A stretch of 64,000 nt of DNA from Lachnospiraceae bacterium. Its GTDB lineage: Bacteria; Bacillota; Clostridia; Lachnospirales; Lachnospiraceae. Both the position numbers and the translations under genes were made by a program. The stretch lies in assembly GCA_017526745.1 (NCBI GenBank), contig JAFXQX010000015.1:1-64000 (forward strand), read 5' to 3'. Shown here piece after piece: positions 1-64,000 of the stretch. Positions within the stretch are counted from its first letter, which is position 1; every line of letters begins with the position of its first letter. The notes under the pieces were generated by a model. The model saw only the letters and a program-made list of their open reading frames with translations. It searched no databases and was not told the DNA's origin.

Positions 1-69
1 AGACAATACCTCCGTCCCCCTGTCTCACTCTCCGTCCCCCCTGTCTCACTTCCGTCCCCCTGTCTCAGT
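1..69. repeat. REP-like repeat cluster, truncated by window edge
   Basis: Three tandem units of the form TCCGTCCCCCTGTCTCA sit here, and the first continues leftwards as AGACAATACC. The same units recur at 49472-49622, where they form a long inverted repeat. The window starts inside the element, so its left arm is not visible. Short GC-rich repeats of this kind between genes are typical of REP sequences mobilised by RAYT (Y1) transposases; no such transposase is in the window. Confidence 0.8.
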
Positions 70-145
70 TTCAAATGTACACTTACACTCGCCTGAAATG
101 TCAAGATACGAGCGTACATATCTTGACATAACCCAAAAACATAAC

Positions 146-174
146 TTGACAAACGCATATGCAGGTGCAACAAT
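146..174 (+). promoter_or_regulatory. Probable promoter of the hexosamine operon
   Basis: TTGACA at 146-151 is followed 17 bases later by AACAAT at 169-174, with a TGC just upstream that makes an extended -10. A second TTGACA lies at 123-128 inside an 8-bp inverted repeat (TCAAGATA at 101-108, TATCTTGA at 119-126). The arrangement suggests a regulated promoter, but the -10 matches consensus at only four of six positions. Confidence 0.45.
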
Positions 175-234
175 GGTTATCGTAGAATATACAATATATT
201 GTGGGTAAGGAGTAATTTCGGAAGGAAAGAGCGC

Positions 235-1800
235 ATGAAGAACTATATTGATGTTCATGAAGCATCTGCCAAATGGGACATGACGGAACGGCGCATCACG
301 ATGCTGTGCCGTGACGGCAAGATCAAAGGAGCGAAAAAGCAGGGAAAGCTCTGGTACATCCCGGAGGGGGCCGCAAAGCCTTTTGACGGAAGAACAAAAG
401 AAGCACACAAAAGCGCACAGAATAAAAGCAGGAAAGGAAGGACTGTTATGGGCAAGTATTTTGGAACTGACGGATTCCGCGGCAAGGCGGGAGAAGTGCT
501 CACTGCAGAGCATGCATTTCTGATCGGACGATTTCTCGGATATTATTACGGCAAGGAACGTCCGGCCAAGATCGTTATAGGAAAGGACACGAGACGTTCT
601 TCATATATGTATGAGAACGCACTGTCGGCAGGTATCACATCCTCCGGCGGAGATTCATATCTTCTGCACGTTACGACGACCCCGTGCGTTTCCTATATAA
701 CAAGGACCGAAGGATTTGACTGCGGCATCATGATCTCGGCCAGCCACAACCCCTTCTACGACAACGGCATCAAGCTTATGAACGGTGACGGCGAGAAGAT
801 GGAAGATGAGGTCCAGGATCTTGTAGAGCAGTTCATAGACGGAAACATCACTGATGTTAAGTGGGCGACCGAAGACAGGATAGGGCGCACGATCGATTTC
901 TATTCCGGACGTAACCGCTACATCGGCTATCTTACAAATATCGCCCCCGTATCATTCGAGAAATGCAAGGTCGCACTCGACTGTGCGAACGGAAGCGCAT
1001 GGATGATCGGCCGTGCCGTGTTTGATGCTCTCGGCGCCAAGGTCAACGTGATGAACGATGCACCCGACGGCGTCAACATCAACTTAAATGCCGGATCCAC
1101 TCATATTGAGGGACTGCAGAAATATGTCCGCGAGAACAAGGTCGATGTCGGGTTCGCATTCGACGGTGATGCCGATAGATGTCTTGCGGTCGATGAGTAC
1201 GGCGATGTTGTAAACGGCGACATGATCATGTACATCTGCGCCAAGTATTTCAAGAGCAAGGGGATGCTCCCGAGCAATACGGTCGTAACCACGGTAATGT
1301 CCAACTTCGGCCTGTACAAGGCATTTGACAATATCGGCATCGACTATGAGAAGACAAAGGTCGGCGACAGATACGTTTATGAGAACATGAAAGAGAATGA
1401 CCATATGATCGGCGGCGAGCAGAGCGGCCATGTCATCTTCAGAAAATATGCCCACACCGGCGACGGACTCGTGACCGCGATCATGCTCATGACCGTGCTC
1501 GTTGAGACACATCTTCCTCTTTCGGTACTCGCATCCGAAGTCAAGATGTATCCTCAGGTGTTAAAGAACGTTGAGGTCGATGACAAGGAAAAGACGCTTG
1601 CGGATCCCGCAGTCAAGAAAGCTGTTGATTCCACGACAGAGTCGCTCGGAAATGATGGAAGAGTTCTTCTTCGCGCATCGGGAACCGAGCCTGTACTCCG
1701 TGTCATGTCGGAAGCCCTCACATACAAGGAATGCGAAAGATGTGTTGACGAGATCATCGATGCGATGAAGGCCTCGGGACATCTCGTTAAGGTAAGGTAA
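235..1800 (+). CDS. glmM: Phosphoglucosamine mutase with N-terminal HTH (excisionase-like) domain
   Basis: GlmM converts glucosamine-6-phosphate to glucosamine-1-phosphate on the way to UDP-GlcNAc and peptidoglycan. From residue 72 the 521-residue product is a complete phosphohexomutase of about 450 residues: GTDGFRG start, SASHNP phosphoserine loop (Ser at 742-744), DGDADR metal loop, GGEQSGH and the C-terminal RASGTEP phosphate loop. Residues 1 to about 60 are extra and resemble the small MerR/excisionase-type winged-helix proteins common in Lachnospiraceae (YIDVHEASAKW, CRDGKIKGAKK, WYIPEGAAKP). ATG 235 has GGAAGGAAAG ahead of it; a TTG further upstream at 199 is less likely. A second in-frame ATG at 448, preceded by AAGGAAGG six bases away, would give plain GlmM, so both a fused and a short form may be made. 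It is first in a hexosamine operon. Confidence 0.93.
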   Translation: MKNYIDVHEASAKWDMTERRITMLCRDGKIKGAKKQGKLWYIPEGAAKPFDGRTKEAHKSAQNKSRKGRTVMGKYFGTDGFRGKAGEVLTAEHAFLIGRFLGYYYGKERPAKIVIGKDTRRSSYMYENALSAGITSSGGDSYLLHVTTTPCVSYITRTEGFDCGIMISASHNPFYDNGIKLMNGDGEKMEDEVQDLVEQFIDGNITDVKWATEDRIGRTIDFYSGRNRYIGYLTNIAPVSFEKCKVALDCANGSAWMIGRAVFDALGAKVNVMNDAPDGVNINLNAGSTHIEGLQKYVRENKVDVGFAFDGDADRCLAVDEYGDVVNGDMIMYICAKYFKSKGMLPSNTVVTTVMSNFGLYKAFDNIGIDYEKTKVGDRYVYENMKENDHMIGGEQSGHVIFRKYAHTGDGLVTAIMLMTVLVETHLPLSVLASEVKMYPQVLKNVEVDDKEKTLADPAVKKAVDSTTESLGNDGRVLLRASGTEPVLRVMSEALTYKECERCVDEIIDAMKASGHLVKVR

Positions 1801-1856
1801 GCTAGGCGGATTATGCCGTCAATGGTTTTATAACGAAACCGGAAAGGGAGAAAATC

Positions 1857-2522
1857 ATGGACTGTAAAGTTAGTGATCTGTATGACCTGTCACATTCGCT
1901 GGCAGGGGACTATCTCAAGGGATTTACGTATCCCTGGGAAGCACTCGAAGGCATCAAGGAACTGATCCTTAAGATCGGCGCAACACTTCCCGCGGATGAG
2001 TACGATCATCCCGAGGAGGATGTTTGGATCGCAAAGGATGCAAAGAGATATCCGAACAACTACATCGGCGGACCGTGCATCATCGGACACGGCACCGAGA
2101 TAAGGCCCGGAGCCTTCGTAAGAGGTTCGGCGCTTGTCGGTGACAATTGCGTTGTCGGAAACTCCACGGAGCTTAAGAACGTGATACTCTTTGATAACGT
2201 TCAGGTTCCCCACTATAACTATGTCGGCGATTCGATACTCGGATACAAGGCGCATATGGGAGCGGGTTCTATCACGAGTAACGTCAAGTCCGACAAGAAG
2301 CTCGTCGTTATCAAATCGGAAGACGAGAAGATCGAGACCGGACGCAAGAAGGTCGGCGCGATGCTGGGCGACAGGGTAGAGGTCGGATGCAACAGCGTCC
2401 TGAATCCCGGAACGGTAATAGGCCGTGACAGCAATGTCTATCCGGTATCATGCGTACGCGGAGTTGTTCCCGCAAACTCGATCTACAAGGAAGCCAAGAA
2501 GATCGTGATCAAACAGAACTGA
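1857..2522 (+). CDS. Stand-alone GlmU-type left-handed beta-helix acyltransferase
   Basis: The 221-residue protein is built of hexapeptide repeats (IGGPCIIGHG, IRPGAFVRG, VGDNCVVGN, MGAGSITSN, VIGRDSNVYP) and matches the acetyltransferase half of GlmU, including the NYVGDS...GAG block. The N-terminal uridylyltransferase domain of bifunctional GlmU (about 450 residues) is absent; instead there is a short helical lead of about 50 residues. Between glmM and nagB/glmS it probably acetylates glucosamine-1-phosphate to GlcNAc-1-phosphate, leaving uridylylation to an enzyme elsewhere. That substrate is inferred from context; another sugar or nucleotide-sugar is possible. The RBS GAAAGGGAG sits just before ATG 1857. 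Confidence 0.75.
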   Translation: MDCKVSDLYDLSHSLAGDYLKGFTYPWEALEGIKELILKIGATLPADEYDHPEEDVWIAKDAKRYPNNYIGGPCIIGHGTEIRPGAFVRGSALVGDNCVVGNSTELKNVILFDNVQVPHYNYVGDSILGYKAHMGAGSITSNVKSDKKLVVIKSEDEKIETGRKKVGAMLGDRVEVGCNSVLNPGTVIGRDSNVYPVSCVRGVVPANSIYKEAKKIVIKQN

Positions 2523-2525
2523 TCG

Positions 2526-2590
2526 TAAGAGTAACGGTCAGGATATAAGAGAGTAACATTCGGAAAAGAAAGAGTAACAAGAGTAACGTT
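2526..2590. repeat. Four GAGTAAC repeats ahead of nagB
   Basis: The 88-base gap holds four copies of GAGTAAC (near 2529, 2553, 2573 and 2581), three of them extended as GTAACGGTC, GTAACATTC and GTAACGTTC. Such direct repeats could be regulator binding sites or simple local duplications. No convincing promoter hexamers accompany them. Confidence 0.45.
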
Positions 2591-2610
2591 CAAATATGGG
2601 AGGAAGCAAC

Positions 2611-3345
2611 ATGAAGGTGATAGTAGCAAAAGATTATGAAGACGGTGCAAAGAAGGCAGCTGATTTTATCGATAAGCTGGTCCGCGAAAATCCTACATGC
2701 ACACTGGGACTGGCAACCGGTTCCAGTCCTGTCGGCATGTACAAAGAGCTTGCAAGAAGATGTAAGGAAGAGGGCCTTGATTTTTCAAAGGTTCATTCGG
2801 TAAACCTTGACGAGTATGTCGGCCTTGAGCCTACACATCCCCAGAGCTACAGATATTTTATGGATGACAATCTGTTCAACCATATCAATATCGACAAGGC
2901 AAACACTTATGTTGCAAAGGGAGTAGGCGATGTTGAGGCAAACCTCAAGGAGTTCAATGACATCCTTGATAAGACTGATATCGATCTGCAGGTTCTCGGA
3001 GTAGGTCCCGACGGACATCTCGGATTCAACGAGCCCGGCGCAACACTCTACGAGAAGGCTCACAAGGAGACTCTCGAGGATTCGACTATCGATGCCAACA
3101 CGAGATTTTTCGCAAACCGCGACGAGGTTCCCCGTTATGCCGTAACGATGGGAATGGGTTCTATCATGAAGGCCAAGACACTTCTTATGATCATCAATGG
3201 GAACAAGCAGGAAGCTGCAAGAAAGCTCCTTCTCGAAGACAAGATCGATCCGATGTGTCCCGCAACATTCATGAGACTTCATCGCGATGCGATCGTCGTG
3301 ATCGAAAAATCACTTGCCGACGAGATCGGCTACAAAGAGTCCTGA
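2611..3345 (+). CDS. nagB: Glucosamine-6-phosphate deaminase
   Basis: NagB interconverts glucosamine-6-phosphate with fructose-6-phosphate and ammonia. The 244-residue product has the family landmarks: LGLATGSSPVGMY near residue 36 (phosphate loop), VNLDEYVGL, GVGPDGHLGFNEPG around the active-site Asp/His, and ALLMIING-like strand TLLMIINGN. Start ATG 2611 is chosen because GGGAGG lies eight bases upstream; ATG 2596 would overlap that RBS. NagB runs opposite to GlmS, encoded 34 bases downstream, so together the two genes set the flux between glycolysis and amino sugars. Confidence 0.95.
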   Translation: MKVIVAKDYEDGAKKAADFIDKLVRENPTCTLGLATGSSPVGMYKELARRCKEEGLDFSKVHSVNLDEYVGLEPTHPQSYRYFMDDNLFNHINIDKANTYVAKGVGDVEANLKEFNDILDKTDIDLQVLGVGPDGHLGFNEPGATLYEKAHKETLEDSTIDANTRFFANRDEVPRYAVTMGMGSIMKAKTLLMIINGNKQEAARKLLLEDKIDPMCPATFMRLHRDAIVVIEKSLADEIGYKES

Positions 3346-3379
3346 CCACCGTCACAAGGATGTATCAGAGGAGAAAATC

Positions 3380-5254
3380 ATGTGCGGAATAGTTGGTTAC
3401 GTAGGAGATGCGCAGGCAGCTCCGGTGCTGCTTGGCGGCCTTGCAAAACTTGAATACAGAGGATATGACTCTGCCGGACTGGCGGTAAGGGACGGTGATA
3501 ATCCGGCCGTTGTCGTCAAGACGACCGGCAAGCTCAATAACCTTGTTGAAAAGACCGATGAGGGAAGAGCACTTCCCGGAACGTGCGGCATAGGCCACAC
3601 AAGATGGGCCACACACGGTGCACCGAGCCAGACCAATGCGCATCCGCATGTTTCGGGCAACTGCACCAACTCCGGATCCGGAGTGGTCGAGTCCGAAGTC
3701 GTCGGCGTTCACAACGGGATCGTAGAGAATTACCAGGAACTCAAGGCCAAGATGGAACGTCACGACTACCGTTTCTATTCCGAAACAGACACCGAAGTTC
3801 TGATCAAACTCGTTGATTATTACTACAAGAAATACAAGATGGGTCCCATCGATGCGCTTGCCAAGACGATCGTCAGAGTGCGCGGTTCCTATGCGCTCGC
3901 AGTCATGTTCTCCGACCATCCGGGTAAGATATTTGTTGCGAGAAAAGAATCCCCTATGATCATCGGAGTGAACAAAAACGAATCGTTTATCGCATCGGAC
4001 GTTCCGGCGATATTGTCGCATACGAGGAGCGTTTACTATATCGGAAACCTTGAGATGGCCGAGATCTCGGCAGGCGATGTGACCTTCTACAACCTTGATG
4101 GTGACGTGATCGAAAAAGAGATCACCGAGGTCGAGTGGGATGCCGAGGCTGCCGAAAAGGGCGGATATGAACACTTCATGATCAAGGAGATCCACGAGCA
4201 GCCCAAAGTTGTCCTTGATACGCTTCACAAATACATTAAGGAGACAGATGAGAAGAAGTTCATCGATCTGTCCGAATCGGAACTGACCGATGAGATGATA
4301 AAGGATTTTTCGTCCGTATACATCGTTGCCTGCGGAAGCGCATGGCACGTCGGCATGGAGGCCCAGTACGTGCTCGAGGAGATGAGCGACATCCCGGTAA
4401 GGGTGGAGCTGGCATCGGAATTCCGCTACCGCAAAAATCGTCTGATCAAGGATTCGCTCGTCATCATAATATCCCAGTCGGGCGAGACAGCCGACTCTCT
4501 TGCGGCACTTCGGATGGCCAAGGAAAAAGGCGTTAAAACGCTGGCCATCGTAAATGTGCTCGACTCTTCCATAGCGCGCGAGGCCGACCACTGCCTGTAT
4601 ACGCTCGCGGGTCCCGAGATATCTGTTGCAACAACGAAGGCATACAGCTGCCAGCTTGTCGTGATGTTCATGATCGCGCTGAAGTTTGCAAAGACACGCG
4701 GATGCCTTGAAGATTACGATGAGTATATCACGGAGCTTCTGTCGATACCCGACAAGATGACAAAGGTGCTCGATGACAAGGAGAGGATCCAGTGGTTCGC
4801 ATCCAAGTATTCGAACGCAAGGGACATCTTCTTCATCGGACGAGGCATAGATTATGCCGTATGTCTTGAAGGGTCGCTCAAAATGAAAGAGATCAGCTAC
4901 ATTCATTCGGAAGCATATGCTGCCGGGGAGATGAAGCACGGCACGATATCGCTCATCGAAGACGGGACACTTGTCATCGGTGCGCTCACGCAGACAGACC
5001 TGTATGAGAAGACCCTGTCGAACATGATGGAGTGCAAGAGCCGCGGCGCATATCTGATGGGACTGACCTCATACGGAAAATATGATGTGGAGGATTCCGT
5101 GAACTTTGCCGTGTATGTTCCGAAGGTCGACGAGCACTTTATCGGAAGCCTGGCGATAATACCTCTGCAGCTGCTCGGATACTACCTCAGTGTCTCGAAG
5201 GGACTGGATGTGGACAAGCCCCGTAACCTTGCCAAATCCGTGACCGTGGAGTAA
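3380..5254 (+). CDS. glmS: Glutamine--fructose-6-phosphate aminotransferase (isomerizing)
   Basis: GlmS makes glucosamine-6-phosphate from fructose-6-phosphate and glutamine, the committed step of hexosamine synthesis. The 624-residue protein begins MCGIVGYVG, so Cys2 becomes the N-terminal nucleophile of the glutaminase domain (with RWATHG and the HNGIVENY loop). Two SIS sugar-isomerase domains follow (CGSAWH, SQSGETADS, ATTKAYSCQ; later GRGIDY, EAYAAGEMKHG). The protein ends LAKSVTVE, the usual C-terminal tail. ATG 3380 follows GAGGAG. Only 34 bases separate it from nagB, too few for a glmS ribozyme. Control is therefore likely at the operon or the enzyme level. Confidence 0.97.
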   Translation: MCGIVGYVGDAQAAPVLLGGLAKLEYRGYDSAGLAVRDGDNPAVVVKTTGKLNNLVEKTDEGRALPGTCGIGHTRWATHGAPSQTNAHPHVSGNCTNSGSGVVESEVVGVHNGIVENYQELKAKMERHDYRFYSETDTEVLIKLVDYYYKKYKMGPIDALAKTIVRVRGSYALAVMFSDHPGKIFVARKESPMIIGVNKNESFIASDVPAILSHTRSVYYIGNLEMAEISAGDVTFYNLDGDVIEKEITEVEWDAEAAEKGGYEHFMIKEIHEQPKVVLDTLHKYIKETDEKKFIDLSESELTDEMIKDFSSVYIVACGSAWHVGMEAQYVLEEMSDIPVRVELASEFRYRKNRLIKDSLVIIISQSGETADSLAALRMAKEKGVKTLAIVNVLDSSIAREADHCLYTLAGPEISVATTKAYSCQLVVMFMIALKFAKTRGCLEDYDEYITELLSIPDKMTKVLDDKERIQWFASKYSNARDIFFIGRGIDYAVCLEGSLKMKEISYIHSEAYAAGEMKHGTISLIEDGTLVIGALTQTDLYEKTLSNMMECKSRGAYLMGLTSYGKYDVEDSVNFAVYVPKVDEHFIGSLAIIPLQLLGYYLSVSKGLDVDKPRNLAKSVTVE

Positions 5255-5351
5255 AATATGTCGTGATCGCAAAGCGGTCATGACGTGGCGACGCTGGCCC
5301 GACGAAGTCAGGGTCAGTGTTGTTTGTTGGCAAGAGAAAGAGTGGATAAAT

Positions 5352-6221
5352 ATGCAAGAATTCAAGCCGGTAAAAGAGGGAAAGGTCCGCAGCATCTACG
5401 ACATCGGTGACAATCTCGTCATCGTTGCGACCGACAGGATCAGCTGCTTTGACGTTATACTCGATAATGTGATCACCGACAAGGGCAGGGTCCTGACCCA
5501 GATGTCAAGATTCTGGTTCGATTATACGAAGGACATCGTCCCCAATCATATGATCTCAACGGATGTGAACGATATGCCCGAGTTCTTCCGTACGAAGGAA
5601 TTTGAAGGACGAAGCATGCTCGTAAAAAAGCTGTCGATGATCCCCGTCGAGTGTATCGTAAGAGGATACATCACAGGTACCGCATGGAAAGAATACAAAG
5701 AAAAAGGGACCGTCTGCAACACGAAGGTGGCAGAGGGTCTTGTTGAATCCGAAAAGTTTCCCGAAGCGATCTTCACACCCTCGACCAAGGCCGAGATAGG
5801 CGATCATGATGAGAACATTTCATATGAACGCTGCATAGAGTACCTTGAGGAAAGATACCCCGGCAGGGGCGCAGAGTATGCCGCAAAGATCCGCGACTGC
5901 TCGCTTGCCATATACAATAAGTGTGCCGACTATGCAAATGAGCGCGGCATAATAATCGCGGATACAAAGTTTGAGTTCGGACTCGATGATGAAGGAAACG
6001 TGGTCCTTGGTGACGAGGTCTTAACACCCGATTCATCAAGGTTCTGGGACAAGTCGCAGTACGAGCCCGGAAGAGGACAGTTTTCTTTTGACAAGCAGTT
6101 TGCAAGAGACTGGCTGACAGATCATCCGGGTCATTCATGGAAGCTTCCCGAAGACGTTACAAAGGGAACGATAGAAAAATATCTTACAGGATACAAAATG
6201 CTTACAGGGAGAGATCTATGA
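5352..6221 (+). CDS. purC: Phosphoribosylaminoimidazole-succinocarboxamide synthase
   Basis: PurC (SAICAR synthetase) joins CAIR and aspartate with ATP in purine synthesis. The 289-residue length and motifs fit: GKVRSIYD near the start, DRISCFDVIL, VKKLSMIPVECIVRGYITG, DTKFEFGLD, and LTPDSSRFW. A weak RBS (GAGAAAGAG) precedes ATG 5352. The preceding 97-base gap contains a small hairpin (TGATCGC, AAA, GCGGTCA) but no riboswitch I recognise. The stop overlaps the purB start by four bases (ATGA), so purC and purB are translationally coupled. Confidence 0.96.
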   Translation: MQEFKPVKEGKVRSIYDIGDNLVIVATDRISCFDVILDNVITDKGRVLTQMSRFWFDYTKDIVPNHMISTDVNDMPEFFRTKEFEGRSMLVKKLSMIPVECIVRGYITGTAWKEYKEKGTVCNTKVAEGLVESEKFPEAIFTPSTKAEIGDHDENISYERCIEYLEERYPGRGAEYAAKIRDCSLAIYNKCADYANERGIIIADTKFEFGLDDEGNVVLGDEVLTPDSSRFWDKSQYEPGRGQFSFDKQFARDWLTDHPGHSWKLPEDVTKGTIEKYLTGYKMLTGRDL

Positions 6222-7669
6222 GCACCGATTCCTATATAAGCCCGCTTTCCGAGCGCTATTCATCAAAGGAGATGCAGCACATCTTTTCCCAGGACATGAA
6301 GTTTACGACCTGGAGAAGACTGTGGATTGCACTAGCCGAGACCGAAAAGGAACTCGGTCTTTCGTCAAACGGCAGACCTGTCATCACCGACGAGATGATC
6401 GAAGAGATGAAGGCGCATGTCGATGACATCAATTATGATGTCGCAAAAGAGCGCGAAAAGCAGGTAAGACACGATGTGATGAGCCATGTATATGCATACG
6501 GAGTGCAGTGCCCGAAGGCAGCGGGCATCATACACCTCGGTGCCACAAGCTGCTATGTGGGTGATAACACGGACATCATAATAATGCGCGAAGGCCTGCG
6601 TCTTGTTAAGAAAAAGCTTGTGAACGTCATCTGCATACTCGCTGATTTTGCGAAGAAGTACAAAGATGTCCCGACACTTGCGTTCACGCATTTCCAGCCC
6701 GCACAGCCGACTACTGTCGGAAAGAGGGCAACACTTTGGATCAATGAGTTCATGATCGATCTTGAGGATATCGACTATGTTACGGGAACGCTCAAGCTCC
6801 TCGGATGCAAGGGCACGACCGGAACACAGGCGTCATTCAAGGAACTGTTTGATAACGATAAGGAAAAGCTCGATAAGATAGACGGCATGATCGCTGCAAA
6901 GATGGGATTTGATTCCTGCTATCCGGTCAGCGGCCAGACATATTCGAGAAAGATCGATACAAGGGTGCTTAATGTCCTTGCCGGCATTGCGGCCAGCGCA
7001 CATAAGATGTCAAATGACATAAGGCTTCTGCAGCACCTCAAGGAAGTGGAAGAGCCCTTCGAAAAAAATCAGATCGGATCGAGTGCGATGGCATACAAGC
7101 GCAATCCGATGAGATCGGAGAGGATAGCTTCGCTTTCGAGATACGTAATGATCGATGCGCTCAATCCCGCGATCACTTCCGCAACACAGTGGTTTGAAAG
7201 AACGCTTGACGATTCCGCGAACAAGAGGCTTTCGGTCGCCGAAGGATTTCTTGCGCTTGACGGCATACTCGATCTTTGCATCAATGTCACTAACGGACTC
7301 GTTGTAAACGAAAAGGTCATAGAGCGTCATATCCGGTCCGAACTTCCCTTCATGGTCACCGAGAACATCATGATGGATGCGGTAAAGGCCGGCGGCAACA
7401 GACAGCAGCTTCATGAATCCATCAGACAGCTGTCCATGGAGGCGGGCGCTCATGTCAAACGTGACGGAGCCGATAATGACCTTCTTGACCTGATAGCCGC
7501 ATCGGATGATTTTAACCTTTCCCGCGAAGAACTTGAATCATACATGGTACCCGCCGATTATACGGGAAGAAGCGCTGAGCAGGTGGAGGATTATCTTGCC
7601 GGCCATGTCGCACCGGTTCTTGAGGAAAATAAAGAGCTTCTCGGCGTAGAAGCGGATATCAGAGTCTGA
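6218..7669 (+). CDS. purB: Adenylosuccinate lyase
   Basis: PurB removes fumarate from SAICAR and from adenylosuccinate, serving both IMP and AMP synthesis. The 483-residue product shows the fumarase/aspartase-fold motifs: HDVMSHVYAYG, HLGATSCYVGDN, THFQPAQPTTVGKR, and the signature loop GSSAMAYKRNPMRSE. Its size and sequence resemble the longer, eukaryote-like PurB found in many Clostridia. Only eight bases separate its stop from atpB, so transcription from the purine genes may run into the ATP synthase operon. Confidence 0.96.
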   Translation: MSTDSYISPLSERYSSKEMQHIFSQDMKFTTWRRLWIALAETEKELGLSSNGRPVITDEMIEEMKAHVDDINYDVAKEREKQVRHDVMSHVYAYGVQCPKAAGIIHLGATSCYVGDNTDIIIMREGLRLVKKKLVNVICILADFAKKYKDVPTLAFTHFQPAQPTTVGKRATLWINEFMIDLEDIDYVTGTLKLLGCKGTTGTQASFKELFDNDKEKLDKIDGMIAAKMGFDSCYPVSGQTYSRKIDTRVLNVLAGIAASAHKMSNDIRLLQHLKEVEEPFEKNQIGSSAMAYKRNPMRSERIASLSRYVMIDALNPAITSATQWFERTLDDSANKRLSVAEGFLALDGILDLCINVTNGLVVNEKVIERHIRSELPFMVTENIMMDAVKAGGNRQQLHESIRQLSMEAGAHVKRDGADNDLLDLIAASDDFNLSREELESYMVPADYTGRSAEQVEDYLAGHVAPVLEENKELLGVEADIRV

Positions 7670-7677
7670 GGAACGTA

Positions 7678-8502
7678 ATGGATAAAAAGAAAAGAACGCG
7701 TTTTCTTATCGTGATCGCCATAATACTTGCCGCACTTCTTGTGGGGGTATTTCTTACGGCTGATCCGCTAAAAGAAGAAGAGCCGATAAGGATCGTCATG
7801 AAGGATGCGGTGCTCCATGAAGAGGCGCAGGTAAACTTCCTCGGGATCCGCCCCGTCAACCCGGCAGTCATATCGGCGTATACGGTCACGGCGATCATAT
7901 TCGTTTTCGCTCTGTTTACAAGGCTGTTTGTGATCCCGAAGTTTAAGCACAACCCGGGAAGGTTCCAGTTGCTTTGCGAGCAGGCGGTCGGACTGTTTGA
8001 CGGCCTTGCCACATCCAACAGCCCGCACAGGCACAACTTTCTCGGAGCATATGTATTTACCGCGGGTACTTATATCTTCATCGGAACGATGTTTGAACTT
8101 CTCGGCGTGATGGCTCCCACAACCGCCGGAGGCCACATAGCGCTTCCCGCGCCTCTTGCCGATATAAACGGCGCGATCTCGATGGGCGTGTTCTCGTACT
8201 GCGTGATACTCTCCGGGGGGATAGCGGGCAATAAGGTAAAAGGCGTTCTTAATACCCTGAAGGATTTCTCACTTCCGATATCAATGAGCTTCCGTCTGTT
8301 CGGTGCGCTGCTTTCCGGTGCACTCGTCACGGAGCTCGTTTATTACTATATAACCACCAGTTTTGTGATCCCCGTGTTTGTTGCCGTTATGTTCACGATG
8401 CTCCATGCGCTCATCCAGGCGTATGTGCTGACGATGCTGACGGCTCTTTTCTATGGGGAAGTTTCCGAGACGCATACTGAGGCATCGTCGGAAGAACAGT
8501 GA
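7678..8502 (+). CDS. atpB: F1Fo ATP synthase subunit a
   Basis: Subunit a forms the two half-channels of the membrane Fo motor next to the c-ring. The 274-residue protein has a first membrane segment at residues 8-27, a further five or so segments, and the key stretch MSFRLFGALLSGAL, where Arg206 is the conserved arginine facing the c-ring carboxylate. It opens the operon atpB-E-F-A-G-D-C. No atpI precedes it; the gene upstream is purB. Gln/Ala-rich C-terminal helix (HALIQAYVLTMLTALFYGE) is typical of the family. Confidence 0.95.
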   Translation: MDKKKRTRFLIVIAIILAALLVGVFLTADPLKEEEPIRIVMKDAVLHEEAQVNFLGIRPVNPAVISAYTVTAIIFVFALFTRLFVIPKFKHNPGRFQLLCEQAVGLFDGLATSNSPHRHNFLGAYVFTAGTYIFIGTMFELLGVMAPTTAGGHIALPAPLADINGAISMGVFSYCVILSGGIAGNKVKGVLNTLKDFSLPISMSFRLFGALLSGALVTELVYYYITTSFVIPVFVAVMFTMLHALIQAYVLTMLTALFYGEVSETHTEASSEEQ

Positions 8503-8551
8503 GATAAAAAATACGACAGGAGAAAATATAATGACTAACGGAGGTAATGTT

Positions 8552-8911
8552 ATGAATCGTATCATGGTCAGGATCGCAGCAGTTCTTGCGATCGTGCTGC
8601 TCGTAGGAGCATTTGCAAAACCCGTTACCGTTCATGCAAGTGATGATGAGCAGGTTGCGATCGCGGCAATGTCGGATGAGGCGTCATTCGTTCATGACAA
8701 GGCGTGGGCAGCGGGAATAGTCATCGCTGTGGTTGCGGCAGCGGGCGCGCTCTCGATGGGTCTTGTCATATGGAAGACAATTGAAGGCATAGCAAGGCAG
8801 CCTGAGGCGGAAGGCAAGATAAGGACGGCGATGATGCTCGGACTTGTGTTCGTCGAGACGGCCATCATCTATGCGCTGATCGTGGCGATCCTCATAGTAT
8901 TTGTACTGTAG
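8552..8911 (+). CDS. atpE: F1Fo ATP synthase subunit c with signal-peptide-like leader
   Basis: Subunit c builds the rotating membrane ring. The c hairpin occupies the last 75 or so residues, with the ARQPEA polar loop and the ion-binding Glu102 in FVETAIIYAL. Ahead of it lies an unusual 45-residue extension, starting MNRIMVRIAAVLAIVLLVGAF and reaching VHAS, that reads as a cleavable signal peptide (AxA-like site) plus a short acidic spacer; ordinary c subunits are 70-90 residues. ATG 8552 has GGAGG eight bases upstream; ATG 8531, with AGGAG, would add seven residues. The Gln found in Na+-binding c subunits is replaced by Met, and two of the helix-packing glycines are Ala and Ser, so coupling to protons is more likely than to sodium, but this is only inference. 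Confidence 0.93.
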   Translation: MNRIMVRIAAVLAIVLLVGAFAKPVTVHASDDEQVAIAAMSDEASFVHDKAWAAGIVIAVVAAAGALSMGLVIWKTIEGIARQPEAEGKIRTAMMLGLVFVETAIIYALIVAILIVFVL

Positions 8912-8975
8912 TATGAAGACAGGAGGGACCCCGTCTTGCGGGCCATTCTCCATAATAATAGTTGGGAGTAACAAT

Positions 8976-9473
8976 ATGCCGCTTAACATTGATTGGCAGC
9001 AGATACTGCTGCACATGTTCAATCTGGTCCTTTTGTTTGGCATTCTCTATGTCCTTTTGTACAAACCCGTTCATGACTTTATGGAAAAGCGTGAAAAGGA
9101 GTACGAAAAAAGGGACGCCGATACAAAGAATGCTCTTTCGGATGCCGAAAAACTGAAGGCCGAATATGAGGCAAAGATCGCCGAGGCCGAAAAAGAAAAT
9201 GCCTTAGTAAGAGCCGAGATAAGTGCAAAAGCCGAGGCCGACAGGGAACGGATCATCAGCGATGCCCACGAAAGCGCCGCGAAGATCGTGGAAGATGCCG
9301 GCGAAAAGGCACGCATGGAGCACGACAGACTGATGGCGAGGGCACGCACGGAGATAGCCGAATATGCCTCAAAAGCAGCCGAGAAGATCGTCATGAAAGA
9401 AGGAAGCCTTACGGATGATTTTGACACTTTCTTTGAAAGCGTGAAGGACCAAAAGGATAATGGCAATGGATGA
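8976..9473 (+). CDS. atpF: F1Fo ATP synthase subunit b
   Basis: Subunit b is the peripheral stalk holding the F1 head to Fo. The 165-residue product has one N-terminal membrane helix (residues 9-29, [20 protein letters not shown]) followed by a long charged coiled coil rich in Ala, Glu and Lys, ending in the dimer region. Start ATG 8976 follows TTGGGAG. Its last 14 bases overlap the start of atpA, which leaves no room for atpH (delta), normally found between them. Its length is ordinary, so the missing delta part has not been moved onto b as in mycobacterial b-delta fusions. Confidence 0.93.
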
Positions 9474-11187
9474 GAAAAAGACTGCTGCTTTGTACAGCAG
9501 CGAGCAGCCGGCCGCAAGCGATCTTAAAAGACTGGCCGATTTTCTTCTCGAAAAATATCACGAGCCGATATCGATAGGCTGGAAAAAGGATCCGGATGTT
9601 ACATGCGGGTTCAGGCTTGTCGTGGGCTCTGACGTATATGACTGGAACAAACAGGGAAGGCTGCGCCAACTCCAGGATGCGCTCCTGTCTCTTGCCGGGG
9701 ACGGCGGTGACATCATCCCGCTCATTAAGGATACCCTTACCAACTGGACCCCTACGGTCATGATCAACGAGATCGGTACCGTAACGACTGTCGGTGACGG
9801 TATAGCCACGGTTTCGGGACTTGATGACGTAACATACGGCGAGATACTCCTGTTTTCCGGCGGGGTGCGCGGGATGGCACTTGACCTTCGCCGGAATGAG
9901 ACCGCATGCATACTGTTCGATCCCGAAGAGGAGGTCTGCGAGGGGAGCACCGTAAAGCGGACCGGAAGAGTCGCGGGAGTTCCCGTCGGCGACGCTTTTC
10001 TCGGAAGAGTGGTGGATCCGCTGGGCGTCCCGATAGACGGCCTTGACGAGATCATAGCGGACGGCTACAGGCCCGTTGAAAACGAGGCTCCGGCAGTCAT
10101 AGACAGACAGCCGGTAAATGTTCCTCTTGAGACGGGCATACTTGCGATAGATTCGATGTTCCCGATCGGGCGCGGACAGCGTGAACTGATAATCGGTGAC
10201 CGCCAGACGGGTAAGAGTACGATAATACTCGATACGATCATCAACCAGAAGGACAAGGACGTTATATGCATCTATGTGGCGATCGGACAGAAGACGAGCA
10301 CGGTCGCAAGACTCGTTGATACCCTGAAAAAACACGGGGCCATGGACTACACGATAGTCGTCAATGCGTCGGCCGCAGAATCTGCGCCTCTCCAGTACAT
10401 AGCTCCGTATGCGGGATGTGCGATGGGCGAGTACTTTATGGAAAAGGGCATGGATGTACTGATCGTATACGATGACCTTACGAAGCATGCGATCGCATAC
10501 AGATCGATAAGCCTTCTTCTGGAAAGAGCTCCCGGGCGTGAAGCATATCCCGGTGACGTTTTCTACCTGCATTCAAGACTTCTCGAACGCTCTGCGAGAC
10601 TGTCGGACGAAAAGGGCGGCGGATCGCTTACGGCGCTTCCGGTCATAGAGACTCAGGAAGAGGATGTTTCATCCTATATTCCCACAAACGTAATCTCAAT
10701 AACTGACGGCCAGATATTCCTGGCCGGCGGACTCTTCAGACTCGGACAGCGGCCCGCCATCAACGTGGGACTGTCTGTATCGCGTGTCGGAGGAGATGCC
10801 CAGACAAAAGCTATGAAAAAGGCAGCGGGCACGCTCCGCCTGGATCTGGCACAGTACAGGGAAATGGAGACGTTCTCCCAGTTTTCGGGTGACATGGATG
10901 AGGCGACGAAAAAACTCATCAGATACGGTGAGGGCCTCATGAAGATATTAAAGCAAAAACCCGCAAGCCCCCGAAGCCTTGTCGAGCAGGTGTTCATGCT
11001 CATCATCGCGACAAGGGATAAGTTTGAGAATATCGATCCTTCGGATATCGATGCAAGGATCGCAAAACTTACGGCAGATACGATGAAAAGGTGCCCCGAT
11101 ATAGTATTAAAGATCGAGAACGAGGGTACTATATCGGACGAAGACATAGTCAGGATAAAGGACGCCGCGGTGGCTGCATATGGCTGA
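9460..11187 (+). CDS. atpA: F1 ATP synthase subunit alpha fused to a delta-like C-terminal domain
   Basis: Alpha forms the non-catalytic sites of the F1 hexamer. The 575-residue product is about 60 longer than usual; the Walker A GDRQTGKS begins at residue 246, some 77 later than in E. coli. Residues 20-75 resemble the end of subunit delta ([13 protein letters not shown], then [20 protein letters not shown] followed by RQLQDAL, matching the GGxxxxxGxxxxDxSxxxxLxxL pattern). Next comes a normal alpha start ([24 protein letters not shown]) and the full alpha body ([37 protein letters not shown]). No separate atpH exists in the operon, so this appears to be a delta-CTD/alpha fusion without the delta N-terminal helical bundle. 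It overlaps atpF by 14 and atpG by 8 bases. Confidence 0.93.
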
Positions 11188-12073
11188 TATCAGAGAGATC
11201 AGATCGCGAATGAAATCCGTCTCGGATACAGAGAAGATCACAAAGGCCATGTACATGATCTCCTCGAGCAAGATGAGAAAAGCAAGGGCCGAGCTCGAAA
11301 GAACACGCCCTCATTTCGATGCGCTCAATAATGAGATCAAAAGGATATTCAGATCCAAGAGAAAGATCAACAGCCCTTACATGTATCCCGCTGACGGCTC
11401 ACACGATATACCCGGTGCCTACGCCTACATCGTGGTCACCTCGGACAAGGGCCTTGCCGGATTTTACAATCATGCGGTGATAAAAGAATTTGAGGACCAG
11501 CGTAACGATCATGAGAGCATGTATTTTATGGTAGGTGATTACGGGTGCAAATACTGCGATGCCCTCGGCATACCTTATGATGACAAGTTCAGGTTTTCGG
11601 CTGACAATCCGTCGATGAGGCAGACAAGGCAGATGGCCGAATATATCCTCTCTCTGTATGATGAAAAGGTTATATCGAAGATATTTCTGATATATACCGA
11701 TATGGTGAACGGGATATCCCAGAAGGCCAAAACGGTCAGGCTGCTCCCTTTTCACCGCAAGGATTTTTCCGATGAAAAGGATATCCCCGATGTGAAGTTT
11801 GATTTTTATCCGTCCGTTGAGGTCGTGCTTGATAACATCGTAAGAAGCTATGTGGCGGAGTATTTCTACAGTGCCCTTATCGACAGTTTCTGCTGCGAGC
11901 AGAGCGCCAGGATGAACGCGATGGATGAGGCCGACAGAAATGCAAATGAGCTTATGACTGCGCTGAACCTTGAATACAATCACGCACGCCAGGGTAAGAT
12001 AACAAGAGAGATCACGGAGATCGCAGCGGGCGCAAGAGCGCTGAAAAAGAAGAAAATGGCCGATCAGTTGTGA
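11180..12073 (+). CDS. atpG: F1 ATP synthase subunit gamma
   Basis: Gamma is the central rotor shaft turning inside the alpha-beta ring. The 297-residue protein starts [24 protein letters not shown] and ends in the helix [19 protein letters not shown], both diagnostic of gamma. The globular middle contains [13 protein letters not shown], the usual Rossmann-like start. The start overlaps the end of atpA by eight bases, pointing to coupled translation. Confidence 0.95.
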
Positions 12074-12093
12074 TACAGGAAGGAGTCCTCTAA

Positions 12094-13478
<1,385 letters not shown>

Positions 13479-13479
<1 letters not shown>

Positions 13480-13895
13480 TGAATGAATTCACCCTTCATA
13501 TACTCGAAGCCGATGACGAGTATTTCAACGGAAAATGTGTTTCCCTCGTGATCCCGACAACCGAAGGCATGTACGGGATACAGGCCATGCATGAGAATTT
13601 CGTTGCGGCAATCGATATAGGTGTCGTAAAGTTCACGCTTCCGGACGGAACCAGGAAACATGCCGCCGTTTCAAACGGGATCGTCAAGGTGGAGAACAAT
13701 GAGGTGCTCATCCTTGTCGAATCCGCAGAAGACCCCGAAGAGATCGATGAGGCAAGGGCGAGGAATGAAGAGGAGATGGCAAAGGATATCCTGGCCGGAA
13801 AGAGCGACAGGCTGAACATGCGCGCCGCCAAGGGAATGCTCGCTCGAGCAGCCAACCGCCTTAAGATCAAGAAAAGATACGGCAAGTATTTGTAA
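13479..13895 (+). CDS. atpC: F1 ATP synthase subunit epsilon
   Basis: Epsilon sits at the foot of gamma and regulates ATP hydrolysis. The 138-residue protein has the beta-sandwich domain (FTLHILEADDEYF, GMYGIQAMHENFVAAI, AVSNGIVKVENNEVLILV) and a C-terminal helical hairpin rich in Glu, Arg and Ala. It starts on the A of the atpD stop (TAATG). It is the last gene of the ATP synthase operon; a T-run follows at 13913-13923 but without a strong hairpin. Confidence 0.92.
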
Positions 13896-13995
13896 CTTTA
13901 TAATAAGAAATTCTTTTTTTTTGAGCCAAAAGTTAGCAATAATTGATAACTAAAAACCAACAATTAGAATGAAATGATGAAAGGTATGTGATATA

Positions 13996-14529
13996 ATGCG
14001 TATAAAATCAGTTTCTTCCTTAACCGTTTTCGTACTTTCTGCCTTGATTCTCGCGGGTTGCGGTAAAAAGGAGAGTTGGGCCTATATCCATGATCCGAAG
14101 ACTGAGATCCTGTCTCTTTCGGATAACGGGAAGGCAGAGTATAAGGGCAACAATTATTCGTATACAAGGGATGACACTTTTATAGTACTTAAGGACCGCG
14201 ACGGTAACGAGACGAAGATGAGGTTCGTTCCGGACGGCGACAAGATGGTACTGTATGAGCGAAGCACATATACCTATGACGGCGAAGGAGAGCCTGACAG
14301 CATTCTCGGCGTATGGACCCAGGATAACGGGTGGCTGTACGAGTTCACTGACAAGGGAACATTTACCGAGGAGAACATCTTCTACGGACACTATGAGGTC
14401 AACGAGGATGAGCATACGATAAAGCTCATGTATGACGAGCCGATGGAGGACGCGGTCCTGTACTACAGCCTTGACGGCAACGAGCTTACGATCGATTATC
14501 CCTGGCCCATGGTAAGGACCGAGAAGTGA
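13996..14529 (+). CDS. Lipoprotein of unknown function
   Basis: The 177-residue protein has a lipoprotein signal peptide with lipobox LAGC (Cys22), then a beta-rich, acidic domain with repeated short strands (GVWTQDNGWLYEF, KGTFTEENIFYGHY, YYSLDGNELTID), a pattern seen in small lipocalin-like or DUF5640-like lipoproteins of Firmicutes. I cannot name a function. GAAAGG lies 13 bases upstream of ATG 13996. It stands between the ATP synthase and the xylo-oligosaccharide operons, about 85 bases ahead of the latter. Confidence 0.75.
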   Translation: MRIKSVSSLTVFVLSALILAGCGKKESWAYIHDPKTEILSLSDNGKAEYKGNNYSYTRDDTFIVLKDRDGNETKMRFVPDGDKMVLYERSTYTYDGEGEPDSILGVWTQDNGWLYEFTDKGTFTEENIFYGHYEVNEDEHTIKLMYDEPMEDAVLYYSLDGNELTIDYPWPMVRTEK

Positions 14530-14546
14530 TATCAGAACGGTCATTG

Positions 14547-14589
14547 GCGCCAAGGCGCTTTTGATAGGCATCAGCATGGTGCTGCTGCC
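14547..14589 (+). promoter_or_regulatory. Two hairpins ahead of the sugar-binding protein gene
   Basis: GCGC-CAAG-GCGC at 14547-14558 is followed by TTTT and may end transcription of the lipoprotein gene. A longer stem, GGCATCAGCA-TGG-TGCTGCTGCC at 14567-14589 with a single mismatch, lies 26 bases before the binding-protein start and could stabilise that mRNA. A strong AAGGAGG follows. No operator is recognisable. Confidence 0.35.
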
Positions 14590-14615
14590 AAAGATAATAA
14601 GGAGGTACATTTATT

Positions 14616-15977
14616 ATGAAAATGAAACGCGTCGTTTCAACACTGCTTGCAGGCGCTATGGCATTCTCGCTCGTAGCCTGCGGCGGATCTGCAGCTCCCG
14701 CTGCTCCCGCAGCTGAGCCCGCAGCTGAAGCTCCCGCAGCAACAGAGGAAGCTCCCGCAGCTGAAACTGCTGAAGAAGCTCCCGCAGCTGAGGCTTCAGA
14801 AGGTGCGATCACACTTGATATGTGGTGTATCGCAACAGAGAGTGACTCAAACCGTCATTCTTATGAAGAGGCTATCAAGGAAATGCAGACCGAGTTCCCT
14901 GATGTAACTCTTAACTGGGAAGCATTCGAGAACCAGTCTTACAAGACAAAGATCAAAGCCGCTGTATCAGCTGATGAGATGCCTGACATCTTCTTCACAT
15001 GGTCATGCGCATTCCTTGGCGACTTCGTTAACGCAGGTAAGGTTTACTGCCTTGACGATGCTTACCAGAACTACAAGGATGAGCTTCCCGAAGTTATGCT
15101 TGGTAACACAACATACGACGGCAAGCACTATGGTGTTCCGCTTACAATGAACATCGTTGGGCTTTTCGCTAACATGGATCTTCTTAAGGAAGCTGGTTAC
15201 GATGAGATCCCCGGCACATATGATGAGTTCATCAAGTGCTGCGACGCTCTTAAGGCTAAGGGCATCATTCCTTTCGGTTGTGCCGGCAAGGAGACATGGT
15301 GCGTAACAGAGTACCTTGAGTCAGTTATCGAGAAGTCAGTCGGTGCAGATGCACTTAACGACATCTTCCTTGGCAAGGCTACATGGAATAATCCTGATGT
15401 AGGTGCTGCTGTTGATACATTCCAGGGTCTTGTTAACAACGGTTACTTCGATCCTTCAGGTATCGGCCTTACAAACGACGAAGTTAAGGCTAACTTCATG
15501 GCAGGCAAGTATGCATTCTACATGAACGGTACATGGAACTGTGCAGACTTCGCAAACAATGAGGAGTTCTTCCCGAAGGTTAAGGTTGGTGAGTTCCCTG
15601 TTATCAACGCTGACAAGGCTAAGCTCGGCCAGCTCATCGGTGGACCTTCAGATACTCTTGCAGTTGCAGCTTCTTCAGAGAATGCTGAAAGAGCAGCTAC
15701 ATACACATTCGAACTTGGTAAGAGGATCTGCCACTACGGATATCTTGACGGCTGCGGACTTCCCGCATGGACACCTTACGGTGACACAAGCGGAATCAAC
15801 GCCCTTACACAGGCTGTTTCAGATATCTGCGCAAATGCTGATTCTTACGTTCTCTTCGGAGATACAGCTATGAGTGCTGATGACGCTAACACTTATCTTT
15901 CATACGTTGACCAGGTTTATGGTTGCCAGGTTGACGGAACAGCGTTCATCGAGGGTCTTGCAAAAGACATCAGATGA
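14616..15977 (+). CDS. ABC transporter sugar-binding lipoprotein (xylo-oligosaccharide type)
   Basis: This 453-residue family 1 extracellular solute-binding protein captures oligosaccharides at the cell surface for the permeases encoded next. It has a lipobox LVACG (Cys22), then a linker of about 40 residues made of Ala, Pro and Glu (APAAEPAAEAPA type) that acts as a tether, then the two-lobed binding domain (LDMWCIATESDSN, PDIFFTWS, YGVPLTMNIVGLFANMDLLKEAGYDEIPGT-like region, AFYMNGTWNCADF). Codon use is strikingly different from neighbours (many GCT, GTT, ACA, TCA, CTT), as in very highly expressed genes. The GH120 beta-xylosidase at the end of the operon points to xylo-oligosaccharides as the ligand. 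Confidence 0.9.
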   Translation: MKMKRVVSTLLAGAMAFSLVACGGSAAPAAPAAEPAAEAPAATEEAPAAETAEEAPAAEASEGAITLDMWCIATESDSNRHSYEEAIKEMQTEFPDVTLNWEAFENQSYKTKIKAAVSADEMPDIFFTWSCAFLGDFVNAGKVYCLDDAYQNYKDELPEVMLGNTTYDGKHYGVPLTMNIVGLFANMDLLKEAGYDEIPGTYDEFIKCCDALKAKGIIPFGCAGKETWCVTEYLESVIEKSVGADALNDIFLGKATWNNPDVGAAVDTFQGLVNNGYFDPSGIGLTNDEVKANFMAGKYAFYMNGTWNCADFANNEEFFPKVKVGEFPVINADKAKLGQLIGGPSDTLAVAASSENAERAATYTFELGKRICHYGYLDGCGLPAWTPYGDTSGINALTQAVSDICANADSYVLFGDTAMSADDANTYLSYVDQVYGCQVDGTAFIEGLAKDIR

Positions 15978-16003
15978 TCACTTCGTTCTGATCTAGTTTG
16001 ACA

Positions 16004-16052
16004 AGCCCCTCCCGAGCCTCCCTTTTGGGAGGTTCGGCGGGGCTGTTTTTTT
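16004..16052 (+). terminator. Attenuating terminator between binding protein and permeases
   Basis: AGCCCC..CCGAGCCTCCC, loop TTTT, GGGAGGTTCGGCGGGGCT forms a long GC-rich stem followed by seven T. Placed after the binding-protein gene, it should let most transcripts stop there, giving excess binding protein over the membrane components. Confidence 0.9.
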
Positions 16053-16090
16053 AAAATCACACGATTCTCGTTTTCTGAAAGGTATTTACA

Positions 16091-16996
16091 ATGGCTGACA
16101 ATCACAGTGTTAAGAAAAAGTCGGATATTGCAAAGGGCGTTACGATCTTTTTTTTCCTTCTTCCCGCTTTATTACTGTTCATAAGCATATTGATAGCACC
16201 GATCATCGTGTCGGTGTACAGGAGTATGTATGACTGGAACGGTTTCTCGGAGGGAACGTTCATAGGTCTTGAGAACTACAGGGAACTGTTCACGAGCGGC
16301 TCCATCAAGTTCATGACAAGCCTGAAGAATGCGTTCATACTCGCCTTCTTCTCAGTATTCGTACAGCTCCCGTTTTCTCTCTTCCTGGCACTTCTGCTGG
16401 GCAGAAAAGTTAAAGGTGAAAAATCATTCCTGTCCATTTACTTCATGCCGGTCCTCATATCGACGGTCGTTATCGGTCAGTTATGGCTGAAGATATACAA
16501 CCCCGATTACGGTATCCTCAACAGATTCCTTGATGCCGTAAACCTCGGGAATCTCAAACATGTCTGGGTAGGCGAAGTCGGCACGGCACTCGGGGCGATC
16601 ATAGTCCCCACTATCTGGCAGTATATCGGTTATCACATGCTGCTGATGTATGCGGGCGTAAAGGGTGTGTCCACGGATCTTCGTGAAGCTGCGATGCTTG
16701 ACGGTGCGACAAAATGGCAGGTTGACAGATATATAGTTATTCCGATAATCAAGCCTATAATCAGGGTCAGCGTTATCTTCGCGGTAACCGGTTCGCTCAA
16801 GACATATGACCTTGTACGTATCCTCACGGAAGGCGGTCCTTTCCAGTCCACGGAAGTTCCGAGTACGCTCCTTGAGAACATGCTGTTCTTGCGTAACAGA
16901 TACGGTATGGGCAGCACGATATCCGTTATGCTGATCGCATTGTGCTTTGCATTTGCGCTTTTGATAACGGCAGCATTTAAGGATAAGGAGGCGTAG
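16091..16996 (+). CDS. ABC sugar transporter permease, MalF/UgpA type
   Basis: The 301-residue membrane protein has six predicted helices, starting with FFLLPALLLFISILIAPIIV at residues 18-37, and the EAA loop REAAMLDGATKWQVDRYIVIPII that docks the ATPase. It forms the translocation pore with the next gene product. No ATP-binding subunit is in the operon, so a shared MsmX-type ATPase elsewhere is expected, as usual for Firmicute oligosaccharide importers. ATG 16091 follows GAAAGG. Confidence 0.93.
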   Translation: MADNHSVKKKSDIAKGVTIFFFLLPALLLFISILIAPIIVSVYRSMYDWNGFSEGTFIGLENYRELFTSGSIKFMTSLKNAFILAFFSVFVQLPFSLFLALLLGRKVKGEKSFLSIYFMPVLISTVVIGQLWLKIYNPDYGILNRFLDAVNLGNLKHVWVGEVGTALGAIIVPTIWQYIGYHMLLMYAGVKGVSTDLREAAMLDGATKWQVDRYIVIPIIKPIIRVSVIFAVTGSLKTYDLVRILTEGGPFQSTEVPSTLLENMLFLRNRYGMGSTISVMLIALCFAFALLITAAFKDKEA

Positions 16997-16999
16997 GAC

Positions 17000-17881
17000 A
17001 TGGCAGAGAAGAAAACACTCAGTGCATCCGGATACCAGTTTGAAGAGATCAAAAAGACCAATCCGGTTGTAAGGGTCATTACGTATATTTTCCTTATCAT
17101 CTGGGCTCTCATAAATATCTTCCCGATCTATTTCATGTTCACTTTCTCACTCAAGTCGAACGATGAGATATTCGGTGAGAACGTTATCGGTCTTCCCAAA
17201 GAATGGTTATGGTCAAACTTCACATCCGCGATGAATACCGGTAACATGGGCCTGTACTTTGTAAACAGTCTGATCGTTACGATCGCTTCGATCGCGATAT
17301 CGATATTTGCCGCTCTTATGGCAACATATGCGCTCACGCGAATCAAGTGGAGAGGATCGAAGCTTATGAATTCCTTCCTTATGCTCGGTCTTACGATCCC
17401 GATCCAGGCTTCGATCGTGCCTGTGTACGTAATCCTTTCCAAGGCGCACTGGCTCAATCATTATTCGACACTGATCGTTCCGTATTCGGCATTTACGCTT
17501 TCGATGTCGATACTGATCAGTACCGGATTCATGGTAGATATTCCTTACGACCTTGATGAGTCTGCAAGGATAGACGGCTGCGGGCTGTGGAAGACGTTTT
17601 TTGCGATAATACTTCCTCTTATGAAGCCGGCACTTTCAACGATAGGTATCTATGCATACCTTCAGTGCTGGAACGAGTTCATGTTCGCAAACGTTTTCAT
17701 AAGCGACAGCGCACACAGAACCCTTCCCGTCGGTATCAAGGCATTATCAGGTGCTTATACGACGGACTGGGGTCCGATCGGTGCTGCACTTGTGATCGCT
17801 ACGTTCCCGACCCTTATAGTGTACATCTTCCTGAGCAATAAGATTCAGGAGAGCTTTATCGCAGGTGCGGTTAAGGGATGA
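17000..17881 (+). CDS. ABC sugar transporter permease, MalG type
   Basis: The 293-residue second pore subunit has six membrane segments, a first at residues 25-47, and the EAA loop DESARIDGCGLWKTFFAIILPLMKP. Its gene begins three bases after the first permease, with GGAGG across the junction. The C-terminus (FIAGAVKG) is the standard ending of MalG-type permeases. The beta-xylosidase gene follows nine bases later. Confidence 0.93.
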   Translation: MAEKKTLSASGYQFEEIKKTNPVVRVITYIFLIIWALINIFPIYFMFTFSLKSNDEIFGENVIGLPKEWLWSNFTSAMNTGNMGLYFVNSLIVTIASIAISIFAALMATYALTRIKWRGSKLMNSFLMLGLTIPIQASIVPVYVILSKAHWLNHYSTLIVPYSAFTLSMSILISTGFMVDIPYDLDESARIDGCGLWKTFFAIILPLMKPALSTIGIYAYLQCWNEFMFANVFISDSAHRTLPVGIKALSGAYTTDWGPIGAALVIATFPTLIVYIFLSNKIQESFIAGAVKG

Positions 17882-17890
17882 GGATAGAAG

Positions 17891-19882
17891 ATGAAATGGT
17901 TTGTTGACTGTAATGCGCGCCCCGGAGGTTCCGGGGACGCGCATTCCCCTTTCAGGACAATTACACAGGCGGCAAATGTCGCAACGGCAGGAGATGAGGT
18001 CATAGTGTCTCCCGGTATATACAGGGAAGACATCAGCCCCTTAAATGCGGGAACAGATCGCGACAGGATCACCTACAGATCTAAAGAGCGCAGGCAGGCC
18101 GTTATCACCGGCGCCGATCCGGCCACAGGCTGGAAGAGGTATGACGGTGATGTATGGCTCCTTACCGTGCCCAATTCTAATTTTGGTGCGTATAATCCTT
18201 ATACAACATTCGTCTCGGGCGACTGGCTCGACATTACGGTCCCGGTGCACACCGGCGAGGTGTTCTTAAACGATAAGGCGATGTATGAGAAGGACACCCT
18301 GGAGAAGGTCATAAGCCCCGGGTATTACGAGCCCTCATGGGACCGTGATTATACAAAACACGTATGGTATACCTGCCAGGATGATGAAACGGATTCGACG
18401 CTCATATATGCAAACTTCTGCGGAGCCGATCCTAATGCGGAGTGTGTTGAGATAACGGTCCGGGCTCACTGTTTCTGGCCTGCGGCTGAGCATGTAGGTT
18501 ACATCACGCTTTCGGGATTTGTAGTCACGAAGGCTGCAACACAGTGGGCACCGCCTACGGCACTTCAGGAAGGGATGATAGGCCCTCACTGGTCAAAGGG
18601 CTGGATAATAGAGGACTGCGAGATAAGCGGCAGTAAATGCAGCGGGATATCGCTCGGCAAGTACAGGCAGCAGCATAACGACAACAAGTGGCTGCATTAC
18701 AAGTTCAAGGACGGCGCCCAGACCCAGAGGGACTGCTCGCTGATCGCACAGCTTGACGGATGGAGCAAGGACACGATAGGCTCCCATATCGTAAGAAACT
18801 GTGATATCCACGACTGCGGACAGACAGGCATCGTCGGAAACTTAGGCGGCGTTTTCTCGATCATCGAGAACAATCATATACACCACATCAACAACAAGCG
18901 CGATCTTGCCGGCGCCGAGACGGGCGGTATCAAACTTCATGCAGCGATAGATGTCATCATCAGGAACAATCATTTTCATGATAATGTAAGAGGCATCTGG
19001 CTTGACTGGCAGTGCCAGGGAACGAGGGTTTCATCCAATCTTTTCCATGACAACTGCATGGCGGCAGATCATCTTCTTAATGATGAATGTGCAAGGGGAC
19101 TCGGACTGGGAGAGGATATCTGGATCGAGATAGCGCACGGCCCCACACTTATCGATAATAATGTGTTGCTGTCTGAGCGAAGCATCAGACTGTCGGCCCA
19201 GGGAGTGGCATTCGTTCACAATCTGTTCGCGGGATCCATAACCGCTGTAGGGCACGGAGTCAATAACGGATCCGAGAAGTATCCGTCTCCGAGGTTCACT
19301 CCGATACATGCTCCTCACAGCACCAATATTACCGGATTCATGACCGTGCTTCACGGAGATGTCAGGTTTTATAACAATGTATTTGTACAATCACCCGTGC
19401 GCCAGGGCATGCGGGACCTTTGCTCGCGCGGCGCCGACGAGTGGGATGACAGAAATCTCCGGGCCGGGACAGTCGTATACAGCGGCTACATGAAGGAAGA
19501 AGAGTATCTGAAGATGTTCGATGGATACTGCGGTGAAGGCTGCGGCGTGCCGAGGGACCGTTACTACATGCCGCTCCCGGTATGGACGGGCGGGAATGTG
19601 TTCTTTAACGGAGCACAACCATGCGATATAGAAGAAGACTATACCGAGGACAGGACCCACAAGGTCAGCATAAAACTTACGGAAGATAAAGGCACATACA
19701 AGGTTGAGACCGACTATATGAAGTACCTGCCGAAAGCCTCCCTGATCACATCCGGGACACTGGGAACGGCTTTTGAACCTGAAGAAAGGTTCGAGAACCC
19801 GGATGGAAGCGATATAGTTTTTGACCGTGATTTTTACGGAAACACAAGAAATGCTTCGACTCTTGCCGGCCCTTTTGCATAA
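17891..19882 (+). CDS. GH120 beta-xylosidase (right-handed beta-helix), intracellular
   Basis: The 663-residue protein matches family GH120 (type enzyme XylC of Thermoanaerobacterium saccharolyticum) along its length: YREDISPLN, NFGAYNPY, SGDWLD, LIYANFCGADPN, APPTALQEGMIGPHWSKGW, GIKLHAAIDV and WLDWQCQGTRVS. Asp372 (in WLDWQ) and Glu413 (in IEIAHGP) align with the nucleophile and acid/base that I recall for XylC; the spacing is 41 residues rather than 23 because of an 18-residue insertion after LFHDN. There is no signal peptide, so it would remove xylose from oligosaccharides after import. It is the last gene of the uptake operon. Confidence 0.88.
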   Translation: MKWFVDCNARPGGSGDAHSPFRTITQAANVATAGDEVIVSPGIYREDISPLNAGTDRDRITYRSKERRQAVITGADPATGWKRYDGDVWLLTVPNSNFGAYNPYTTFVSGDWLDITVPVHTGEVFLNDKAMYEKDTLEKVISPGYYEPSWDRDYTKHVWYTCQDDETDSTLIYANFCGADPNAECVEITVRAHCFWPAAEHVGYITLSGFVVTKAATQWAPPTALQEGMIGPHWSKGWIIEDCEISGSKCSGISLGKYRQQHNDNKWLHYKFKDGAQTQRDCSLIAQLDGWSKDTIGSHIVRNCDIHDCGQTGIVGNLGGVFSIIENNHIHHINNKRDLAGAETGGIKLHAAIDVIIRNNHFHDNVRGIWLDWQCQGTRVSSNLFHDNCMAADHLLNDECARGLGLGEDIWIEIAHGPTLIDNNVLLSERSIRLSAQGVAFVHNLFAGSITAVGHGVNNGSEKYPSPRFTPIHAPHSTNITGFMTVLHGDVRFYNNVFVQSPVRQGMRDLCSRGADEWDDRNLRAGTVVYSGYMKEEEYLKMFDGYCGEGCGVPRDRYYMPLPVWTGGNVFFNGAQPCDIEEDYTEDRTHKVSIKLTEDKGTYKVETDYMKYLPKASLITSGTLGTAFEPEERFENPDGSDIVFDRDFYGNTRNASTLAGPFA

Positions 19883-19907
19883 GGGCCAAAGAGACCGGAG
19901 TCTTTTT
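19868..19907 (+). terminator. Terminator overlapping the end of the beta-xylosidase gene
   Basis: GGCCCTT-TTGCAT-AAGGGCC spans the stop codon and is followed by a second small hairpin AGAC-CGGA-GTCT with five T. Together they should end the xylo-oligosaccharide operon just before feoB. Confidence 0.55.
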
Positions 19908-19922
19908 ATTTAAGGGATCGAT

Positions 19923-22256
19923 ATGACACTTAAAGAACTTGAAACAGGAAAGAGCGCAACAGTTGAGAGCGTCGGCGGGCAGGGGGCTCTGCGGCAGCAC
20001 CTGCTCGACATGGGAGTCATTCCCGGCGCCCATCTTACCGTCAAAAAATATGCTCCGATGGGAGATCCCATGGAGATCATGATACACGGATATGAGCTGA
20101 CGCTGAGGCTTTCGGAGGCAATGCATATAAGGGTCAGTCCCAATGAGACCAAACACATCCCGGAAAAGAATTCCGACAGGAGGACGGTACATCATCCCGG
20201 ACTTGGTGAGAGCGGTAAGTTTCATCCTAAGGGAAGCGGCGATCCGTATCCGGATGACAAGGTATTAACCTTTGCCCTTGTCGGCAACCAGAACAGCGGC
20301 AAGACCACCTTGTTCAACACGCTTACCGGATCCAACTGTCACGTCGGGAATTTCCCCGGGGTGACCGTTGACCGTAAGGACGGCCGTATAAAGGGCTATC
20401 CGAACACGCTGATCACCGATCTTCCCGGTATATATTCGATGTCGCCGTACAGCAGCGAGGAACTGGTATCAAGGAATTTCGTTCTTGATGAGAAGCCCGA
20501 TGCGATAATAAACATCGTTGATGTTACAAATATCGAGAGAAACCTCTATCTGACGATGCAGCTTCTCGAAATGGACATTCCGGTCGTTGTTGCTCTTAAT
20601 ATGATGGATGAGCTCACATCAAACGGAGGGAGCGTCGATGTTAACATGATGGAAAACCTTCTCGGTGTCCCCGTTGTCCCCATATCGGCGTCACGCAACG
20701 AAGGCATAGAAGAGCTTGTCAGCCATGCCGTTCATATCGCCCATTTCAGGGAAAAACCCTTAAGGAAGGATTTTTGCGATGAGACCGAAGGCGGCGGTGC
20801 CGTGCACAGGTCGATCCATGCGGTCATACACCTTATTGAAGATCATGCGGCAGACAACGGTATTCCGAAAAGATTTGCGGCAGGCAAGGTAATCGAGGGG
20901 GATGAGCTTATAATATCAAAGCTGGGTCTTGATCCCAACGAGATCGAGATGATGGAACACATCGTTCTTCAGATGGAGAAGGAAAGGGGTCTTGACAGAA
21001 GTGCGGCGATTGCCGACATGCGTTTTTCCTATATCCGAAAAGTATGCGATTCTTCGGTCAGAAAACCTGCCGAGAGCAGGGAGCGTATCAGGAGCGAGAG
21101 GATCGACCGCATTCTTACCGGAAAGTATACCGGGATCCCCGTGTTTATCGCCATCATGGCACTTACTTTCTTTCTGACTTTTAACGTTATAGGAGCATTT
21201 CTTCAGGAGATCCTGCAGACGGGAATAGATTCGCTCTCGGTACTTGCCGACAGGGCAATGGCCGCATCGCATGTCAACGAGGCCTTAAGAAGCCTTGTCA
21301 TAAAAGGGATATTTGCGGGTGTCGGAAGTGTCCTGTCATTCCTTCCCATAATCATCACGCTCTTTTTCTTCCTGTCATTCATGGAGGATTCGGGCTATAT
21401 CGCAAGGATCGCATTTGTGATGGACAAGCTTCTGCGCCGTCTCGGGCTGTCCGGGCGAAGCATCGTTCCCATGCTGATCGGATTCGGATGCACCGTTCCC
21501 GCCGTGATGGCAACAAGGACGCTTCCGAGTGAGCGGGACAGAAGGATGACCATACTTCTGACTCCGTTCATGAGCTGTTCGGCCAAGGTACCGATATACG
21601 GATTCTTTGTTGCGGCATTTTTCCCGGGCAGGGGTGCGCTTATAATGACGGGTCTGTATATCCTCGGAATAGCTGTCGGGATAATAGTTGCACAGATCTA
21701 CCGGAATACCATGTTCAAAGGCGATGCGGTGCCTTTTGTGATGGAGCTTCCCAACTACAGGCTTCCCAGGCCGAGGAATGTTCTGCGGCTTTTGTGGGAG
21801 AAAGCAAAGGATTTTTTGCAGAGGGCATTTTCGGTGATACTGATCGCAACTGTGGTGATATGGCTTCTCAGAAGTTTTGATATCCATATGAACTACGTTT
21901 CCGATTCGGCCTCCGGCATCCTGGCGGATATCGCCGGTTTTATCGCCCCTTTGATGAGGCCGGTAGGCCTTGGCGACTGGAGGATATGTACTTCGCTCAT
22001 AACCGGCGTCATGGCCAAGGAAAGCGTCGTATCGACGATGAAGATACTGTTCGACCAAAATGTCACCTCGGCGATCAGCCCGCTTTGCGCATCGTCGCTT
22101 CTGGTATTCTCACTCCTGTACACTCCGTGTGTTGCCGCGATAGCATCGATAAGGAGGGAACTCGGAAGCAGATGGGCCGTTATGGTGGTCATATGGCAGT
22201 TTATCATTGCATATATCGCGGCATTTATCGTCAATCTCATCGGAAATGTGATATAA
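19923..22256 (+). CDS. feoB: Ferrous iron transporter, FeoA-FeoB fusion
   Basis: FeoB imports Fe2+ across the membrane and is driven or gated by its GTPase domain. The 777-residue product starts with a complete FeoA SH3-like domain (residues 1-77; SVGGQGALRQHLLDMGVIPG, ELTLRLSEAMHI), then a spacer, then the G domain from about residue 112: GNQNSGKTT (G1), DLPGIYSM (G3), NMMDE (G4), SASRNEG (G5). The membrane part holds the family motifs LIGFGCTVPAVMATRTL and SCSAKVPIYGFF. FeoA and FeoB are usually separate genes; the fusion is seen in some Clostridia. No Fur or DtxR box is recognised upstream. Confidence 0.95.
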   Translation: MTLKELETGKSATVESVGGQGALRQHLLDMGVIPGAHLTVKKYAPMGDPMEIMIHGYELTLRLSEAMHIRVSPNETKHIPEKNSDRRTVHHPGLGESGKFHPKGSGDPYPDDKVLTFALVGNQNSGKTTLFNTLTGSNCHVGNFPGVTVDRKDGRIKGYPNTLITDLPGIYSMSPYSSEELVSRNFVLDEKPDAIINIVDVTNIERNLYLTMQLLEMDIPVVVALNMMDELTSNGGSVDVNMMENLLGVPVVPISASRNEGIEELVSHAVHIAHFREKPLRKDFCDETEGGGAVHRSIHAVIHLIEDHAADNGIPKRFAAGKVIEGDELIISKLGLDPNEIEMMEHIVLQMEKERGLDRSAAIADMRFSYIRKVCDSSVRKPAESRERIRSERIDRILTGKYTGIPVFIAIMALTFFLTFNVIGAFLQEILQTGIDSLSVLADRAMAASHVNEALRSLVIKGIFAGVGSVLSFLPIIITLFFFLSFMEDSGYIARIAFVMDKLLRRLGLSGRSIVPMLIGFGCTVPAVMATRTLPSERDRRMTILLTPFMSCSAKVPIYGFFVAAFFPGRGALIMTGLYILGIAVGIIVAQIYRNTMFKGDAVPFVMELPNYRLPRPRNVLRLLWEKAKDFLQRAFSVILIATVVIWLLRSFDIHMNYVSDSASGILADIAGFIAPLMRPVGLGDWRICTSLITGVMAKESVVSTMKILFDQNVTSAISPLCASSLLVFSLLYTPCVAAIASIRRELGSRWAVMVVIWQFIIAYIAAFIVNLIGNVI

Positions 22257-22288
22257 TCCGATGCAAGTGATATTTAAGGAGGAACATT

Positions 22289-22876
22289 ATGAATAACGAC
22301 AACAGTAAAAGAAGCATAAACAACCTTACATGGCAGATGGCGGTAACGGCCATACTTCTGGCCATATGCATCGGATCCCAATTCCTGAAAAATCTCAGTG
22401 TTTATATCACGGGCCCCATAATAAACCTGTGTCTTGTGATCGCAGTCATGACTGTCGGAGTATGGTGGGCGGCTGTCCTTGCGGTCGTAACCCCCGTAAC
22501 GGCGTTCCTTATAACGGCAAGCCCAGTTATGCAGATGGTACCTGCGATCATCCCCATGATCATGATAGGAAATGCCATACTCGTTGCAGCATCGTATTAT
22601 TTCTTTAAACCTTCGTTTCTGGCGGCAGGTGAGAAGATAGCGGTAAAGAATGCGGTCATTGCAGTATGCGCCTGTCTTGCAAAGGCTCTTTTTATGGGCC
22701 TTGTCATCTCACTGTGGCTGCTTCCGGCATATGTTCCGGAAGGAACACCGCTTCGCGAAAAACTTCCGGTATTCCAGATGACGTTTTCGGTGACCCAGTT
22801 CGTAACCGCTGCGATCGGATTCGTATATTTCTATCTGATCTGGAAGCCCGTCAGCAAGATGGTCGATAAAAGATGA
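22289..22876 (+). CDS. ECF transporter S component-like membrane protein
   Basis: The 195-residue protein has five or six hydrophobic segments (ITGPIINLCLVIAVMTVGVWWAAVLAVVTPVTAFL, MVPAIIPMIMIGNAILVAA) and reads like the substrate-binding S component of an energy-coupling-factor importer or a related small family. The substrate cannot be read from sequence. A TATAAT at 22253-22258, 18 bases after TCGTCA, may give it its own promoter within the end of feoB. It overlaps the next gene by four bases (ATGA). The neighbourhood offers no clear ligand. Confidence 0.65.
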   Translation: MNNDNSKRSINNLTWQMAVTAILLAICIGSQFLKNLSVYITGPIINLCLVIAVMTVGVWWAAVLAVVTPVTAFLITASPVMQMVPAIIPMIMIGNAILVAASYYFFKPSFLAAGEKIAVKNAVIAVCACLAKALFMGLVISLWLLPAYVPEGTPLREKLPVFQMTFSVTQFVTAAIGFVYFYLIWKPVSKMVDKR

Positions 22877-23436
22877 GCGGACGCGACCCGCTTGAGTGGG
22901 AAGAGGTCAGCTGTGAACATATCGTAACCGATGAATGGATCGATATAAGAAAGAGCGCCTATCGTTTTCCCGACGGGAGTGTGTTTGAACCCTATTACAG
23001 TTACAGCCGGAAGGATTATGCGGTGATCGTTGCCGAAGACGAAAACGGTGATCTGTTGTGCGTCAGACAGTACCGCCAGGGTATCAGAAAGGTGACGACC
23101 GAGTTTCCGGCAGGCGGCATCGAGAAAGGCGAAGAGGATAAAGCGCTTGATGCGGCAAAGCGGGAGCTCCTTGAGGAGACCGGATATGAGTCTTCCGACT
23201 GGACGCATCTTATTACGATAGCATCCAATGCCACACTGGCTGACAACCATGCGTACCTGTTTTATGCGAGACGGTGCCGGAAGGTTTCCGGTCAGTCTCT
23301 TGATGATACGGAGTTCTTAAACGTGATCAGATACTCTCCGGACAAACTGGAAGAGCTGATCGCAAACGGCAGTTTTGAGCAGTCCATGCATGTTCTTGCA
23401 TGGCTCCTGTCCCGCAGGGCCGAAGGCTTATCATGA
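22873..23436 (+). CDS. Nudix hydrolase, ADP-ribose pyrophosphatase type
   Basis: The 187-residue protein carries the Nudix box GGIEKGEEDKALDAAKRELLEETG and the layout of ADP-ribose/nucleoside-diphosphate-sugar pyrophosphatases (YAVIVAEDENGDLLCVRQYRQGIRK; C-terminal helix EELIANGSFEQSMHVLAWLLSR). It would hydrolyse ADP-ribose-like molecules to AMP and a sugar phosphate. The start overlaps the previous stop by four bases, suggesting coupled translation. Confidence 0.85.
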   Translation: MSGRDPLEWEEVSCEHIVTDEWIDIRKSAYRFPDGSVFEPYYSYSRKDYAVIVAEDENGDLLCVRQYRQGIRKVTTEFPAGGIEKGEEDKALDAAKRELLEETGYESSDWTHLITIASNATLADNHAYLFYARRCRKVSGQSLDDTEFLNVIRYSPDKLEELIANGSFEQSMHVLAWLLSRRAEGLS

Positions 23437-23444
23437 TACGGTGA

Positions 23445-23665
23445 TATACTAGTCGGAAGGGACAGCATATCTATGAGGAAAGGTCAGCGGACAGAATTAA
23501 AGGACAGAGGTTTTTCTCTTCCAAAAAGTCCAAGGACATATATACGGCAGAGCAGATAGCCAGGGCGGTAAATATCGCATTTATAGAACACCCCGAGGCA
23601 TATGATTCGTTCGCGAGATCTACAGGGTATGGCCGGAACCGGATGATATCTATATGAATTGACCT
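23445..23665 (+). pseudogene. Orphan small unit: open frame without a standard start
   Basis: In the 343-base gap before gltA an extended -10 (TGATATACT, 23442-23450) and GGAAGG (23455-23460) are followed by a frame that stays open to TGA 23663-23665 and ends in DIYTAEQIARAVNIAFIEHP and then EAYDSFARSTGYGRNRMISI. Codon choice is like the host genes, but no ATG, GTG or TTG starts this frame. The ATG at 23473 is in another frame and stops after 28 codons. It may be a frameshifted small gene, a gene with an ATT or ATA start, or a non-coding RNA ending at the terminator 23680-23713. I recognise no family. Confidence 0.35.
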
Positions 23666-23679
23666 TTGTATCATTTTGT

Positions 23680-23713
23680 CCTGTGCGGTTTCTTGACCGC
23701 ACAGGCTTTTTTT
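23680..23713 (+). terminator. Strong intrinsic terminator
   Basis: CCTGTGCGGT-TTCTTG-ACCGCACAGG is a perfect 10-bp stem followed by CT and seven T. It closes the orphan small unit and separates it from gltA. Confidence 0.93.
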
Positions 23714-23779
23714 AATAAAATTATTGATGTGTGTGCATTAATCGATACGGCCGCCGGCCGGTACCAGGGAGATACATAA

Positions 23780-25096
23780 ATGAAAAAAAGAGATGGTATC
23801 GATACATCAGAATACGCAAAGCTGATATGGGAAAACGACTCCATCCCTCAGGAGTATTATGAAGAATTTGACGTCAAAAGGGGGCTGCGCGATCAGAACG
23901 GAAAAGGCGTTCTGGCCGGGCTTACTTCCGTTTCAAATATCGTCGCAAGAGATGCGGACGGCAATCCCTGTGATGGACAGTTATGGTACAGGGGATACCG
24001 TATAGAAGACCTGATCAAGAAATACATGAGGTCCGATTTCGGTTATGAAAATCTTGCGTACCTGCTCCTGTTCGGAGATCTGGCAGGTCCCAAAGAGTCG
24101 GAGGAGTTTATAGCAACTCTTGAAAAGGTTAGAGAGCTTCCGACGAACTTTACCAGGGATGTCATAATGAAAGCTCCGACAAAGGATGTAATGAATTCCA
24201 TGACAAGAGCGATACTCACGCTGGCGTCCTATGACAGGGATGCCACATCAACGAGCATAGAAAACGTTGTGAGCCAGTGCATGCAGCTCATCGCGGTATT
24301 CCCGATGCTCGCCGTGTACAGCTATCATGCCTATAATCATTACGAGAACATGGACAGCATGTATATACACCGTCCGCAGCCTGAACTGTCGACGGCGCAG
24401 AACATACTCGCCATGCTGCGCCCCGATTCGAACTTTACAAAGGTCGAGGCAAAGGCACTTGACGTTGCTCTGATGCTTCACATGGAGCATGGCGGCGGTA
24501 ACAATTCAAGCTTTACGACAAGGGTCGTAACGTCATCGGGAGCCGACACATACGCAACCATAGCGGCAGCGATGTGTTCGCTCAAAGGCCCCAGGCACGG
24601 CGGCGCAAACATCAAGGTCATGGAGATGATGGACAATATCAGTCTCCATGTCAAGGATCACAAAGACGATGACGAGATACGGGCGTACCTTACGAAGATA
24701 CTTGACGGCAGGGCATTTGACAAACAGGGCCTAATATACGGTATGGGACATGCGGTGTATTCCAGGTCCGATCCGAGGGAAGTGATATTCCGCAAGTATG
24801 TCGAAAAACTGTCCGTGGAGAAAAAGCGTACCGATGATCTTGAGCTTTACCGCAAGGTCGAATCGATCGCTCCCGAAGTTATAGCAAAAAAGCGCAGGAT
24901 ATTTAAGGGTGTCTCACCGAACGTGGATTTCTACAGCGGATTTGCATATGATATGATGGACATCCCGAGAGAACTGTTCACCCCCATATTTGCCATCGCG
25001 AGAGTGGCGGGCTGGAGCGCGCACAGGATAGAAGAACTTGTCAGCGGAACAAAGATAGTCCGCCCGGCTTACAAGAGCATTATGAAGAGTCACTGA
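23780..25096 (+). CDS. gltA: Citrate synthase
   Basis: Citrate synthase condenses oxaloacetate and acetyl-CoA; in fermenters it mainly feeds 2-oxoglutarate and glutamate synthesis. The 438-residue product has the active-site His in HMEHGGGNNSSF, the second His in GMGHAVYSRSDPR, and a C-terminal Asp in NVDFYSGF, the normal catalytic triad. GPRHGGAN is also present. An N-terminal extension of about 50 residues before LAGLTSVSNI is typical of clostridial citrate synthases. RBS CAGGGAG precedes ATG 23780. It is followed two bases later by the NudC-like gene. Confidence 0.95.
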   Translation: MKKRDGIDTSEYAKLIWENDSIPQEYYEEFDVKRGLRDQNGKGVLAGLTSVSNIVARDADGNPCDGQLWYRGYRIEDLIKKYMRSDFGYENLAYLLLFGDLAGPKESEEFIATLEKVRELPTNFTRDVIMKAPTKDVMNSMTRAILTLASYDRDATSTSIENVVSQCMQLIAVFPMLAVYSYHAYNHYENMDSMYIHRPQPELSTAQNILAMLRPDSNFTKVEAKALDVALMLHMEHGGGNNSSFTTRVVTSSGADTYATIAAAMCSLKGPRHGGANIKVMEMMDNISLHVKDHKDDDEIRAYLTKILDGRAFDKQGLIYGMGHAVYSRSDPREVIFRKYVEKLSVEKKRTDDLELYRKVESIAPEVIAKKRRIFKGVSPNVDFYSGFAYDMMDIPRELFTPIFAIARVAGWSAHRIEELVSGTKIVRPAYKSIMKSH

Positions 25097-25098
25097 AT

Positions 25099-25932
25099 AT
25101 GATACAGGATATAGGACCTTCCGTTTTTCATAACGAATACAGGCACATACGCCCCCGAAAGGATGATGTGATCCTGATGTTTGACAGCGGGGGTGCTGTT
25201 CTTTGCAGCATGTCTTGCGGCAGGATCGCTTTTCCGGATATCCGGGAAAATGACGATGATGCCGTCTATCTGTTTTCGATAGACAATACCGGATATTTCC
25301 TGTACCGCGGACCGGCTGTTCAAAAGCCGGAGGGATATAATTTTTACCGGCTGCGGGAACTTCGGAGCTCATCATCCGGGCCGGAGGTCTTTGCTGCTTT
25401 TACGGCATATCATCTGTGGAGATGGTATGAGGATAACAGGTTCTGCGGATCATGCGCATCCCCCATGACAGAGGATACAAAGGAGCGGGCGCTTGTGTGC
25501 ACAAAATGCGGACGCATGGTTTATCCCCGCATCAATCCCGCTGTCATAGTCGGAGTGATAAAGGACGACAGACTCCTTATCACAAGATACAACAGAGGCT
25601 ACAGTCATGACGCCCTGATCGCAGGCTTTGCGGAGATCGGAGAGACGCTCGAACAGACAGTTGCAAGAGAGGTAATGGAAGAAGCGGGCATCCGCGTAAA
25701 GAACATCAGATATTACAGATCGCAGCCCTGGGGAATGGCACAGGATCTTCTGGCCGGATTTTTCTGCGAACAGGACGGGGACGATCCGATAAGAGTTGAT
25801 GATTCGGAACTTGCATCGGCCGTTTATAAGAGCCGTGACCAGATAGAATTACAGAGCGCTCAGCTTTCCCTTACGAATGAGATGATGACGGTCTTTAAGG
25901 AAGGCAGAGCGGGGCAGGAGATAAAATGGTAA
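25099..25932 (+). CDS. NudC-like Nudix hydrolase (NAD diphosphatase family)
   Basis: The 277-residue protein has a zinc ribbon (FCGSCASPM and CTKCGRMVYPR near residues 115-145) followed by a Nudix domain (GFAEIGETLEQTVAREVMEEAG), the architecture of NADH pyrophosphatase/decapping NudC. The family motif SQPWPFPxS is changed to SQPWGMAQD, so specificity for NAD(H) is uncertain. The gene overlaps folE by seven bases, and a Nudix enzyme also removes pyrophosphate from the FolE product in folate synthesis, so a role there is possible. It lacks a good RBS and is probably translated from gltA readthrough. Confidence 0.85.
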   Translation: MIQDIGPSVFHNEYRHIRPRKDDVILMFDSGGAVLCSMSCGRIAFPDIRENDDDAVYLFSIDNTGYFLYRGPAVQKPEGYNFYRLRELRSSSSGPEVFAAFTAYHLWRWYEDNRFCGSCASPMTEDTKERALVCTKCGRMVYPRINPAVIVGVIKDDRLLITRYNRGYSHDALIAGFAEIGETLEQTVAREVMEEAGIRVKNIRYYRSQPWGMAQDLLAGFFCEQDGDDPIRVDDSELASAVYKSRDQIELQSAQLSLTNEMMTVFKEGRAGQEIKW

Positions 25933-26495
25933 ACGAAGAAGCGGTAAAAGAGCATATAAGAGGACTGCTGGAGGCGATAGGGGAAGATCCCGACCGTCCG
26001 GGACTTATCGAGACCCCGGACCGTGTTGCGAGAATGTTTTCCGAGGTATTTGCAGCAAGCGGCCTGTCCAATCATGAGATCGCCGAAATGTTCAACAAGA
26101 CGTTTGAAGAGGATGTACATCCCGATTCCGACAGGGTCGTTGTCATGAAGGACATAGACATCTTTTCATACTGCGAACATCACATGGCGCTCATGTATGA
26201 CATGAAGGTATGTGTTGCATATATTCCCGACAAAAAGGTCATCGGTATATCCAAGATCGTACGGGCCTGTGAGATGGCTGCAAAAAGACTGCAGCTTCAG
26301 GAAAGGCTCACAAAGGATATCGCTGATATAATAAGTGAGATCTCAGGAAGCCCGGATGTTGCGGTGACCATTGAAGGCTGCCACTCGTGCGTGAGGGCAC
26401 GCGGGATCAAAAATCATAATACAAAGACATATACCGCGGAACTTCGCGGGAAGTTTCAGACGGACAAAAGTCTTATGGAGTATCTTAAGCAATAA
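25926..26495 (+). CDS. folE: GTP cyclohydrolase I
   Basis: FolE opens the ring of GTP to give dihydroneopterin triphosphate, the first step to tetrahydrofolate. The 189-residue length and motifs are standard: DPDRPGLIETPDRVARM, FSYCEHHMALM with the zinc-binding Cys and His, KKVIGISKIVR, and the second zinc Cys in GCHSCVRARGIKN. No other folate genes are nearby apart from the overlapping Nudix gene. ATG 25926 follows GCAGGAG. Confidence 0.95.
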   Translation: MVNEEAVKEHIRGLLEAIGEDPDRPGLIETPDRVARMFSEVFAASGLSNHEIAEMFNKTFEEDVHPDSDRVVVMKDIDIFSYCEHHMALMYDMKVCVAYIPDKKVIGISKIVRACEMAAKRLQLQERLTKDIADIISEISGSPDVAVTIEGCHSCVRARGIKNHNTKTYTAELRGKFQTDKSLMEYLKQ

Positions 26496-26512
26496 CGAAA
26501 AAAGGGATAAAA

Positions 26513-28282
26513 ATGGAGCCATTATTTTCACCGGACATGCATGTATTCTATGAACACACTTCGATTCCGCTCGCAGTGTATTATACGAAGAACAACGGAT
26601 TCAAGGCATATCTTGCCTCGGAGGGCTTTGCGCGGATGTATGAGACAACGCCCGAGGCACTTGTTGACAGGCTTAACAGCAGCGATCCGTTTGCCAACAT
26701 AATCGAAAAGAATGAGATGGCCGAAGCCGTAAGAGCATTCTCCGACAGCGATGAGCCGTATAATGTCGTATTTCATGAGGCCATAGGTCCCGATAAAAAG
26801 ATCAAGACGGTCCATGCCATCGGAACACATGAGTTTACAAGGGACGGCCGGAGATACAGCTTAATACGTTATGACGAGATCTCGGACACCTCGAGGCATT
26901 TTCTGTTCCGCGATGAGGAAAAAGCGATCGAGAAGGAGAGGCAGTTCCTGGCCAGGATCGATGATGCTATAGCCAGAAGCTATACTTCCGTTGCCTATCT
27001 TGATATTGCAGAGGACCTGGTTCATCCTGTCCGGCTCAACAGGTTCGGACAGTTCGTCTGGGAAGATGTCGGCCAGCGCCGGAATCTTCGCGATTCGATC
27101 GATGTATATACAAGATCTCTCGTATATAAGGATGATGCGGAAGGAGTATTAAAGTTCGGGGATATTTCCTGGGTTATGGAACAGCTCAAGGAAAACAATC
27201 CGCTCTATCATGTGTACCGGACCATCAGAAACGGAAAGATCGTATACTACAGACTCAAGGTCATTCCTTTTGACGGCGGAAAAAAACTGATATACGGCTT
27301 TGAGCATTTTGATGAACAGATACGTGAACAGATAGCCAGAAAGAGTGAGCATGATACGCAGATGACCCTTCTTGCGGGACTGTCATGCGAATACGAATCC
27401 GTATGGCTCGTCGATGCGGCGATACATCATGCGAGGATGATAAGTACGAGGATAAGACCCGCCAAGGATACCGACCGGTCACATCCGGTACGGGAAGGAA
27501 ACTACGATACCATCATAGGCAACTATATAGATAATTTCGTAGTGGCCGAGGACCGGGAAAGACTGTACCAGCTTTCCTCCATCGAGAGCCTTATGCGCAG
27601 CACCAAAGAGGATGAGATATACCACATCAACTACTGCAGGATCAATGACGAAGGGTCGAGAAATTATATCCAGCTTGCTATCGCAAGAGTTACCGACGAG
27701 ATGGGTGTTGTCAGGTTCGTGTGCGGATTCAGGAATATCGATGCGATCATAGAAGAGGAAAAGAACCGGAACCTTCTGTACAACATGGCCCATATGGACA
27801 ACATGACAAACGTCAACAACAGGAAGACTTTTGTCGAGTACATGGATTCGATCGATCCCGAAGAGATAAAAGAGGAGTTCATCTTCTTCTCGTTCGATCT
27901 TAACGATCTGAAGGACGTCAATGATTCGCTCGGTCATGAGGCCGGTGATGAACTGATAAAGGGTGCGGCAAACTGTATGAAAGAAGTACTCGGAAAGTAC
28001 GGAAGCGTATACAGGACAGGCGGTGATGAATTCGCCGCTCTTGCAAACATACCGCACGACATAAGGGCCGATGTCATCAGAAGGCTCAAGGACAGGTTTG
28101 AAGGCTGGCACGGAGAGTATTCGCAAAAGCTTTCCATATCCATGGGGTATGTGAGCGCATCGGAAGATCCTTCAATGACGATCGAGGAAATGAGAAGAGA
28201 AGCGGACAAGAGGATGTACGCCCAGAAGTCCGATTATTACATGCAGGAAGGAAACGACAGGAGAAGAAACAGGCATCACTGA
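26513..28282 (+). CDS. Cytoplasmic GGDEF diguanylate cyclase with PAS-like sensors
   Basis: The 589-residue protein should make cyclic di-GMP from two GTP. The C-terminal GGDEF domain has an intact active loop RTGGDEFAAL and FSFDLNDLKDVNDSLGHEAGD; no RxxD inhibitory site is seen just before it. The first 420 residues hold two or three PAS-like folds (residues about 10-120, 135-270 and 285-410) and no membrane segment, so it probably senses a cytoplasmic ligand or redox state. The usual DxLTGLxNR lead-in is altered to DNMTNVNNR. It is followed by an unrelated oxidoreductase gene. Confidence 0.88.
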   Translation: MEPLFSPDMHVFYEHTSIPLAVYYTKNNGFKAYLASEGFARMYETTPEALVDRLNSSDPFANIIEKNEMAEAVRAFSDSDEPYNVVFHEAIGPDKKIKTVHAIGTHEFTRDGRRYSLIRYDEISDTSRHFLFRDEEKAIEKERQFLARIDDAIARSYTSVAYLDIAEDLVHPVRLNRFGQFVWEDVGQRRNLRDSIDVYTRSLVYKDDAEGVLKFGDISWVMEQLKENNPLYHVYRTIRNGKIVYYRLKVIPFDGGKKLIYGFEHFDEQIREQIARKSEHDTQMTLLAGLSCEYESVWLVDAAIHHARMISTRIRPAKDTDRSHPVREGNYDTIIGNYIDNFVVAEDRERLYQLSSIESLMRSTKEDEIYHINYCRINDEGSRNYIQLAIARVTDEMGVVRFVCGFRNIDAIIEEEKNRNLLYNMAHMDNMTNVNNRKTFVEYMDSIDPEEIKEEFIFFSFDLNDLKDVNDSLGHEAGDELIKGAANCMKEVLGKYGSVYRTGGDEFAALANIPHDIRADVIRRLKDRFEGWHGEYSQKLSISMGYVSASEDPSMTIEEMRREADKRMYAQKSDYYMQEGNDRRRNRHH

Positions 28283-28317
28283 TCTGTGATCCTTCAACAG
28301 GTATCGGGAGGTACGAT

Positions 28318-29691
28318 ATGGATTATGACGTTATCATAGTAGGAGCGGGGCCGGGAGGAATATACTCGGCATATGAACTGAAAAAAACAAGACCGGAACT
28401 GAAAGTCGCAGTGTTCGAGGCGGGACGTGAGCTTGCAAAGAGACACTGCCCGATAGACGGCGATAAGATCAAGAACTGCATCGGATGCAAGAGCTGCTCG
28501 ATAATGAGCGGATTCGGAGGAGCCGGTGCATTCTCCGACGGCAAATACAATATAACAAATGATTTTGGCGGAACGCTTTACGAGCATATCGGAAGAGACA
28601 AAGCTATCGAACTCATGAAGTACGTCGACAGCATCAATATCGAAAACGGCGGCAAGGGATGCAAGCTCTATTCGACGGCGGGGACCGCACTCAAGAAAAC
28701 ATGCATGCAGAACAAGCTCAAGCTTCTCGAGGCTTCCGTCAGGCATCTCGGAACAGATATCAATTATGTCGTTCTTGATAAGCTTTATGATTTTCTGAAA
28801 GATTCGGTCGATTTCTATTTCAATACAGTGATCACATCGCTTGATGTGGAGGAGGACGGATACCGCATCAATCATGAAGGCGGGAGCGCCACATGCAAAA
28901 ACTGCATCATTTCGGTCGGCAGGAGCGGGAGCAAATGGATGGAGAGCGTATGCGAAAAACTTTCCATTCCCGCCAAGAGCAACCGTGTTGACATAGGCGT
29001 CAGGGTCGAACTTCCCGCAGTGATCTTTTCACATCTTACCGATGAACTCTATGAGAGCAAGATCGTATACCGTACGGAAAAGTTCGAAGACAGCGTAAGG
29101 ACATTCTGCATGAACCCGCACGGCATAGTCGTTACCGAAAACACAAACGGTATCATAACCGTGAACGGTCACAGTTACGAAGCCAAGGACAAGCAGACGG
29201 AGAACACGAACTTTGCCCTTCTTGTCGCGAAACATTTTTCGGAGCCTTTCAAGGATTCCAACGGGTACGGCGAGAGTATCGCAAGACTGTCAAACATGCT
29301 CGGCGGCGGTGTCATAGTCCAGCGCTTCGGTGATCTTGTAAGAGGCCGCAGAAGCAATGCGAAGAGGATCGCGGAGGGAATGGTACAGCCGACCTTGAAC
29401 GCAACGCCCGGAGATCTGTCGCTCGTGCTTCCGAAGAGGATCCTCGACGGGATCATGGAGATGATACATGCGCTTGACAAGATCGCTCCCGGTACCGCAA
29501 ACGATGATACTCTTCTGTATGGTGTAGAAGTCAAGTTCTACAACATGGAAGTCGAAGTTGATGAGAACCTTGAGACCCAGTACAAGGGCCTTTATATTAT
29601 CGGTGACGGAAGCGGGGTGACCCACTCGCTCTCGCATGCATCCGCAAGCGGTGTGTTCGTTGCCAGAAGGATCGCAGGTATGGAGAACTGA
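28318..29691 (+). CDS. FAD-dependent oxidoreductase
   Basis: The 457-residue flavoprotein starts with the dinucleotide-binding motif VIIVGAGPGGIYSAYEL and ends with the second FAD contact YIIGDGSGVTHSLSHASASG. A cysteine cluster CIGCKSC lies near residue 60. It resembles the uncharacterised family of FAD-dependent proteins related to BaiN/HI0933 and to glutamate-synthase small chains; the substrate is unknown. GGGAGG precedes ATG 28318. Its stop is one base before the next start, suggesting co-transcription with the glycosyltransferase. Confidence 0.8.
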   Translation: MDYDVIIVGAGPGGIYSAYELKKTRPELKVAVFEAGRELAKRHCPIDGDKIKNCIGCKSCSIMSGFGGAGAFSDGKYNITNDFGGTLYEHIGRDKAIELMKYVDSINIENGGKGCKLYSTAGTALKKTCMQNKLKLLEASVRHLGTDINYVVLDKLYDFLKDSVDFYFNTVITSLDVEEDGYRINHEGGSATCKNCIISVGRSGSKWMESVCEKLSIPAKSNRVDIGVRVELPAVIFSHLTDELYESKIVYRTEKFEDSVRTFCMNPHGIVVTENTNGIITVNGHSYEAKDKQTENTNFALLVAKHFSEPFKDSNGYGESIARLSNMLGGGVIVQRFGDLVRGRRSNAKRIAEGMVQPTLNATPGDLSLVLPKRILDGIMEMIHALDKIAPGTANDDTLLYGVEVKFYNMEVEVDENLETQYKGLYIIGDGSGVTHSLSHASASGVFVARRIAGMEN

Positions 29692-29692
29692 C

Positions 29693-31054
29693 ATGAACGT
29701 ATGCCTTCTCAATGATTCGTTTCCCCCGGTCATAGACGGTGTAGCCAATACCGTTTACAACTATGCGCGCATTCTCGAAAAGGACGGCCTCGGAAATGTG
29801 CTTGTCGGCACGCCCAGATATCCGGATGTGGACTACGATACATATCCGTTCAAGGTCGTTGCCTACCGGAGTATCGATACAACAAAGTTCGTCAACGGAT
29901 ACCGTGCAGGCAGTCCTTTTCTTGTAAACGATATCGTCGAGATGGGCGGATTTGAACCCGACATCATCCACTCGCACTGTCCTTTCGTTTCCACATTCAT
30001 CGCAAGGGAACTGCGTACCAGATGTGAAGCTCCGATCGTGTTCACTTACCATACAAAATTTGACGTTGATATAGCCAAGTCCGTCAAGGCGAAGTTTCTC
30101 AGAAAGGAAGCGGTACGTGCACTCGTATCAAATATCTCGGCCTGTGATGAAGTATGGGTGGTATCAAAGGGTGCGGGAGAGAACCTGTTATCACTCGGGT
30201 ATGAAGGTGAATACAGGGTCGTTGAAAACGGAGTTGATTTTCCCAAAGGGAGGGTTGGCGAAGAAGAGGTCAGAAAAGTCACGCTCTCATATGATCTTCC
30301 CGAAAATGTCCCCGTATTCTTGTTCGTCGGCCGCATGATGAAGTACAAAGGCCTCCCCCTCATCATCGAGGCGCTTTCCATGCTGGACGGGGACGGTGTC
30401 GATTTCAGAATGGTGTTTGTCGGAAGCGGCGGTGATGCCGATGAGATAAAAGAAATGGCAAGGGCGGCCGGAATATATGACGACGCCGGAGGCAAATGCA
30501 TATTCACGGGACCGGTATATGACCGTGAAGCACTTCGTGCATGGAATACCAGGGCGGATCTCTTCCTGTTCCCTTCGACGTATGATACGAACGGGATAGT
30601 TGTAAGGGAGGCGGCGGCATGTGCCCTTGCAAGCGTACTGATCGACGGAAGCTGTGCCGCGGAAGGTATCACAAATGACAGGAACGGCTTTATCATTGAC
30701 GATGACGCAGGAAGTATGTATGAGCTTTTGAAGAAGCTTGCATCCGATATGCCTTATATGAAGCAGGTCGGAGAAAATGCGATGAACGAGATATACATTT
30801 CGTGGGAGACGAGCGTTCATGCCGCATATGATCTTTACAACGAAGTCATAGAGAACAAAAAGGCCGGCGTATATAACACGAAGCGTCACAGGATAGGCGG
30901 AGCGATGATAGAGTTCACCGATGACGTTCTGTATGAACTCGGCGAACATTTCAAGGCACCGATAAGGCTTATTGATAATATGTTTGATGACATGCTCGAT
31001 AATGTCGGTGAGATAAGGACCGATATTGCCTGGGGCCTTCACAGGAAGAAGTAA
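29693..31054 (+). CDS. Glycosyltransferase family 4
   Basis: The 453-residue protein is a GT-B retaining glycosyltransferase: N-terminal CLLNDSFPPVIDGVANTVYNYA, donor-domain motifs VGRMMKYKGLPLIIEAL, FTGPVYDREALRAWNTRADLFLFPS and the EX7E-like NGIVVREAAACALASVLIDGS. This subgroup includes diacylglycerol glucosyltransferases and mannosyltransferases. A tail of about 50 extra residues (EFTDDVLYELGEHF onwards) could bind a partner or membrane. With a GH13 glucosidase and a lipid kinase downstream, glycolipid or polyglycerol-linked glycan synthesis is plausible but unproven. ATG 29693 is used because it has GGAG upstream and the correct family start. Confidence 0.85.
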   Translation: MNVCLLNDSFPPVIDGVANTVYNYARILEKDGLGNVLVGTPRYPDVDYDTYPFKVVAYRSIDTTKFVNGYRAGSPFLVNDIVEMGGFEPDIIHSHCPFVSTFIARELRTRCEAPIVFTYHTKFDVDIAKSVKAKFLRKEAVRALVSNISACDEVWVVSKGAGENLLSLGYEGEYRVVENGVDFPKGRVGEEEVRKVTLSYDLPENVPVFLFVGRMMKYKGLPLIIEALSMLDGDGVDFRMVFVGSGGDADEIKEMARAAGIYDDAGGKCIFTGPVYDREALRAWNTRADLFLFPSTYDTNGIVVREAAACALASVLIDGSCAAEGITNDRNGFIIDDDAGSMYELLKKLASDMPYMKQVGENAMNEIYISWETSVHAAYDLYNEVIENKKAGVYNTKRHRIGGAMIEFTDDVLYELGEHFKAPIRLIDNMFDDMLDNVGEIRTDIAWGLHRKK

Positions 31055-31064
31055 AGGGGATGCC

Positions 31065-32741
31065 GTGAAAGACTGGTATAAAGCAATGGCTTTTTATCAG
31101 ATATGGATAAGGAGCTTTTATGACGGCAACAACGACGGGATAGGGGACCTGTACGGGGTGTACGAAAAACTTGAGTACATTAAGAGCCTCGGGGTCGACG
31201 GGATCTGGTTCTCGCCCTTATATCCGTCCCCGAATGCGGACTACGGATACGACATTTCCGATTATAAAAACATCCACAGTGATTACGGCGATCTGGACAT
31301 TTTCAAAAAGGTACTCGATCGCGCGCATGAACTCGGACTCAAGGTCATAATGGATCTTGTGATAAACCACACTTCCGATGAACATCCCTGGTTCATAAAG
31401 AGCAGACAGTCAAGGAACAATCCCTACAGCGACTACTATATCTGGCGGGATGCAAAGCACGGAAAGCTTCCGAACAACTGGGACAGCCTGCTTGAGGGAA
31501 AGGCATGGGAGTATTGTCCCGAGCGCGGCCAGTATTATCTTCACCTCTTTGCGAAAAAACAGCCCGATCTCAATATGGATAATCCCGCAGTGCGGGAAGA
31601 GGTCAAGTCCATAATGCGTTTCTGGCTCGACATGGGAGTCGACGGATTCCGCGAGGATGTCATAAACTTCATATCCAAGGCCGACGGACTGCCCAACGGT
31701 AATCCCTTTATCCCGGTGGCAAACGGAATGCCGTACTACAAGGACGGTCCGCATATTCACGAATATCTCGGCGAGTTTCGGCAGGTCGCAGAAGAGTATG
31801 ACTGCTTCCTTCTCGGCGAAGGTCCGATGACGACAACACGCTCCGCGCTTTCTTATCTTACCGGAAGACATAAGACCCTTGATCTTATGTTCCACTTCGA
31901 GCATATGATGGCTGACTGTTTCATGACCGAGTATATCAGGCGGCCCTTTTCCCTCGTAAAGCTTAAGAAGGCATTTTCCAAATGGCAGTATGAACTTGAG
32001 GGCAGGGCATGGAACACGCTCTATCTAGAAAATCATGATCATCCGCGCATCATCAGCCGCTACGGTGATGACAAAAGATTCCATCGTGAGAGCGGGACGA
32101 TGCTCGCCGCATGTTATCTGTTCCAGCAGGGTACGCCCTTTATTTACCAGGGCCAGGAGATCGGCATGACGAACATCAGGCTGTCTTCGATCGAACAGTA
32201 TGCGGATGTATCATCCAAAAATAACTATTACCGTTTCCATACGAAGGATCCGGTGACAAAACGCCTCGAGAGGATATATGCGTCAAGCCGTGACAGCGCC
32301 AGGACTCCGATGCAGTGGGACCGATCTGCTCATGCAGGTTTTTCCAAGGTCAAGCCGTGGTTCTACGTCAATCCGAATTACAGGAAGATCAACGTAAAGA
32401 GCGAAGAGGCCGACGAGTACAGCATACTCAATTTTTACAGAAAGTGCCTGGCCTACAGGAAGAGAAGCAAAGTCGTGCTCTGGGGCACATACAAAGAGTA
32501 TTGCAGGACCGACAATTACATCTATATGTATGAAAGAAGCTACAGGGGCAAAAAGATACTCGTTGTATGCTCGTTCGCGGATCACAATATCCGGTGGAGG
32601 CTTCCGCGCGCATTTGCCCATTCGCGGGGAAAGCTCGTCCTGTGCAACTATCCGGTCCATACGCCGCATACCCTTGCACCGTATGAAGCCCGGGTATATG
32701 AGATAAGAAACGTTAAGGATAAAGCGAATAACCGATTGTAG
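31065..32741 (+). CDS. GH13 alpha-glucosidase (oligo-1,6-glucosidase type)
   Basis: This 558-residue alpha-amylase-superfamily enzyme would hydrolyse short alpha-glucosides in the cytoplasm; there is no signal peptide. Conserved regions are complete: YQIWIRSFYDGNNDGIGDLYG, VMDLVINHTSDEHPWF, DGFREDVINF with the nucleophile Asp, GEGPMTT with the acid Glu, and LENHDHPRIISRYG. RQSP-like RTPMQWD is also present. The start is GTG 31065 with AAAGGGG seven bases upstream; family members begin at this point (KDWYKAMAFYQIW). Oligo-1,6-glucosidase, maltase and trehalose-6-phosphate hydrolase cannot be separated here. Confidence 0.9.
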   Translation: MKDWYKAMAFYQIWIRSFYDGNNDGIGDLYGVYEKLEYIKSLGVDGIWFSPLYPSPNADYGYDISDYKNIHSDYGDLDIFKKVLDRAHELGLKVIMDLVINHTSDEHPWFIKSRQSRNNPYSDYYIWRDAKHGKLPNNWDSLLEGKAWEYCPERGQYYLHLFAKKQPDLNMDNPAVREEVKSIMRFWLDMGVDGFREDVINFISKADGLPNGNPFIPVANGMPYYKDGPHIHEYLGEFRQVAEEYDCFLLGEGPMTTTRSALSYLTGRHKTLDLMFHFEHMMADCFMTEYIRRPFSLVKLKKAFSKWQYELEGRAWNTLYLENHDHPRIISRYGDDKRFHRESGTMLAACYLFQQGTPFIYQGQEIGMTNIRLSSIEQYADVSSKNNYYRFHTKDPVTKRLERIYASSRDSARTPMQWDRSAHAGFSKVKPWFYVNPNYRKINVKSEEADEYSILNFYRKCLAYRKRSKVVLWGTYKEYCRTDNYIYMYERSYRGKKILVVCSFADHNIRWRLPRAFAHSRGKLVLCNYPVHTPHTLAPYEARVYEIRNVKDKANNRL

Positions 32742-32764
32742 CATCATATAACTTACGATATAAT
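32736..32764 (+). promoter_or_regulatory. Possible promoter of the lipid kinase gene
   Basis: A perfect TATAAT at 32759-32764 lies 17 bases after TTGTAG (32736-32741), at the very end of the glucosidase gene. A small hairpin CCGGA-CGA-TCCGG follows in the leader. Confidence 0.45.
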
Positions 32765-32829
32765 CGGTATGACGGATCTTTGCCGGACGATCCGGCCTCC
32801 GGAATGATCAGGGATTAAGAGGACAGACA

Positions 32830-33699
32830 ATGATCTATGTTATGTATAACCCTCTTGCGGGTAACAGAACATGCGAAGAAAGCTGCAAAGGAGTCGGTGA
32901 GATATTCTCATCCGATGAACTGCGCTATATAGATCTGCTATCGGTCGAAAACATCGAGGAAAGGATCAGGACACTCGATCCCGATGACCAGATAGTCATC
33001 TGCGGTGGAGACGGGACGCTCAACCATCTTATCAATTCGATCGACACTTCAAAGCTCGAGCAGGATATATTCTATTATCCGGGCGGGAGCGGGAATGATT
33101 TTTACCATGACGTGGATAACGAAAGAACGAACGGTGCATACCGGATCAACAAATACCTCAAGTGTATCCCCACGGTCAGGGTGAACGGGCAGGAGAGGCT
33201 CTTTCTTAACGGCATAGGTTTCGGAGTTGACGGATACTGCTGCGAGGAAGGAGACAAGAAGAGGGTAGTGTCTCCCGGAAAAAGAGTCAATTATACGACG
33301 ATCGCCCTTAAAGGGATATTATATGATTTTAAACCGGTAAACGCGACCGTGACCGTGGACGGGGTAACGACCAGTTACAAAAACGTCTGGATGGTTCCGA
33401 CCATGAACGGAAGGTATTACGGAGGCGGTATGATGTGCGCGCCCAATCAGGACCGCATGAACGAGGACGGGCTCGTATCCGTCATAGTAGCCCGCTCGAG
33501 GACCCGCCTGTCGCTTCTTATCGCACTGCTGTCGGTGTTCAAGGGCAAGCATCTCAAGTACAAAAAGATAGTCACCGAGATAAAGGGCAGCGACGTCAAG
33601 GTTGTCTTTGACAGACCGACCCCTCTTCAGATCGACGGAGAGACCGTAAAGGACGTTCTCGAGTACGAAGTCCACAAAGATAAAAAAATCATTTGTTAA
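32830..33699 (+). CDS. Diacylglycerol kinase-family lipid kinase
   Basis: The 289-residue protein belongs to the DagK/YegS/BmrU family that phosphorylates diacylglycerol or related lipids, recycling diacylglycerol released by lipoteichoic-acid or glycolipid synthesis. Evidence: YNPLAGN near the start, the nucleotide loop CGGDGTLNHLIN, YPGGSGNDF, and a C-terminal beta-domain with the IDGE motif (PLQIDGETV). It probably has its own promoter and ends at a clear terminator. The nearby GT4 gene makes a lipid-linked role reasonable. Confidence 0.85.
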   Translation: MIYVMYNPLAGNRTCEESCKGVGEIFSSDELRYIDLLSVENIEERIRTLDPDDQIVICGGDGTLNHLINSIDTSKLEQDIFYYPGGSGNDFYHDVDNERTNGAYRINKYLKCIPTVRVNGQERLFLNGIGFGVDGYCCEEGDKKRVVSPGKRVNYTTIALKGILYDFKPVNATVTVDGVTTSYKNVWMVPTMNGRYYGGGMMCAPNQDRMNEDGLVSVIVARSRTRLSLLIALLSVFKGKHLKYKKIVTEIKGSDVKVVFDRPTPLQIDGETVKDVLEYEVHKDKKIIC

Positions 33700-33724
33700 C
33701 ATAATATTTATGTTGACATAATAT
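33695..33724. repeat. Direct repeat ahead of the C69-like gene
   Basis: GTTAACATAATAT (33695-33707) and GTTGACATAATAT (33712-33724) are 17 bases apart, and ACATAA-TAT-TTATGT between them is a perfect palindrome. The second copy contains TTGACA. It could be an operator overlapping a promoter for the C69-like gene. Confidence 0.4.
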
Positions 33725-33743
33725 AACGTTTGGGTTTACATTA

Positions 33744-33769
33744 AATGGTGTGGGTTCACACCATTTTTT
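33744..33769 (+). terminator. Intrinsic terminator after the lipid kinase gene
   Basis: AATGGTGTG-GGTT-CACACCATT is a 9-bp perfect stem running into six T. Confidence 0.88.
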
Positions 33770-33808
33770 GTTGTTTCTTATTTTATAGTGAAAAAGGGAG
33801 AAGAAATA

Positions 33809-36800
33809 ATGAAGGTATTCTTAAGAGCATCAGCAGCTGCGCTCGCAGCAGTGTTTTTCCTGGCCCTGGGGAAGGTCGATGTAAATGCAGCCACCGGGTT
33901 GTATGTCGGAAAAGATGTCAGCGGCGATAATACGACTCTTGTCGGAGTTACGAGCGAATATGACGTCGGAATATCGACCATGCCGGAGGTGTTTGAAAAA
34001 GGACGTCTGCAAAAAGGCGATGTGATCAGGATGCACAACGGGTATGAGTATACTCTTCCCGAAGAAAGCGCGAAGATGACAGTCGTACGCGCCATGTCAT
34101 ATTCGGAGATACCCGAATGGAACCTCTGTGCGACGAATGAATACGGTGTCAGCGTTCTGGCGACGATAACAACGTCACCCAATTCCGAAGCCGCGGCCGC
34201 AGATCCCTTCGTTGCCGACGGAATATGCGAGGAAAAGATTCCCCAGCTTCTTGCGGCAAACTCCAGGACCGCAAAGGATGCGGTAAATCTCCTGTGCTCC
34301 ATATATGACGAGGCGGGCGCCGAAAATGCGGAGATCGTACTCATAGCCGATCAGGACGGCGCATGGGCTGTCGAGAACTTCACCGGGCATCAGTATGCTG
34401 CGGTAAAGCTTCCTGATGATAAGATCGGCGTATTCGGAAGCGAGCCCATCATCAGGACGGCCGATCCCGATGATGCCGATACGATATGCTCACCCCAGCT
34501 TTTCTCTCTCCCTAAAGATAATGATTTTGCGGTATATGACGAAAACAAGGATATAGATCTGATCCTTACATATAATGAAGATAACAGATATTCCGATGAG
34601 GCCCATCTCCGTGTATGGGTCGGACATGATGTGTTCGCAGCCTCGGAAGAACTTGATTATGATGAGAGCGAAGGATACGATGTGTTCTTTGCACCCGATG
34701 ATGATGTCACGATAGCAAAAGCTTTTGATTTCTTCAGGAACAGATATGAGGGAACACCTTTCGATCTGAACGATAATGATAACTCATACTACTGGGGCAT
34801 CAGCAACCAGACCGTTTCAAATGCGGCGATAGTCCAGATATTCGGTGACGTTCCCGCCCCGATGTCAACGGTCATCTGGGATACTCCCGCCAATCCCGCG
34901 GCATCACCTTTCATTCCGGTCATAGCATATGCCGATACGATCCCCGCATGCTTTACGACGGACATCGCGGATGCCGGCAGTGCCGACGGAACGCTCCAGT
35001 ATGATTTTATAAGACTTGCAGACAAGGCGGTCTTCCGCAGAAACTCTTACGGGCGGTCCATCAAAGAGTACTGGGAAGGAATGGAGGCGGTAAGCGCCGC
35101 TTATGTAGCCGATGCGATGGAAGGCAGGTGGAAGGAGACATATGACGAATCCCCCGCCAAAGCAGCCACGGAGTTTGACGACTACATGTACAAGATCGTT
35201 TCCGAATCCCAGGAAAACTGTGTCAGGATCACGGATGAACTTGACTGGTTCATGTTCAGAAACGGAGTTGTAAGTTCAGACATACCCGACGATCAGGCCG
35301 CTACATTCGAGTGTTCGTTTGATGCCGTATCATACGCACACGCAAACGGATGGGAGACAACAGTCGAAGATGACACGTTTACGGCCACCAAAGACGGCAA
35401 GACCATCGAAGTCGTGCTTTCGGGCGAGAATGAAGGCAACGTGACTTTCAAGGGATTTGATAACAAAAAGCTCATGGAAGACTTCATGACTGACGATACA
35501 GTCGATGAAGGAGAGACCGACAGCGATGACTCCATCCCCGAAGGCGAGACCGTAGAAGAAGCCGAAGAAAAGATAGAAGAGGCAGTAGAGGAGAACAGGG
35601 AAGAAGAAAAGGCTGAAGAGGAAAAGGCTGAAGAGGAAAAGGCCGAAGACAAGAAGGCTGAAGATAAAAAGGCCGAAGAGGAAAAGGCTGAAGAGGAAAA
35701 GGCAGAAGAGAAAAAGGCCGAAGAGAAAAAGGCAGAGGATGCCGCTGCGGAACCTGCCCCCGAAGAGACGGCAGATACCGGGGCCGAGAAGGCTGCACAG
35801 GATGTTGCCGCAAAACTCGAAGTTGATACCATCGCGGAGCTTGAGTCATATTTCGCAGAAAAGATCGCAGGCGTTCCGAGAGACGGATGGGCGGAAGCCG
35901 AGATAGCCGGCCAGCTCGGCGGCGTTGCCGATGATGTGTCTGCTATCATCCTTAAGCATTTCTCCGTTGATGACATAGACGATCTTCTTACAATGGATTA
36001 TGCAAAGATCGGCAATGATATAGCATCCGATCCTGCCATTGCGGATGCAGCAGACAGGCTTGCAAACGCAGGCATCGACCTTGCGGGCCTTACCGAGAAG
36101 TATTTCCTGTCGCTTTCTGATGAAGTTGCGGCGGATGTCGTATCCGGAAGGCTCAGTCAGGATGGCGCGGTCAAGATACTCGATGAGACGGCGACCGATA
36201 TCGAGGGTATAGCAAAGCTTTACATAGAAGGCGTTGAAGGTGCATTCTCCGATGTCTTCGGCAATATTACGGAAGAAGATCTCAAGGAATTCCTGAGCGA
36301 AGTCGACGATGCGGCTGATGTTCTCGATGAATACGGCGTTATCGACCAGAAGAGCCTCGGACTGGATCAGATCGAGCTTGAGGATCTTACCGATGCCGAT
36401 GTTAATGTTGTGATCACTCTCAATGAGATGGATCAGGATGTTATAGACGGATTGTCGGATATGCTCGGCGTTGACGTCGGATCGATCGTAAACGGCTACA
36501 TGGATGAACTTTCCAAAGCGGGCAGGATAGATGCCGCAGGCAATCAGATAGTTGTTGAAGAATCTCACGAAGCTTCGACGGCGCAGTCCGCTCCCGACGA
36601 GGAAGTCATGACCGCTATCGAGGTCGAAGAGGCCCTGTCCGAGGATGACATAGTCATCCCCCAGGAGGTCATCGACTTGTTGAATGAGGCTATAGCCAAG
36701 GCTCATTCCGGCGACGATGGCGCTTTGTCGGCCGAAGGGGGCCTTAACAGTCCGGAAAACGTATCGCCGTCCGTTGAAAACGGAGAATTTACAATATCAC

Positions 36801-36868
36801 TCGGAAAGCTGGAAAAATCAGGCAATCAGGTGCTGCTTCCGGCCTATATGCTGAGGTATTTTAACTAA
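33809..36868 (+). CDS. Secreted C69 dipeptidase-like protein lacking the catalytic Cys, with long acidic tail
   Basis: The 1019-residue product has a signal peptide (MKVFLRASAAALAAVFFLALG...VNA) and then an Ntn-hydrolase domain of peptidase family C69 (residues 35 to about 500): TGLYVGKDVSGDNTT, ATNEYGVSVLATITTSPN, VENFTGHQYAAVKLPDDKIGVFG. Family members start their mature chain with Cys (ACTxxxVGK); here it is Ala (NAATGLYVGK, codon GCC) and the following Arg of ARxED is also gone, so it is probably inactive. After it come nine imperfect KAEEE/KAEDK pentapeptides (35602-35742) and about 370 acidic helical residues with no recognised anchor. It may be a wall-associated scaffold or binding protein. 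ATG 33809 follows GGGAGAAG. Confidence 0.8.
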   Translation: MKVFLRASAAALAAVFFLALGKVDVNAATGLYVGKDVSGDNTTLVGVTSEYDVGISTMPEVFEKGRLQKGDVIRMHNGYEYTLPEESAKMTVVRAMSYSEIPEWNLCATNEYGVSVLATITTSPNSEAAAADPFVADGICEEKIPQLLAANSRTAKDAVNLLCSIYDEAGAENAEIVLIADQDGAWAVENFTGHQYAAVKLPDDKIGVFGSEPIIRTADPDDADTICSPQLFSLPKDNDFAVYDENKDIDLILTYNEDNRYSDEAHLRVWVGHDVFAASEELDYDESEGYDVFFAPDDDVTIAKAFDFFRNRYEGTPFDLNDNDNSYYWGISNQTVSNAAIVQIFGDVPAPMSTVIWDTPANPAASPFIPVIAYADTIPACFTTDIADAGSADGTLQYDFIRLADKAVFRRNSYGRSIKEYWEGMEAVSAAYVADAMEGRWKETYDESPAKAATEFDDYMYKIVSESQENCVRITDELDWFMFRNGVVSSDIPDDQAATFECSFDAVSYAHANGWETTVEDDTFTATKDGKTIEVVLSGENEGNVTFKGFDNKKLMEDFMTDDTVDEGETDSDDSIPEGETVEEAEEKIEEAVEENREEEKAEEEKAEEEKAEDKKAEDKKAEEEKAEEEKAEEKKAEEKKAEDAAAEPAPEETADTGAEKAAQDVAAKLEVDTIAELESYFAEKIAGVPRDGWAEAEIAGQLGGVADDVSAIILKHFSVDDIDDLLTMDYAKIGNDIASDPAIADAADRLANAGIDLAGLTEKYFLSLSDEVAADVVSGRLSQDGAVKILDETATDIEGIAKLYIEGVEGAFSDVFGNITEEDLKEFLSEVDDAADVLDEYGVIDQKSLGLDQIELEDLTDADVNVVITLNEMDQDVIDGLSDMLGVDVGSIVNGYMDELSKAGRIDAAGNQIVVEESHEASTAQSAPDEEVMTAIEVEEALSEDDIVIPQEVIDLLNEAIAKAHSGDDGALSAEGGLNSPENVSPSVENGEFTISLGKLEKSGNQVLLPAYMLRYFN
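35602..35742 (+). repeat. Nine imperfect 15-base repeats coding KAE(E/D)(E/K)
   Basis: The C69-like gene contains about nine tandem 15-base units (GAAAAGGCTGAAGAG and variants) encoding charged, helix-forming pentapeptides. It probably forms a rigid single helix or spacer between the peptidase-like and C-terminal regions, and is prone to copy-number change. Confidence 0.85.
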
Positions 36869-36872
36869 ACAC

Positions 36873-36899
36873 TTGCTTTTTTGTTCCAATTCGTATAAT
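36873..36899 (+). promoter_or_regulatory. Probable tRNA promoter
   Basis: TATAAT at 36894-36899 lies 12 bases before the tRNA. The -35 (TTGCTT at 36873) is weak and the spacer is short at 15 bases. Confidence 0.45.
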
Positions 36900-36911
36900 A
36901 TGGTCGGGTAC

Positions 36912-36983
36912 GGCTCGTTGGTCAAGCGGTTAAGACGCCGCCCTCTCACGGCGGAAACAGGGGTTCGATTCCCCTACGAGCTG
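36912..36983 (+). tRNA. tRNA-Glu (anticodon CTC)
   Basis: The 72-base cloverleaf has an acceptor stem GGCTCGT/ACGAGCT (one G-U pair), D arm with GGTCAAGCGGTTAAGAC, anticodon stem CCGCC/GGCGG around the loop CTCTCAC giving anticodon CTC (reads GAG), and T arm GGGGTTCGATTCCCC. G is the discriminator base; CCA is not encoded. It stands alone between the C69-like gene and rel. Confidence 0.96.
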
Positions 36984-37020
36984 CTATCTTTATGATGTTT
37001 TGCGTTATGACCATATAAAG

Positions 37021-37056
37021 CCTCAGGGATTGCATAAGCAAGCCTTGGGGTTTTTT
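37021..37056 (+). terminator. Intrinsic terminator after tRNA-Glu
   Basis: CCTCAGGGATTGC-ATAA-GCAAGCCTTGGGG forms an imperfect stem followed by six T, 37 bases after the tRNA and 16 bases before rel. Confidence 0.85.
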
Positions 37057-37072
37057 GAGCTAGAGGAAGGCA

Positions 37073-39355
37073 ATGTCAGAAGAACGCATGACGGAACTGA
37101 TACTGGATGACGGAGCTTTTACCGCACTGTCCGAGCATCAGACTCCTGAGCAGCTGTATCAGGAGCTTATTTCGCGTGTCAGAAAATATCATCCTTCCGA
37201 CGACATCTCACTGATCGAAAAAGCTTACAATCTCGCCTATATGGCTCACAAGAACCAGCTTCGAAAATCAGGCGAGCCTTATATCATCCATCCGCTCTCC
37301 GTTGCCATAATCCTGGCGGAGCTCCAGCTCGACAAGGAAACGATAGTCTCCGGCATACTCCACGATGTTGTCGAAGATACGATAATAACCGACGAACAGC
37401 TCAGGAACCAGTTCGGAAACTATGTCGCTCTTATCGTTGACGGCGTCACAAAGCTCGAAAAGATCACATACAACGGGGATAAGCTTGAATACCAGGCGGA
37501 AAACCTGCGCAAGATGTTCCTGGCAATGGCCAAGGATATAAGGGTCATCATGGTCAAGCTCGCCGACAGGCTGCATAACATGAGGACACTTCAGTACCAG
37601 CCGCCGGAGCGCCAGATAGAGATCGCCCGGGAGACGATGGATATCTATGCTCCTCTCGCACAGCGCCTCGGCATTTCCAAGATGAAGGTGGAACTTGACG
37701 ATCTGTCGCTCAAGTATCTTGAGCCCGAGGTGTACTATGACCTCGCCGACAAGATCAGCATCCGTAAATCGGAACGGGAAAAATATGTTTCCGATATCGT
37801 AGACGACGTGGCAAAACACATCAGAAATGCAGGTATAGAAGCGACTTTTGACGGCAGGGTCAAGCACTTCATGTCGATCTACCGTAAAATGCTCAATCAG
37901 GACAAGACCCTCGACCAGATATATGATCTGTTCGCCGTCAGGATCATCGTAAACACCATTCCCGACTGTTACGCCGCACTCGGCGTCATACATGAGATGT
38001 ACAAGCCCATTCCGGGCCGTTTCAAGGACTATATAGCCATGCCCAAGCCCAACATGTACCAGAGCCTTCACACGACGCTCATAGGCCCTTCGGGCAGGCC
38101 GTTCGAGATACAGATAAGAACGTATGAGATGCACAGGACGGCGGAGTACGGTATCGCCGCACATTGGAAATACAAGGAGAATGCAAGCGGCAAACGTGTC
38201 GAGGAGTCTGAAGCCGAGAAGATGAGCTGGCTTAGGCAGATCCTTGACTGGCAGGTCAACCTTTCCGATAACAAGGAATTCCTAAACACGTTAAAATCAG
38301 ACCTTGAGCTTTATTCGGACACCGTATACTGTTTTACTCCGACAGGAGACGTAAAGACACTTCCCGCAGGGTCCAATCCTATCGATTTCGCTTATGCGAT
38401 CCATTCGGCCGTCGGAAACCGGATGATCGGTGCCCGCGTCAACGGGCAGCTGGCCACTATCAACTATAAGATACAGAACGGTGACCGTATAGAGATCATC
38501 ACGAGCCAGAATTCAAGAGGCCCGAGCCGCGACTGGCTCAACATTGTCAAATCCAACCAGGCCAAGACCAAGATAAATCAGTGGTTCAAAAATGAACTTA
38601 AAGATGATAATATCCAAAAGGGCAAAGAACTGCTCCTGGCATTTTGCAGGAACAATTCCGTGGATCCGGCCAAGATCATGATCCCGCAGTACATGAATGC
38701 GATCATGCAGAAGTACGGGTTCCGTGACTGGGATGCCGTTAATGCGGCTGTCGGCCACGGCGGACTTCGCGAAGGACAGATAATCAACAGGATGAAGGAA
38801 CTCTATGAGAAGGATCATCCTCATATCATGTCCGATGAAGAGATAGTTGAAGATGTCAACGAGCAGGCAAGCCACAGGAAGCTTACCGTAAAGAGGAGCG
38901 GCGGCGTGGCCGTACAGGGAACTGATGACCTTGCGGTGCGGTTTTCCAAGTGCTGCAGCCCGATCCCGGGCGATGAGATCGTAGGATATGTCACACGCGG
39001 AAGAGGCGTGTCGATACATAGGACAGACTGTGTCAATATCATGGTCCTCCCCGAGGATGAGCGCGCAAGGCTCATAGAGGCCGTCTGGGAGCAGGAAGAA
39101 GAGTCGTCTTCGGAAAAATACGAGACGGGGATCAAGATATTCGCACAGGACCGTCAGCATCTTTTGATGGATGTCACGCGCTTTCTTGCCGATAAAGGCG
39201 TATCGATACTCAATATGAACGTCAGGACCAGCAAACAGGGCACGGTAACCATACTCCTGTCATTTTCCACATCCGGAAAGGATGAGTTAAGAGACGTTGT
39301 TGAGAAGCTTCGCACCATAAAAGGCATTATGGACATAGAAAGGACATCAGGTTAA
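37073..39355 (+). CDS. rel: Bifunctional (p)ppGpp synthetase/hydrolase
   Basis: This 760-residue long RSH protein makes and degrades the alarmone (p)ppGpp. The HD hydrolase domain (SGEPYIIHP, HDVVEDT, RLHNMRTL) is intact. The synthetase domain has PGRFKDYIAMPKPNMYQSLHT; the RFKD form rather than ExDD goes with bifunctional enzymes. TGS (YCFTPTGDVKTLP), zinc-finger-type CCSPIPGDEIVGY and C-terminal ACT (LNMNVRTSKQGTVT) domains follow. It overlaps the next gene by one base, and the order rel, MBL hydrolase, hemZ, hisS looks like one operon. Confidence 0.96.
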   Translation: MSEERMTELILDDGAFTALSEHQTPEQLYQELISRVRKYHPSDDISLIEKAYNLAYMAHKNQLRKSGEPYIIHPLSVAIILAELQLDKETIVSGILHDVVEDTIITDEQLRNQFGNYVALIVDGVTKLEKITYNGDKLEYQAENLRKMFLAMAKDIRVIMVKLADRLHNMRTLQYQPPERQIEIARETMDIYAPLAQRLGISKMKVELDDLSLKYLEPEVYYDLADKISIRKSEREKYVSDIVDDVAKHIRNAGIEATFDGRVKHFMSIYRKMLNQDKTLDQIYDLFAVRIIVNTIPDCYAALGVIHEMYKPIPGRFKDYIAMPKPNMYQSLHTTLIGPSGRPFEIQIRTYEMHRTAEYGIAAHWKYKENASGKRVEESEAEKMSWLRQILDWQVNLSDNKEFLNTLKSDLELYSDTVYCFTPTGDVKTLPAGSNPIDFAYAIHSAVGNRMIGARVNGQLATINYKIQNGDRIEIITSQNSRGPSRDWLNIVKSNQAKTKINQWFKNELKDDNIQKGKELLLAFCRNNSVDPAKIMIPQYMNAIMQKYGFRDWDAVNAAVGHGGLREGQIINRMKELYEKDHPHIMSDEEIVEDVNEQASHRKLTVKRSGGVAVQGTDDLAVRFSKCCSPIPGDEIVGYVTRGRGVSIHRTDCVNIMVLPEDERARLIEAVWEQEEESSSEKYETGIKIFAQDRQHLLMDVTRFLADKGVSILNMNVRTSKQGTVTILLSFSTSGKDELRDVVEKLRTIKGIMDIERTSG

Positions 39356-39981
39356 TGGCTGCTTTAAAAGTCGGAAAAATGGTACTCGGCATGGTCGAGA
39401 CCAACTGCTATTTCGTATACGATCCCTCCACGATGGAGGCTGTGGTCATAGATCCCGCAAAGAGGGGCATTTTTGACAAACTGTCGGAGAACGGCCTTAA
39501 GGTTTCGGGCATACTGCTCACCCACGGCCATTTTGACCATATCATGGGGACACATGAGCTTACGGAAAGATCCGGCGCAAAGCTTTACTGCCTCGATCTT
39601 GAGGACGAGGTGTGCCGTAATGCAAACCTTAACGCTTCAGAGCAGATAAGACGTCCATATACGGTCGAACCCGACGTTCTTCTTACCGACAGGGAGGAGT
39701 TTACGATCGCAGGGATAAACTTTACGGTTTATGCCACCCCCGGACATACTATCGGAAGCTGCTGTTACTATATCGAGAGCGAGAAGTGGCTGTTTACCGG
39801 AGATACGCTTTTTTGCGGCTCGATAGGCCGTTCCGATCTTCCGACCGGAAGCGGACAGACTATCATGGAGAGCGTTGAGATGCTCGTTTCCACGTTTGAT
39901 GATGATGTGAAGATATATCCCGGACACGGAGATACATCCACCATCGGTGATGAGAAGAAATACAATCCATTCTGTTCATAA
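39355..39981 (+). CDS. Metallo-beta-lactamase-fold hydrolase (glyoxalase II-like)
   Basis: The 208-residue protein carries the zinc motif THGHFDH and downstream metal ligands (YATPGHTIGSC, FTGDTLF, YPGHGDTSTI), as in YcbL/hydroxyacylglutathione hydrolase-like enzymes. It probably hydrolyses a thioester; the exact substrate is unknown. A gene of this kind right after rel and before hemZ/hisS is a common clostridial arrangement. The start (TAATG) overlaps the rel stop. Confidence 0.88.
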   Translation: MAALKVGKMVLGMVETNCYFVYDPSTMEAVVIDPAKRGIFDKLSENGLKVSGILLTHGHFDHIMGTHELTERSGAKLYCLDLEDEVCRNANLNASEQIRRPYTVEPDVLLTDREEFTIAGINFTVYATPGHTIGSCCYYIESEKWLFTGDTLFCGSIGRSDLPTGSGQTIMESVEMLVSTFDDDVKIYPGHGDTSTIGDEKKYNPFCS

Positions 39982-39984
39982 AGC

Positions 39985-41436
39985 ATGCAGGTCACATTAA
40001 ACAGTCAGGGTTTTTCATATGATGTGCATTCGCTTGTCAAGGCTTTTTATCCCGAAGAGGACGTAACCATAACCGAAGAGGGCGATAACGGCGCGGTCAG
40101 GATATTTATCACGCCGGATACGATAGCGGGCGATGATATATCGGGATCGGTGCAGATATCGGCTGACGGGCCGGCAGGTCCGGTAGAGCGTCGTGATGGT
40201 TTTTCCCACATCGCACGCGCCGATGTTAAAAATCTCGTAAAAAGGTCACTCTATTTTGTACTGAACGAGCTTACCGGCAGAGAACTTAGCTGGGGCACCA
40301 TGACCGGGATCAGGCCGGTGAAGGTCTGCATGAAGCTTATCCGCGAGAAAGCTTCGGACAGCGATACGGCCGGATACATGAAGTCCGTTTATCTGTGCAG
40401 CGATAAAAAAACAGATCTTGCGATAAATGTGGCTCACACGGAAAAACGCATACTTGAAGATATAAGGCCCGGGGGATTTTCACTTTACGTGGGCATCCCT
40501 TTTTGCCCGACAACATGCATGTACTGCTCGTTCACGTCATATCCGATAGCCGCATGCAGCGGTATGGTCGAGGATTATCTGGATGCGCTAAAGCGTGAAC
40601 TTGATTTTTTCGCGGATCATTATGACTGCGGACCGGACAGTGTCTATATCGGAGGAGGCACACCGACCACGCTTTCGGCCGGACAGCTTTCGGACCTTGT
40701 CTCATACATCAGAAGAAGCTTTGATATGTCATCGTGCCGGGAATTTACGGTCGAAGCGGGCCGGCCCGACAGCATAACCGATGAAAAGCTTGCCGCTTTA
40801 TCCGATCAGGGTGTTTCAAGGATATCGATCAATCCGCAGACGATGAACGATAAGACATTAAGGCTGATCGGAAGAAGACATACATCCGATGATGTATATG
40901 CCGCTTTTGAAAAAGCCCGCAGGGCTCATTTTACGAACATAAACACCGATATCATCCTCGGACTTCCGGGCGAGGGGCCCGATGAGGTCGCGTTAACGCT
41001 TGATAAGATACGCACTCTTGCACCGGAAAGCCTTACCGTACATTCGATGGCCCTCAAAAGAGCAGCGGCAATGCATGAGTTCTTAAAAGACCATCGGGAA
41101 CTTATCGTAAAAGATACTGACAGGCTGATGGATATGGCCCAGGAGACCGCGGCCGCCATGGATCTTCATCCCTACTACCTTTACAGGCAGAAGAACATGG
41201 CGGGAAATCTCGAGAACATCGGATTTGCAAAAGAGGACTGTTACGGGATCTACAATGTCGTTATCATGGAGGAGGTATCCGATATAGCCGCAGCCGGTGC
41301 GGGTACCATATCAAAAAGGGTATTTGGAGACGGCAGGATAGAGCGGTGCGACAATGTTAAGGACGTATCGTTATACATTGACCGCATCGACGAGATGATA
41401 GAACGAAAGAAAACACTGTTTAACAAAGGGGAATAA
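39985..41436 (+). CDS. hemZ: HemZ-type radical SAM coproporphyrinogen dehydrogenase
   Basis: The 483-residue radical SAM enzyme has the cluster motif CPTTCMYCSF, GGGTPTTL and the HemN/HemZ body. The N-terminal 160 residues before the radical SAM core (including WGTMTGIRPVK) are characteristic of HemZ rather than HemN/HemW. The assigned reaction is oxygen-independent conversion of coproporphyrinogen III to protoporphyrinogen IX. However, no other haem gene is near, and in Clostridia this protein may act elsewhere. Three bases separate it from the MBL hydrolase, two from hisS. Confidence 0.88.
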   Translation: MQVTLNSQGFSYDVHSLVKAFYPEEDVTITEEGDNGAVRIFITPDTIAGDDISGSVQISADGPAGPVERRDGFSHIARADVKNLVKRSLYFVLNELTGRELSWGTMTGIRPVKVCMKLIREKASDSDTAGYMKSVYLCSDKKTDLAINVAHTEKRILEDIRPGGFSLYVGIPFCPTTCMYCSFTSYPIAACSGMVEDYLDALKRELDFFADHYDCGPDSVYIGGGTPTTLSAGQLSDLVSYIRRSFDMSSCREFTVEAGRPDSITDEKLAALSDQGVSRISINPQTMNDKTLRLIGRRHTSDDVYAAFEKARRAHFTNINTDIILGLPGEGPDEVALTLDKIRTLAPESLTVHSMALKRAAAMHEFLKDHRELIVKDTDRLMDMAQETAAAMDLHPYYLYRQKNMAGNLENIGFAKEDCYGIYNVVIMEEVSDIAAAGAGTISKRVFGDGRIERCDNVKDVSLYIDRIDEMIERKKTLFNKGE

Positions 41437-41438
41437 TA

Positions 41439-42707
41439 ATGGCACTTATCAAAAAACCGACAACGGGAATGAAGGACATCCTTCCGAAGGAGATGGAGAT
41501 CAGGGACTATGTCACCCGGCTTGTAAAAGAGACGTATTCGTCATTCGGGTTTACGCCGATAGAAACGCCTGCGGTCGAGCATATTGAGAACCTTCTGTCC
41601 AAGCAGGGCGGCGAGAATGAGAAACTGATCTTTAAGATATTAAAAAGAGGGGAAAAACTGCAGCTGTCAGGCGAAACGAAAGAAGAAGACCTTGCGGATT
41701 CGGGACTTCGTTACGATCTTACGCTCCCTCTTTCCAGGTATTATGCATGTCATGCTGCGGAACTTCCGATGCCGTTTAAAGCGCTTCAGATCGGACCCGT
41801 ATGGCGGGCGGACCGCCCTCAGAAAGGACGTTTCCGCCAGTTCGTACAGTGCGATATCGATATACTCGGAGAGAGCACTACCCTTGCTGAGATCGAACTT
41901 ATAACGGCGACGACAACGCTCCTGGGAAAGCTTGATTTTTCCGATTTTACAGTCAGGATCAATGACAGGCGCATATTAAAGGCGATGGCCGCATACAGCG
42001 GATTTGCCGAGGAAGATTACGACAGCGTGTTCATCATCCTCGACAAGATGGATAAGATCGGGGTGGACGGAGTGCGTCAGGATCTTATCGAAAACGGCTT
42101 TTCCCCCGAATGTGCCGACAGATATCTGGAACTGTTCCAAGGAGGCTTATCAGATGCATCTGCTGTAACGGCTCTTGCCGATAAACTCGGGGATGCGCTC
42201 CCCGAAGGGTGCGCCGAAGGACTCGTTGATATAATGACAAGTGCCGCCAAAGTAAAAAATGCCGATTATAACATTGTATTTGACCCTACTCTGGTCCGCG
42301 GCATGTCTTATTATACAGGGACCATATTCGAGATAACGATGAACGAATTCGGATCGAGTGTTGCCGGCGGCGGAAGGTATGATGAGATGATCGGACGCTT
42401 TACCGGGAACAAGGTGTGCGCATGCGGATTTTCCATAGGATTCGAGAGGATAATCACGATACTTATGGAACAGGACCGGAAGAACCCTGCAGGAAAGGAC
42501 AAATACGCATTCCTTATCGAGAAGGGGGCGGATCCCGCATTTGTCGCGGATGTCATGAAGCAGGCGCAGGATCTTAGGAACGAGGGAAAAACAGTCCTTG
42601 TTTCGATGATGAACAAAAACAAGAAATATCAGAAGGAACAACTTGAAAAAGAAGGATATATCCTGGATAATGTAAAGGAGTTTTACCACTCCGAGTTCAG
42701 AAAGTAA
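41439..42707 (+). CDS. hisS: Histidyl-tRNA synthetase
   Basis: HisS charges tRNA-His. The 422-residue class II synthetase has motif 2 (RFRQFVQCDIDILGE), the histidine-binding stretch LVRGMSYYTGTIFE, motif 3-like GGRYDEMIGRF...GFSIGFERI, and a C-terminal anticodon-binding domain (KTVLVSMMNKNKKYQKEQL). The N-terminus KPTTGMKDILPKE is typical. Last gene of the rel operon; a weak GGGGAAT lies before ATG 41439. Confidence 0.96.
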   Translation: MALIKKPTTGMKDILPKEMEIRDYVTRLVKETYSSFGFTPIETPAVEHIENLLSKQGGENEKLIFKILKRGEKLQLSGETKEEDLADSGLRYDLTLPLSRYYACHAAELPMPFKALQIGPVWRADRPQKGRFRQFVQCDIDILGESTTLAEIELITATTTLLGKLDFSDFTVRINDRRILKAMAAYSGFAEEDYDSVFIILDKMDKIGVDGVRQDLIENGFSPECADRYLELFQGGLSDASAVTALADKLGDALPEGCAEGLVDIMTSAAKVKNADYNIVFDPTLVRGMSYYTGTIFEITMNEFGSSVAGGGRYDEMIGRFTGNKVCACGFSIGFERIITILMEQDRKNPAGKDKYAFLIEKGADPAFVADVMKQAQDLRNEGKTVLVSMMNKNKKYQKEQLEKEGYILDNVKEFYHSEFRK

Positions 42708-42754
42708 GAACAGTGTCAGCACTTTAGGACGGTCACCGGCCGGCAGGAGGGCGT

Positions 42755-44422
42755 ATGAAGTATTGTAAAAAATGCGGAATGCTTCTCGAAGATACGCATG
42801 AGCATTGCATAAGATGCGGAGCCGATGTAACGATACCCGATAACGTATCGATGTATCCGATCGAGGTCCTGGAGACCATCGAGGAGGAGAATGAGCGTAA
42901 AAAGGCACCCGGCAAGATAGTCGCGATGATAATAGGGCTTGTTGTTGCGCTTGTCGGCCTTATCATCTTTTTTGTGAACGCATCTTCAGGAGGCGCATTG
43001 AAAATGTCCTCAGCCGGACAGGATACGGCAACGACCCAAGAAACCGCAGCTCCAGCGGCAGATACCGCTCCTGCAGCAGATACGGCTGAAGAAGAGACGG
43101 CAGAACCTGCCGAGGAAGCCGCAGAGCCATCCCCGACAGAGGTTCCCGGGTCGGACCGTAAGGTAAAGGACGATAAAGGGGCATATTATGACTATTTCGA
43201 AGGCACCGATGATGCCGGAAATGTCGTATTCACAGCGCTTCTTCCCGAGGATCTTTCCGACAGGCAGTGCTATAACGATTATGAGATATACAGTGACCGT
43301 TATCCCGATTCATTCATGTTTGAAGCATCTACCAAGGAAAACGATGTAAGGTTTACGTATCTGTCCCCCAAAAAGTTCTGGTACAAACAGAGCGACTCCG
43401 GAAAGAGCCGCACGAATGAGGCGGATATGTCGCATTACATGACGTTTTACCAGTATGACGGGGACAAGAGTTATCTTGAGCCGCTGCTTTCCCAGAGCTA
43501 TCCCAATGCGAAGTTTGAGATAAAGGACGAATATGATGTTGACCCCGCTACGGTCGGACTTCTGGCTGATTTTGCCAAGGCCAGGAACAAGGAACTGTTC
43601 AAGCCCGATCAGGATTATGCCTATATCGGCAAGGATACTTCGTATGCGAACATGAACTATGAAAGCTTCGCAAAGGTTTACGAATATGAGATCACGCTTC
43701 CCGACAAGAACATGATCTTCTGTAAATACTATGTACCCGTTATGGCCCATAACGTTGCATATGCGGATAAGAAAACAAATGACAAGGGGACGATCACAGA
43801 GTGGTACAATTTCGCACTCATAGGATTTGAGACCGGTAACGAGGACGAATACGACGACTATGAGCAGGCATTTGATGTCTTTGTTGCAAATGCGATACCT
43901 ACGAACCTTTACATGTACATCAACGAGAGCTATTCCAAGGAGATCAAAGAGTCCGTCGATTCGTTTGAAAAGGTCGTAGCAGCCCAGAAGGAGGCCCTTG
44001 CCGAGGATGAAGCGGAAGAAGAAGCCGACATCCCCGATGTCGTCGAGGTCGAGCCCCTTGGCAAAGATAAGCTAGAAAAGTACGGCAAGGAATACAAAGA
44101 CTCTTTCAAGCCCGATGATTTTGACTCGAAAGTACTTGAAATACTTACATCCGTCGGAACGCGCTTTACCAATGACAAGGTGAACGTATACGGAAGGGGC
44201 AAGGACAAGGTCGCATTCTTTGATCCCGAAAAGAAGAAAGTATTCCTGTCCCCCGAAGAGGATGAATATCCGGGCGATCAGTATGAAGAGCTGACAAAGC
44301 AGGAGAAGGCAGGGGACGCAGCTTCGGACGGATCGTCGTCCGATGAGGCCGGCGACGGCGCCAACGACAAGGATAAGAATGAAGAAAAGCCCGGGGATAA
44401 GCCCAAGGGCGGAGTGGAATAA
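42755..44422 (+). CDS. Zinc-ribbon membrane protein of unknown function
   Basis: The 555-residue protein has an N-terminal zinc ribbon (YCKKCGMLL and CIRCGAD), a cytoplasmic segment, one membrane helix at residues 53-73 (IVAMIIGLVVALVGLIIFFV), an Ala/Glu/Thr/Pro-rich linker, and a large exported domain of about 330 residues with many Tyr and Asp, ending in a disordered Asp/Lys/Gly tail. Membrane zinc-ribbon proteins of this plan are frequent in Lachnospiraceae but unassigned. GGAGGGCG precedes ATG 42755. It is followed 18 bases later by a second zinc-ribbon protein, so the two probably work together. Confidence 0.8.
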   Translation: MKYCKKCGMLLEDTHEHCIRCGADVTIPDNVSMYPIEVLETIEEENERKKAPGKIVAMIIGLVVALVGLIIFFVNASSGGALKMSSAGQDTATTQETAAPAADTAPAADTAEEETAEPAEEAAEPSPTEVPGSDRKVKDDKGAYYDYFEGTDDAGNVVFTALLPEDLSDRQCYNDYEIYSDRYPDSFMFEASTKENDVRFTYLSPKKFWYKQSDSGKSRTNEADMSHYMTFYQYDGDKSYLEPLLSQSYPNAKFEIKDEYDVDPATVGLLADFAKARNKELFKPDQDYAYIGKDTSYANMNYESFAKVYEYEITLPDKNMIFCKYYVPVMAHNVAYADKKTNDKGTITEWYNFALIGFETGNEDEYDDYEQAFDVFVANAIPTNLYMYINESYSKEIKESVDSFEKVVAAQKEALAEDEAEEEADIPDVVEVEPLGKDKLEKYGKEYKDSFKPDDFDSKVLEILTSVGTRFTNDKVNVYGRGKDKVAFFDPEKKKVFLSPEEDEYPGDQYEELTKQEKAGDAASDGSSSDEAGDGANDKDKNEEKPGDKPKGGVE

Positions 44423-44440
44423 AGGATACGGAGAATAGTA

Positions 44441-45544
44441 ATGGCTGATTATGAAGATGTTATGAATGCTGAAAAAGTCGATACCATGAAGGCTACGGAC
44501 AGGAAATGTCCGCAGTGCGGTGCGACCATGGATTTTGATCCGTCAACAGGCGGACTCTACTGTGCTTATTGCGGATACCGTGAGGAGATCAAGGCTGAAA
44601 ACACTGTGGGAGAGACGGTTGCCGAAGAACTTGATTTTGAATCCGCCGAGTTTACGGGAAACTGCGACTGGGGTGTAGCCCAGAAGACCGTAACATGTAA
44701 ATCATGCGGTGCGGTCTCCGTATATGACGCACTTGAGGTCGCGAACGAGTGTCCCTACTGCGGATCCAACCAGGTCATGGAGGCGAACGATGTCAAGACT
44801 CTTGCGCCGAACGGAGTCGTTCTGTTCAAGGTCACGGCAAAGCAGGCAGGAGAGAGGTTTACGAACTGGCTTAAGGGCAAGTGGTTCGCGCCAAAGGCCG
44901 CAAAGCTTTCGGCCAGGGCGGAGAGCTTCAAGGGTATATATCTTCCCTACTGGACGTTTGATGCCAATACCCATACAGAGTACTCCCTCGAATACGGAAT
45001 AGATCATACCGTCGGATCGGGAGACAAGAAGAGGACGGTGACCGACTGGCACAGGACAAGCGGCACCCACGAGGAGTTCATCGACGACCAGCTCGTTGCC
45101 GGCACCGGTGACCAGAACGTCAACATGCTCCGCCAGGTCGAGCCTTTTGATACGAAGGACAACAGATCATACAAGCCGGAATATCTTGCGGGATTTCTCG
45201 CCGAAAGATATTCGATCGGTCTTAAGGATGCCTGGGAAAAGGGCAAGGAGTTCATCAGGAACAGGCTCAAGAACAATATCGAGAGCAAGGAAAGAAGCAG
45301 CCATCATGCCGATCATGTAAGGAATTTCAACGGAAGTACGACGTTTTCAAACATAACGTACAAATATCTGATGCTTCCCGTATGGCTGTCATGCTTTACA
45401 TACAAGGGCAAGACCTATCAGTTCATCGTGAACGGACAGAGCGGAAAGGTTGGCGGCAAGTATCCCATCTCACCCTGGAGGGTTGCGTTTGCGGTACTTA
45501 TCGGTCTTCTGATCCTGATATTGCTGTATAATCTGTCGAATTAA
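44441..45544 (+). CDS. TFIIB-type zinc-ribbon membrane protein
   Basis: The 367-residue protein has two zinc ribbons (CPQCGATM...CAYCGY and CKSCGAV...CPYCGS), a conserved soluble middle containing GIYLPYWTFDANT, and one C-terminal membrane helix (VAFAVLIGLLILILLYNL). This is a widespread bacterial family with no settled role, often near membrane-remodelling or phage-shock-like genes. Here its only obvious partner is the preceding zinc-ribbon protein. Topology would be ribbons in the cytoplasm, tail-anchored. Confidence 0.82.
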   Translation: MADYEDVMNAEKVDTMKATDRKCPQCGATMDFDPSTGGLYCAYCGYREEIKAENTVGETVAEELDFESAEFTGNCDWGVAQKTVTCKSCGAVSVYDALEVANECPYCGSNQVMEANDVKTLAPNGVVLFKVTAKQAGERFTNWLKGKWFAPKAAKLSARAESFKGIYLPYWTFDANTHTEYSLEYGIDHTVGSGDKKRTVTDWHRTSGTHEEFIDDQLVAGTGDQNVNMLRQVEPFDTKDNRSYKPEYLAGFLAERYSIGLKDAWEKGKEFIRNRLKNNIESKERSSHHADHVRNFNGSTTFSNITYKYLMLPVWLSCFTYKGKTYQFIVNGQSGKVGGKYPISPWRVAFAVLIGLLILILLYNLSN

Positions 45545-45551
45545 AAAAAAC

Positions 45552-45580
45552 TTTTCAATATATGGCGGTTATGTTATAAT
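45552..45580 (+). promoter_or_regulatory. Promoter of the SCIFF peptide gene
   Basis: TTTTCA at 45552-45557, a 17-base spacer ending in TGT, and a perfect TATAAT at 45575-45580 make a good extended -10 promoter. GGAGG at 45595-45599 then serves ATG 45606. Confidence 0.7.
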
Positions 45581-45605
45581 CGGCAAAGATTGACGGAGGT
45601 TTGAT

Positions 45606-45749
45606 ATGAAGCATATTAGATCATTACAGACAAAAGATCTCAAGAAGTCGGCCAAGAAGGGCGGATGCGGCGAGTGCCAGACATCATGCCAGAGTGCCTG
45701 CAAGACTTCATGCACGATAGGCAATCAGCGCTGCGAAAAGGCGCAGTAA
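45606..45749 (+). CDS. scfA: SCIFF ranthipeptide precursor
   Basis: The 47-residue peptide has the six-Cys-in-forty-five pattern: Cys at 21, 24, 28, 32, 36 and 43 within GGCGECQTSCQ...SCTIGNQRC, after a basic leader MKHIRSLQTKDLKKSAKKG. SCIFF peptides are near-universal in Clostridia and receive a Cys-to-Thr thioether crosslink from a dedicated radical-SAM enzyme, encoded next. The gene has its own promoter, a perfect GGAGG and a terminator, so the peptide can be made in excess over the enzyme. Related peptides have been linked to population-density signalling in Clostridium. Confidence 0.95.
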   Translation: MKHIRSLQTKDLKKSAKKGGCGECQTSCQSACKTSCTIGNQRCEKAQ

Positions 45750-45777
45750 GCGTTTTCCTATATAGGATCTGACGGGA

Positions 45778-45802
45778 AAAAGCTCTTGAGGAGGGCTTTT
45801 TT
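45778..45802 (+). terminator. Terminator/attenuator after the SCIFF gene
   Basis: AAAAGCTC-TTGAGGA-GGGCTTTT with a further T pair forms a modest stem and T-tract between the peptide and maturase genes. Confidence 0.65.
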
Positions 45803-45831
45803 CTCATGTCGAGCATCCTTGGACATGACAT

Positions 45832-47217
45832 ATGGTTTATCAGTACAAGAACAACGGCTACAATATCATCATGGATGTCGCAAGCGGGTGTATACATGTT
45901 ACGGATGACATCGTATATGATATTATCGCCGCGTTGCAGGAATACCCGGATGAGGTAAAGCCTGTTTCATACGACGAAGCTTCCGCTTTTTTGACCGGTA
46001 AGATGCCCGGATATCCCGAAGGGGATATAAGGGAAGCGTATGAAGAAGTGGCATATCTTATAGAGCAGCAGCAGCTCTTTACCGTGGACGATTATCAGGA
46101 GATCCTCCCTGCCGCCCGGCAGGACGGCGTGGTAAAGGCTCTGTGTCTTCACGTTGCTCATGACTGCAATCTTGCATGCGAATACTGCTTTGCGGGAAAA
46201 GGAGAGTATCACGGGCAGCGTCAGCTCATGAGCGCCGAGGTCGGAAAGAAGGCTCTTGATTTTCTGGTAAGGCAGTCAAAGGGCAGAAGGAACCTGGAGG
46301 TTGATTTTTTCGGCGGTGAGCCTCTGCTCAATTTCGATGTCGTAAAAGAACTCGTGGCGTACGGACGAAGCCTTGAAGAAAAGTATGACAAGAACTTCCG
46401 TTTCACTCTCACGACGAACGGCCTTCTCCTTAATGACGAGATACTCGATTTTGCGAACAGGGAGATGTCAAATCTCGTACTGTCGATAGACGGCCGGAAA
46501 GAGGTCCATGACAGGATGCGTCCGAGACGAGGCGGTCAGGGAAGCTACGACGAGATACTTCCGAAGCTGAAAAAGGCTGCGGATTCGCGGGGCCAGACGA
46601 ACTACTACGTCAGAGGGACATATACTCATTATAATACGGATTTTGCCGCAGATGTCATGCATCTTGCGGATCTGGGATTTGAACAGATATCGGTTGAGCC
46701 TGTTGTGGCACCGAAGGAAGAAGGATACGCACTTACCGAAGAAGATGTACCCGTACTCCTTGAGCAGTATGACATCCTTGCAAAATATCTGCTTGAGCGA
46801 AAAAAGAAGGGTAAAGCGGTCAATTTCTTCCACTTTATGATAGATCTTTCCGGAGGCCCCTGCATCGCAAAAAGGCTTAAGGGGTGCGGCTCGGGAACCG
46901 AGTACCTTGCGGTCGCCCCGAACGGGGATCTGTATCCGTGCCACCAGTTTGTGGGAATGGATGATTTTCTCCTCGGAAATGTCGATACCGGCGTTACGAA
47001 CAAGGAACTCACCGAAAAGTTTGCCGCTGTGAACGTATACTCCAAAAAGGAATGTACAAACTGCTTTGCCAGGTTTTACTGCAGCGGTGGATGTGCAGCA
47101 AATGCATATAACTTTACCGGAGATATTAACGGGATATATGACATCGGATGCCGTCTGCAGAAGAAGCGCACGGAATGCGCGATAATGATGAAGGCGGCTG
47201 AAACGGACAGTCTGTAA
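45832..47217 (+). CDS. scfB: SCIFF thioether maturase (radical SAM/SPASM)
   Basis: The 461-residue enzyme installs the thioether bond in the SCIFF peptide. It has an N-terminal peptide-recognition (RRE-like) region, the radical SAM motif CNLACEYCFAGKGEYHG, FFGGEPLLNF, and a C-terminal SPASM domain with extra Cys ligands (LYPCHQF, CTNCFARFYCSGGC, IGCRLQKKRTEC) for two auxiliary iron-sulphur clusters. It corresponds to CteB/Tte1186. The gene lies 82 bases after the peptide and 25 bases before secDF, a neighbour often seen with this pair. Confidence 0.95.
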   Translation: MVYQYKNNGYNIIMDVASGCIHVTDDIVYDIIAALQEYPDEVKPVSYDEASAFLTGKMPGYPEGDIREAYEEVAYLIEQQQLFTVDDYQEILPAARQDGVVKALCLHVAHDCNLACEYCFAGKGEYHGQRQLMSAEVGKKALDFLVRQSKGRRNLEVDFFGGEPLLNFDVVKELVAYGRSLEEKYDKNFRFTLTTNGLLLNDEILDFANREMSNLVLSIDGRKEVHDRMRPRRGGQGSYDEILPKLKKAADSRGQTNYYVRGTYTHYNTDFAADVMHLADLGFEQISVEPVVAPKEEGYALTEEDVPVLLEQYDILAKYLLERKKKGKAVNFFHFMIDLSGGPCIAKRLKGCGSGTEYLAVAPNGDLYPCHQFVGMDDFLLGNVDTGVTNKELTEKFAAVNVYSKKECTNCFARFYCSGGCAANAYNFTGDINGIYDIGCRLQKKRTECAIMMKAAETDSL

Positions 47218-47242
47218 TACAGTTTGAAAGGAAACAAAAGCA

Positions 47243-49453
47243 ATGAAGAAACAAAATGCTATCTTGGCACTGGCAGCCATCCTTCTCCTGATAGCCGGAT
47301 TCGGTTATATGGTATTTTACGGAGTCGGAGTTGACCAAGTCGGATCCGCAAAAGGCATTCATCTCGGCCTCGATCTTGCGGGCGGAGTCAGCATAACTTA
47401 TCAGGCGGTTGGAGATGAAGCACCTTCCGCGGAAGATATGGATGATACCGTTTACAAGCTTCAGCAGAGGGTTGAAGGTTATTCGACCGAGGCTTTGGTG
47501 TACAAGGAGGGCTCGGACAGGGTCAGCATTGAGATACCGGGTCTGTCGGACGCAAATGCGGTCCTTGAAGAACTCGGACGTCCGGGAAGCCTGTATTTTA
47601 TCTCTCATATAGATTCACAGGGTAAGGAAAACTATGATGCCATGGGTAACCTTACCAAGAGCATAGACGAACTCATATCGGACGGTTCCGTGGTTCTCAC
47701 AGGTACCAACGTTGTCGAGTCACGTGCGGGCGCGATCAAGAACGATATGGGAAATACGGAGTACGTTGTTGAGCTTACTCTTGATGAGGAAGGAACCAAG
47801 AAGTTTGCCGATGCGACAACGATCGCAGCACTTACAAAAGATACGATAATGATCTATTATGACGGCAAGCCGGCATCGATCCCCGTTGTAAAACAGCCTA
47901 TCACCGGCGGTATGGCCCAGATCTCGGGCCAGAAGACGGTCGAGGAAGCGGAACAGCTCGCATCAACGATCCGTATCGGCGGACTCAAGCTCGAGCTTGA
48001 GGAACTGCGTTCAAACGTTGTAGGTGCACAGCTCGGTACAGAGGCGATCTCAAGGTCATTAAAGGCCGGTGCCATAGGTTTCGGGATAATCGTGCTGTTC
48101 ATGTGCATAGTATATTTCATACCCGGCCTTGCTTCATCGATAGCTCTTATACTGTACTGCCTGATCACGATCTTTTCACTTGATTTCTTTGATATGACGC
48201 TCACGCTTCCGGGTATTGCCGGTATCGTGCTTTCGATAGGTATGGCGGTCGATGCCAACGTTATCACGTTTGCCAGGATCCGCGAGGAGATCGCATCCGG
48301 CAAATCGGTACGCTCGGCCATCGATGAAGGTTATAAAAAAGCTCTTTCGGCGATCATCGACGGAAACGTTACGACTCTTATCGCAGCACTTGTTCTCGGA
48401 GTCATAGGAACCGGTTCGATAAAGGGCTTTGCCCAGACGCTTGCACTCGGTATCGTTGTATCGATGATCACGGCGCTGTTTGTTACAAAGCTCATAATAA
48501 GATCGTTCTATGCACTCGGAATAAAAGATGCCAAGTGGTACGGCAGGGCAAAGGATTACAAAAAGATCGATTTTCTTTCCAGGAGAACGCTCTTCATCCT
48601 CATCTCTTCCGGGGTCATCATTGTCGGTATCGTGGCGATGATCATAAACTCTTCAATGGGAAGGCATGCGCTCAACTTCAGCCTTGAGTTCCTCGGCGGA
48701 ACGAGCACTAACGTTACTTTCAACGAAGACATGGCACTTGCCGATATCGATTCAAAGGTTGTACCTTCGATAGAGAAGATCACGGGAGATCCGAATGTCC
48801 AGGTTCAGAAGGTTACGGGCTCCAACGAGGTGATCTTCAAGACAAGGGCACTTAATGTCAAGGAGAGAGAAGCATTCAACGATATGATGGAGAAGGATTT
48901 CTCCGTTCCGGCAGACAAGATAGTTGCTGAAACGATCAGTTCGACGATATCTTCCGAGATGTCAAGAGACGCGATACTTGCGATCATCGTTGCAACGATC
49001 CTGATGCTCATATATATCTGGTTCAGATTCAAGGATCTGCGCTTCGGTGCAAGTTCGGTCATCTGTCTGATACATGACGTTCTTGTTGTTATAACGTTCT
49101 ACGCACTGGCCCGTATCACGGTCGGATCAACGTTCGTCGCATGTATCTTAACGATCGTAGGTTATTCGATAAATGCGACTATCGTTATATTCGACAGGAT
49201 CAGGGAGAAGCTTGCCGCAACAAAGGAAGATCTCGGATCGCTCGTTAACGAGGCCGTAAACCAGACCTTGTCGCGAAGCCTGTTCACTTCACTGACGACC
49301 TTTATCATGGTCGCTGTTCTATACATACTCGGCGTAAGCTCGGTCAAGGAGTTCGCGCTTCCGCTTATGATCGGTATCATCTGCGGTACGTATTCATCCG
49401 TATGCCTTGCAAGTGCGATCTGGTATATCCTCCGCACAAAAGCAGTTAAATAA
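47243..49453 (+). CDS. secDF: Fused protein-export membrane protein SecDF
   Basis: SecDF assists the Sec translocon, using the ion gradient to pull exported proteins outward. The 736-residue protein fuses SecD (residues 1-430: LGLDLAGGVSITYQ, the P1 head domain, GMAVDANVITFARIREE) with SecF (from about 445: LEFLGGTSTNVTF, GYSINATIVIFDRIRE), twelve membrane helices in all. Fused SecDF occurs in Bacillus and many Clostridia. GAAAGGAAAC precedes ATG 47243. The REP-like hairpin begins 19 bases after its stop and could end the transcript. Confidence 0.95.
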   Translation: MKKQNAILALAAILLLIAGFGYMVFYGVGVDQVGSAKGIHLGLDLAGGVSITYQAVGDEAPSAEDMDDTVYKLQQRVEGYSTEALVYKEGSDRVSIEIPGLSDANAVLEELGRPGSLYFISHIDSQGKENYDAMGNLTKSIDELISDGSVVLTGTNVVESRAGAIKNDMGNTEYVVELTLDEEGTKKFADATTIAALTKDTIMIYYDGKPASIPVVKQPITGGMAQISGQKTVEEAEQLASTIRIGGLKLELEELRSNVVGAQLGTEAISRSLKAGAIGFGIIVLFMCIVYFIPGLASSIALILYCLITIFSLDFFDMTLTLPGIAGIVLSIGMAVDANVITFARIREEIASGKSVRSAIDEGYKKALSAIIDGNVTTLIAALVLGVIGTGSIKGFAQTLALGIVVSMITALFVTKLIIRSFYALGIKDAKWYGRAKDYKKIDFLSRRTLFILISSGVIIVGIVAMIINSSMGRHALNFSLEFLGGTSTNVTFNEDMALADIDSKVVPSIEKITGDPNVQVQKVTGSNEVIFKTRALNVKEREAFNDMMEKDFSVPADKIVAETISSTISSEMSRDAILAIIVATILMLIYIWFRFKDLRFGASSVICLIHDVLVVITFYALARITVGSTFVACILTIVGYSINATIVIFDRIREKLAATKEDLGSLVNEAVNQTLSRSLFTSLTTFIMVAVLYILGVSSVKEFALPLMIGIICGTYSSVCLASAIWYILRTKAVK

Positions 49454-49471
49454 GCCTGAACACAACATCGG

Positions 49472-49622
49472 ACAGAGACTGAGACAGGGGGACGGAGACT
49501 GAGACAGGGGGACGGAGGTATTGTCTCAATTCATTGAGACAATACCTCCGTCCCCCTGTCTCAGTCTCTGTCCCCCTGTCTCAGTCCGTCCCCCTGTCTC
49601 AGTCCGTCCCCCTGTCTCACTC
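49472..49622. repeat. REP-like cluster forming a 53-bp hairpin
   Basis: Two TGAGACAGGGGGACGGAG units and their inverted copies meet at a 4-base loop (TTCA, 49530-49533). The arms 49477-49529 and 49534-49586 are complementary over 53 positions with one G-T. Two further TCCGTCCCCCTGTCTCA units follow on the right. The same sequence is at 1-69. It sits between secDF and recJ and can act as a terminator; it looks like a RAYT-mobilised BIME, although no transposase is present. Confidence 0.88.
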
Positions 49623-49645
49623 TTTTTTGTGTTATAATACCCGGT

Positions 49646-51391
49646 ATGAGTAAAAAATGGGTCGTCGTCGCCAAAGGCGCCGATTACAACAAAATAGCAA
49701 AGGACCATAACATAAGCCCGTATCTGGCGCGCATCATCAGGAACCGCGGCGCCGTTACAGATGAGGAGATAGATATGTTCCTTAACGGGGATGTTTCGTC
49801 CATGCATGATCCGCACCTTATGAAGGATATGGAGAATGCCGTATCCATTACAGGCGATGCGATAGAAGCGCAGATCCCGATACGTATAGTCGGGGATTAT
49901 GATATCGACGGAGTATGCGCCTCATATATCCTGAAAAAGGGCATCATATCCGCCGGCGGGGTGGCTGATGTACGTCTTCCCGAAAGAGTCAGGGATGGCT
50001 ACGGGATAAACGAAAAGATCATACGGGAGGCCGCCGCAGACGGGATAGAGCTTATCATCACGTGTGATAACGGCATAGCGGCAGGAGATGCGACAGATCT
50101 TGCGGTATCCCTCGGGATCAGCGTGATAGTCACGGATCATCATGAGGTCCCTTTTGAGGAAGCTGATGGAAAAAAGAGATACATCCTACCTTCTGCCGAT
50201 GCGGTCGTAGATCCGAAGCGGGAAGACTGCCCGTATCCGTTCAGCGGGATATGCGGCGCCATGGTGGCATATAAGTTCATCTCATGTCTGTATGAGCTGC
50301 CCGGCATCGGTGAAGCTGTTGCCGGTAAAGACGGGCTCATGCGGGAATTCCTTTCATTTGCCGCTTTTGCCACTGTCGGCGATATAATGGAACTTGTGGA
50401 TGAAAACCGCATTGCCGTAAAAGCCGGACTTGAGGTATTGAACAGTACATCAAATGTCGGCATGAAAGCGCTTATCGATGCGACCGGATTAAAGAGCGGC
50501 AGCATCACTGCCTATCATATCGGATTCATTCTCGGCCCGTGCATCAATGCGAGCGGACGCCTGGAGACGGCCGATGCCGCGCTCGAGCTCTTCTTTGAAA
50601 GTTCATATGACGATGCGCTTTCGTCTGCGCGTGAACTTGTCAGGATCAACGAGAGCCGCAAAAACATGACTAACGCTTTTTCCGAGAGGGCGATATTGAC
50701 CGCCGCAGAGCAGTATCCGGATGACAGGGTGCTTGTCTTATATATCCCCCAGTGTCATGAGAGCCTTGCCGGTATAGTCGCGGGAAGGCTGAGGGAGCAT
50801 TTCTGGCGCCCTTCGATAGTCCTGACGGATGATATGGATGGCAATATAAAGGGGAGCGGCCGGTCCGTGGAAGGGTACAACATGTTCGAGGAACTGTCCA
50901 AGGTAAAGGATATGTTTACCAGGTTCGGAGGACATATGATGGCAGCCGGTCTGTCAATGAACGCCGGCCGTGCGGATGAGCTTCGCAGAAGGCTTAATGA
51001 GAACTGTACGCTTACGGATGAGGATCTGACAGAGAAAATGAAGATAGACATTCCCCTGCCTGTGGGATATGCTGATGAAAGATTTACGGAAGAGCTGTCC
51101 GCTCTCGAGCCGTTCGGTGTCGGAAACCCCAGACCTCTTTTTGCCGAAAAAGATGTCCCGGTAAGGAGCGTGTCACTTGTCGGACGGGACCGTAAGATCG
51201 TAAAGGTGATTCTTGAAGGAAAGGACGCTTCGGGAAAGGTACGTCCCGTCGAGGCAGTCTGCTTTGACGATCCCAAGCGTGTATATTCGGATCTTTCCGA
51301 AAAAAAGACGCTCAGTGTACTGTATCAGGCCGGATTCAACGAGTACAACGGGAGAAGAACGGTTCAGCTTGTAATTAAGGATTATATGTGA
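49646..51391 (+). CDS. recJ: Single-stranded-DNA-specific exonuclease RecJ
   Basis: RecJ degrades single-stranded DNA 5' to 3' in recombination and mismatch repair. The 581-residue product has the DHH-family motifs GDYDIDGVCAS, TCDNGIA, VTDHHEVP, and the DHHA1-type GGHMMAAGLSM, followed by an OB-like C-terminal domain. A TATAAT at 49634-49639 stands just ahead of the start codon, so the transcript leader would be very short. Two hexamers apart from this nothing regulatory is visible. Confidence 0.92.
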   Translation: MSKKWVVVAKGADYNKIAKDHNISPYLARIIRNRGAVTDEEIDMFLNGDVSSMHDPHLMKDMENAVSITGDAIEAQIPIRIVGDYDIDGVCASYILKKGIISAGGVADVRLPERVRDGYGINEKIIREAAADGIELIITCDNGIAAGDATDLAVSLGISVIVTDHHEVPFEEADGKKRYILPSADAVVDPKREDCPYPFSGICGAMVAYKFISCLYELPGIGEAVAGKDGLMREFLSFAAFATVGDIMELVDENRIAVKAGLEVLNSTSNVGMKALIDATGLKSGSITAYHIGFILGPCINASGRLETADAALELFFESSYDDALSSARELVRINESRKNMTNAFSERAILTAAEQYPDDRVLVLYIPQCHESLAGIVAGRLREHFWRPSIVLTDDMDGNIKGSGRSVEGYNMFEELSKVKDMFTRFGGHMMAAGLSMNAGRADELRRRLNENCTLTDEDLTEKMKIDIPLPVGYADERFTEELSALEPFGVGNPRPLFAEKDVPVRSVSLVGRDRKIVKVILEGKDASGKVRPVEAVCFDDPKRVYSDLSEKKTLSVLYQAGFNEYNGRRTVQLVIKDYM

Positions 51392-51407
51392 TCAAACGGT
51401 GAAAATC

Positions 51408-52898
51408 ATGAAAGAATTAAGACAGCTTTGCAGCGATCTGGATTATGAGATTTTGTACGGAAGCATGGACGGGACCTATTCGGAGTTTGTTACCGATAAC
51501 CGTAAGCTTTGCCCGGGCTGCGTCTTCGTATGCATAAAAGGTGCGAATTTTGACGGACACTCGTGCATAGCACAGGCAGTAAATGCCAAAGCGGCACTGG
51601 TTGTTTCGGAGCGCGATGTGACCGGGGATGATATTCCTGACGGACCAAAGGATACCACTATCATAAAGTGCGGATCCACAAGGGCCGCAATGGCTCTTAT
51701 CGCATCAGCCCATTATGATCATCCCTCGAAAGATCTCTTTATGATAGGGATAACCGGAACAAAGGGAAAGACAACGACAACGTACCTGATAAGGTCCATC
51801 CTGGAGCAGGCGGGCAGACGGGTTGCACTGATCGGGACTATCGAGACGATCATAGGAGATGAACATGAGGCCGCAAAAAACACGACTCCCGACTCTCCCG
51901 TACTTCAGCAGATGCTGCGGCGCTGCCTGGACAAAGGATGCGACACGGTCGTTATGGAGGTAAGCTCCCAGGGACTGATGCTGCACAGGACGCTTGGAAT
52001 AGACTTCGACATAGGGATCTTTACCAACATAGAACCCGACCATATCGGACCGAATGAACACAGGGATTTTGACCACTACATAGAATGTAAAGCCATGCTG
52101 TTTAAGCAGTGCAGGACCGGGATCGTAAACGGTGATGACGAGCATGTCGACAGGATACTTAATGGTGCCACATGTGACGTCGTAAGATACGGATTCGGCC
52201 GGGGACTTGATTATACTGCGGAAAATGTCAGGTTTGCCGGCGGAGGGTCTGACCTTGCGATGGAATTCGAAGTGAGAGGGCGCGCAAACTATCCCGTGAG
52301 GATCAACATGCCCGGACGGTTTTCGGTGTATAACGCATTGTGTGCGATAGCCGTATGCGACCGGATGGGAATAGATAAGGATACTGTCGTAAAAGCACTC
52401 CCGAAGGGCCATGTAAAGGGCAGGATAGAGCCGGTAAAGGTAAGCGATGATTTTACCATGCTTATAGATTATGCCCATAATGCCATGGCTCTTGAGAGCC
52501 TTCTTACGACGCTCCGCGAATACGATCCCAAGAGACTGGTGTGTCTGTTCGGATGCGGAGGCAATCGTGCAAGGGACAGAAGGTTTGAGATGGGTGAGGT
52601 ATCGGGCAGGCTTGCCGATCTTACGGTCATCACTTCGGACAACCCCAGGAATGAAGATCCGATGGATATCATCGCGGACATCAGGACCGGGATAGATAAA
52701 ACAAACGGAAAATATGTGGAGATACCCGACCGCAAGGAAGCGATCCGGTACTGCATCGTAAACGGCAGGCCCGGAGATATAATCGTCCTTGCCGGAAAAG
52801 GTCATGAAGATTATCAGGAGATCAAAGGGAAGAAGTACCCTATGGACGAAAGAGTGCTCGTTGCAGAGGTCTTAAAAGAAGAGGGGATGGCCCCGTAG
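51408..52898 (+). CDS. murE: UDP-MurNAc-tripeptide synthetase, meso-DAP type
   Basis: MurE adds the third amino acid to the peptidoglycan stem peptide. The 496-residue Mur ligase has the ATP loop GITGTKGKTTTTYLI, the NTTPDS region, the carbamylated-lysine area and EVSSQGLMLHR. The substrate loop reads DNPRNEDP, the DNPR form that binds meso-diaminopimelate rather than lysine. ATG 51408 with GGTGA five bases upstream is preferred to GTG 51399. Only nine bases lie between its end and the convergent GGDEF gene. Confidence 0.93.
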   Translation: MKELRQLCSDLDYEILYGSMDGTYSEFVTDNRKLCPGCVFVCIKGANFDGHSCIAQAVNAKAALVVSERDVTGDDIPDGPKDTTIIKCGSTRAAMALIASAHYDHPSKDLFMIGITGTKGKTTTTYLIRSILEQAGRRVALIGTIETIIGDEHEAAKNTTPDSPVLQQMLRRCLDKGCDTVVMEVSSQGLMLHRTLGIDFDIGIFTNIEPDHIGPNEHRDFDHYIECKAMLFKQCRTGIVNGDDEHVDRILNGATCDVVRYGFGRGLDYTAENVRFAGGGSDLAMEFEVRGRANYPVRINMPGRFSVYNALCAIAVCDRMGIDKDTVVKALPKGHVKGRIEPVKVSDDFTMLIDYAHNAMALESLLTTLREYDPKRLVCLFGCGGNRARDRRFEMGEVSGRLADLTVITSDNPRNEDPMDIIADIRTGIDKTNGKYVEIPDRKEAIRYCIVNGRPGDIIVLAGKGHEDYQEIKGKKYPMDERVLVAEVLKEEGMAP

Positions 52899-52907
52899 CC
52901 TGAACTG

Positions 52908-54428
52908 TCACTGCCTCTCCTGCGGCCCGGACAGATCCATATACCACAGATAACCGTTCCGCCCGCGCTCTTTCACCTCGTAGAGAGCGGTATCGGCGCG
53001 CTTCTTCAGAAGTGATAGATCATCCGCATCATAAGGGAATCGTGCAGCTCCCGATGAGAAGCTGATCGAAAATTCCCTGCCTTCCTTATCGGCCTCCGGA
53101 AGACTGAACGACCAAAGATCGTCCGCTGTCTTTTTGATCAGGGCCGATACCTCATCTGTACCGGACATATCGGTAAGTACCACAAATTCGTCACCTCCGA
53201 AACGGGATATGATTCCGTTTTCGGAAAAGTTCTTTTTCAGCACATCGGAAAACTTGGTCAAAAAGCCGTCCCCGATGTTGTGTCCGTATTTATCGTTCAC
53301 CTGTTTGAAATAATCCAGATCGAAGAATATCAGAGCGCAGTCTTTGCCGCGTGCGATCCATTTGGCTGCGGCGATATCAAAAGCCCGCCTGTTAAGAACA
53401 CCTGTCAGCGGATCATGTGTTGACAGTGCCTCGAGTATCTCGTTATCCCTCTTGGAGAGCCTGTACATGTTGGCGATAAGGACGATGACCACGGTAAGAA
53501 GTACGGCCAGGAAGTAAAGAACGTAGTTCCTGAATGTGTGCATGGTCGCGGAAAGGGCGTTTCCGGGTATGCGTACAACGACGTACCATCCGGGCATGCT
53601 CTCTATCCTTGAACAGTGCTGTGAATACATCGTGTCCCCGACCGAATAGCTTATGCCTATATTATCCTCGAGGTGTCGTATTCTTGTCAGCCAGTCGCTG
53701 TAAACGGGAATATCATCCGCATTTATGTCCTGCATGGAAAGATATGCATTCGCCCAGCTGCCGATGGAATGCTCATCAGAGCCCGCACATTGGATTATAT
53801 TGGAGCTTTCCGCGTTCATCAGCCATATCTCGACATCGTTGTCCAGGGACTCTGTAACTGCGATCTTCTGGAGTTCATTCAGTTTGTATGTTGTGAACAT
53901 GTATCCGTGACGTGTATCGGCATACCGAAGGACCGCAAACAAAGTTATGACGGGCTGGCCGTAAACGGATGAGCGGTAGGGTGCAGAAATGGATACGGGG
54001 TTTGCAAGAGCGGCAGTCTGCATCAGATCCCATTTGGCAAATTCCTTGGCCTCTTCATCGGAAGCGTATTTTTTGCCCGACTGGTCAATGAACCCGGCGC
54101 TCAGGTAGTCGGCATTCGTGTTGTTTTTCAGTATATCGTAGATCTGTTCGGGGTTGTCGAAATTGCGCGAGGACAGAAGAACAGCTGTGCTGTTCACGGA
54201 TTCGGTCATAAACTTTATCGAGGAGTTCATCTTTTCCGCCATTATGGTGCTGATCTCGGCGGAAAGTTGCTCGTCGTGCCTGGTGATCAGCCTGTTAAAC
54301 GCCGTGATAAGAAGACCTGTCGCCCCGAAAAAAACGACAAGACAGATGATAAGTGTCAGATAGAACGATCTGCCGCTTTTCAGGAGATTGATATCATCTT
54401 TGAATCTTTTGTGGTCTGTGTTTGCCAT
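52908..54428 (-). CDS. Membrane diguanylate cyclase with dCache-like sensor
   Basis: The 506-residue protein has a membrane helix at about residues 20-43, an exported sensor of about 250 residues resembling a double Cache domain (YLSAGFIDQSGKKYA, GYMFTTYKLNELQKIA, GWYVVVRIPGNALSA), a second helix (FLAVLLTVVIVLIANMY), and a C-terminal GGDEF domain with intact RFGGDEFVVL and FFDLDYFKQVNDKYGHN. It should make cyclic di-GMP in response to an outside signal. Its gene follows the binding-protein gene by 12 bases on the same strand, so that lipoprotein may deliver the signal. Confidence 0.9.
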   Translation of the reverse strand: MANTDHKRFKDDINLLKSGRSFYLTLIICLVVFFGATGLLITAFNRLITRHDEQLSAEISTIMAEKMNSSIKFMTESVNSTAVLLSSRNFDNPEQIYDILKNNTNADYLSAGFIDQSGKKYASDEEAKEFAKWDLMQTAALANPVSISAPYRSSVYGQPVITLFAVLRYADTRHGYMFTTYKLNELQKIAVTESLDNDVEIWLMNAESSNIIQCAGSDEHSIGSWANAYLSMQDINADDIPVYSDWLTRIRHLEDNIGISYSVGDTMYSQHCSRIESMPGWYVVVRIPGNALSATMHTFRNYVLYFLAVLLTVVIVLIANMYRLSKRDNEILEALSTHDPLTGVLNRRAFDIAAAKWIARGKDCALIFFDLDYFKQVNDKYGHNIGDGFLTKFSDVLKKNFSENGIISRFGGDEFVVLTDMSGTDEVSALIKKTADDLWSFSLPEADKEGREFSISFSSGAARFPYDADDLSLLKKRADTALYEVKERGRNGYLWYMDLSGPQERQ

Positions 54429-54440
54429 ATTCCGTACGGT

Positions 54441-55484
54441 TTAATTCATGTCAATTACTTCCCTGACTTCGGGACTGGACATATTCTCCTCATTGACAGT
54501 GACGACACCGGTATCTATAAATCTGACGGGCGGGGTGATGCCCTGCATTATGTCAAGGACGGATCCGACAGCAAGGTAACCCATGTCATACTGGCGCTGA
54601 AGTATGGTGGAGGCTCGGTAATCAGGGTCCTTTACGAGGTCATCTATCTCATCCGAAAGATCGAACCCGACAACGGTAATATCCTTCCGACCGGCCCCTT
54701 TCACAACCCTTGCGAGAACCCTTGTAGGACCGTTGTTGGTGGCATACAGGCCCACAACCTCCGGATGCTTCGCAAGAAAATCGTTAAGGAGCGCATCGCC
54801 TTCATCTATATTACCGTTACAGTTCATGATATCGGAGATGATGCTCCACTTTCCGGGAGCGTTATTGGACCAGTACTGGTAAAATCCCGCAAGCCTTTCA
54901 TTGATGGTCTGTGATTTTGCGGTACCGACCATGATGCCTACTGAAATGTCATCATAATCCGAATAACCGGCATCGCGGAGACGGCCCAGCATTTCCTTTG
55001 CGGCGTTCTGTCCCGCATACAGGTTGTCTGTCATATAACAAATATCAAAACTCTCGGTATTCGCCGCTGTATCTATAAGGGCGACAGGTATGCCAAGTTC
55101 ATGTATCCTGTCTATATCGGAAGACAGTTCGACCGAATCGTCGGGAGACAGCAGGATCGCATCGGGCTTTGCCGCAAGAGCTTCTTCTATAAGGACACGC
55201 TGCCCCTGCCAGTCGGTCTCGTTATTCGTTCCGCCGCAGTATACATTACAGGAAAGATCTTCGCCCGCAGCTTTGCATCCTTCCATGATCACCTGCCAGT
55301 AGCTTGAGTCCATGACCTTTAATATAACGTAAATGTTCTTGTTGTTTTCGGAAACTGTTCCCAAAGGTTCAAAGTGGGAGATAGGAGAAGCCGCACTTTC
55401 CGAAGCGCCGCCGGAAGGGGCGGAGCATCCTGAAAACAGAAGTGTCAGACAGATTGTCAGTAAGATGAAACAGTACTTTTTCAT
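54441..55484 (-). CDS. Periplasmic-binding-protein-type sugar-binding lipoprotein
   Basis: The 347-residue lipoprotein (lipobox FSGC, Cys20) has the Peripla_BP_4 fold of RbsB/LacI-type binding proteins: IYVILKVMDSSYWQVIMEGCK, AKPDAILLSPDD, IPVALIDTAAN, GLYATNNGPTRVLARV and VVGFDLSDEIDDLV. No permease or ATPase genes go with it; its only operon partner is the membrane diguanylate cyclase downstream. A role as a ligand-sensing accessory, like LuxP or other binding-protein co-receptors, is more likely than transport. It is divergent from the TRAP/uronate operon. Confidence 0.85.
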   Translation of the reverse strand: MKKYCFILLTICLTLLFSGCSAPSGGASESAASPISHFEPLGTVSENNKNIYVILKVMDSSYWQVIMEGCKAAGEDLSCNVYCGGTNNETDWQGQRVLIEEALAAKPDAILLSPDDSVELSSDIDRIHELGIPVALIDTAANTESFDICYMTDNLYAGQNAAKEMLGRLRDAGYSDYDDISVGIMVGTAKSQTINERLAGFYQYWSNNAPGKWSIISDIMNCNGNIDEGDALLNDFLAKHPEVVGLYATNNGPTRVLARVVKGAGRKDITVVGFDLSDEIDDLVKDPDYRASTILQRQYDMGYLAVGSVLDIMQGITPPVRFIDTGVVTVNEENMSSPEVREVIDMN

Positions 55485-55579
55485 GCCTTATATACTATAA
55501 AAAACAATTCAAAAATACCATATCGTCATTTTTAACCAAATATGGTTTGTCAATATGTGAAATTTACCAACTTTACTAC

Positions 55580-55622
55580 TAACATGCTAGCATGTTATAG
55601 TGACACTGTCAATAACATGTTA
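55580..55622. promoter_or_regulatory. Palindromic operator pair ahead of the TRAP/uronate operon
   Basis: TAACATGCTAGCATGTTA (55580-55597) is a perfect 18-bp palindrome. Twenty-nine bases on, TAACATGTTA (55613-55622) repeats the same half-site, with GACACTGTC between them. The sites lie about 50-90 bases before dctP and may bind the GntR/FCD regulator encoded at 59593. Confidence 0.6.
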
Positions 55623-55671
55623 GTTCGATTAGGGCGAACTGATATACCAATTCAAAACAGGAGGACAAGTT

Positions 55672-56814
55672 ATGAAGAAGAAAGTTTTATCTGTCATACT
55701 GGCTGCTACACTCGCCGCTTCAATGCTTTCGGCATGCGGACTTCAGGCAGCAGATCAGAGCGCAGCAGCTCCCGCAGCTGAGGCACCCAAGGAGGAAGCA
55801 GCTCCGGCAGAGGAGGCAGCTCCCGCAGAGGAAGCAGCTCCCGCAGAAGAGGAGGCTCCCGCAGAAGATGCAGCTCCCGCAGCCAATGATCCCAAGGTCA
55901 CACTTATCATGGCAGAAGTTAATCCCCTCGACACCATCGTAGGTGCAATGGATTCCAAGTTTAAAGAAGAATGTGAGAAGCTTTCGGGCGGTTCTATCGA
56001 GATCGACCTTCAGGCAGGCGGTGTTCTCGGATCAGAGAATGATGTACTTGATACAATGCTCGGTGGCGGCGGTACGATCGATATCTCACGTATTTCCGCA
56101 TTCTCACTTACAAGCTACGGCGGAGACAAGTCACTTCTTCTGTCTCTTCCTTATACATTCGTAAGCAGGGATCATTTCTGGAATTTCGCAACAAGCGACC
56201 TTGCAGAGACATTCCTTACAGAGCCTCAGGAGAACGGTGCAGGCGTTCGCGGCCTGTTTTACGGTGAGGAAGGATTCCGTCATTTCTTCTCGGTCAATCC
56301 CGTTGAAAAGATCGAAGACCTTAAGGGCATGAAGATCCGTGTGTCAAACGACCCCGTTATGAACGGTCTTGTTGAAGGACTTGGCGCATCTCCCACAGTC
56401 GTAGCATTCGGTGAGCTTTACTCAGCTCTTCAGACCGGTGTTGTAGATGCAGCAGAGCAGCCTATCGCCAACTACAAGTCAAACGCATTCCCCGAGGTTG
56501 CCAACAACATGATCCTTGACGGACATACACTCGGTGCAGTTGAAGTTGTCATCACAGACGAAGCATGGAACAAGCTCACACCCGCTCAGCAGGATGCCAT
56601 GATGGAAGCAGGCAAACTTGCAAGCCAGTACTGCCGCGAGGTTTCAGAGGACAAGGAAAAGGAAGTTCTCGAGCAGCTTAAGAGCGAAGGATGCAACGTT
56701 GTGGAAGTTTCCGATATCAAGCCTTGGCAGGATGCAGTTGCAAAGGTTATCGAGGACAACGTAAACACAGACGAACTCAAAGATCTTTATCAGAAGCTTC
56801 TTGATCTGCAGTAA
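55672..56814 (+). CDS. dctP: TRAP transporter substrate-binding lipoprotein
   Basis: DctP captures organic acids for the TRAP permease. The 380-residue lipoprotein (lipobox LSACG, Cys22) has a tether of about 45 residues rich in Ala, Pro and Glu, then the DctP domain: GGSIEIDLQAGGVLGSENDV, LKGMKIRVSNDPVM, ELYSALQTGVVDAAEQPIANYKS. The Arg in KIRV is the usual carboxylate-binding residue. Codon use shows strong high-expression bias. AGGAGG precedes ATG 55672. The operon context points to hexuronates such as glucuronate or galacturonate. Confidence 0.92.
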   Translation: MKKKVLSVILAATLAASMLSACGLQAADQSAAAPAAEAPKEEAAPAEEAAPAEEAAPAEEEAPAEDAAPAANDPKVTLIMAEVNPLDTIVGAMDSKFKEECEKLSGGSIEIDLQAGGVLGSENDVLDTMLGGGGTIDISRISAFSLTSYGGDKSLLLSLPYTFVSRDHFWNFATSDLAETFLTEPQENGAGVRGLFYGEEGFRHFFSVNPVEKIEDLKGMKIRVSNDPVMNGLVEGLGASPTVVAFGELYSALQTGVVDAAEQPIANYKSNAFPEVANNMILDGHTLGAVEVVITDEAWNKLTPAQQDAMMEAGKLASQYCREVSEDKEKEVLEQLKSEGCNVVEVSDIKPWQDAVAKVIEDNVNTDELKDLYQKLLDLQ

Positions 56815-56842
56815 GATCACCAATCAGGTTATCAAAATCAGA

Positions 56843-56869
56843 GGGGGCACTTAATAGTGCCCCCGTTTT
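56843..56869 (+). terminator. Attenuating terminator after dctP
   Basis: GGGGGCAC-TTAATA-GTGCCCCC is a perfect 8-bp stem followed by GTTTT. As in the xylo-oligosaccharide operon, it should leave extra binding protein relative to the permeases. Confidence 0.85.
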
Positions 56870-56886
56870 AAAAGAAGGTAGGAGCC

Positions 56887-57492
56887 ATGTTTGAAAAATT
56901 AGACAAGATCAAGCCCGCATATGATGCGATATATAAGGTGCTGCTGGTCATATGTAAGATCTTTCTCATAGCCGATATAGCGATCACCACCCTGTCTGTT
57001 ATGGGACGGTACATCAGTTTTATACCCGATCCGTCATGGTCGGAGGAAGTCGTTCTGACACTCATGTCATATATGGCCGTTTTGTCTGCGGCTCTTGCCA
57101 TAAGACGCGGTGCACATATCAGAATGACCGCATTTGACCGGTATCTTCCGGAAAAAATGTTAAAAGTACTTGATATAATCGCCGATGTTTTTGTAATGGC
57201 GTTTGCAGTCATAATGCTCGTTGTCGGGATCAAGTACGCATCAACGATCGGCAGCAAAGGTACATATGTATCTATGCCGTCCGTCTCAAGAATATGGATG
57301 TATCTGCCGGTACCGGTAGCCGGTGCGGCAATGCTCGTATTCATACTTGAGACATTTTATTCAAATGTAAAATCACTCGTTCTTGGCACCGGATATATGG
57401 CCGGTGCGGTTGAAAACGATGATGAAGTAACGGATGCGCTTAAAAAAGCGGAAGAAGAGGAAGCTTTACGCGGAAAGGAGGGAGAACATTAA
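56887..57492 (+). CDS. dctQ: TRAP transporter small permease
   Basis: The 201-residue DctQ has four membrane helices (LLVICKIFLIADIAITTLSV, VVLTLMSYMAVLSAALAI, VFVMAFAVIMLVVGI, VPVAGAAMLVFILETFY) and the family motif RRGAHIRM. A charged cytoplasmic tail of about 35 residues follows. Its last base is the first base of dctM (TAATG). It pairs with DctM as the ion-driven uptake channel. Confidence 0.92.
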   Translation: MFEKLDKIKPAYDAIYKVLLVICKIFLIADIAITTLSVMGRYISFIPDPSWSEEVVLTLMSYMAVLSAALAIRRGAHIRMTAFDRYLPEKMLKVLDIIADVFVMAFAVIMLVVGIKYASTIGSKGTYVSMPSVSRIWMYLPVPVAGAAMLVFILETFYSNVKSLVLGTGYMAGAVENDDEVTDALKKAEEEEALRGKEGEH

Positions 57493-58787
57493 TGGATACT
57501 CAGACATTTGCGATCCTTGTACTGCTCGGCAGTTTCTTTTTAATGGTCCTGCTCCGGTTTCCGATAGCGTACGCCGTAGGTATCTCATCGGTTCTGTGCC
57601 TGCTGGTACAGGGTCTTCCGGTTTCGACGATGTGCCAGTACCTTGTAAAAGGTATCAGCTCATTCTCACTGATGGCAGTCCCGTTCTTTATAACGATGGG
57701 CGTACTGATGGGAACCGGAGGCATTTCGGAAAGACTGATAGCCCTTGCCGATGCTTTTGTCGGATGGATGACCGGCGGCATGGCAATGGTAAACATAGTA
57801 GCATCATATTTCTTCGGAGGCATCTCCGGATCCGCGGCTGCCGATACGGCATCCATAGGATCGATAATGATCCCTATGATGGTCGATCAGGGATATGATG
57901 ATGATTTTTCAACAGCGGTTACGATCACTTCATCATGCGAGGGCCTTCTCGTGCCTCCGAGCCACAACATGGTCATATATGCCATGAGTGCCGGCGGAGT
58001 ATCGGTAGGTGCGCTTTTCCTTGCAGGATATATCCCGGGAGCAGTCCTTGCGGCATCCCTTATGATAGGATCGTACATCATATCGAAGAGACGCAATTAC
58101 CCCAAGGGAGACAGGTTCTCGATCAAACGTCTCGGCAAGCAGTTCATTTCATCATTCTGGGCACTGGCAGCAGTTCTTATCGTCGTTGTCGGTGTTGTCT
58201 GCGGAATGTTCACGGCGACCGAGTCTGCGGCTGTCGCGGTCATCTACAGCCTTATAGTGTCGGTGTTCATATACAAAGGCCTTGACTGGAAGGGCGTCTG
58301 GCATGCACTTGATAAATGTATCGATACACTGTCAATCGTCCTGATCCTCATCTCGACATCGGCGATCTTCGGATTCTGCCTGACGAGACTTCACGTTCCG
58401 GATATGGCCAGCCGTGCCATCCTCGGACTGTCAAGCAACCCTTATGTGATAGCATTGCTTATAGACCTGATACTTCTGGTGCTCGGTTGTATAATGGATA
58501 TGGCACCCATAATCCTTATCGCCACTCCGATACTGCTGCCCATTGCAACATCGATCGGTATATCACCCGTTCAGTTCGGTATCATCATGGTACTTAACTG
58601 CGGTATCGGACTTCTCACACCTCCGGTCGGAGCAGTGCTCTTTATCGGATCCGCAGTCGGACACTGCAAGATGGAAAAAGTCGTCAAGGCTACGTTACCG
58701 TTCTATATATGCATGATCATAACGCTGCTTCTGGTAACGTTTATACCCGGCATTGCAATGTTCCTGCCCAACATTCTTGGTAACTGA
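57492..58787 (+). CDS. dctM: TRAP transporter large permease
   Basis: The 431-residue DctM has about twelve hydrophobic segments and the signature FFGGISGSAAADTASIGSIMIPMM along with LVPPSHNMVIYA and GIGLLTPPVGAVLF. It carries the substrate using the sodium gradient. Start and stop overlap neighbours by one base each (TAATG, ACTGATGG), showing tight coupling from dctQ through the YcxB-like gene. Confidence 0.95.
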   Translation: MDTQTFAILVLLGSFFLMVLLRFPIAYAVGISSVLCLLVQGLPVSTMCQYLVKGISSFSLMAVPFFITMGVLMGTGGISERLIALADAFVGWMTGGMAMVNIVASYFFGGISGSAAADTASIGSIMIPMMVDQGYDDDFSTAVTITSSCEGLLVPPSHNMVIYAMSAGGVSVGALFLAGYIPGAVLAASLMIGSYIISKRRNYPKGDRFSIKRLGKQFISSFWALAAVLIVVVGVVCGMFTATESAAVAVIYSLIVSVFIYKGLDWKGVWHALDKCIDTLSIVLILISTSAIFGFCLTRLHVPDMASRAILGLSSNPYVIALLIDLILLVLGCIMDMAPIILIATPILLPIATSIGISPVQFGIIMVLNCGIGLLTPPVGAVLFIGSAVGHCKMEKVVKATLPFYICMIITLLLVTFIPGIAMFLPNILGN

Positions 58788-59284
58788 TGGATAAGCGTTT
58801 TTCGTACACATACACAACCGGAACATTCGAACTTTGGCAGGCATCCATGTATTATGCGTACTCATCGTTTATGGGTGTGGTAAACGTGGTGTTCATCGTC
58901 TCGGCCCTGGCACTGATCTTTGCCAGATGGGGTTCGGCGTCGGACCTGTTCAAAGCTCTGATGGTCGTGATGCTCCTGCTTTTTACGGTGATACAGCCCG
59001 TCTCGATATGGCTTCGCTGCCGCGCATCGCTTGGCGGCAGGGATCAAATGATAAGCCTTACCGTAAGTGATTCCGGGATAGACGTCTCATCGGACGGCAA
59101 AAGCGGCCATATAACGTGGGATGGGGTAAAAGGAGTTGTAAAAAAACCCACGCTTGTCATAATATATTCCGGCGACGGGGCAGGTTATATACTGGGAAAT
59201 GCTGTCCTGAAGGAAACAAAGAACGAACTGTATGATTTTGTACAGGAAAGAATAAAGGAAGATCATCATGCACGTACTGAATAA
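58787..59284 (+). CDS. YcxB-like membrane protein
   Basis: The 165-residue protein has two membrane helices (GVVNVVFIVSALALIFARW and ALMVVMLLLFTVIQPVSIWL) and a C-terminal beta-rich segment (ISLTVSDSGIDVSSDGKSGHITWDGVKGVV), the pattern of the YcxB family, whose function is unknown. It begins on the dctM stop and its last 17 bases overlap kdgF, so it is part of the uronate operon, which is unusual for this family. Confidence 0.7.
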   Translation: MDKRFSYTYTTGTFELWQASMYYAYSSFMGVVNVVFIVSALALIFARWGSASDLFKALMVVMLLLFTVIQPVSIWLRCRASLGGRDQMISLTVSDSGIDVSSDGKSGHITWDGVKGVVKKPTLVIIYSGDGAGYILGNAVLKETKNELYDFVQERIKEDHHARTE

Positions 59285-59591
59285 AGACAGAGAATACCAA
59301 AGTGCGGGAGAGGGAGCAGTCAGAAAGGTCCTGGCTTACAGTAAAAACATCATGAATGTTGAACTGCAGTTTGAGGCCGGCGCCGTCGGCGCCATGCACA
59401 GCCATCCGCACGAACAGATCGGGTATGTCATAGAGGGAACCCTGATCTACAAGGAAGAGGGGGAAAAAGACGTCACACTCATGGCGGGTGATTCCTACCT
59501 GGTACCGCCGAACGTGGTCCATGGGATAGAATGCGTAACCTCCGTTAAGCTTCTCGACATATTCACACCGATGAGGGAGGATTTCATTTAA
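59268..59591 (+). CDS. kdgF: Cupin protein KdgF
   Basis: KdgF opens 4,5-unsaturated uronates, released from pectin or alginate by lyases, to the linear keto form. The 107-residue single-domain cupin has metal ligands in MHSHPHEQIGYVIEGTL and in VPPNVVHGIE near the end, as in characterised KdgF. It implies that the TRAP system may also bring in unsaturated uronates. Overlaps the YcxB-like gene by 17 bases and precedes the regulator by one base. Confidence 0.85.
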   Translation: MHVLNKDREYQSAGEGAVRKVLAYSKNIMNVELQFEAGAVGAMHSHPHEQIGYVIEGTLIYKEEGEKDVTLMAGDSYLVPPNVVHGIECVTSVKLLDIFTPMREDFI

Positions 59592-59592
59592 T

Positions 59593-60264
59593 ATGGCAAA
59601 CTCTCTTAATGACCAGACCTACAACAGACTCAGAAGGGATATCATGACGCTTGCCCTTATGCCGGGCGAGCCCGTATCCGCAGCCAAGATAGCCGAAAGA
59701 TACAATGTGTCGCGTACCCCCGCACGAGAGGCGATCGTAAGGCTTGAAGCGGATGCCCTCGTGGATATCTATCCCCAGATAGGAACGGAGATATCCAAGA
59801 TCGACGTCAACCGCGCCAAACAGGAATGGTTTGTCAGAAAGACGCTAGAAATGGGAGTGATCGACGGATTGTTTGATAATGTTTCCGATGCGGATATCCC
59901 GAAGATGCATGAGTACTGTCATAAGATGGAACTCGTATCGGACAGGCTCAACGATCCCGATATGACTTTTGAGTACTTAAGATCCGATAATGAATTTCAC
60001 GCAATAGCATATTACGTGGCGGGACAGGAACTCGCTGCCCGGATAGTGGCCAATTCAATGACTCATTACAACCGCGTGCGGCTCCTCGTTGACATGGAAA
60101 ACGCCAACAAGGACAGAACACTTGCGACTCATGCACAGTTGATCAGATGCATAGAGTCCAAGGATAAAGAAGCGTACAGAACACTTCTGTGGCAGCACAT
60201 GGGATACTTTGAAAAAGACATTGAAGTGCTTCGGGAAAAGCGGCCTGAACTGTTTAACGAATAG
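59593..60264 (+). CDS. GntR-family regulator, FCD (FadR) subgroup
   Basis: The 223-residue protein has an N-terminal winged helix (LNDQTYNRLRRDIM, KIAERYNVSRTPAREAIVRLEADALV) and a C-terminal helical FCD ligand domain with conserved Asp/His metal positions (DNEFHAIAYYVAG, THAQLIRCIESKD). Regulators of this subgroup, such as ExuR and UxuR, respond to uronates. Placed inside the uronate operon it is the likely repressor acting on the palindromes at 55580-55622. No ATG alternative; start one base after kdgF. Confidence 0.88.
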   Translation: MANSLNDQTYNRLRRDIMTLALMPGEPVSAAKIAERYNVSRTPAREAIVRLEADALVDIYPQIGTEISKIDVNRAKQEWFVRKTLEMGVIDGLFDNVSDADIPKMHEYCHKMELVSDRLNDPDMTFEYLRSDNEFHAIAYYVAGQELAARIVANSMTHYNRVRLLVDMENANKDRTLATHAQLIRCIESKDKEAYRTLLWQHMGYFEKDIEVLREKRPELFNE

Positions 60265-60273
60265 GAGGAAAAA

Positions 60274-61296
60274 ATGGGAAGAATAGTTACTTTCGGAGAG
60301 ATAATGCTCCGGCTGGCACCTAACGGACATTACAGATTCTTTCAGGATGATCAGCTTCAAGCTACATTCGGAGGCGGAGAGGCTAATGTTTCCGTATCGC
60401 TGGCAAATTACGGACTTGATACTGCATTTGTGACAAAGCTTCCGGAACATGCGATCGGACAGGCTGCGGTCAACAGCCTCCGCTATTTCGGAGTGGATAC
60501 AAGGTTCATCACAAGAGGCGGAAACAGGGTCGGAATATACTTCCTGGAAAAAGGTGCATCCCAGAGAGGAAGCCTTTGCATATACGACAGGAAGAATTCG
60601 GCTATCGCGGAAGCTTCGACGGATGATTTTGACTGGGACAGGATATTTGACGGAGCCGAATGGTTCCACTTTACGGGAATAACACCGGCACTCGGGCCGA
60701 ATGTGGCAGAGATATGTGTTGAGGCCTGCAAGGCTGCCAAAGCGCACGGCGTAAAGATCAGCTGTGATCTTAACTATCGCGGAAAACTCTGGACAAGGGA
60801 TCAGGCAAGAGCGGCCATGACGAAACTTTGCGAATACGTTGACGTATGCATCTCAAATGAAGAGGACGCCAAGGATGTATTCGGGATAGAGGCCGAAGGA
60901 AGCGATATCACCGGCGGAAAGCTCAACACCGAAGGATATAGGTCGGTCGCAAAACAACTTGCGGACAGGTTCAATTTCGAGAATGTGGCCATAACCCTTC
61001 GTACTTCGATATCCGCAAACGACAATGACTGGCAGGGAATGCTCTATGACGGAAGCGATTGCTGCTTCTCCAAACAGTATCACCTGCATATAGTTGACAG
61101 GGTAGGCGGAGGCGACAGCTTCGGCGCGGGCCTGATCTACTCGCTGGTGAACGGATATTCCACTAAAGATGCGATAGAGTTCGCGGTAGCTGCGTCAGCA
61201 CTCAAGCACTCGATCGAAGGTGATTTTAACAGGGTAAGTGTTGCGGAAGTCAAGAAGCTTGCCGGAGGAGACGGATCCGGAAGAGTGCAAAGATAG
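60274..61296 (+). CDS. kdgK: 2-keto-3-deoxygluconate kinase (PfkB family)
   Basis: KdgK phosphorylates 2-keto-3-deoxygluconate to KDPG with ATP. The 340-residue PfkB/ribokinase-fold protein has GEIMLRLAPNG at the start, FGGGEANVSVSLANYGL, and the ATP/anion-hole motif VDRVGGGDSFGAGLIYSL with the catalytic Asp. Such long KdgK forms are common in Clostridia. AGGAGG precedes ATG 60274. Pathway position is between UxaC and the aldolase. Confidence 0.92.
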   Translation: MGRIVTFGEIMLRLAPNGHYRFFQDDQLQATFGGGEANVSVSLANYGLDTAFVTKLPEHAIGQAAVNSLRYFGVDTRFITRGGNRVGIYFLEKGASQRGSLCIYDRKNSAIAEASTDDFDWDRIFDGAEWFHFTGITPALGPNVAEICVEACKAAKAHGVKISCDLNYRGKLWTRDQARAAMTKLCEYVDVCISNEEDAKDVFGIEAEGSDITGGKLNTEGYRSVAKQLADRFNFENVAITLRTSISANDNDWQGMLYDGSDCCFSKQYHLHIVDRVGGGDSFGAGLIYSLVNGYSTKDAIEFAVAASALKHSIEGDFNRVSVAEVKKLAGGDGSGRVQR

Positions 61297-61306
61297 GAGA
61301 TAGTTT

Positions 61307-62740
61307 ATGAAGCAGTTTATGGATGAAGGTTTTATTCTGGAAAACGATACGGCCAGGCACCTGTTCCACGATCATGCCGAATCTCTTCCGATAATCGATT
61401 ATCACTGTCACCTTTCGAGCCGTGAGATATACGAAGATGTCCGCTTTGACAGCCTGGGCGACGTATGGTTCGGAGGCATCCAAAAGGACGGGAGCTGTTA
61501 CGGCGACCACTACAAGTGGCGTCTCATGCGTTCCAACGGTATGGCGGAAAATCTTGTCACCGGAAGGGATGACGAGAAGGCAAGATTTAAAGGCTTTGCA
61601 GATACCTTAAGTCTTGCGATCGGAAACCCCATGTACCACTGGTGCAATCTGGAACTTAAGAGATACTTCGGAGTGGACGAGCCCTTATCGCCCGAAAGTG
61701 CTGACAGGATATGGGACAAGTGCAATGATGTGCTTAAGAATGATCCCGATATGAGCGCAAGGGGACTTATCAGAAAGAGCAATGTTGCCTATGTGGGAAC
61801 AACGGATGATCCGACAGATACGCTCGAATGGCATGAAAAGATCGCAAATGATCCCGATGTGAAGTTTCTCGTAAGACCTTCATTCAGGCCGGATAAAGCG
61901 ATCAATATCACGAAGGAAGGTTTTGCGGAGTATATTGGAAAACTTGCCGCAGCGGTCGGGAAAGAAAGCCTGGAGAGTACAGAGGATGTGATAGATGCGC
62001 TGGTGAACAGGGTCAAGTACTTCGCATCGCATGGCTGCGTTGCAACGGACCACGGACCTGATTACATCCCGTTCAGAAAGATCCCCCGTAAAGCATGTGA
62101 TGCCGCATTTGCAAAAGCGATGAGGGGAGAGAGCATAACGCTTGAAGAAGCCGAAGGGTACCAGACAGAAATCCTGATCGCACTCGGAAAAGCATATCAC
62201 TTGCACAACATGGCAATGGAGCTTCACTATTCATGCCTTCGGAACATGAATGACAGGATGTACAGGATGCTCGGACCCGATACCGGCTATGACATGATCG
62301 CCCAGAATACCTGCGGCGGTAACATCGCAAAGCTCCTATCGGAGCTTGACAGCACGAATGAACTTCCCAGGACGATCATCTTCTCGCTTAACCCTGCTGA
62401 TAACGAGCAGATAGGAACGATACTCGGATGCTTCCAGTCAAGCGAAGTCCCGGGTAAGATCCAGCATGGTCCCGCATGGTGGTTCAATGATTCGAAGAGC
62501 GGAATGGAAGATCAGATGAGATCGCTCGCAAATCTCGGACTGCTCGGAAACTTTATCGGAATGCTGACGGACTCACGTTCCTTCCTGTCATACACAAGAC
62601 ACGAGTACTTCAGAAGGATCATGTGCAATCTGATCGGAAAGTGGGTTGAGGCAGGAGAGTATCCCGCAGACGAGGATGCACTGAAGAAGATAGTAACGGG
62701 TATCTCATATTACAACGCAAAGAGATACTTCGGGTTATAG
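61307..62740 (+). CDS. uxaC: Glucuronate isomerase
   Basis: UxaC isomerises D-glucuronate to fructuronate and D-galacturonate to tagaturonate. The 477-residue protein has the DYHCHLSSREIYED metal motif near residue 28, the Trp/Arg-rich YKWRLMRSNG, and the conserved VATDHGPDY and HGPAWWFNDSKSGM regions. It belongs to the amidohydrolase-related UxaC family and is of full length. The reductases and dehydratases for the next steps are not seen except possibly the SDR at the window edge. Confidence 0.95.
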   Translation: MKQFMDEGFILENDTARHLFHDHAESLPIIDYHCHLSSREIYEDVRFDSLGDVWFGGIQKDGSCYGDHYKWRLMRSNGMAENLVTGRDDEKARFKGFADTLSLAIGNPMYHWCNLELKRYFGVDEPLSPESADRIWDKCNDVLKNDPDMSARGLIRKSNVAYVGTTDDPTDTLEWHEKIANDPDVKFLVRPSFRPDKAINITKEGFAEYIGKLAAAVGKESLESTEDVIDALVNRVKYFASHGCVATDHGPDYIPFRKIPRKACDAAFAKAMRGESITLEEAEGYQTEILIALGKAYHLHNMAMELHYSCLRNMNDRMYRMLGPDTGYDMIAQNTCGGNIAKLLSELDSTNELPRTIIFSLNPADNEQIGTILGCFQSSEVPGKIQHGPAWWFNDSKSGMEDQMRSLANLGLLGNFIGMLTDSRSFLSYTRHEYFRRIMCNLIGKWVEAGEYPADEDALKKIVTGISYYNAKRYFGL

Positions 62741-62760
62741 AACGGATCGGAGGATATGAA

Positions 62761-63738
62761 GTGAACGAGATACTGAAGACTATCCATGATATAGGCATTG
62801 TGCCCGTTATAGCGATCGATGATGCCAAGAAGGCAGTGCCGCTTGCAAAGGCTCTTACCAAAGGCGGTCTTGCGGCTGCGGAAGTAACGTTTCGGACCGA
62901 AGCGGCCGAAGAGGCCATAAGACTGATATCCGAAGAGGTTCCCGAAATGCTCGTCGGTGCAGGAACGGTGCTGACGCGCGAGCAGGCCGACAGGGCAGTG
63001 GCAGCGGGCGCACGCTTTATCGTAAGTCCCGGATTCAATCCCGAGATAACAAAATACGTTCTGGATAAAGGAGTATGCATGATGCCCGGCACCGCGACCG
63101 CCGGTGAGATGGAGCAGGCAATGATGCTCGGGCTTGAGGCCGTCAAGTTCTTTCCCGCGGAACAGAACGGGGGTATCGCAAAGCTCAAGGCTCTTGCCGG
63201 CCCGTACAAAACGCTTAAATGGATGCCTACAGGCGGGATCAATACAGCCAACCTGTCCGACTACATGTCGTTTCACCAGATACTCGCATGCGGCGGTACA
63301 TGGATGGTCAAAAAGGATCTTGTGGAAGGCGAAAAATGGGATGAGATAACGGCTATATGCAAAAGCGCCGTTAAGAACATGCTCGGCCTTACGCTGAAGC
63401 ATGTCGGTATAAACTGTGAGAACGAGGATGAGGCCGCAAAGACGGCAAAGACTCTGTGTGCTCTGTTTGACCTTCCGTACAAGGCAGGCAACAGCTCGAT
63501 ATTTGCAGGGGATGATTTTGAAGTCATGAAGTCAAAGGGACTCGGAAGATGCGGTCATATCGCGATCGGAGCAAATGATGTCGACAGGGCAGTCTATCAT
63601 CTTAAAAGAGCCGGCGCGTCATTTGATGAGAGCACAAGAAAAACGGATGACAAAGGAACGAAGGTCATCTACCTTGACGGGGATTTCTCCGGCTTTGCCA
63701 TCCATCTTGCGAGAAATAGTTCAGTCCTTGATGTTTGA
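62761..63738 (+). CDS. eda: KDPG/KHG aldolase fused to a VOC-like domain
   Basis: Eda splits KDPG into pyruvate and glyceraldehyde-3-phosphate, the last step of the pathway. Residues 1-205 are a complete class I aldolase: AAAEVTFRT with the catalytic Glu, GAGTVLTREQ, IVSPGFNPEI, and VKFFPAE with the Schiff-base Lys. Residues from about 215 to 325 are extra and look like a vicinal-oxygen-chelate (glyoxalase-like) domain: LKHVGINCENEDEA, GHIAIGANDVDRAVYHLKRAG, IYLDGDFSGFAIHLA. Ordinary Eda is about 210 residues. The start is GTG 62761 with GGAGG eight bases upstream; the nearby ATG is out of frame. Its end overlaps the convergent SDR gene by 18 bases. Confidence 0.92.
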   Translation: MNEILKTIHDIGIVPVIAIDDAKKAVPLAKALTKGGLAAAEVTFRTEAAEEAIRLISEEVPEMLVGAGTVLTREQADRAVAAGARFIVSPGFNPEITKYVLDKGVCMMPGTATAGEMEQAMMLGLEAVKFFPAEQNGGIAKLKALAGPYKTLKWMPTGGINTANLSDYMSFHQILACGGTWMVKKDLVEGEKWDEITAICKSAVKNMLGLTLKHVGINCENEDEAAKTAKTLCALFDLPYKAGNSSIFAGDDFEVMKSKGLGRCGHIAIGANDVDRAVYHLKRAGASFDESTRKTDDKGTKVIYLDGDFSGFAIHLARNSSVLDV

Positions 63739-64000
63739 AGGATCCTGCCCGATATAGGCGGATATGCCTCCGTCGATATAGATGATCTGACCGTTAACGA
63801 AATCGGAAGCCTTTGATGCCAGAAATACTGCCAGCCCTTTCAGATCATCGGTGTGTCCCCACCTGCGGGCAGGGGTCTTGGACCGGATGAAGCGGTCGAA
63901 AGGATTCATGGAGCCGTCGGCGCCTCTTTCCCTTAAGGGGGCAGTCTGGGGCGTGTCGATATAGCCGGGACCGATCCCGTTACATTGGATATTGTATTGT
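63721..64000 (-). CDS. SDR oxidoreductase, gluconate 5-dehydrogenase-like (partial)
   Basis: The last 92 residues of a short-chain dehydrogenase read leftward from the window edge: YNIQCNGIGPGYIDTPQT, TPARRWGHTDDLKGLAVFLAS, and the end motif VNGQIIYIDGGISAYIG. This C-terminus fits gluconate 5-dehydrogenase/IdnO-like enzymes better than KduD. The catalytic Tyr-Lys and the nucleotide-binding region lie outside the window. It is convergent with eda and overlaps its last 18 bases; its role in sugar-acid metabolism agrees with the cluster. Confidence 0.85.
   Translation of the reverse strand, partial: QYNIQCNGIGPGYIDTPQTAPLRERGADGSMNPFDRFIRSKTPARRWGHTDDLKGLAVFLASKASDFVNGQIIYIDGGISAYIGQDPSNIKD

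Follow-up and report, generated by a model that had tools for sequence, protein, structure and literature searches.

A delta C-terminal domain at the front of the alpha subunit in an F-type ATP synthase operon of Lachnospiraceae, a stepwise series of delta-alpha fusions, and a possible multi-stalk enzyme

The window analysed here, a stretch of 64,000 nucleotides from a gut or rumen bacterium (contig 23 of genome G000), contains an F-type ATP synthase operon in which the first ~80 residues of the alpha subunit are the C-terminal domain of delta, followed by a normal alpha N-terminal helix. The N-terminal bundle of delta is lost from this operon, and the fused chain is colinear with an engineered chimera. 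We consider it reasonably probable that the operon specifies a whole second F1Fo-ATPase, with the b-binding domain of delta welded to alpha, and that this enzyme could take one to three b2 stalks and is probably H+-coupled. The fusion design is already in print and is not peculiar to this genome; while fusions of this kind have recently become known, their frequency in the family, their occurrence beyond it, the series of forms described below and a triple fusion are new.

The gene order of the window operon is a-c-b-alpha-gamma-beta-epsilon, with all genes on the forward strand. Subunit a (atpB, 274 aa, 7678..8502; PF00119, E 6e-18) is followed by subunit c (atpE, 8552..8911), for which a 119-aa product starting from an ATG behind GGAGG was picked by eye within a longer frame, 8453-8911 (PF00137, E 9e-12 for that frame), and which begins with a signal-peptide-like N-terminal extension. 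The end of subunit b (atpF, 165 aa, 8976..9473; PF00430, E 6e-19) overlaps the start of the fused alpha (atpA, 575 aa, 9460..11187) by 14 nt. Because the alpha ATG at 9460 falls inside the end of b, a delta gene cannot fit between the two, as the initial annotation had stated. Downstream are atpG (gamma, 11180..12073; PF00231, E 4e-83), atpD (beta, 12094..13479; TIGR01039, 787 bits) and atpC (epsilon, 13479..13895; PF02823 and PF00401), the last with its C-terminal helical domain present. A separate delta with an N-terminal bundle was looked for in this operon and not found.

The match of alpha to TIGR00962 (698 bits) starts at residue 84, behind the ~80 extra N-terminal residues. Of these, residues 7-75 correspond to positions 103-172 of the 172 positions of the Pfam OSCP/delta family, so that only the C-terminal part of the profile is matched. 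The score was 24.6 bits (E 3e-5; cut-off 22.3) with alpha residues 1-98, 20.2 bits, slightly below the same cut-off, with the whole 575-aa chain, and 23 bits in the genome-wide search. The domain is kept in aligned relatives (sets of 32 and 21), and profile comparison with hhalign related it to canonical delta with a probability of 96.5 (E 8e-10) for 21 relatives against 15 canonical deltas, covering columns 106-186, and of 97.5 (E 6e-12) for a 25-member profile. The best PDB sequence match of the window domain is an engineered chain, 9JC1_I (E 0.0023), followed by PS3 delta (E 0.0097). With the profile of 21 relatives these values became 1.7e-6 and 5e-6, and seven further delta or b-delta chains fell below 0.001, with unrelated proteasome chains turning up from E 0.29. 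The family profile is colinear with chain I of 9JC1 over 13-573; in the profile alignment the engineered linker exceeds the family's junction by 3 residues. A structural model of the complete alpha chain (mean pLDDT 77.5) folds residues 8-78 as beta-alpha-beta-beta-beta-alpha and residues 85-95 as a helix, at the place expected for the alpha N-terminal helix; confidence in the N-terminal domain is no more than moderate (pLDDT 75-82 for residues 11-60 and 53-65 for 61-100). In a Foldseek search with this model the three 9JC1 alpha chains rank first (569 columns, TM 0.81-0.85 by query), ahead of the further alpha chains listed, a rank that mirrors length coverage as well as fold; 9JC1 was absent among the 50 matches listed by VIA-align. 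The profile matches and the model place the delta C-terminal domain at alpha residues 7-78 (9478..9693, forward strand) and the retained alpha N-terminal helix, which lines up with the N-terminal part of alpha chains of known structure, at residues 84-96 (9709..9747, forward strand). The fused domain, the missing bundle and the retained helix had all been proposed in the initial annotation, and the present searches bear them out.

The same annotation had also reported that there was no atpH, which is wrong for the genome as a whole. Two F-type operons are present in G000 (2.6 Mb, 99.9% complete), and the one on contig 32 is canonical, encoding a, c, b, a full delta of 184 aa (E 1.3e-43), an alpha of 501 aa, gamma, beta and epsilon. 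The possibility that the organism has no delta is ruled out by this gene. The search for atpH elsewhere therefore did recover a full gene, a result that the initial annotation had named as a refutation, but the fusion is not refuted by it, as the gene sits in a second F-type operon. Rnf is present in G000, and an Ech-like large subunit (PF00346) was looked for in the genome and not found, so that no dedicated H+ pump was identified there. V-type subunit I was also looked for in G000 and not found.

The fusion is common in the window's family and is also found beyond it. Among 150 genomes sampled from the family, at least 32 have a fused alpha, with 21 truncated forms lacking the bundle, 10 full-length delta-alpha fusions and one fusion of b, the delta C-terminal domain and alpha. 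A separate delta is encoded elsewhere in 21 of these 32 genomes (G000 and 20 of the 31 others; that of G075 is split over two contig ends), and none was seen in the remaining 11. In nine of the 32 no delta bundle was seen, the fused frame giving the genome's single OSCP match, and a fused enzyme therefore cannot always borrow a canonical delta; in G137 this match continues past two stops across the end of b and is not a bundle. V-type subunit I was matched in 9 of the 11 genomes in which no separate delta was seen (8 above the Pfam cut-off, G109 below it), weak lone V-type matches in G008, G011 and G022 being discounted, and neither a separate delta nor V-type subunit I was found in G142 and G137 (81% complete). 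As 30 of the 32 fused genomes have matches to a separate delta or to V-type subunit I, we reject the fused enzyme as the sole rotary ATPase of its hosts. Pairing with a V-type enzyme is not specific to the fusion either, since 27 of 33 comparison genomes (32 with a type-2 operon, as defined below, and separate delta, together with G065) have V-type too.

A search of named GTDB genomes with one degenerate pattern gave 297 stretches, 274 of which are relatives, and the best 80 are all truncated fusions (3 clipped by contig ends); these 80 loci were chosen by similarity to the window and are uninformative on proportions. Searching their DNA on both strands with the delta profile gave no match outside the alpha frame. 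The 21 family and 80 named truncated rows make 101, or 98 distinct operons as 3 are shared, and in all of them the distance from the b stop to the delta domain is at most 84 nt, which leaves no room for a bundle. Of these operons the nearest to the window is L151, 93% identical over the domain. Titles of the named loci include Lachnospiraceae, Oscillospiraceae, Ruminococcaceae, Mogibacterium, Acholeplasmatales and others, and some strain names suggest isolates (Lachnospiraceae FE2018, XPB1003, NE2001, AC2031 and AB2028; Anaeromassilibacillus senegalensis An867). Across 398 genomes of the phylum, 11 candidates were examined, of which 10 are fused (G411, G169, G312, G212, G337, G228, G419, G532, G288 and G366) and G269 has a separate delta, so that at least 11 of the 398, G000 included, have a fused alpha.

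The window operon falls within a "type-2" clade of F-type operons that is distinct from the canonical ones (64 rows, SH-aLRT 100) and consists of 33 operons with separate delta, 10 full-length fusions, 20 truncated fusions and the triple fusion. Within this clade delta can be followed from a gene of its own, by way of the full-length fusion, to the truncated one, and b-delta-alpha occurs once. In the alpha tree with broader outgroups (81 rows) the separate forms are basal, the full-length fusions L099 and L066 stand apart, and the other 33 fused rows form one group with modest support (84/88). The fewest changes on this tree are 3 for fused against separate and 7 for bundle present against absent, the starred branches alone forcing 4 for the truncated state, and close sisters can differ by the bundle (full L052 and truncated L055, 99/98). 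A tree of alpha and beta with close outgroups placed truncated forms first with the separate-delta forms nested, an order that would need a regained bundle; it is probably due to long branches, and we trust the alpha-only trees with broader outgroups more. As the groups tested were picked after viewing the first tree, the p values are optimistic: a single loss of the bundle is disfavoured and not firmly rejected (AU p 0.054), and the data do not reject a clade of the type-2 separate forms (p 0.754). They do reject a clade of the full-length fusions (p 0.013) and one that unites all 25 fused rows (delta lnL 229, p 2e-28), so that fusion arose more than once. The fusions of families f31, f49 and f119 and of G071, one of the 21 truncated family rows, are placed elsewhere in the tree, outside type-2. 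The bundle of the full-length fusions is nearly as conserved as that of separate deltas, with ratios of bundle to C-terminal domain conservation of 0.70, 0.85 and 0.79 (identity bins of 5, 16 and 24 pairs) compared with 0.86, 0.84 and 0.86. The trees were built without L104 (partial alpha), the tests of bundle loss, separate forms and full-length forms without L118 and L105, the test of all fusions without L118, and the alpha tree that places fusions outside type-2 without L240 and other alphas shorter than 330 residues.

Several relatives have unusual architectures. In G068 (L098 2667-5000), b, the delta C-terminal domain and alpha lie in one 787-codon frame, giving 778 aa from the first Met of b, and no other F-type b above the Pfam cut-off was found in the genome; as its genus is represented by a single genome, this triple fusion may be an error. 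G071 (L105 2110-3081 and 3060-4832) has a normal b, a second, long b-like protein (324 aa) whose end looks by eye like two repeats resembling the delta C-terminal domain, and its separately evolved fusion of the delta C-terminal domain with alpha. In G065, b is fused to the delta C-terminal domain without a bundle (L118 2760-3452), and gamma and beta lie in one 767-codon frame (L118 4981-7281), perhaps through a lost stop or a sequencing error. Type-2 operons L101 and L103 (G099 and G110) have a tandem pair of c genes, and G141 has three F-type operons (L044, L069 and L108): a truncated fusion, a type-2 operon with separate delta and a canonical one.

The c subunits of the two operons in G000 differ in their ion sites, with Q and ET in the canonical copy and M, at the Q position, and ET in the window. 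The helix-1 position scored here aligns with the Na+ ligand Gln32 of Ilyobacter. It is Q in 10 and E in 5 of 15 canonical operons, and I in all 32 type-2 rows with separate delta and all 10 full-length rows. All 87 c rows of the window type (84 distinct; 10 from the tree and 77 from named loci in which a c gene is present) have M. Among the remaining 11 truncated rows I occurs in 9, L in 1 and Q in 1, the row of G071. Na+ binding requires this ligand in known cases. As the type-2 c subunits lack it, H+ is the probable coupling ion of type-2 enzymes and Na+ that of the canonical copy, a reading based on the ion-site motif. By a simple rule, the signal-peptide-like N-terminal extension of c is present in 85 of the 87 window-type rows, which include the window and the c genes of L151-L230, and in 0 of 70 others.

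According to Ueno et al. 2025 (PMC12229609), removing the bundle of PS3 delta and fusing its C-terminal domain to alpha gave an enzyme with up to three b2 stalks and an a subunit with each, with 2.2x a and 1.8x b per gamma and an H+/ATP ratio of 5.8 rather than 3.0. In cryo-EM, particles with three stalks were extremely rare, a result that the authors explain by detachment. In their view it is the bundle, lying on the threefold axis, that restricts the head to one stalk. The initial annotation had reasoned by the same logic that three alphas would bring three anchoring domains. The window protein has the parts of the engineered chimera in the same order, and three docking sites are its simplest reading. 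Each of the three alphas would then present its own docking site for a b2 stalk and, without the bundle that normally sets the one-stalk limit, the head could take one to three of them. An a subunit would come with every b2 stalk, which would raise the ion/ATP ratio and allow work at low ion-motive force. The cell might use the enzyme for low-force synthesis or for ATP-driven H+ export. We infer multi-stalk assembly for the window enzyme, and an enzyme with a single stalk and two idle docking sites would look alike in sequence.

Such an enzyme is the main rival to the reading of three docking sites: the covalent link would do nothing more than take over the anchoring role of the bundle, with one b2 and one a per head and two delta domains idle. 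In its favour, every operon of the set examined that lacks the bundle has the C-terminal domain covalently attached to alpha or b: the bundle is missing in 0 of 48 separate deltas (delta match of 148-169 residues) and missing in the 21 truncated alpha fusions, one b-delta-alpha and one b-delta operon. The ten full-length fusions, which keep a conserved bundle, also speak for it, and three bundles cannot share a single axial site. However, the engineered counterpart averages about two stalks (PMC12229609), and nothing was seen in the truncated operons to limit stalk number; we regard a simple tether as possible, if somewhat unlikely. The full delta of a host's own genome might instead join the fused head and fix it at one stalk. 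The presence of a separate delta in G000 and 20 of the 31 other fused genomes would allow this, but 11 of the 32 show none, and in G000 each alpha belongs to its own complete operon, which makes a mixed head quite improbable. A chance fusion through a missing stop codon or an assembly error is barely conceivable and, for the window, is refuted: 98 distinct operons, drawn from many assemblies, share the domain and the junction, and the delta bundle is gone rather than simply read through.

We tentatively suggest that delta has been dismantled repeatedly and stepwise, yielding multi-stalk, low-gear ATP synthases that work beside a single-stalk Na+ F-type enzyme or a V-type enzyme in many gut and rumen Clostridia. 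The proposed order is from separate delta to full-length alpha fusion to loss of the bundle, with b also welded on in one genome. If this is true, the triple fusion of G068 would hold each head to three b chains, neither more nor fewer, and no stator of this kind is known. Should natural fusions carry two or three stalks, the ion/ATP ratio would not be fixed by the c ring alone and could be two to three times above textbook values. What is a one-paragraph prediction in PMC12229609 becomes a large, testable group, often with a canonical control in the same cell and with full-length-fusion intermediates in close relatives.

Among the closest known systems is the engineered FoF1 of Bacillus PS3 (9JC1), in which delta residues 105-178 precede alpha, the bundle is gone and the alpha N-terminal helix is kept. 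The window shares the one-frame fusion and has neither a bundle nor a delta gene in the operon, and the whole chain is colinear. It differs in being natural, in a junction that is not a Gly-Ser linker, in keeping the epsilon C-terminal domain and in its c subunit. The Discussion of PMC12229609 names natural fusions (Acidaminococcus fermentans, UniProt G4Q3K6 and A0A1I2C5T3) and predicts multi-stalk enzymes; these proteins, known here by description, resemble the window in having a bundle-less delta fused to alpha in an ATP synthase operon. In contrast to the present data, the Discussion presents them without a second operon, a series of forms or their spread. No other report of natural delta-alpha fusions was found in literature covered by title and start of abstract, a scope without most subscription papers and without bioRxiv preprints, and the same holds for the full-length stage, the triple fusion and a wide occurrence in Lachnospiraceae. 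F0F1-ATP synthase has been reported in 62 of 62 rumen butyrivibrio genomes (PMC4478896), and the available part of that paper does not mention the fusion. The canonical F1Fo enzyme shares all other subunits and the gene order with the window, and differs in having a separate full delta, one per head. The mycobacterial b-delta fusion keeps the bundle and has one copy per head, and delta is there fused to b rather than to alpha. It (PDB 7JG5) resembles the window in placing the delta C-terminal domain on another stator subunit, and its end matches the window domain weakly (E 0.051; 2e-5 by profile). A layout of this type is rejected for the window, as the initial annotation had held, since the 165-aa b has no OSCP match and ends before the delta domain. 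The N-ATPase is likewise a second F-type operon without a delta gene, with the order atpDCQRBEFAG. The window alpha scores 615.8 bits against a TIGR03324 cut-off of 750.5, which rejects this assignment, and the gene order of the window is the standard one and not that of the N-ATPase.
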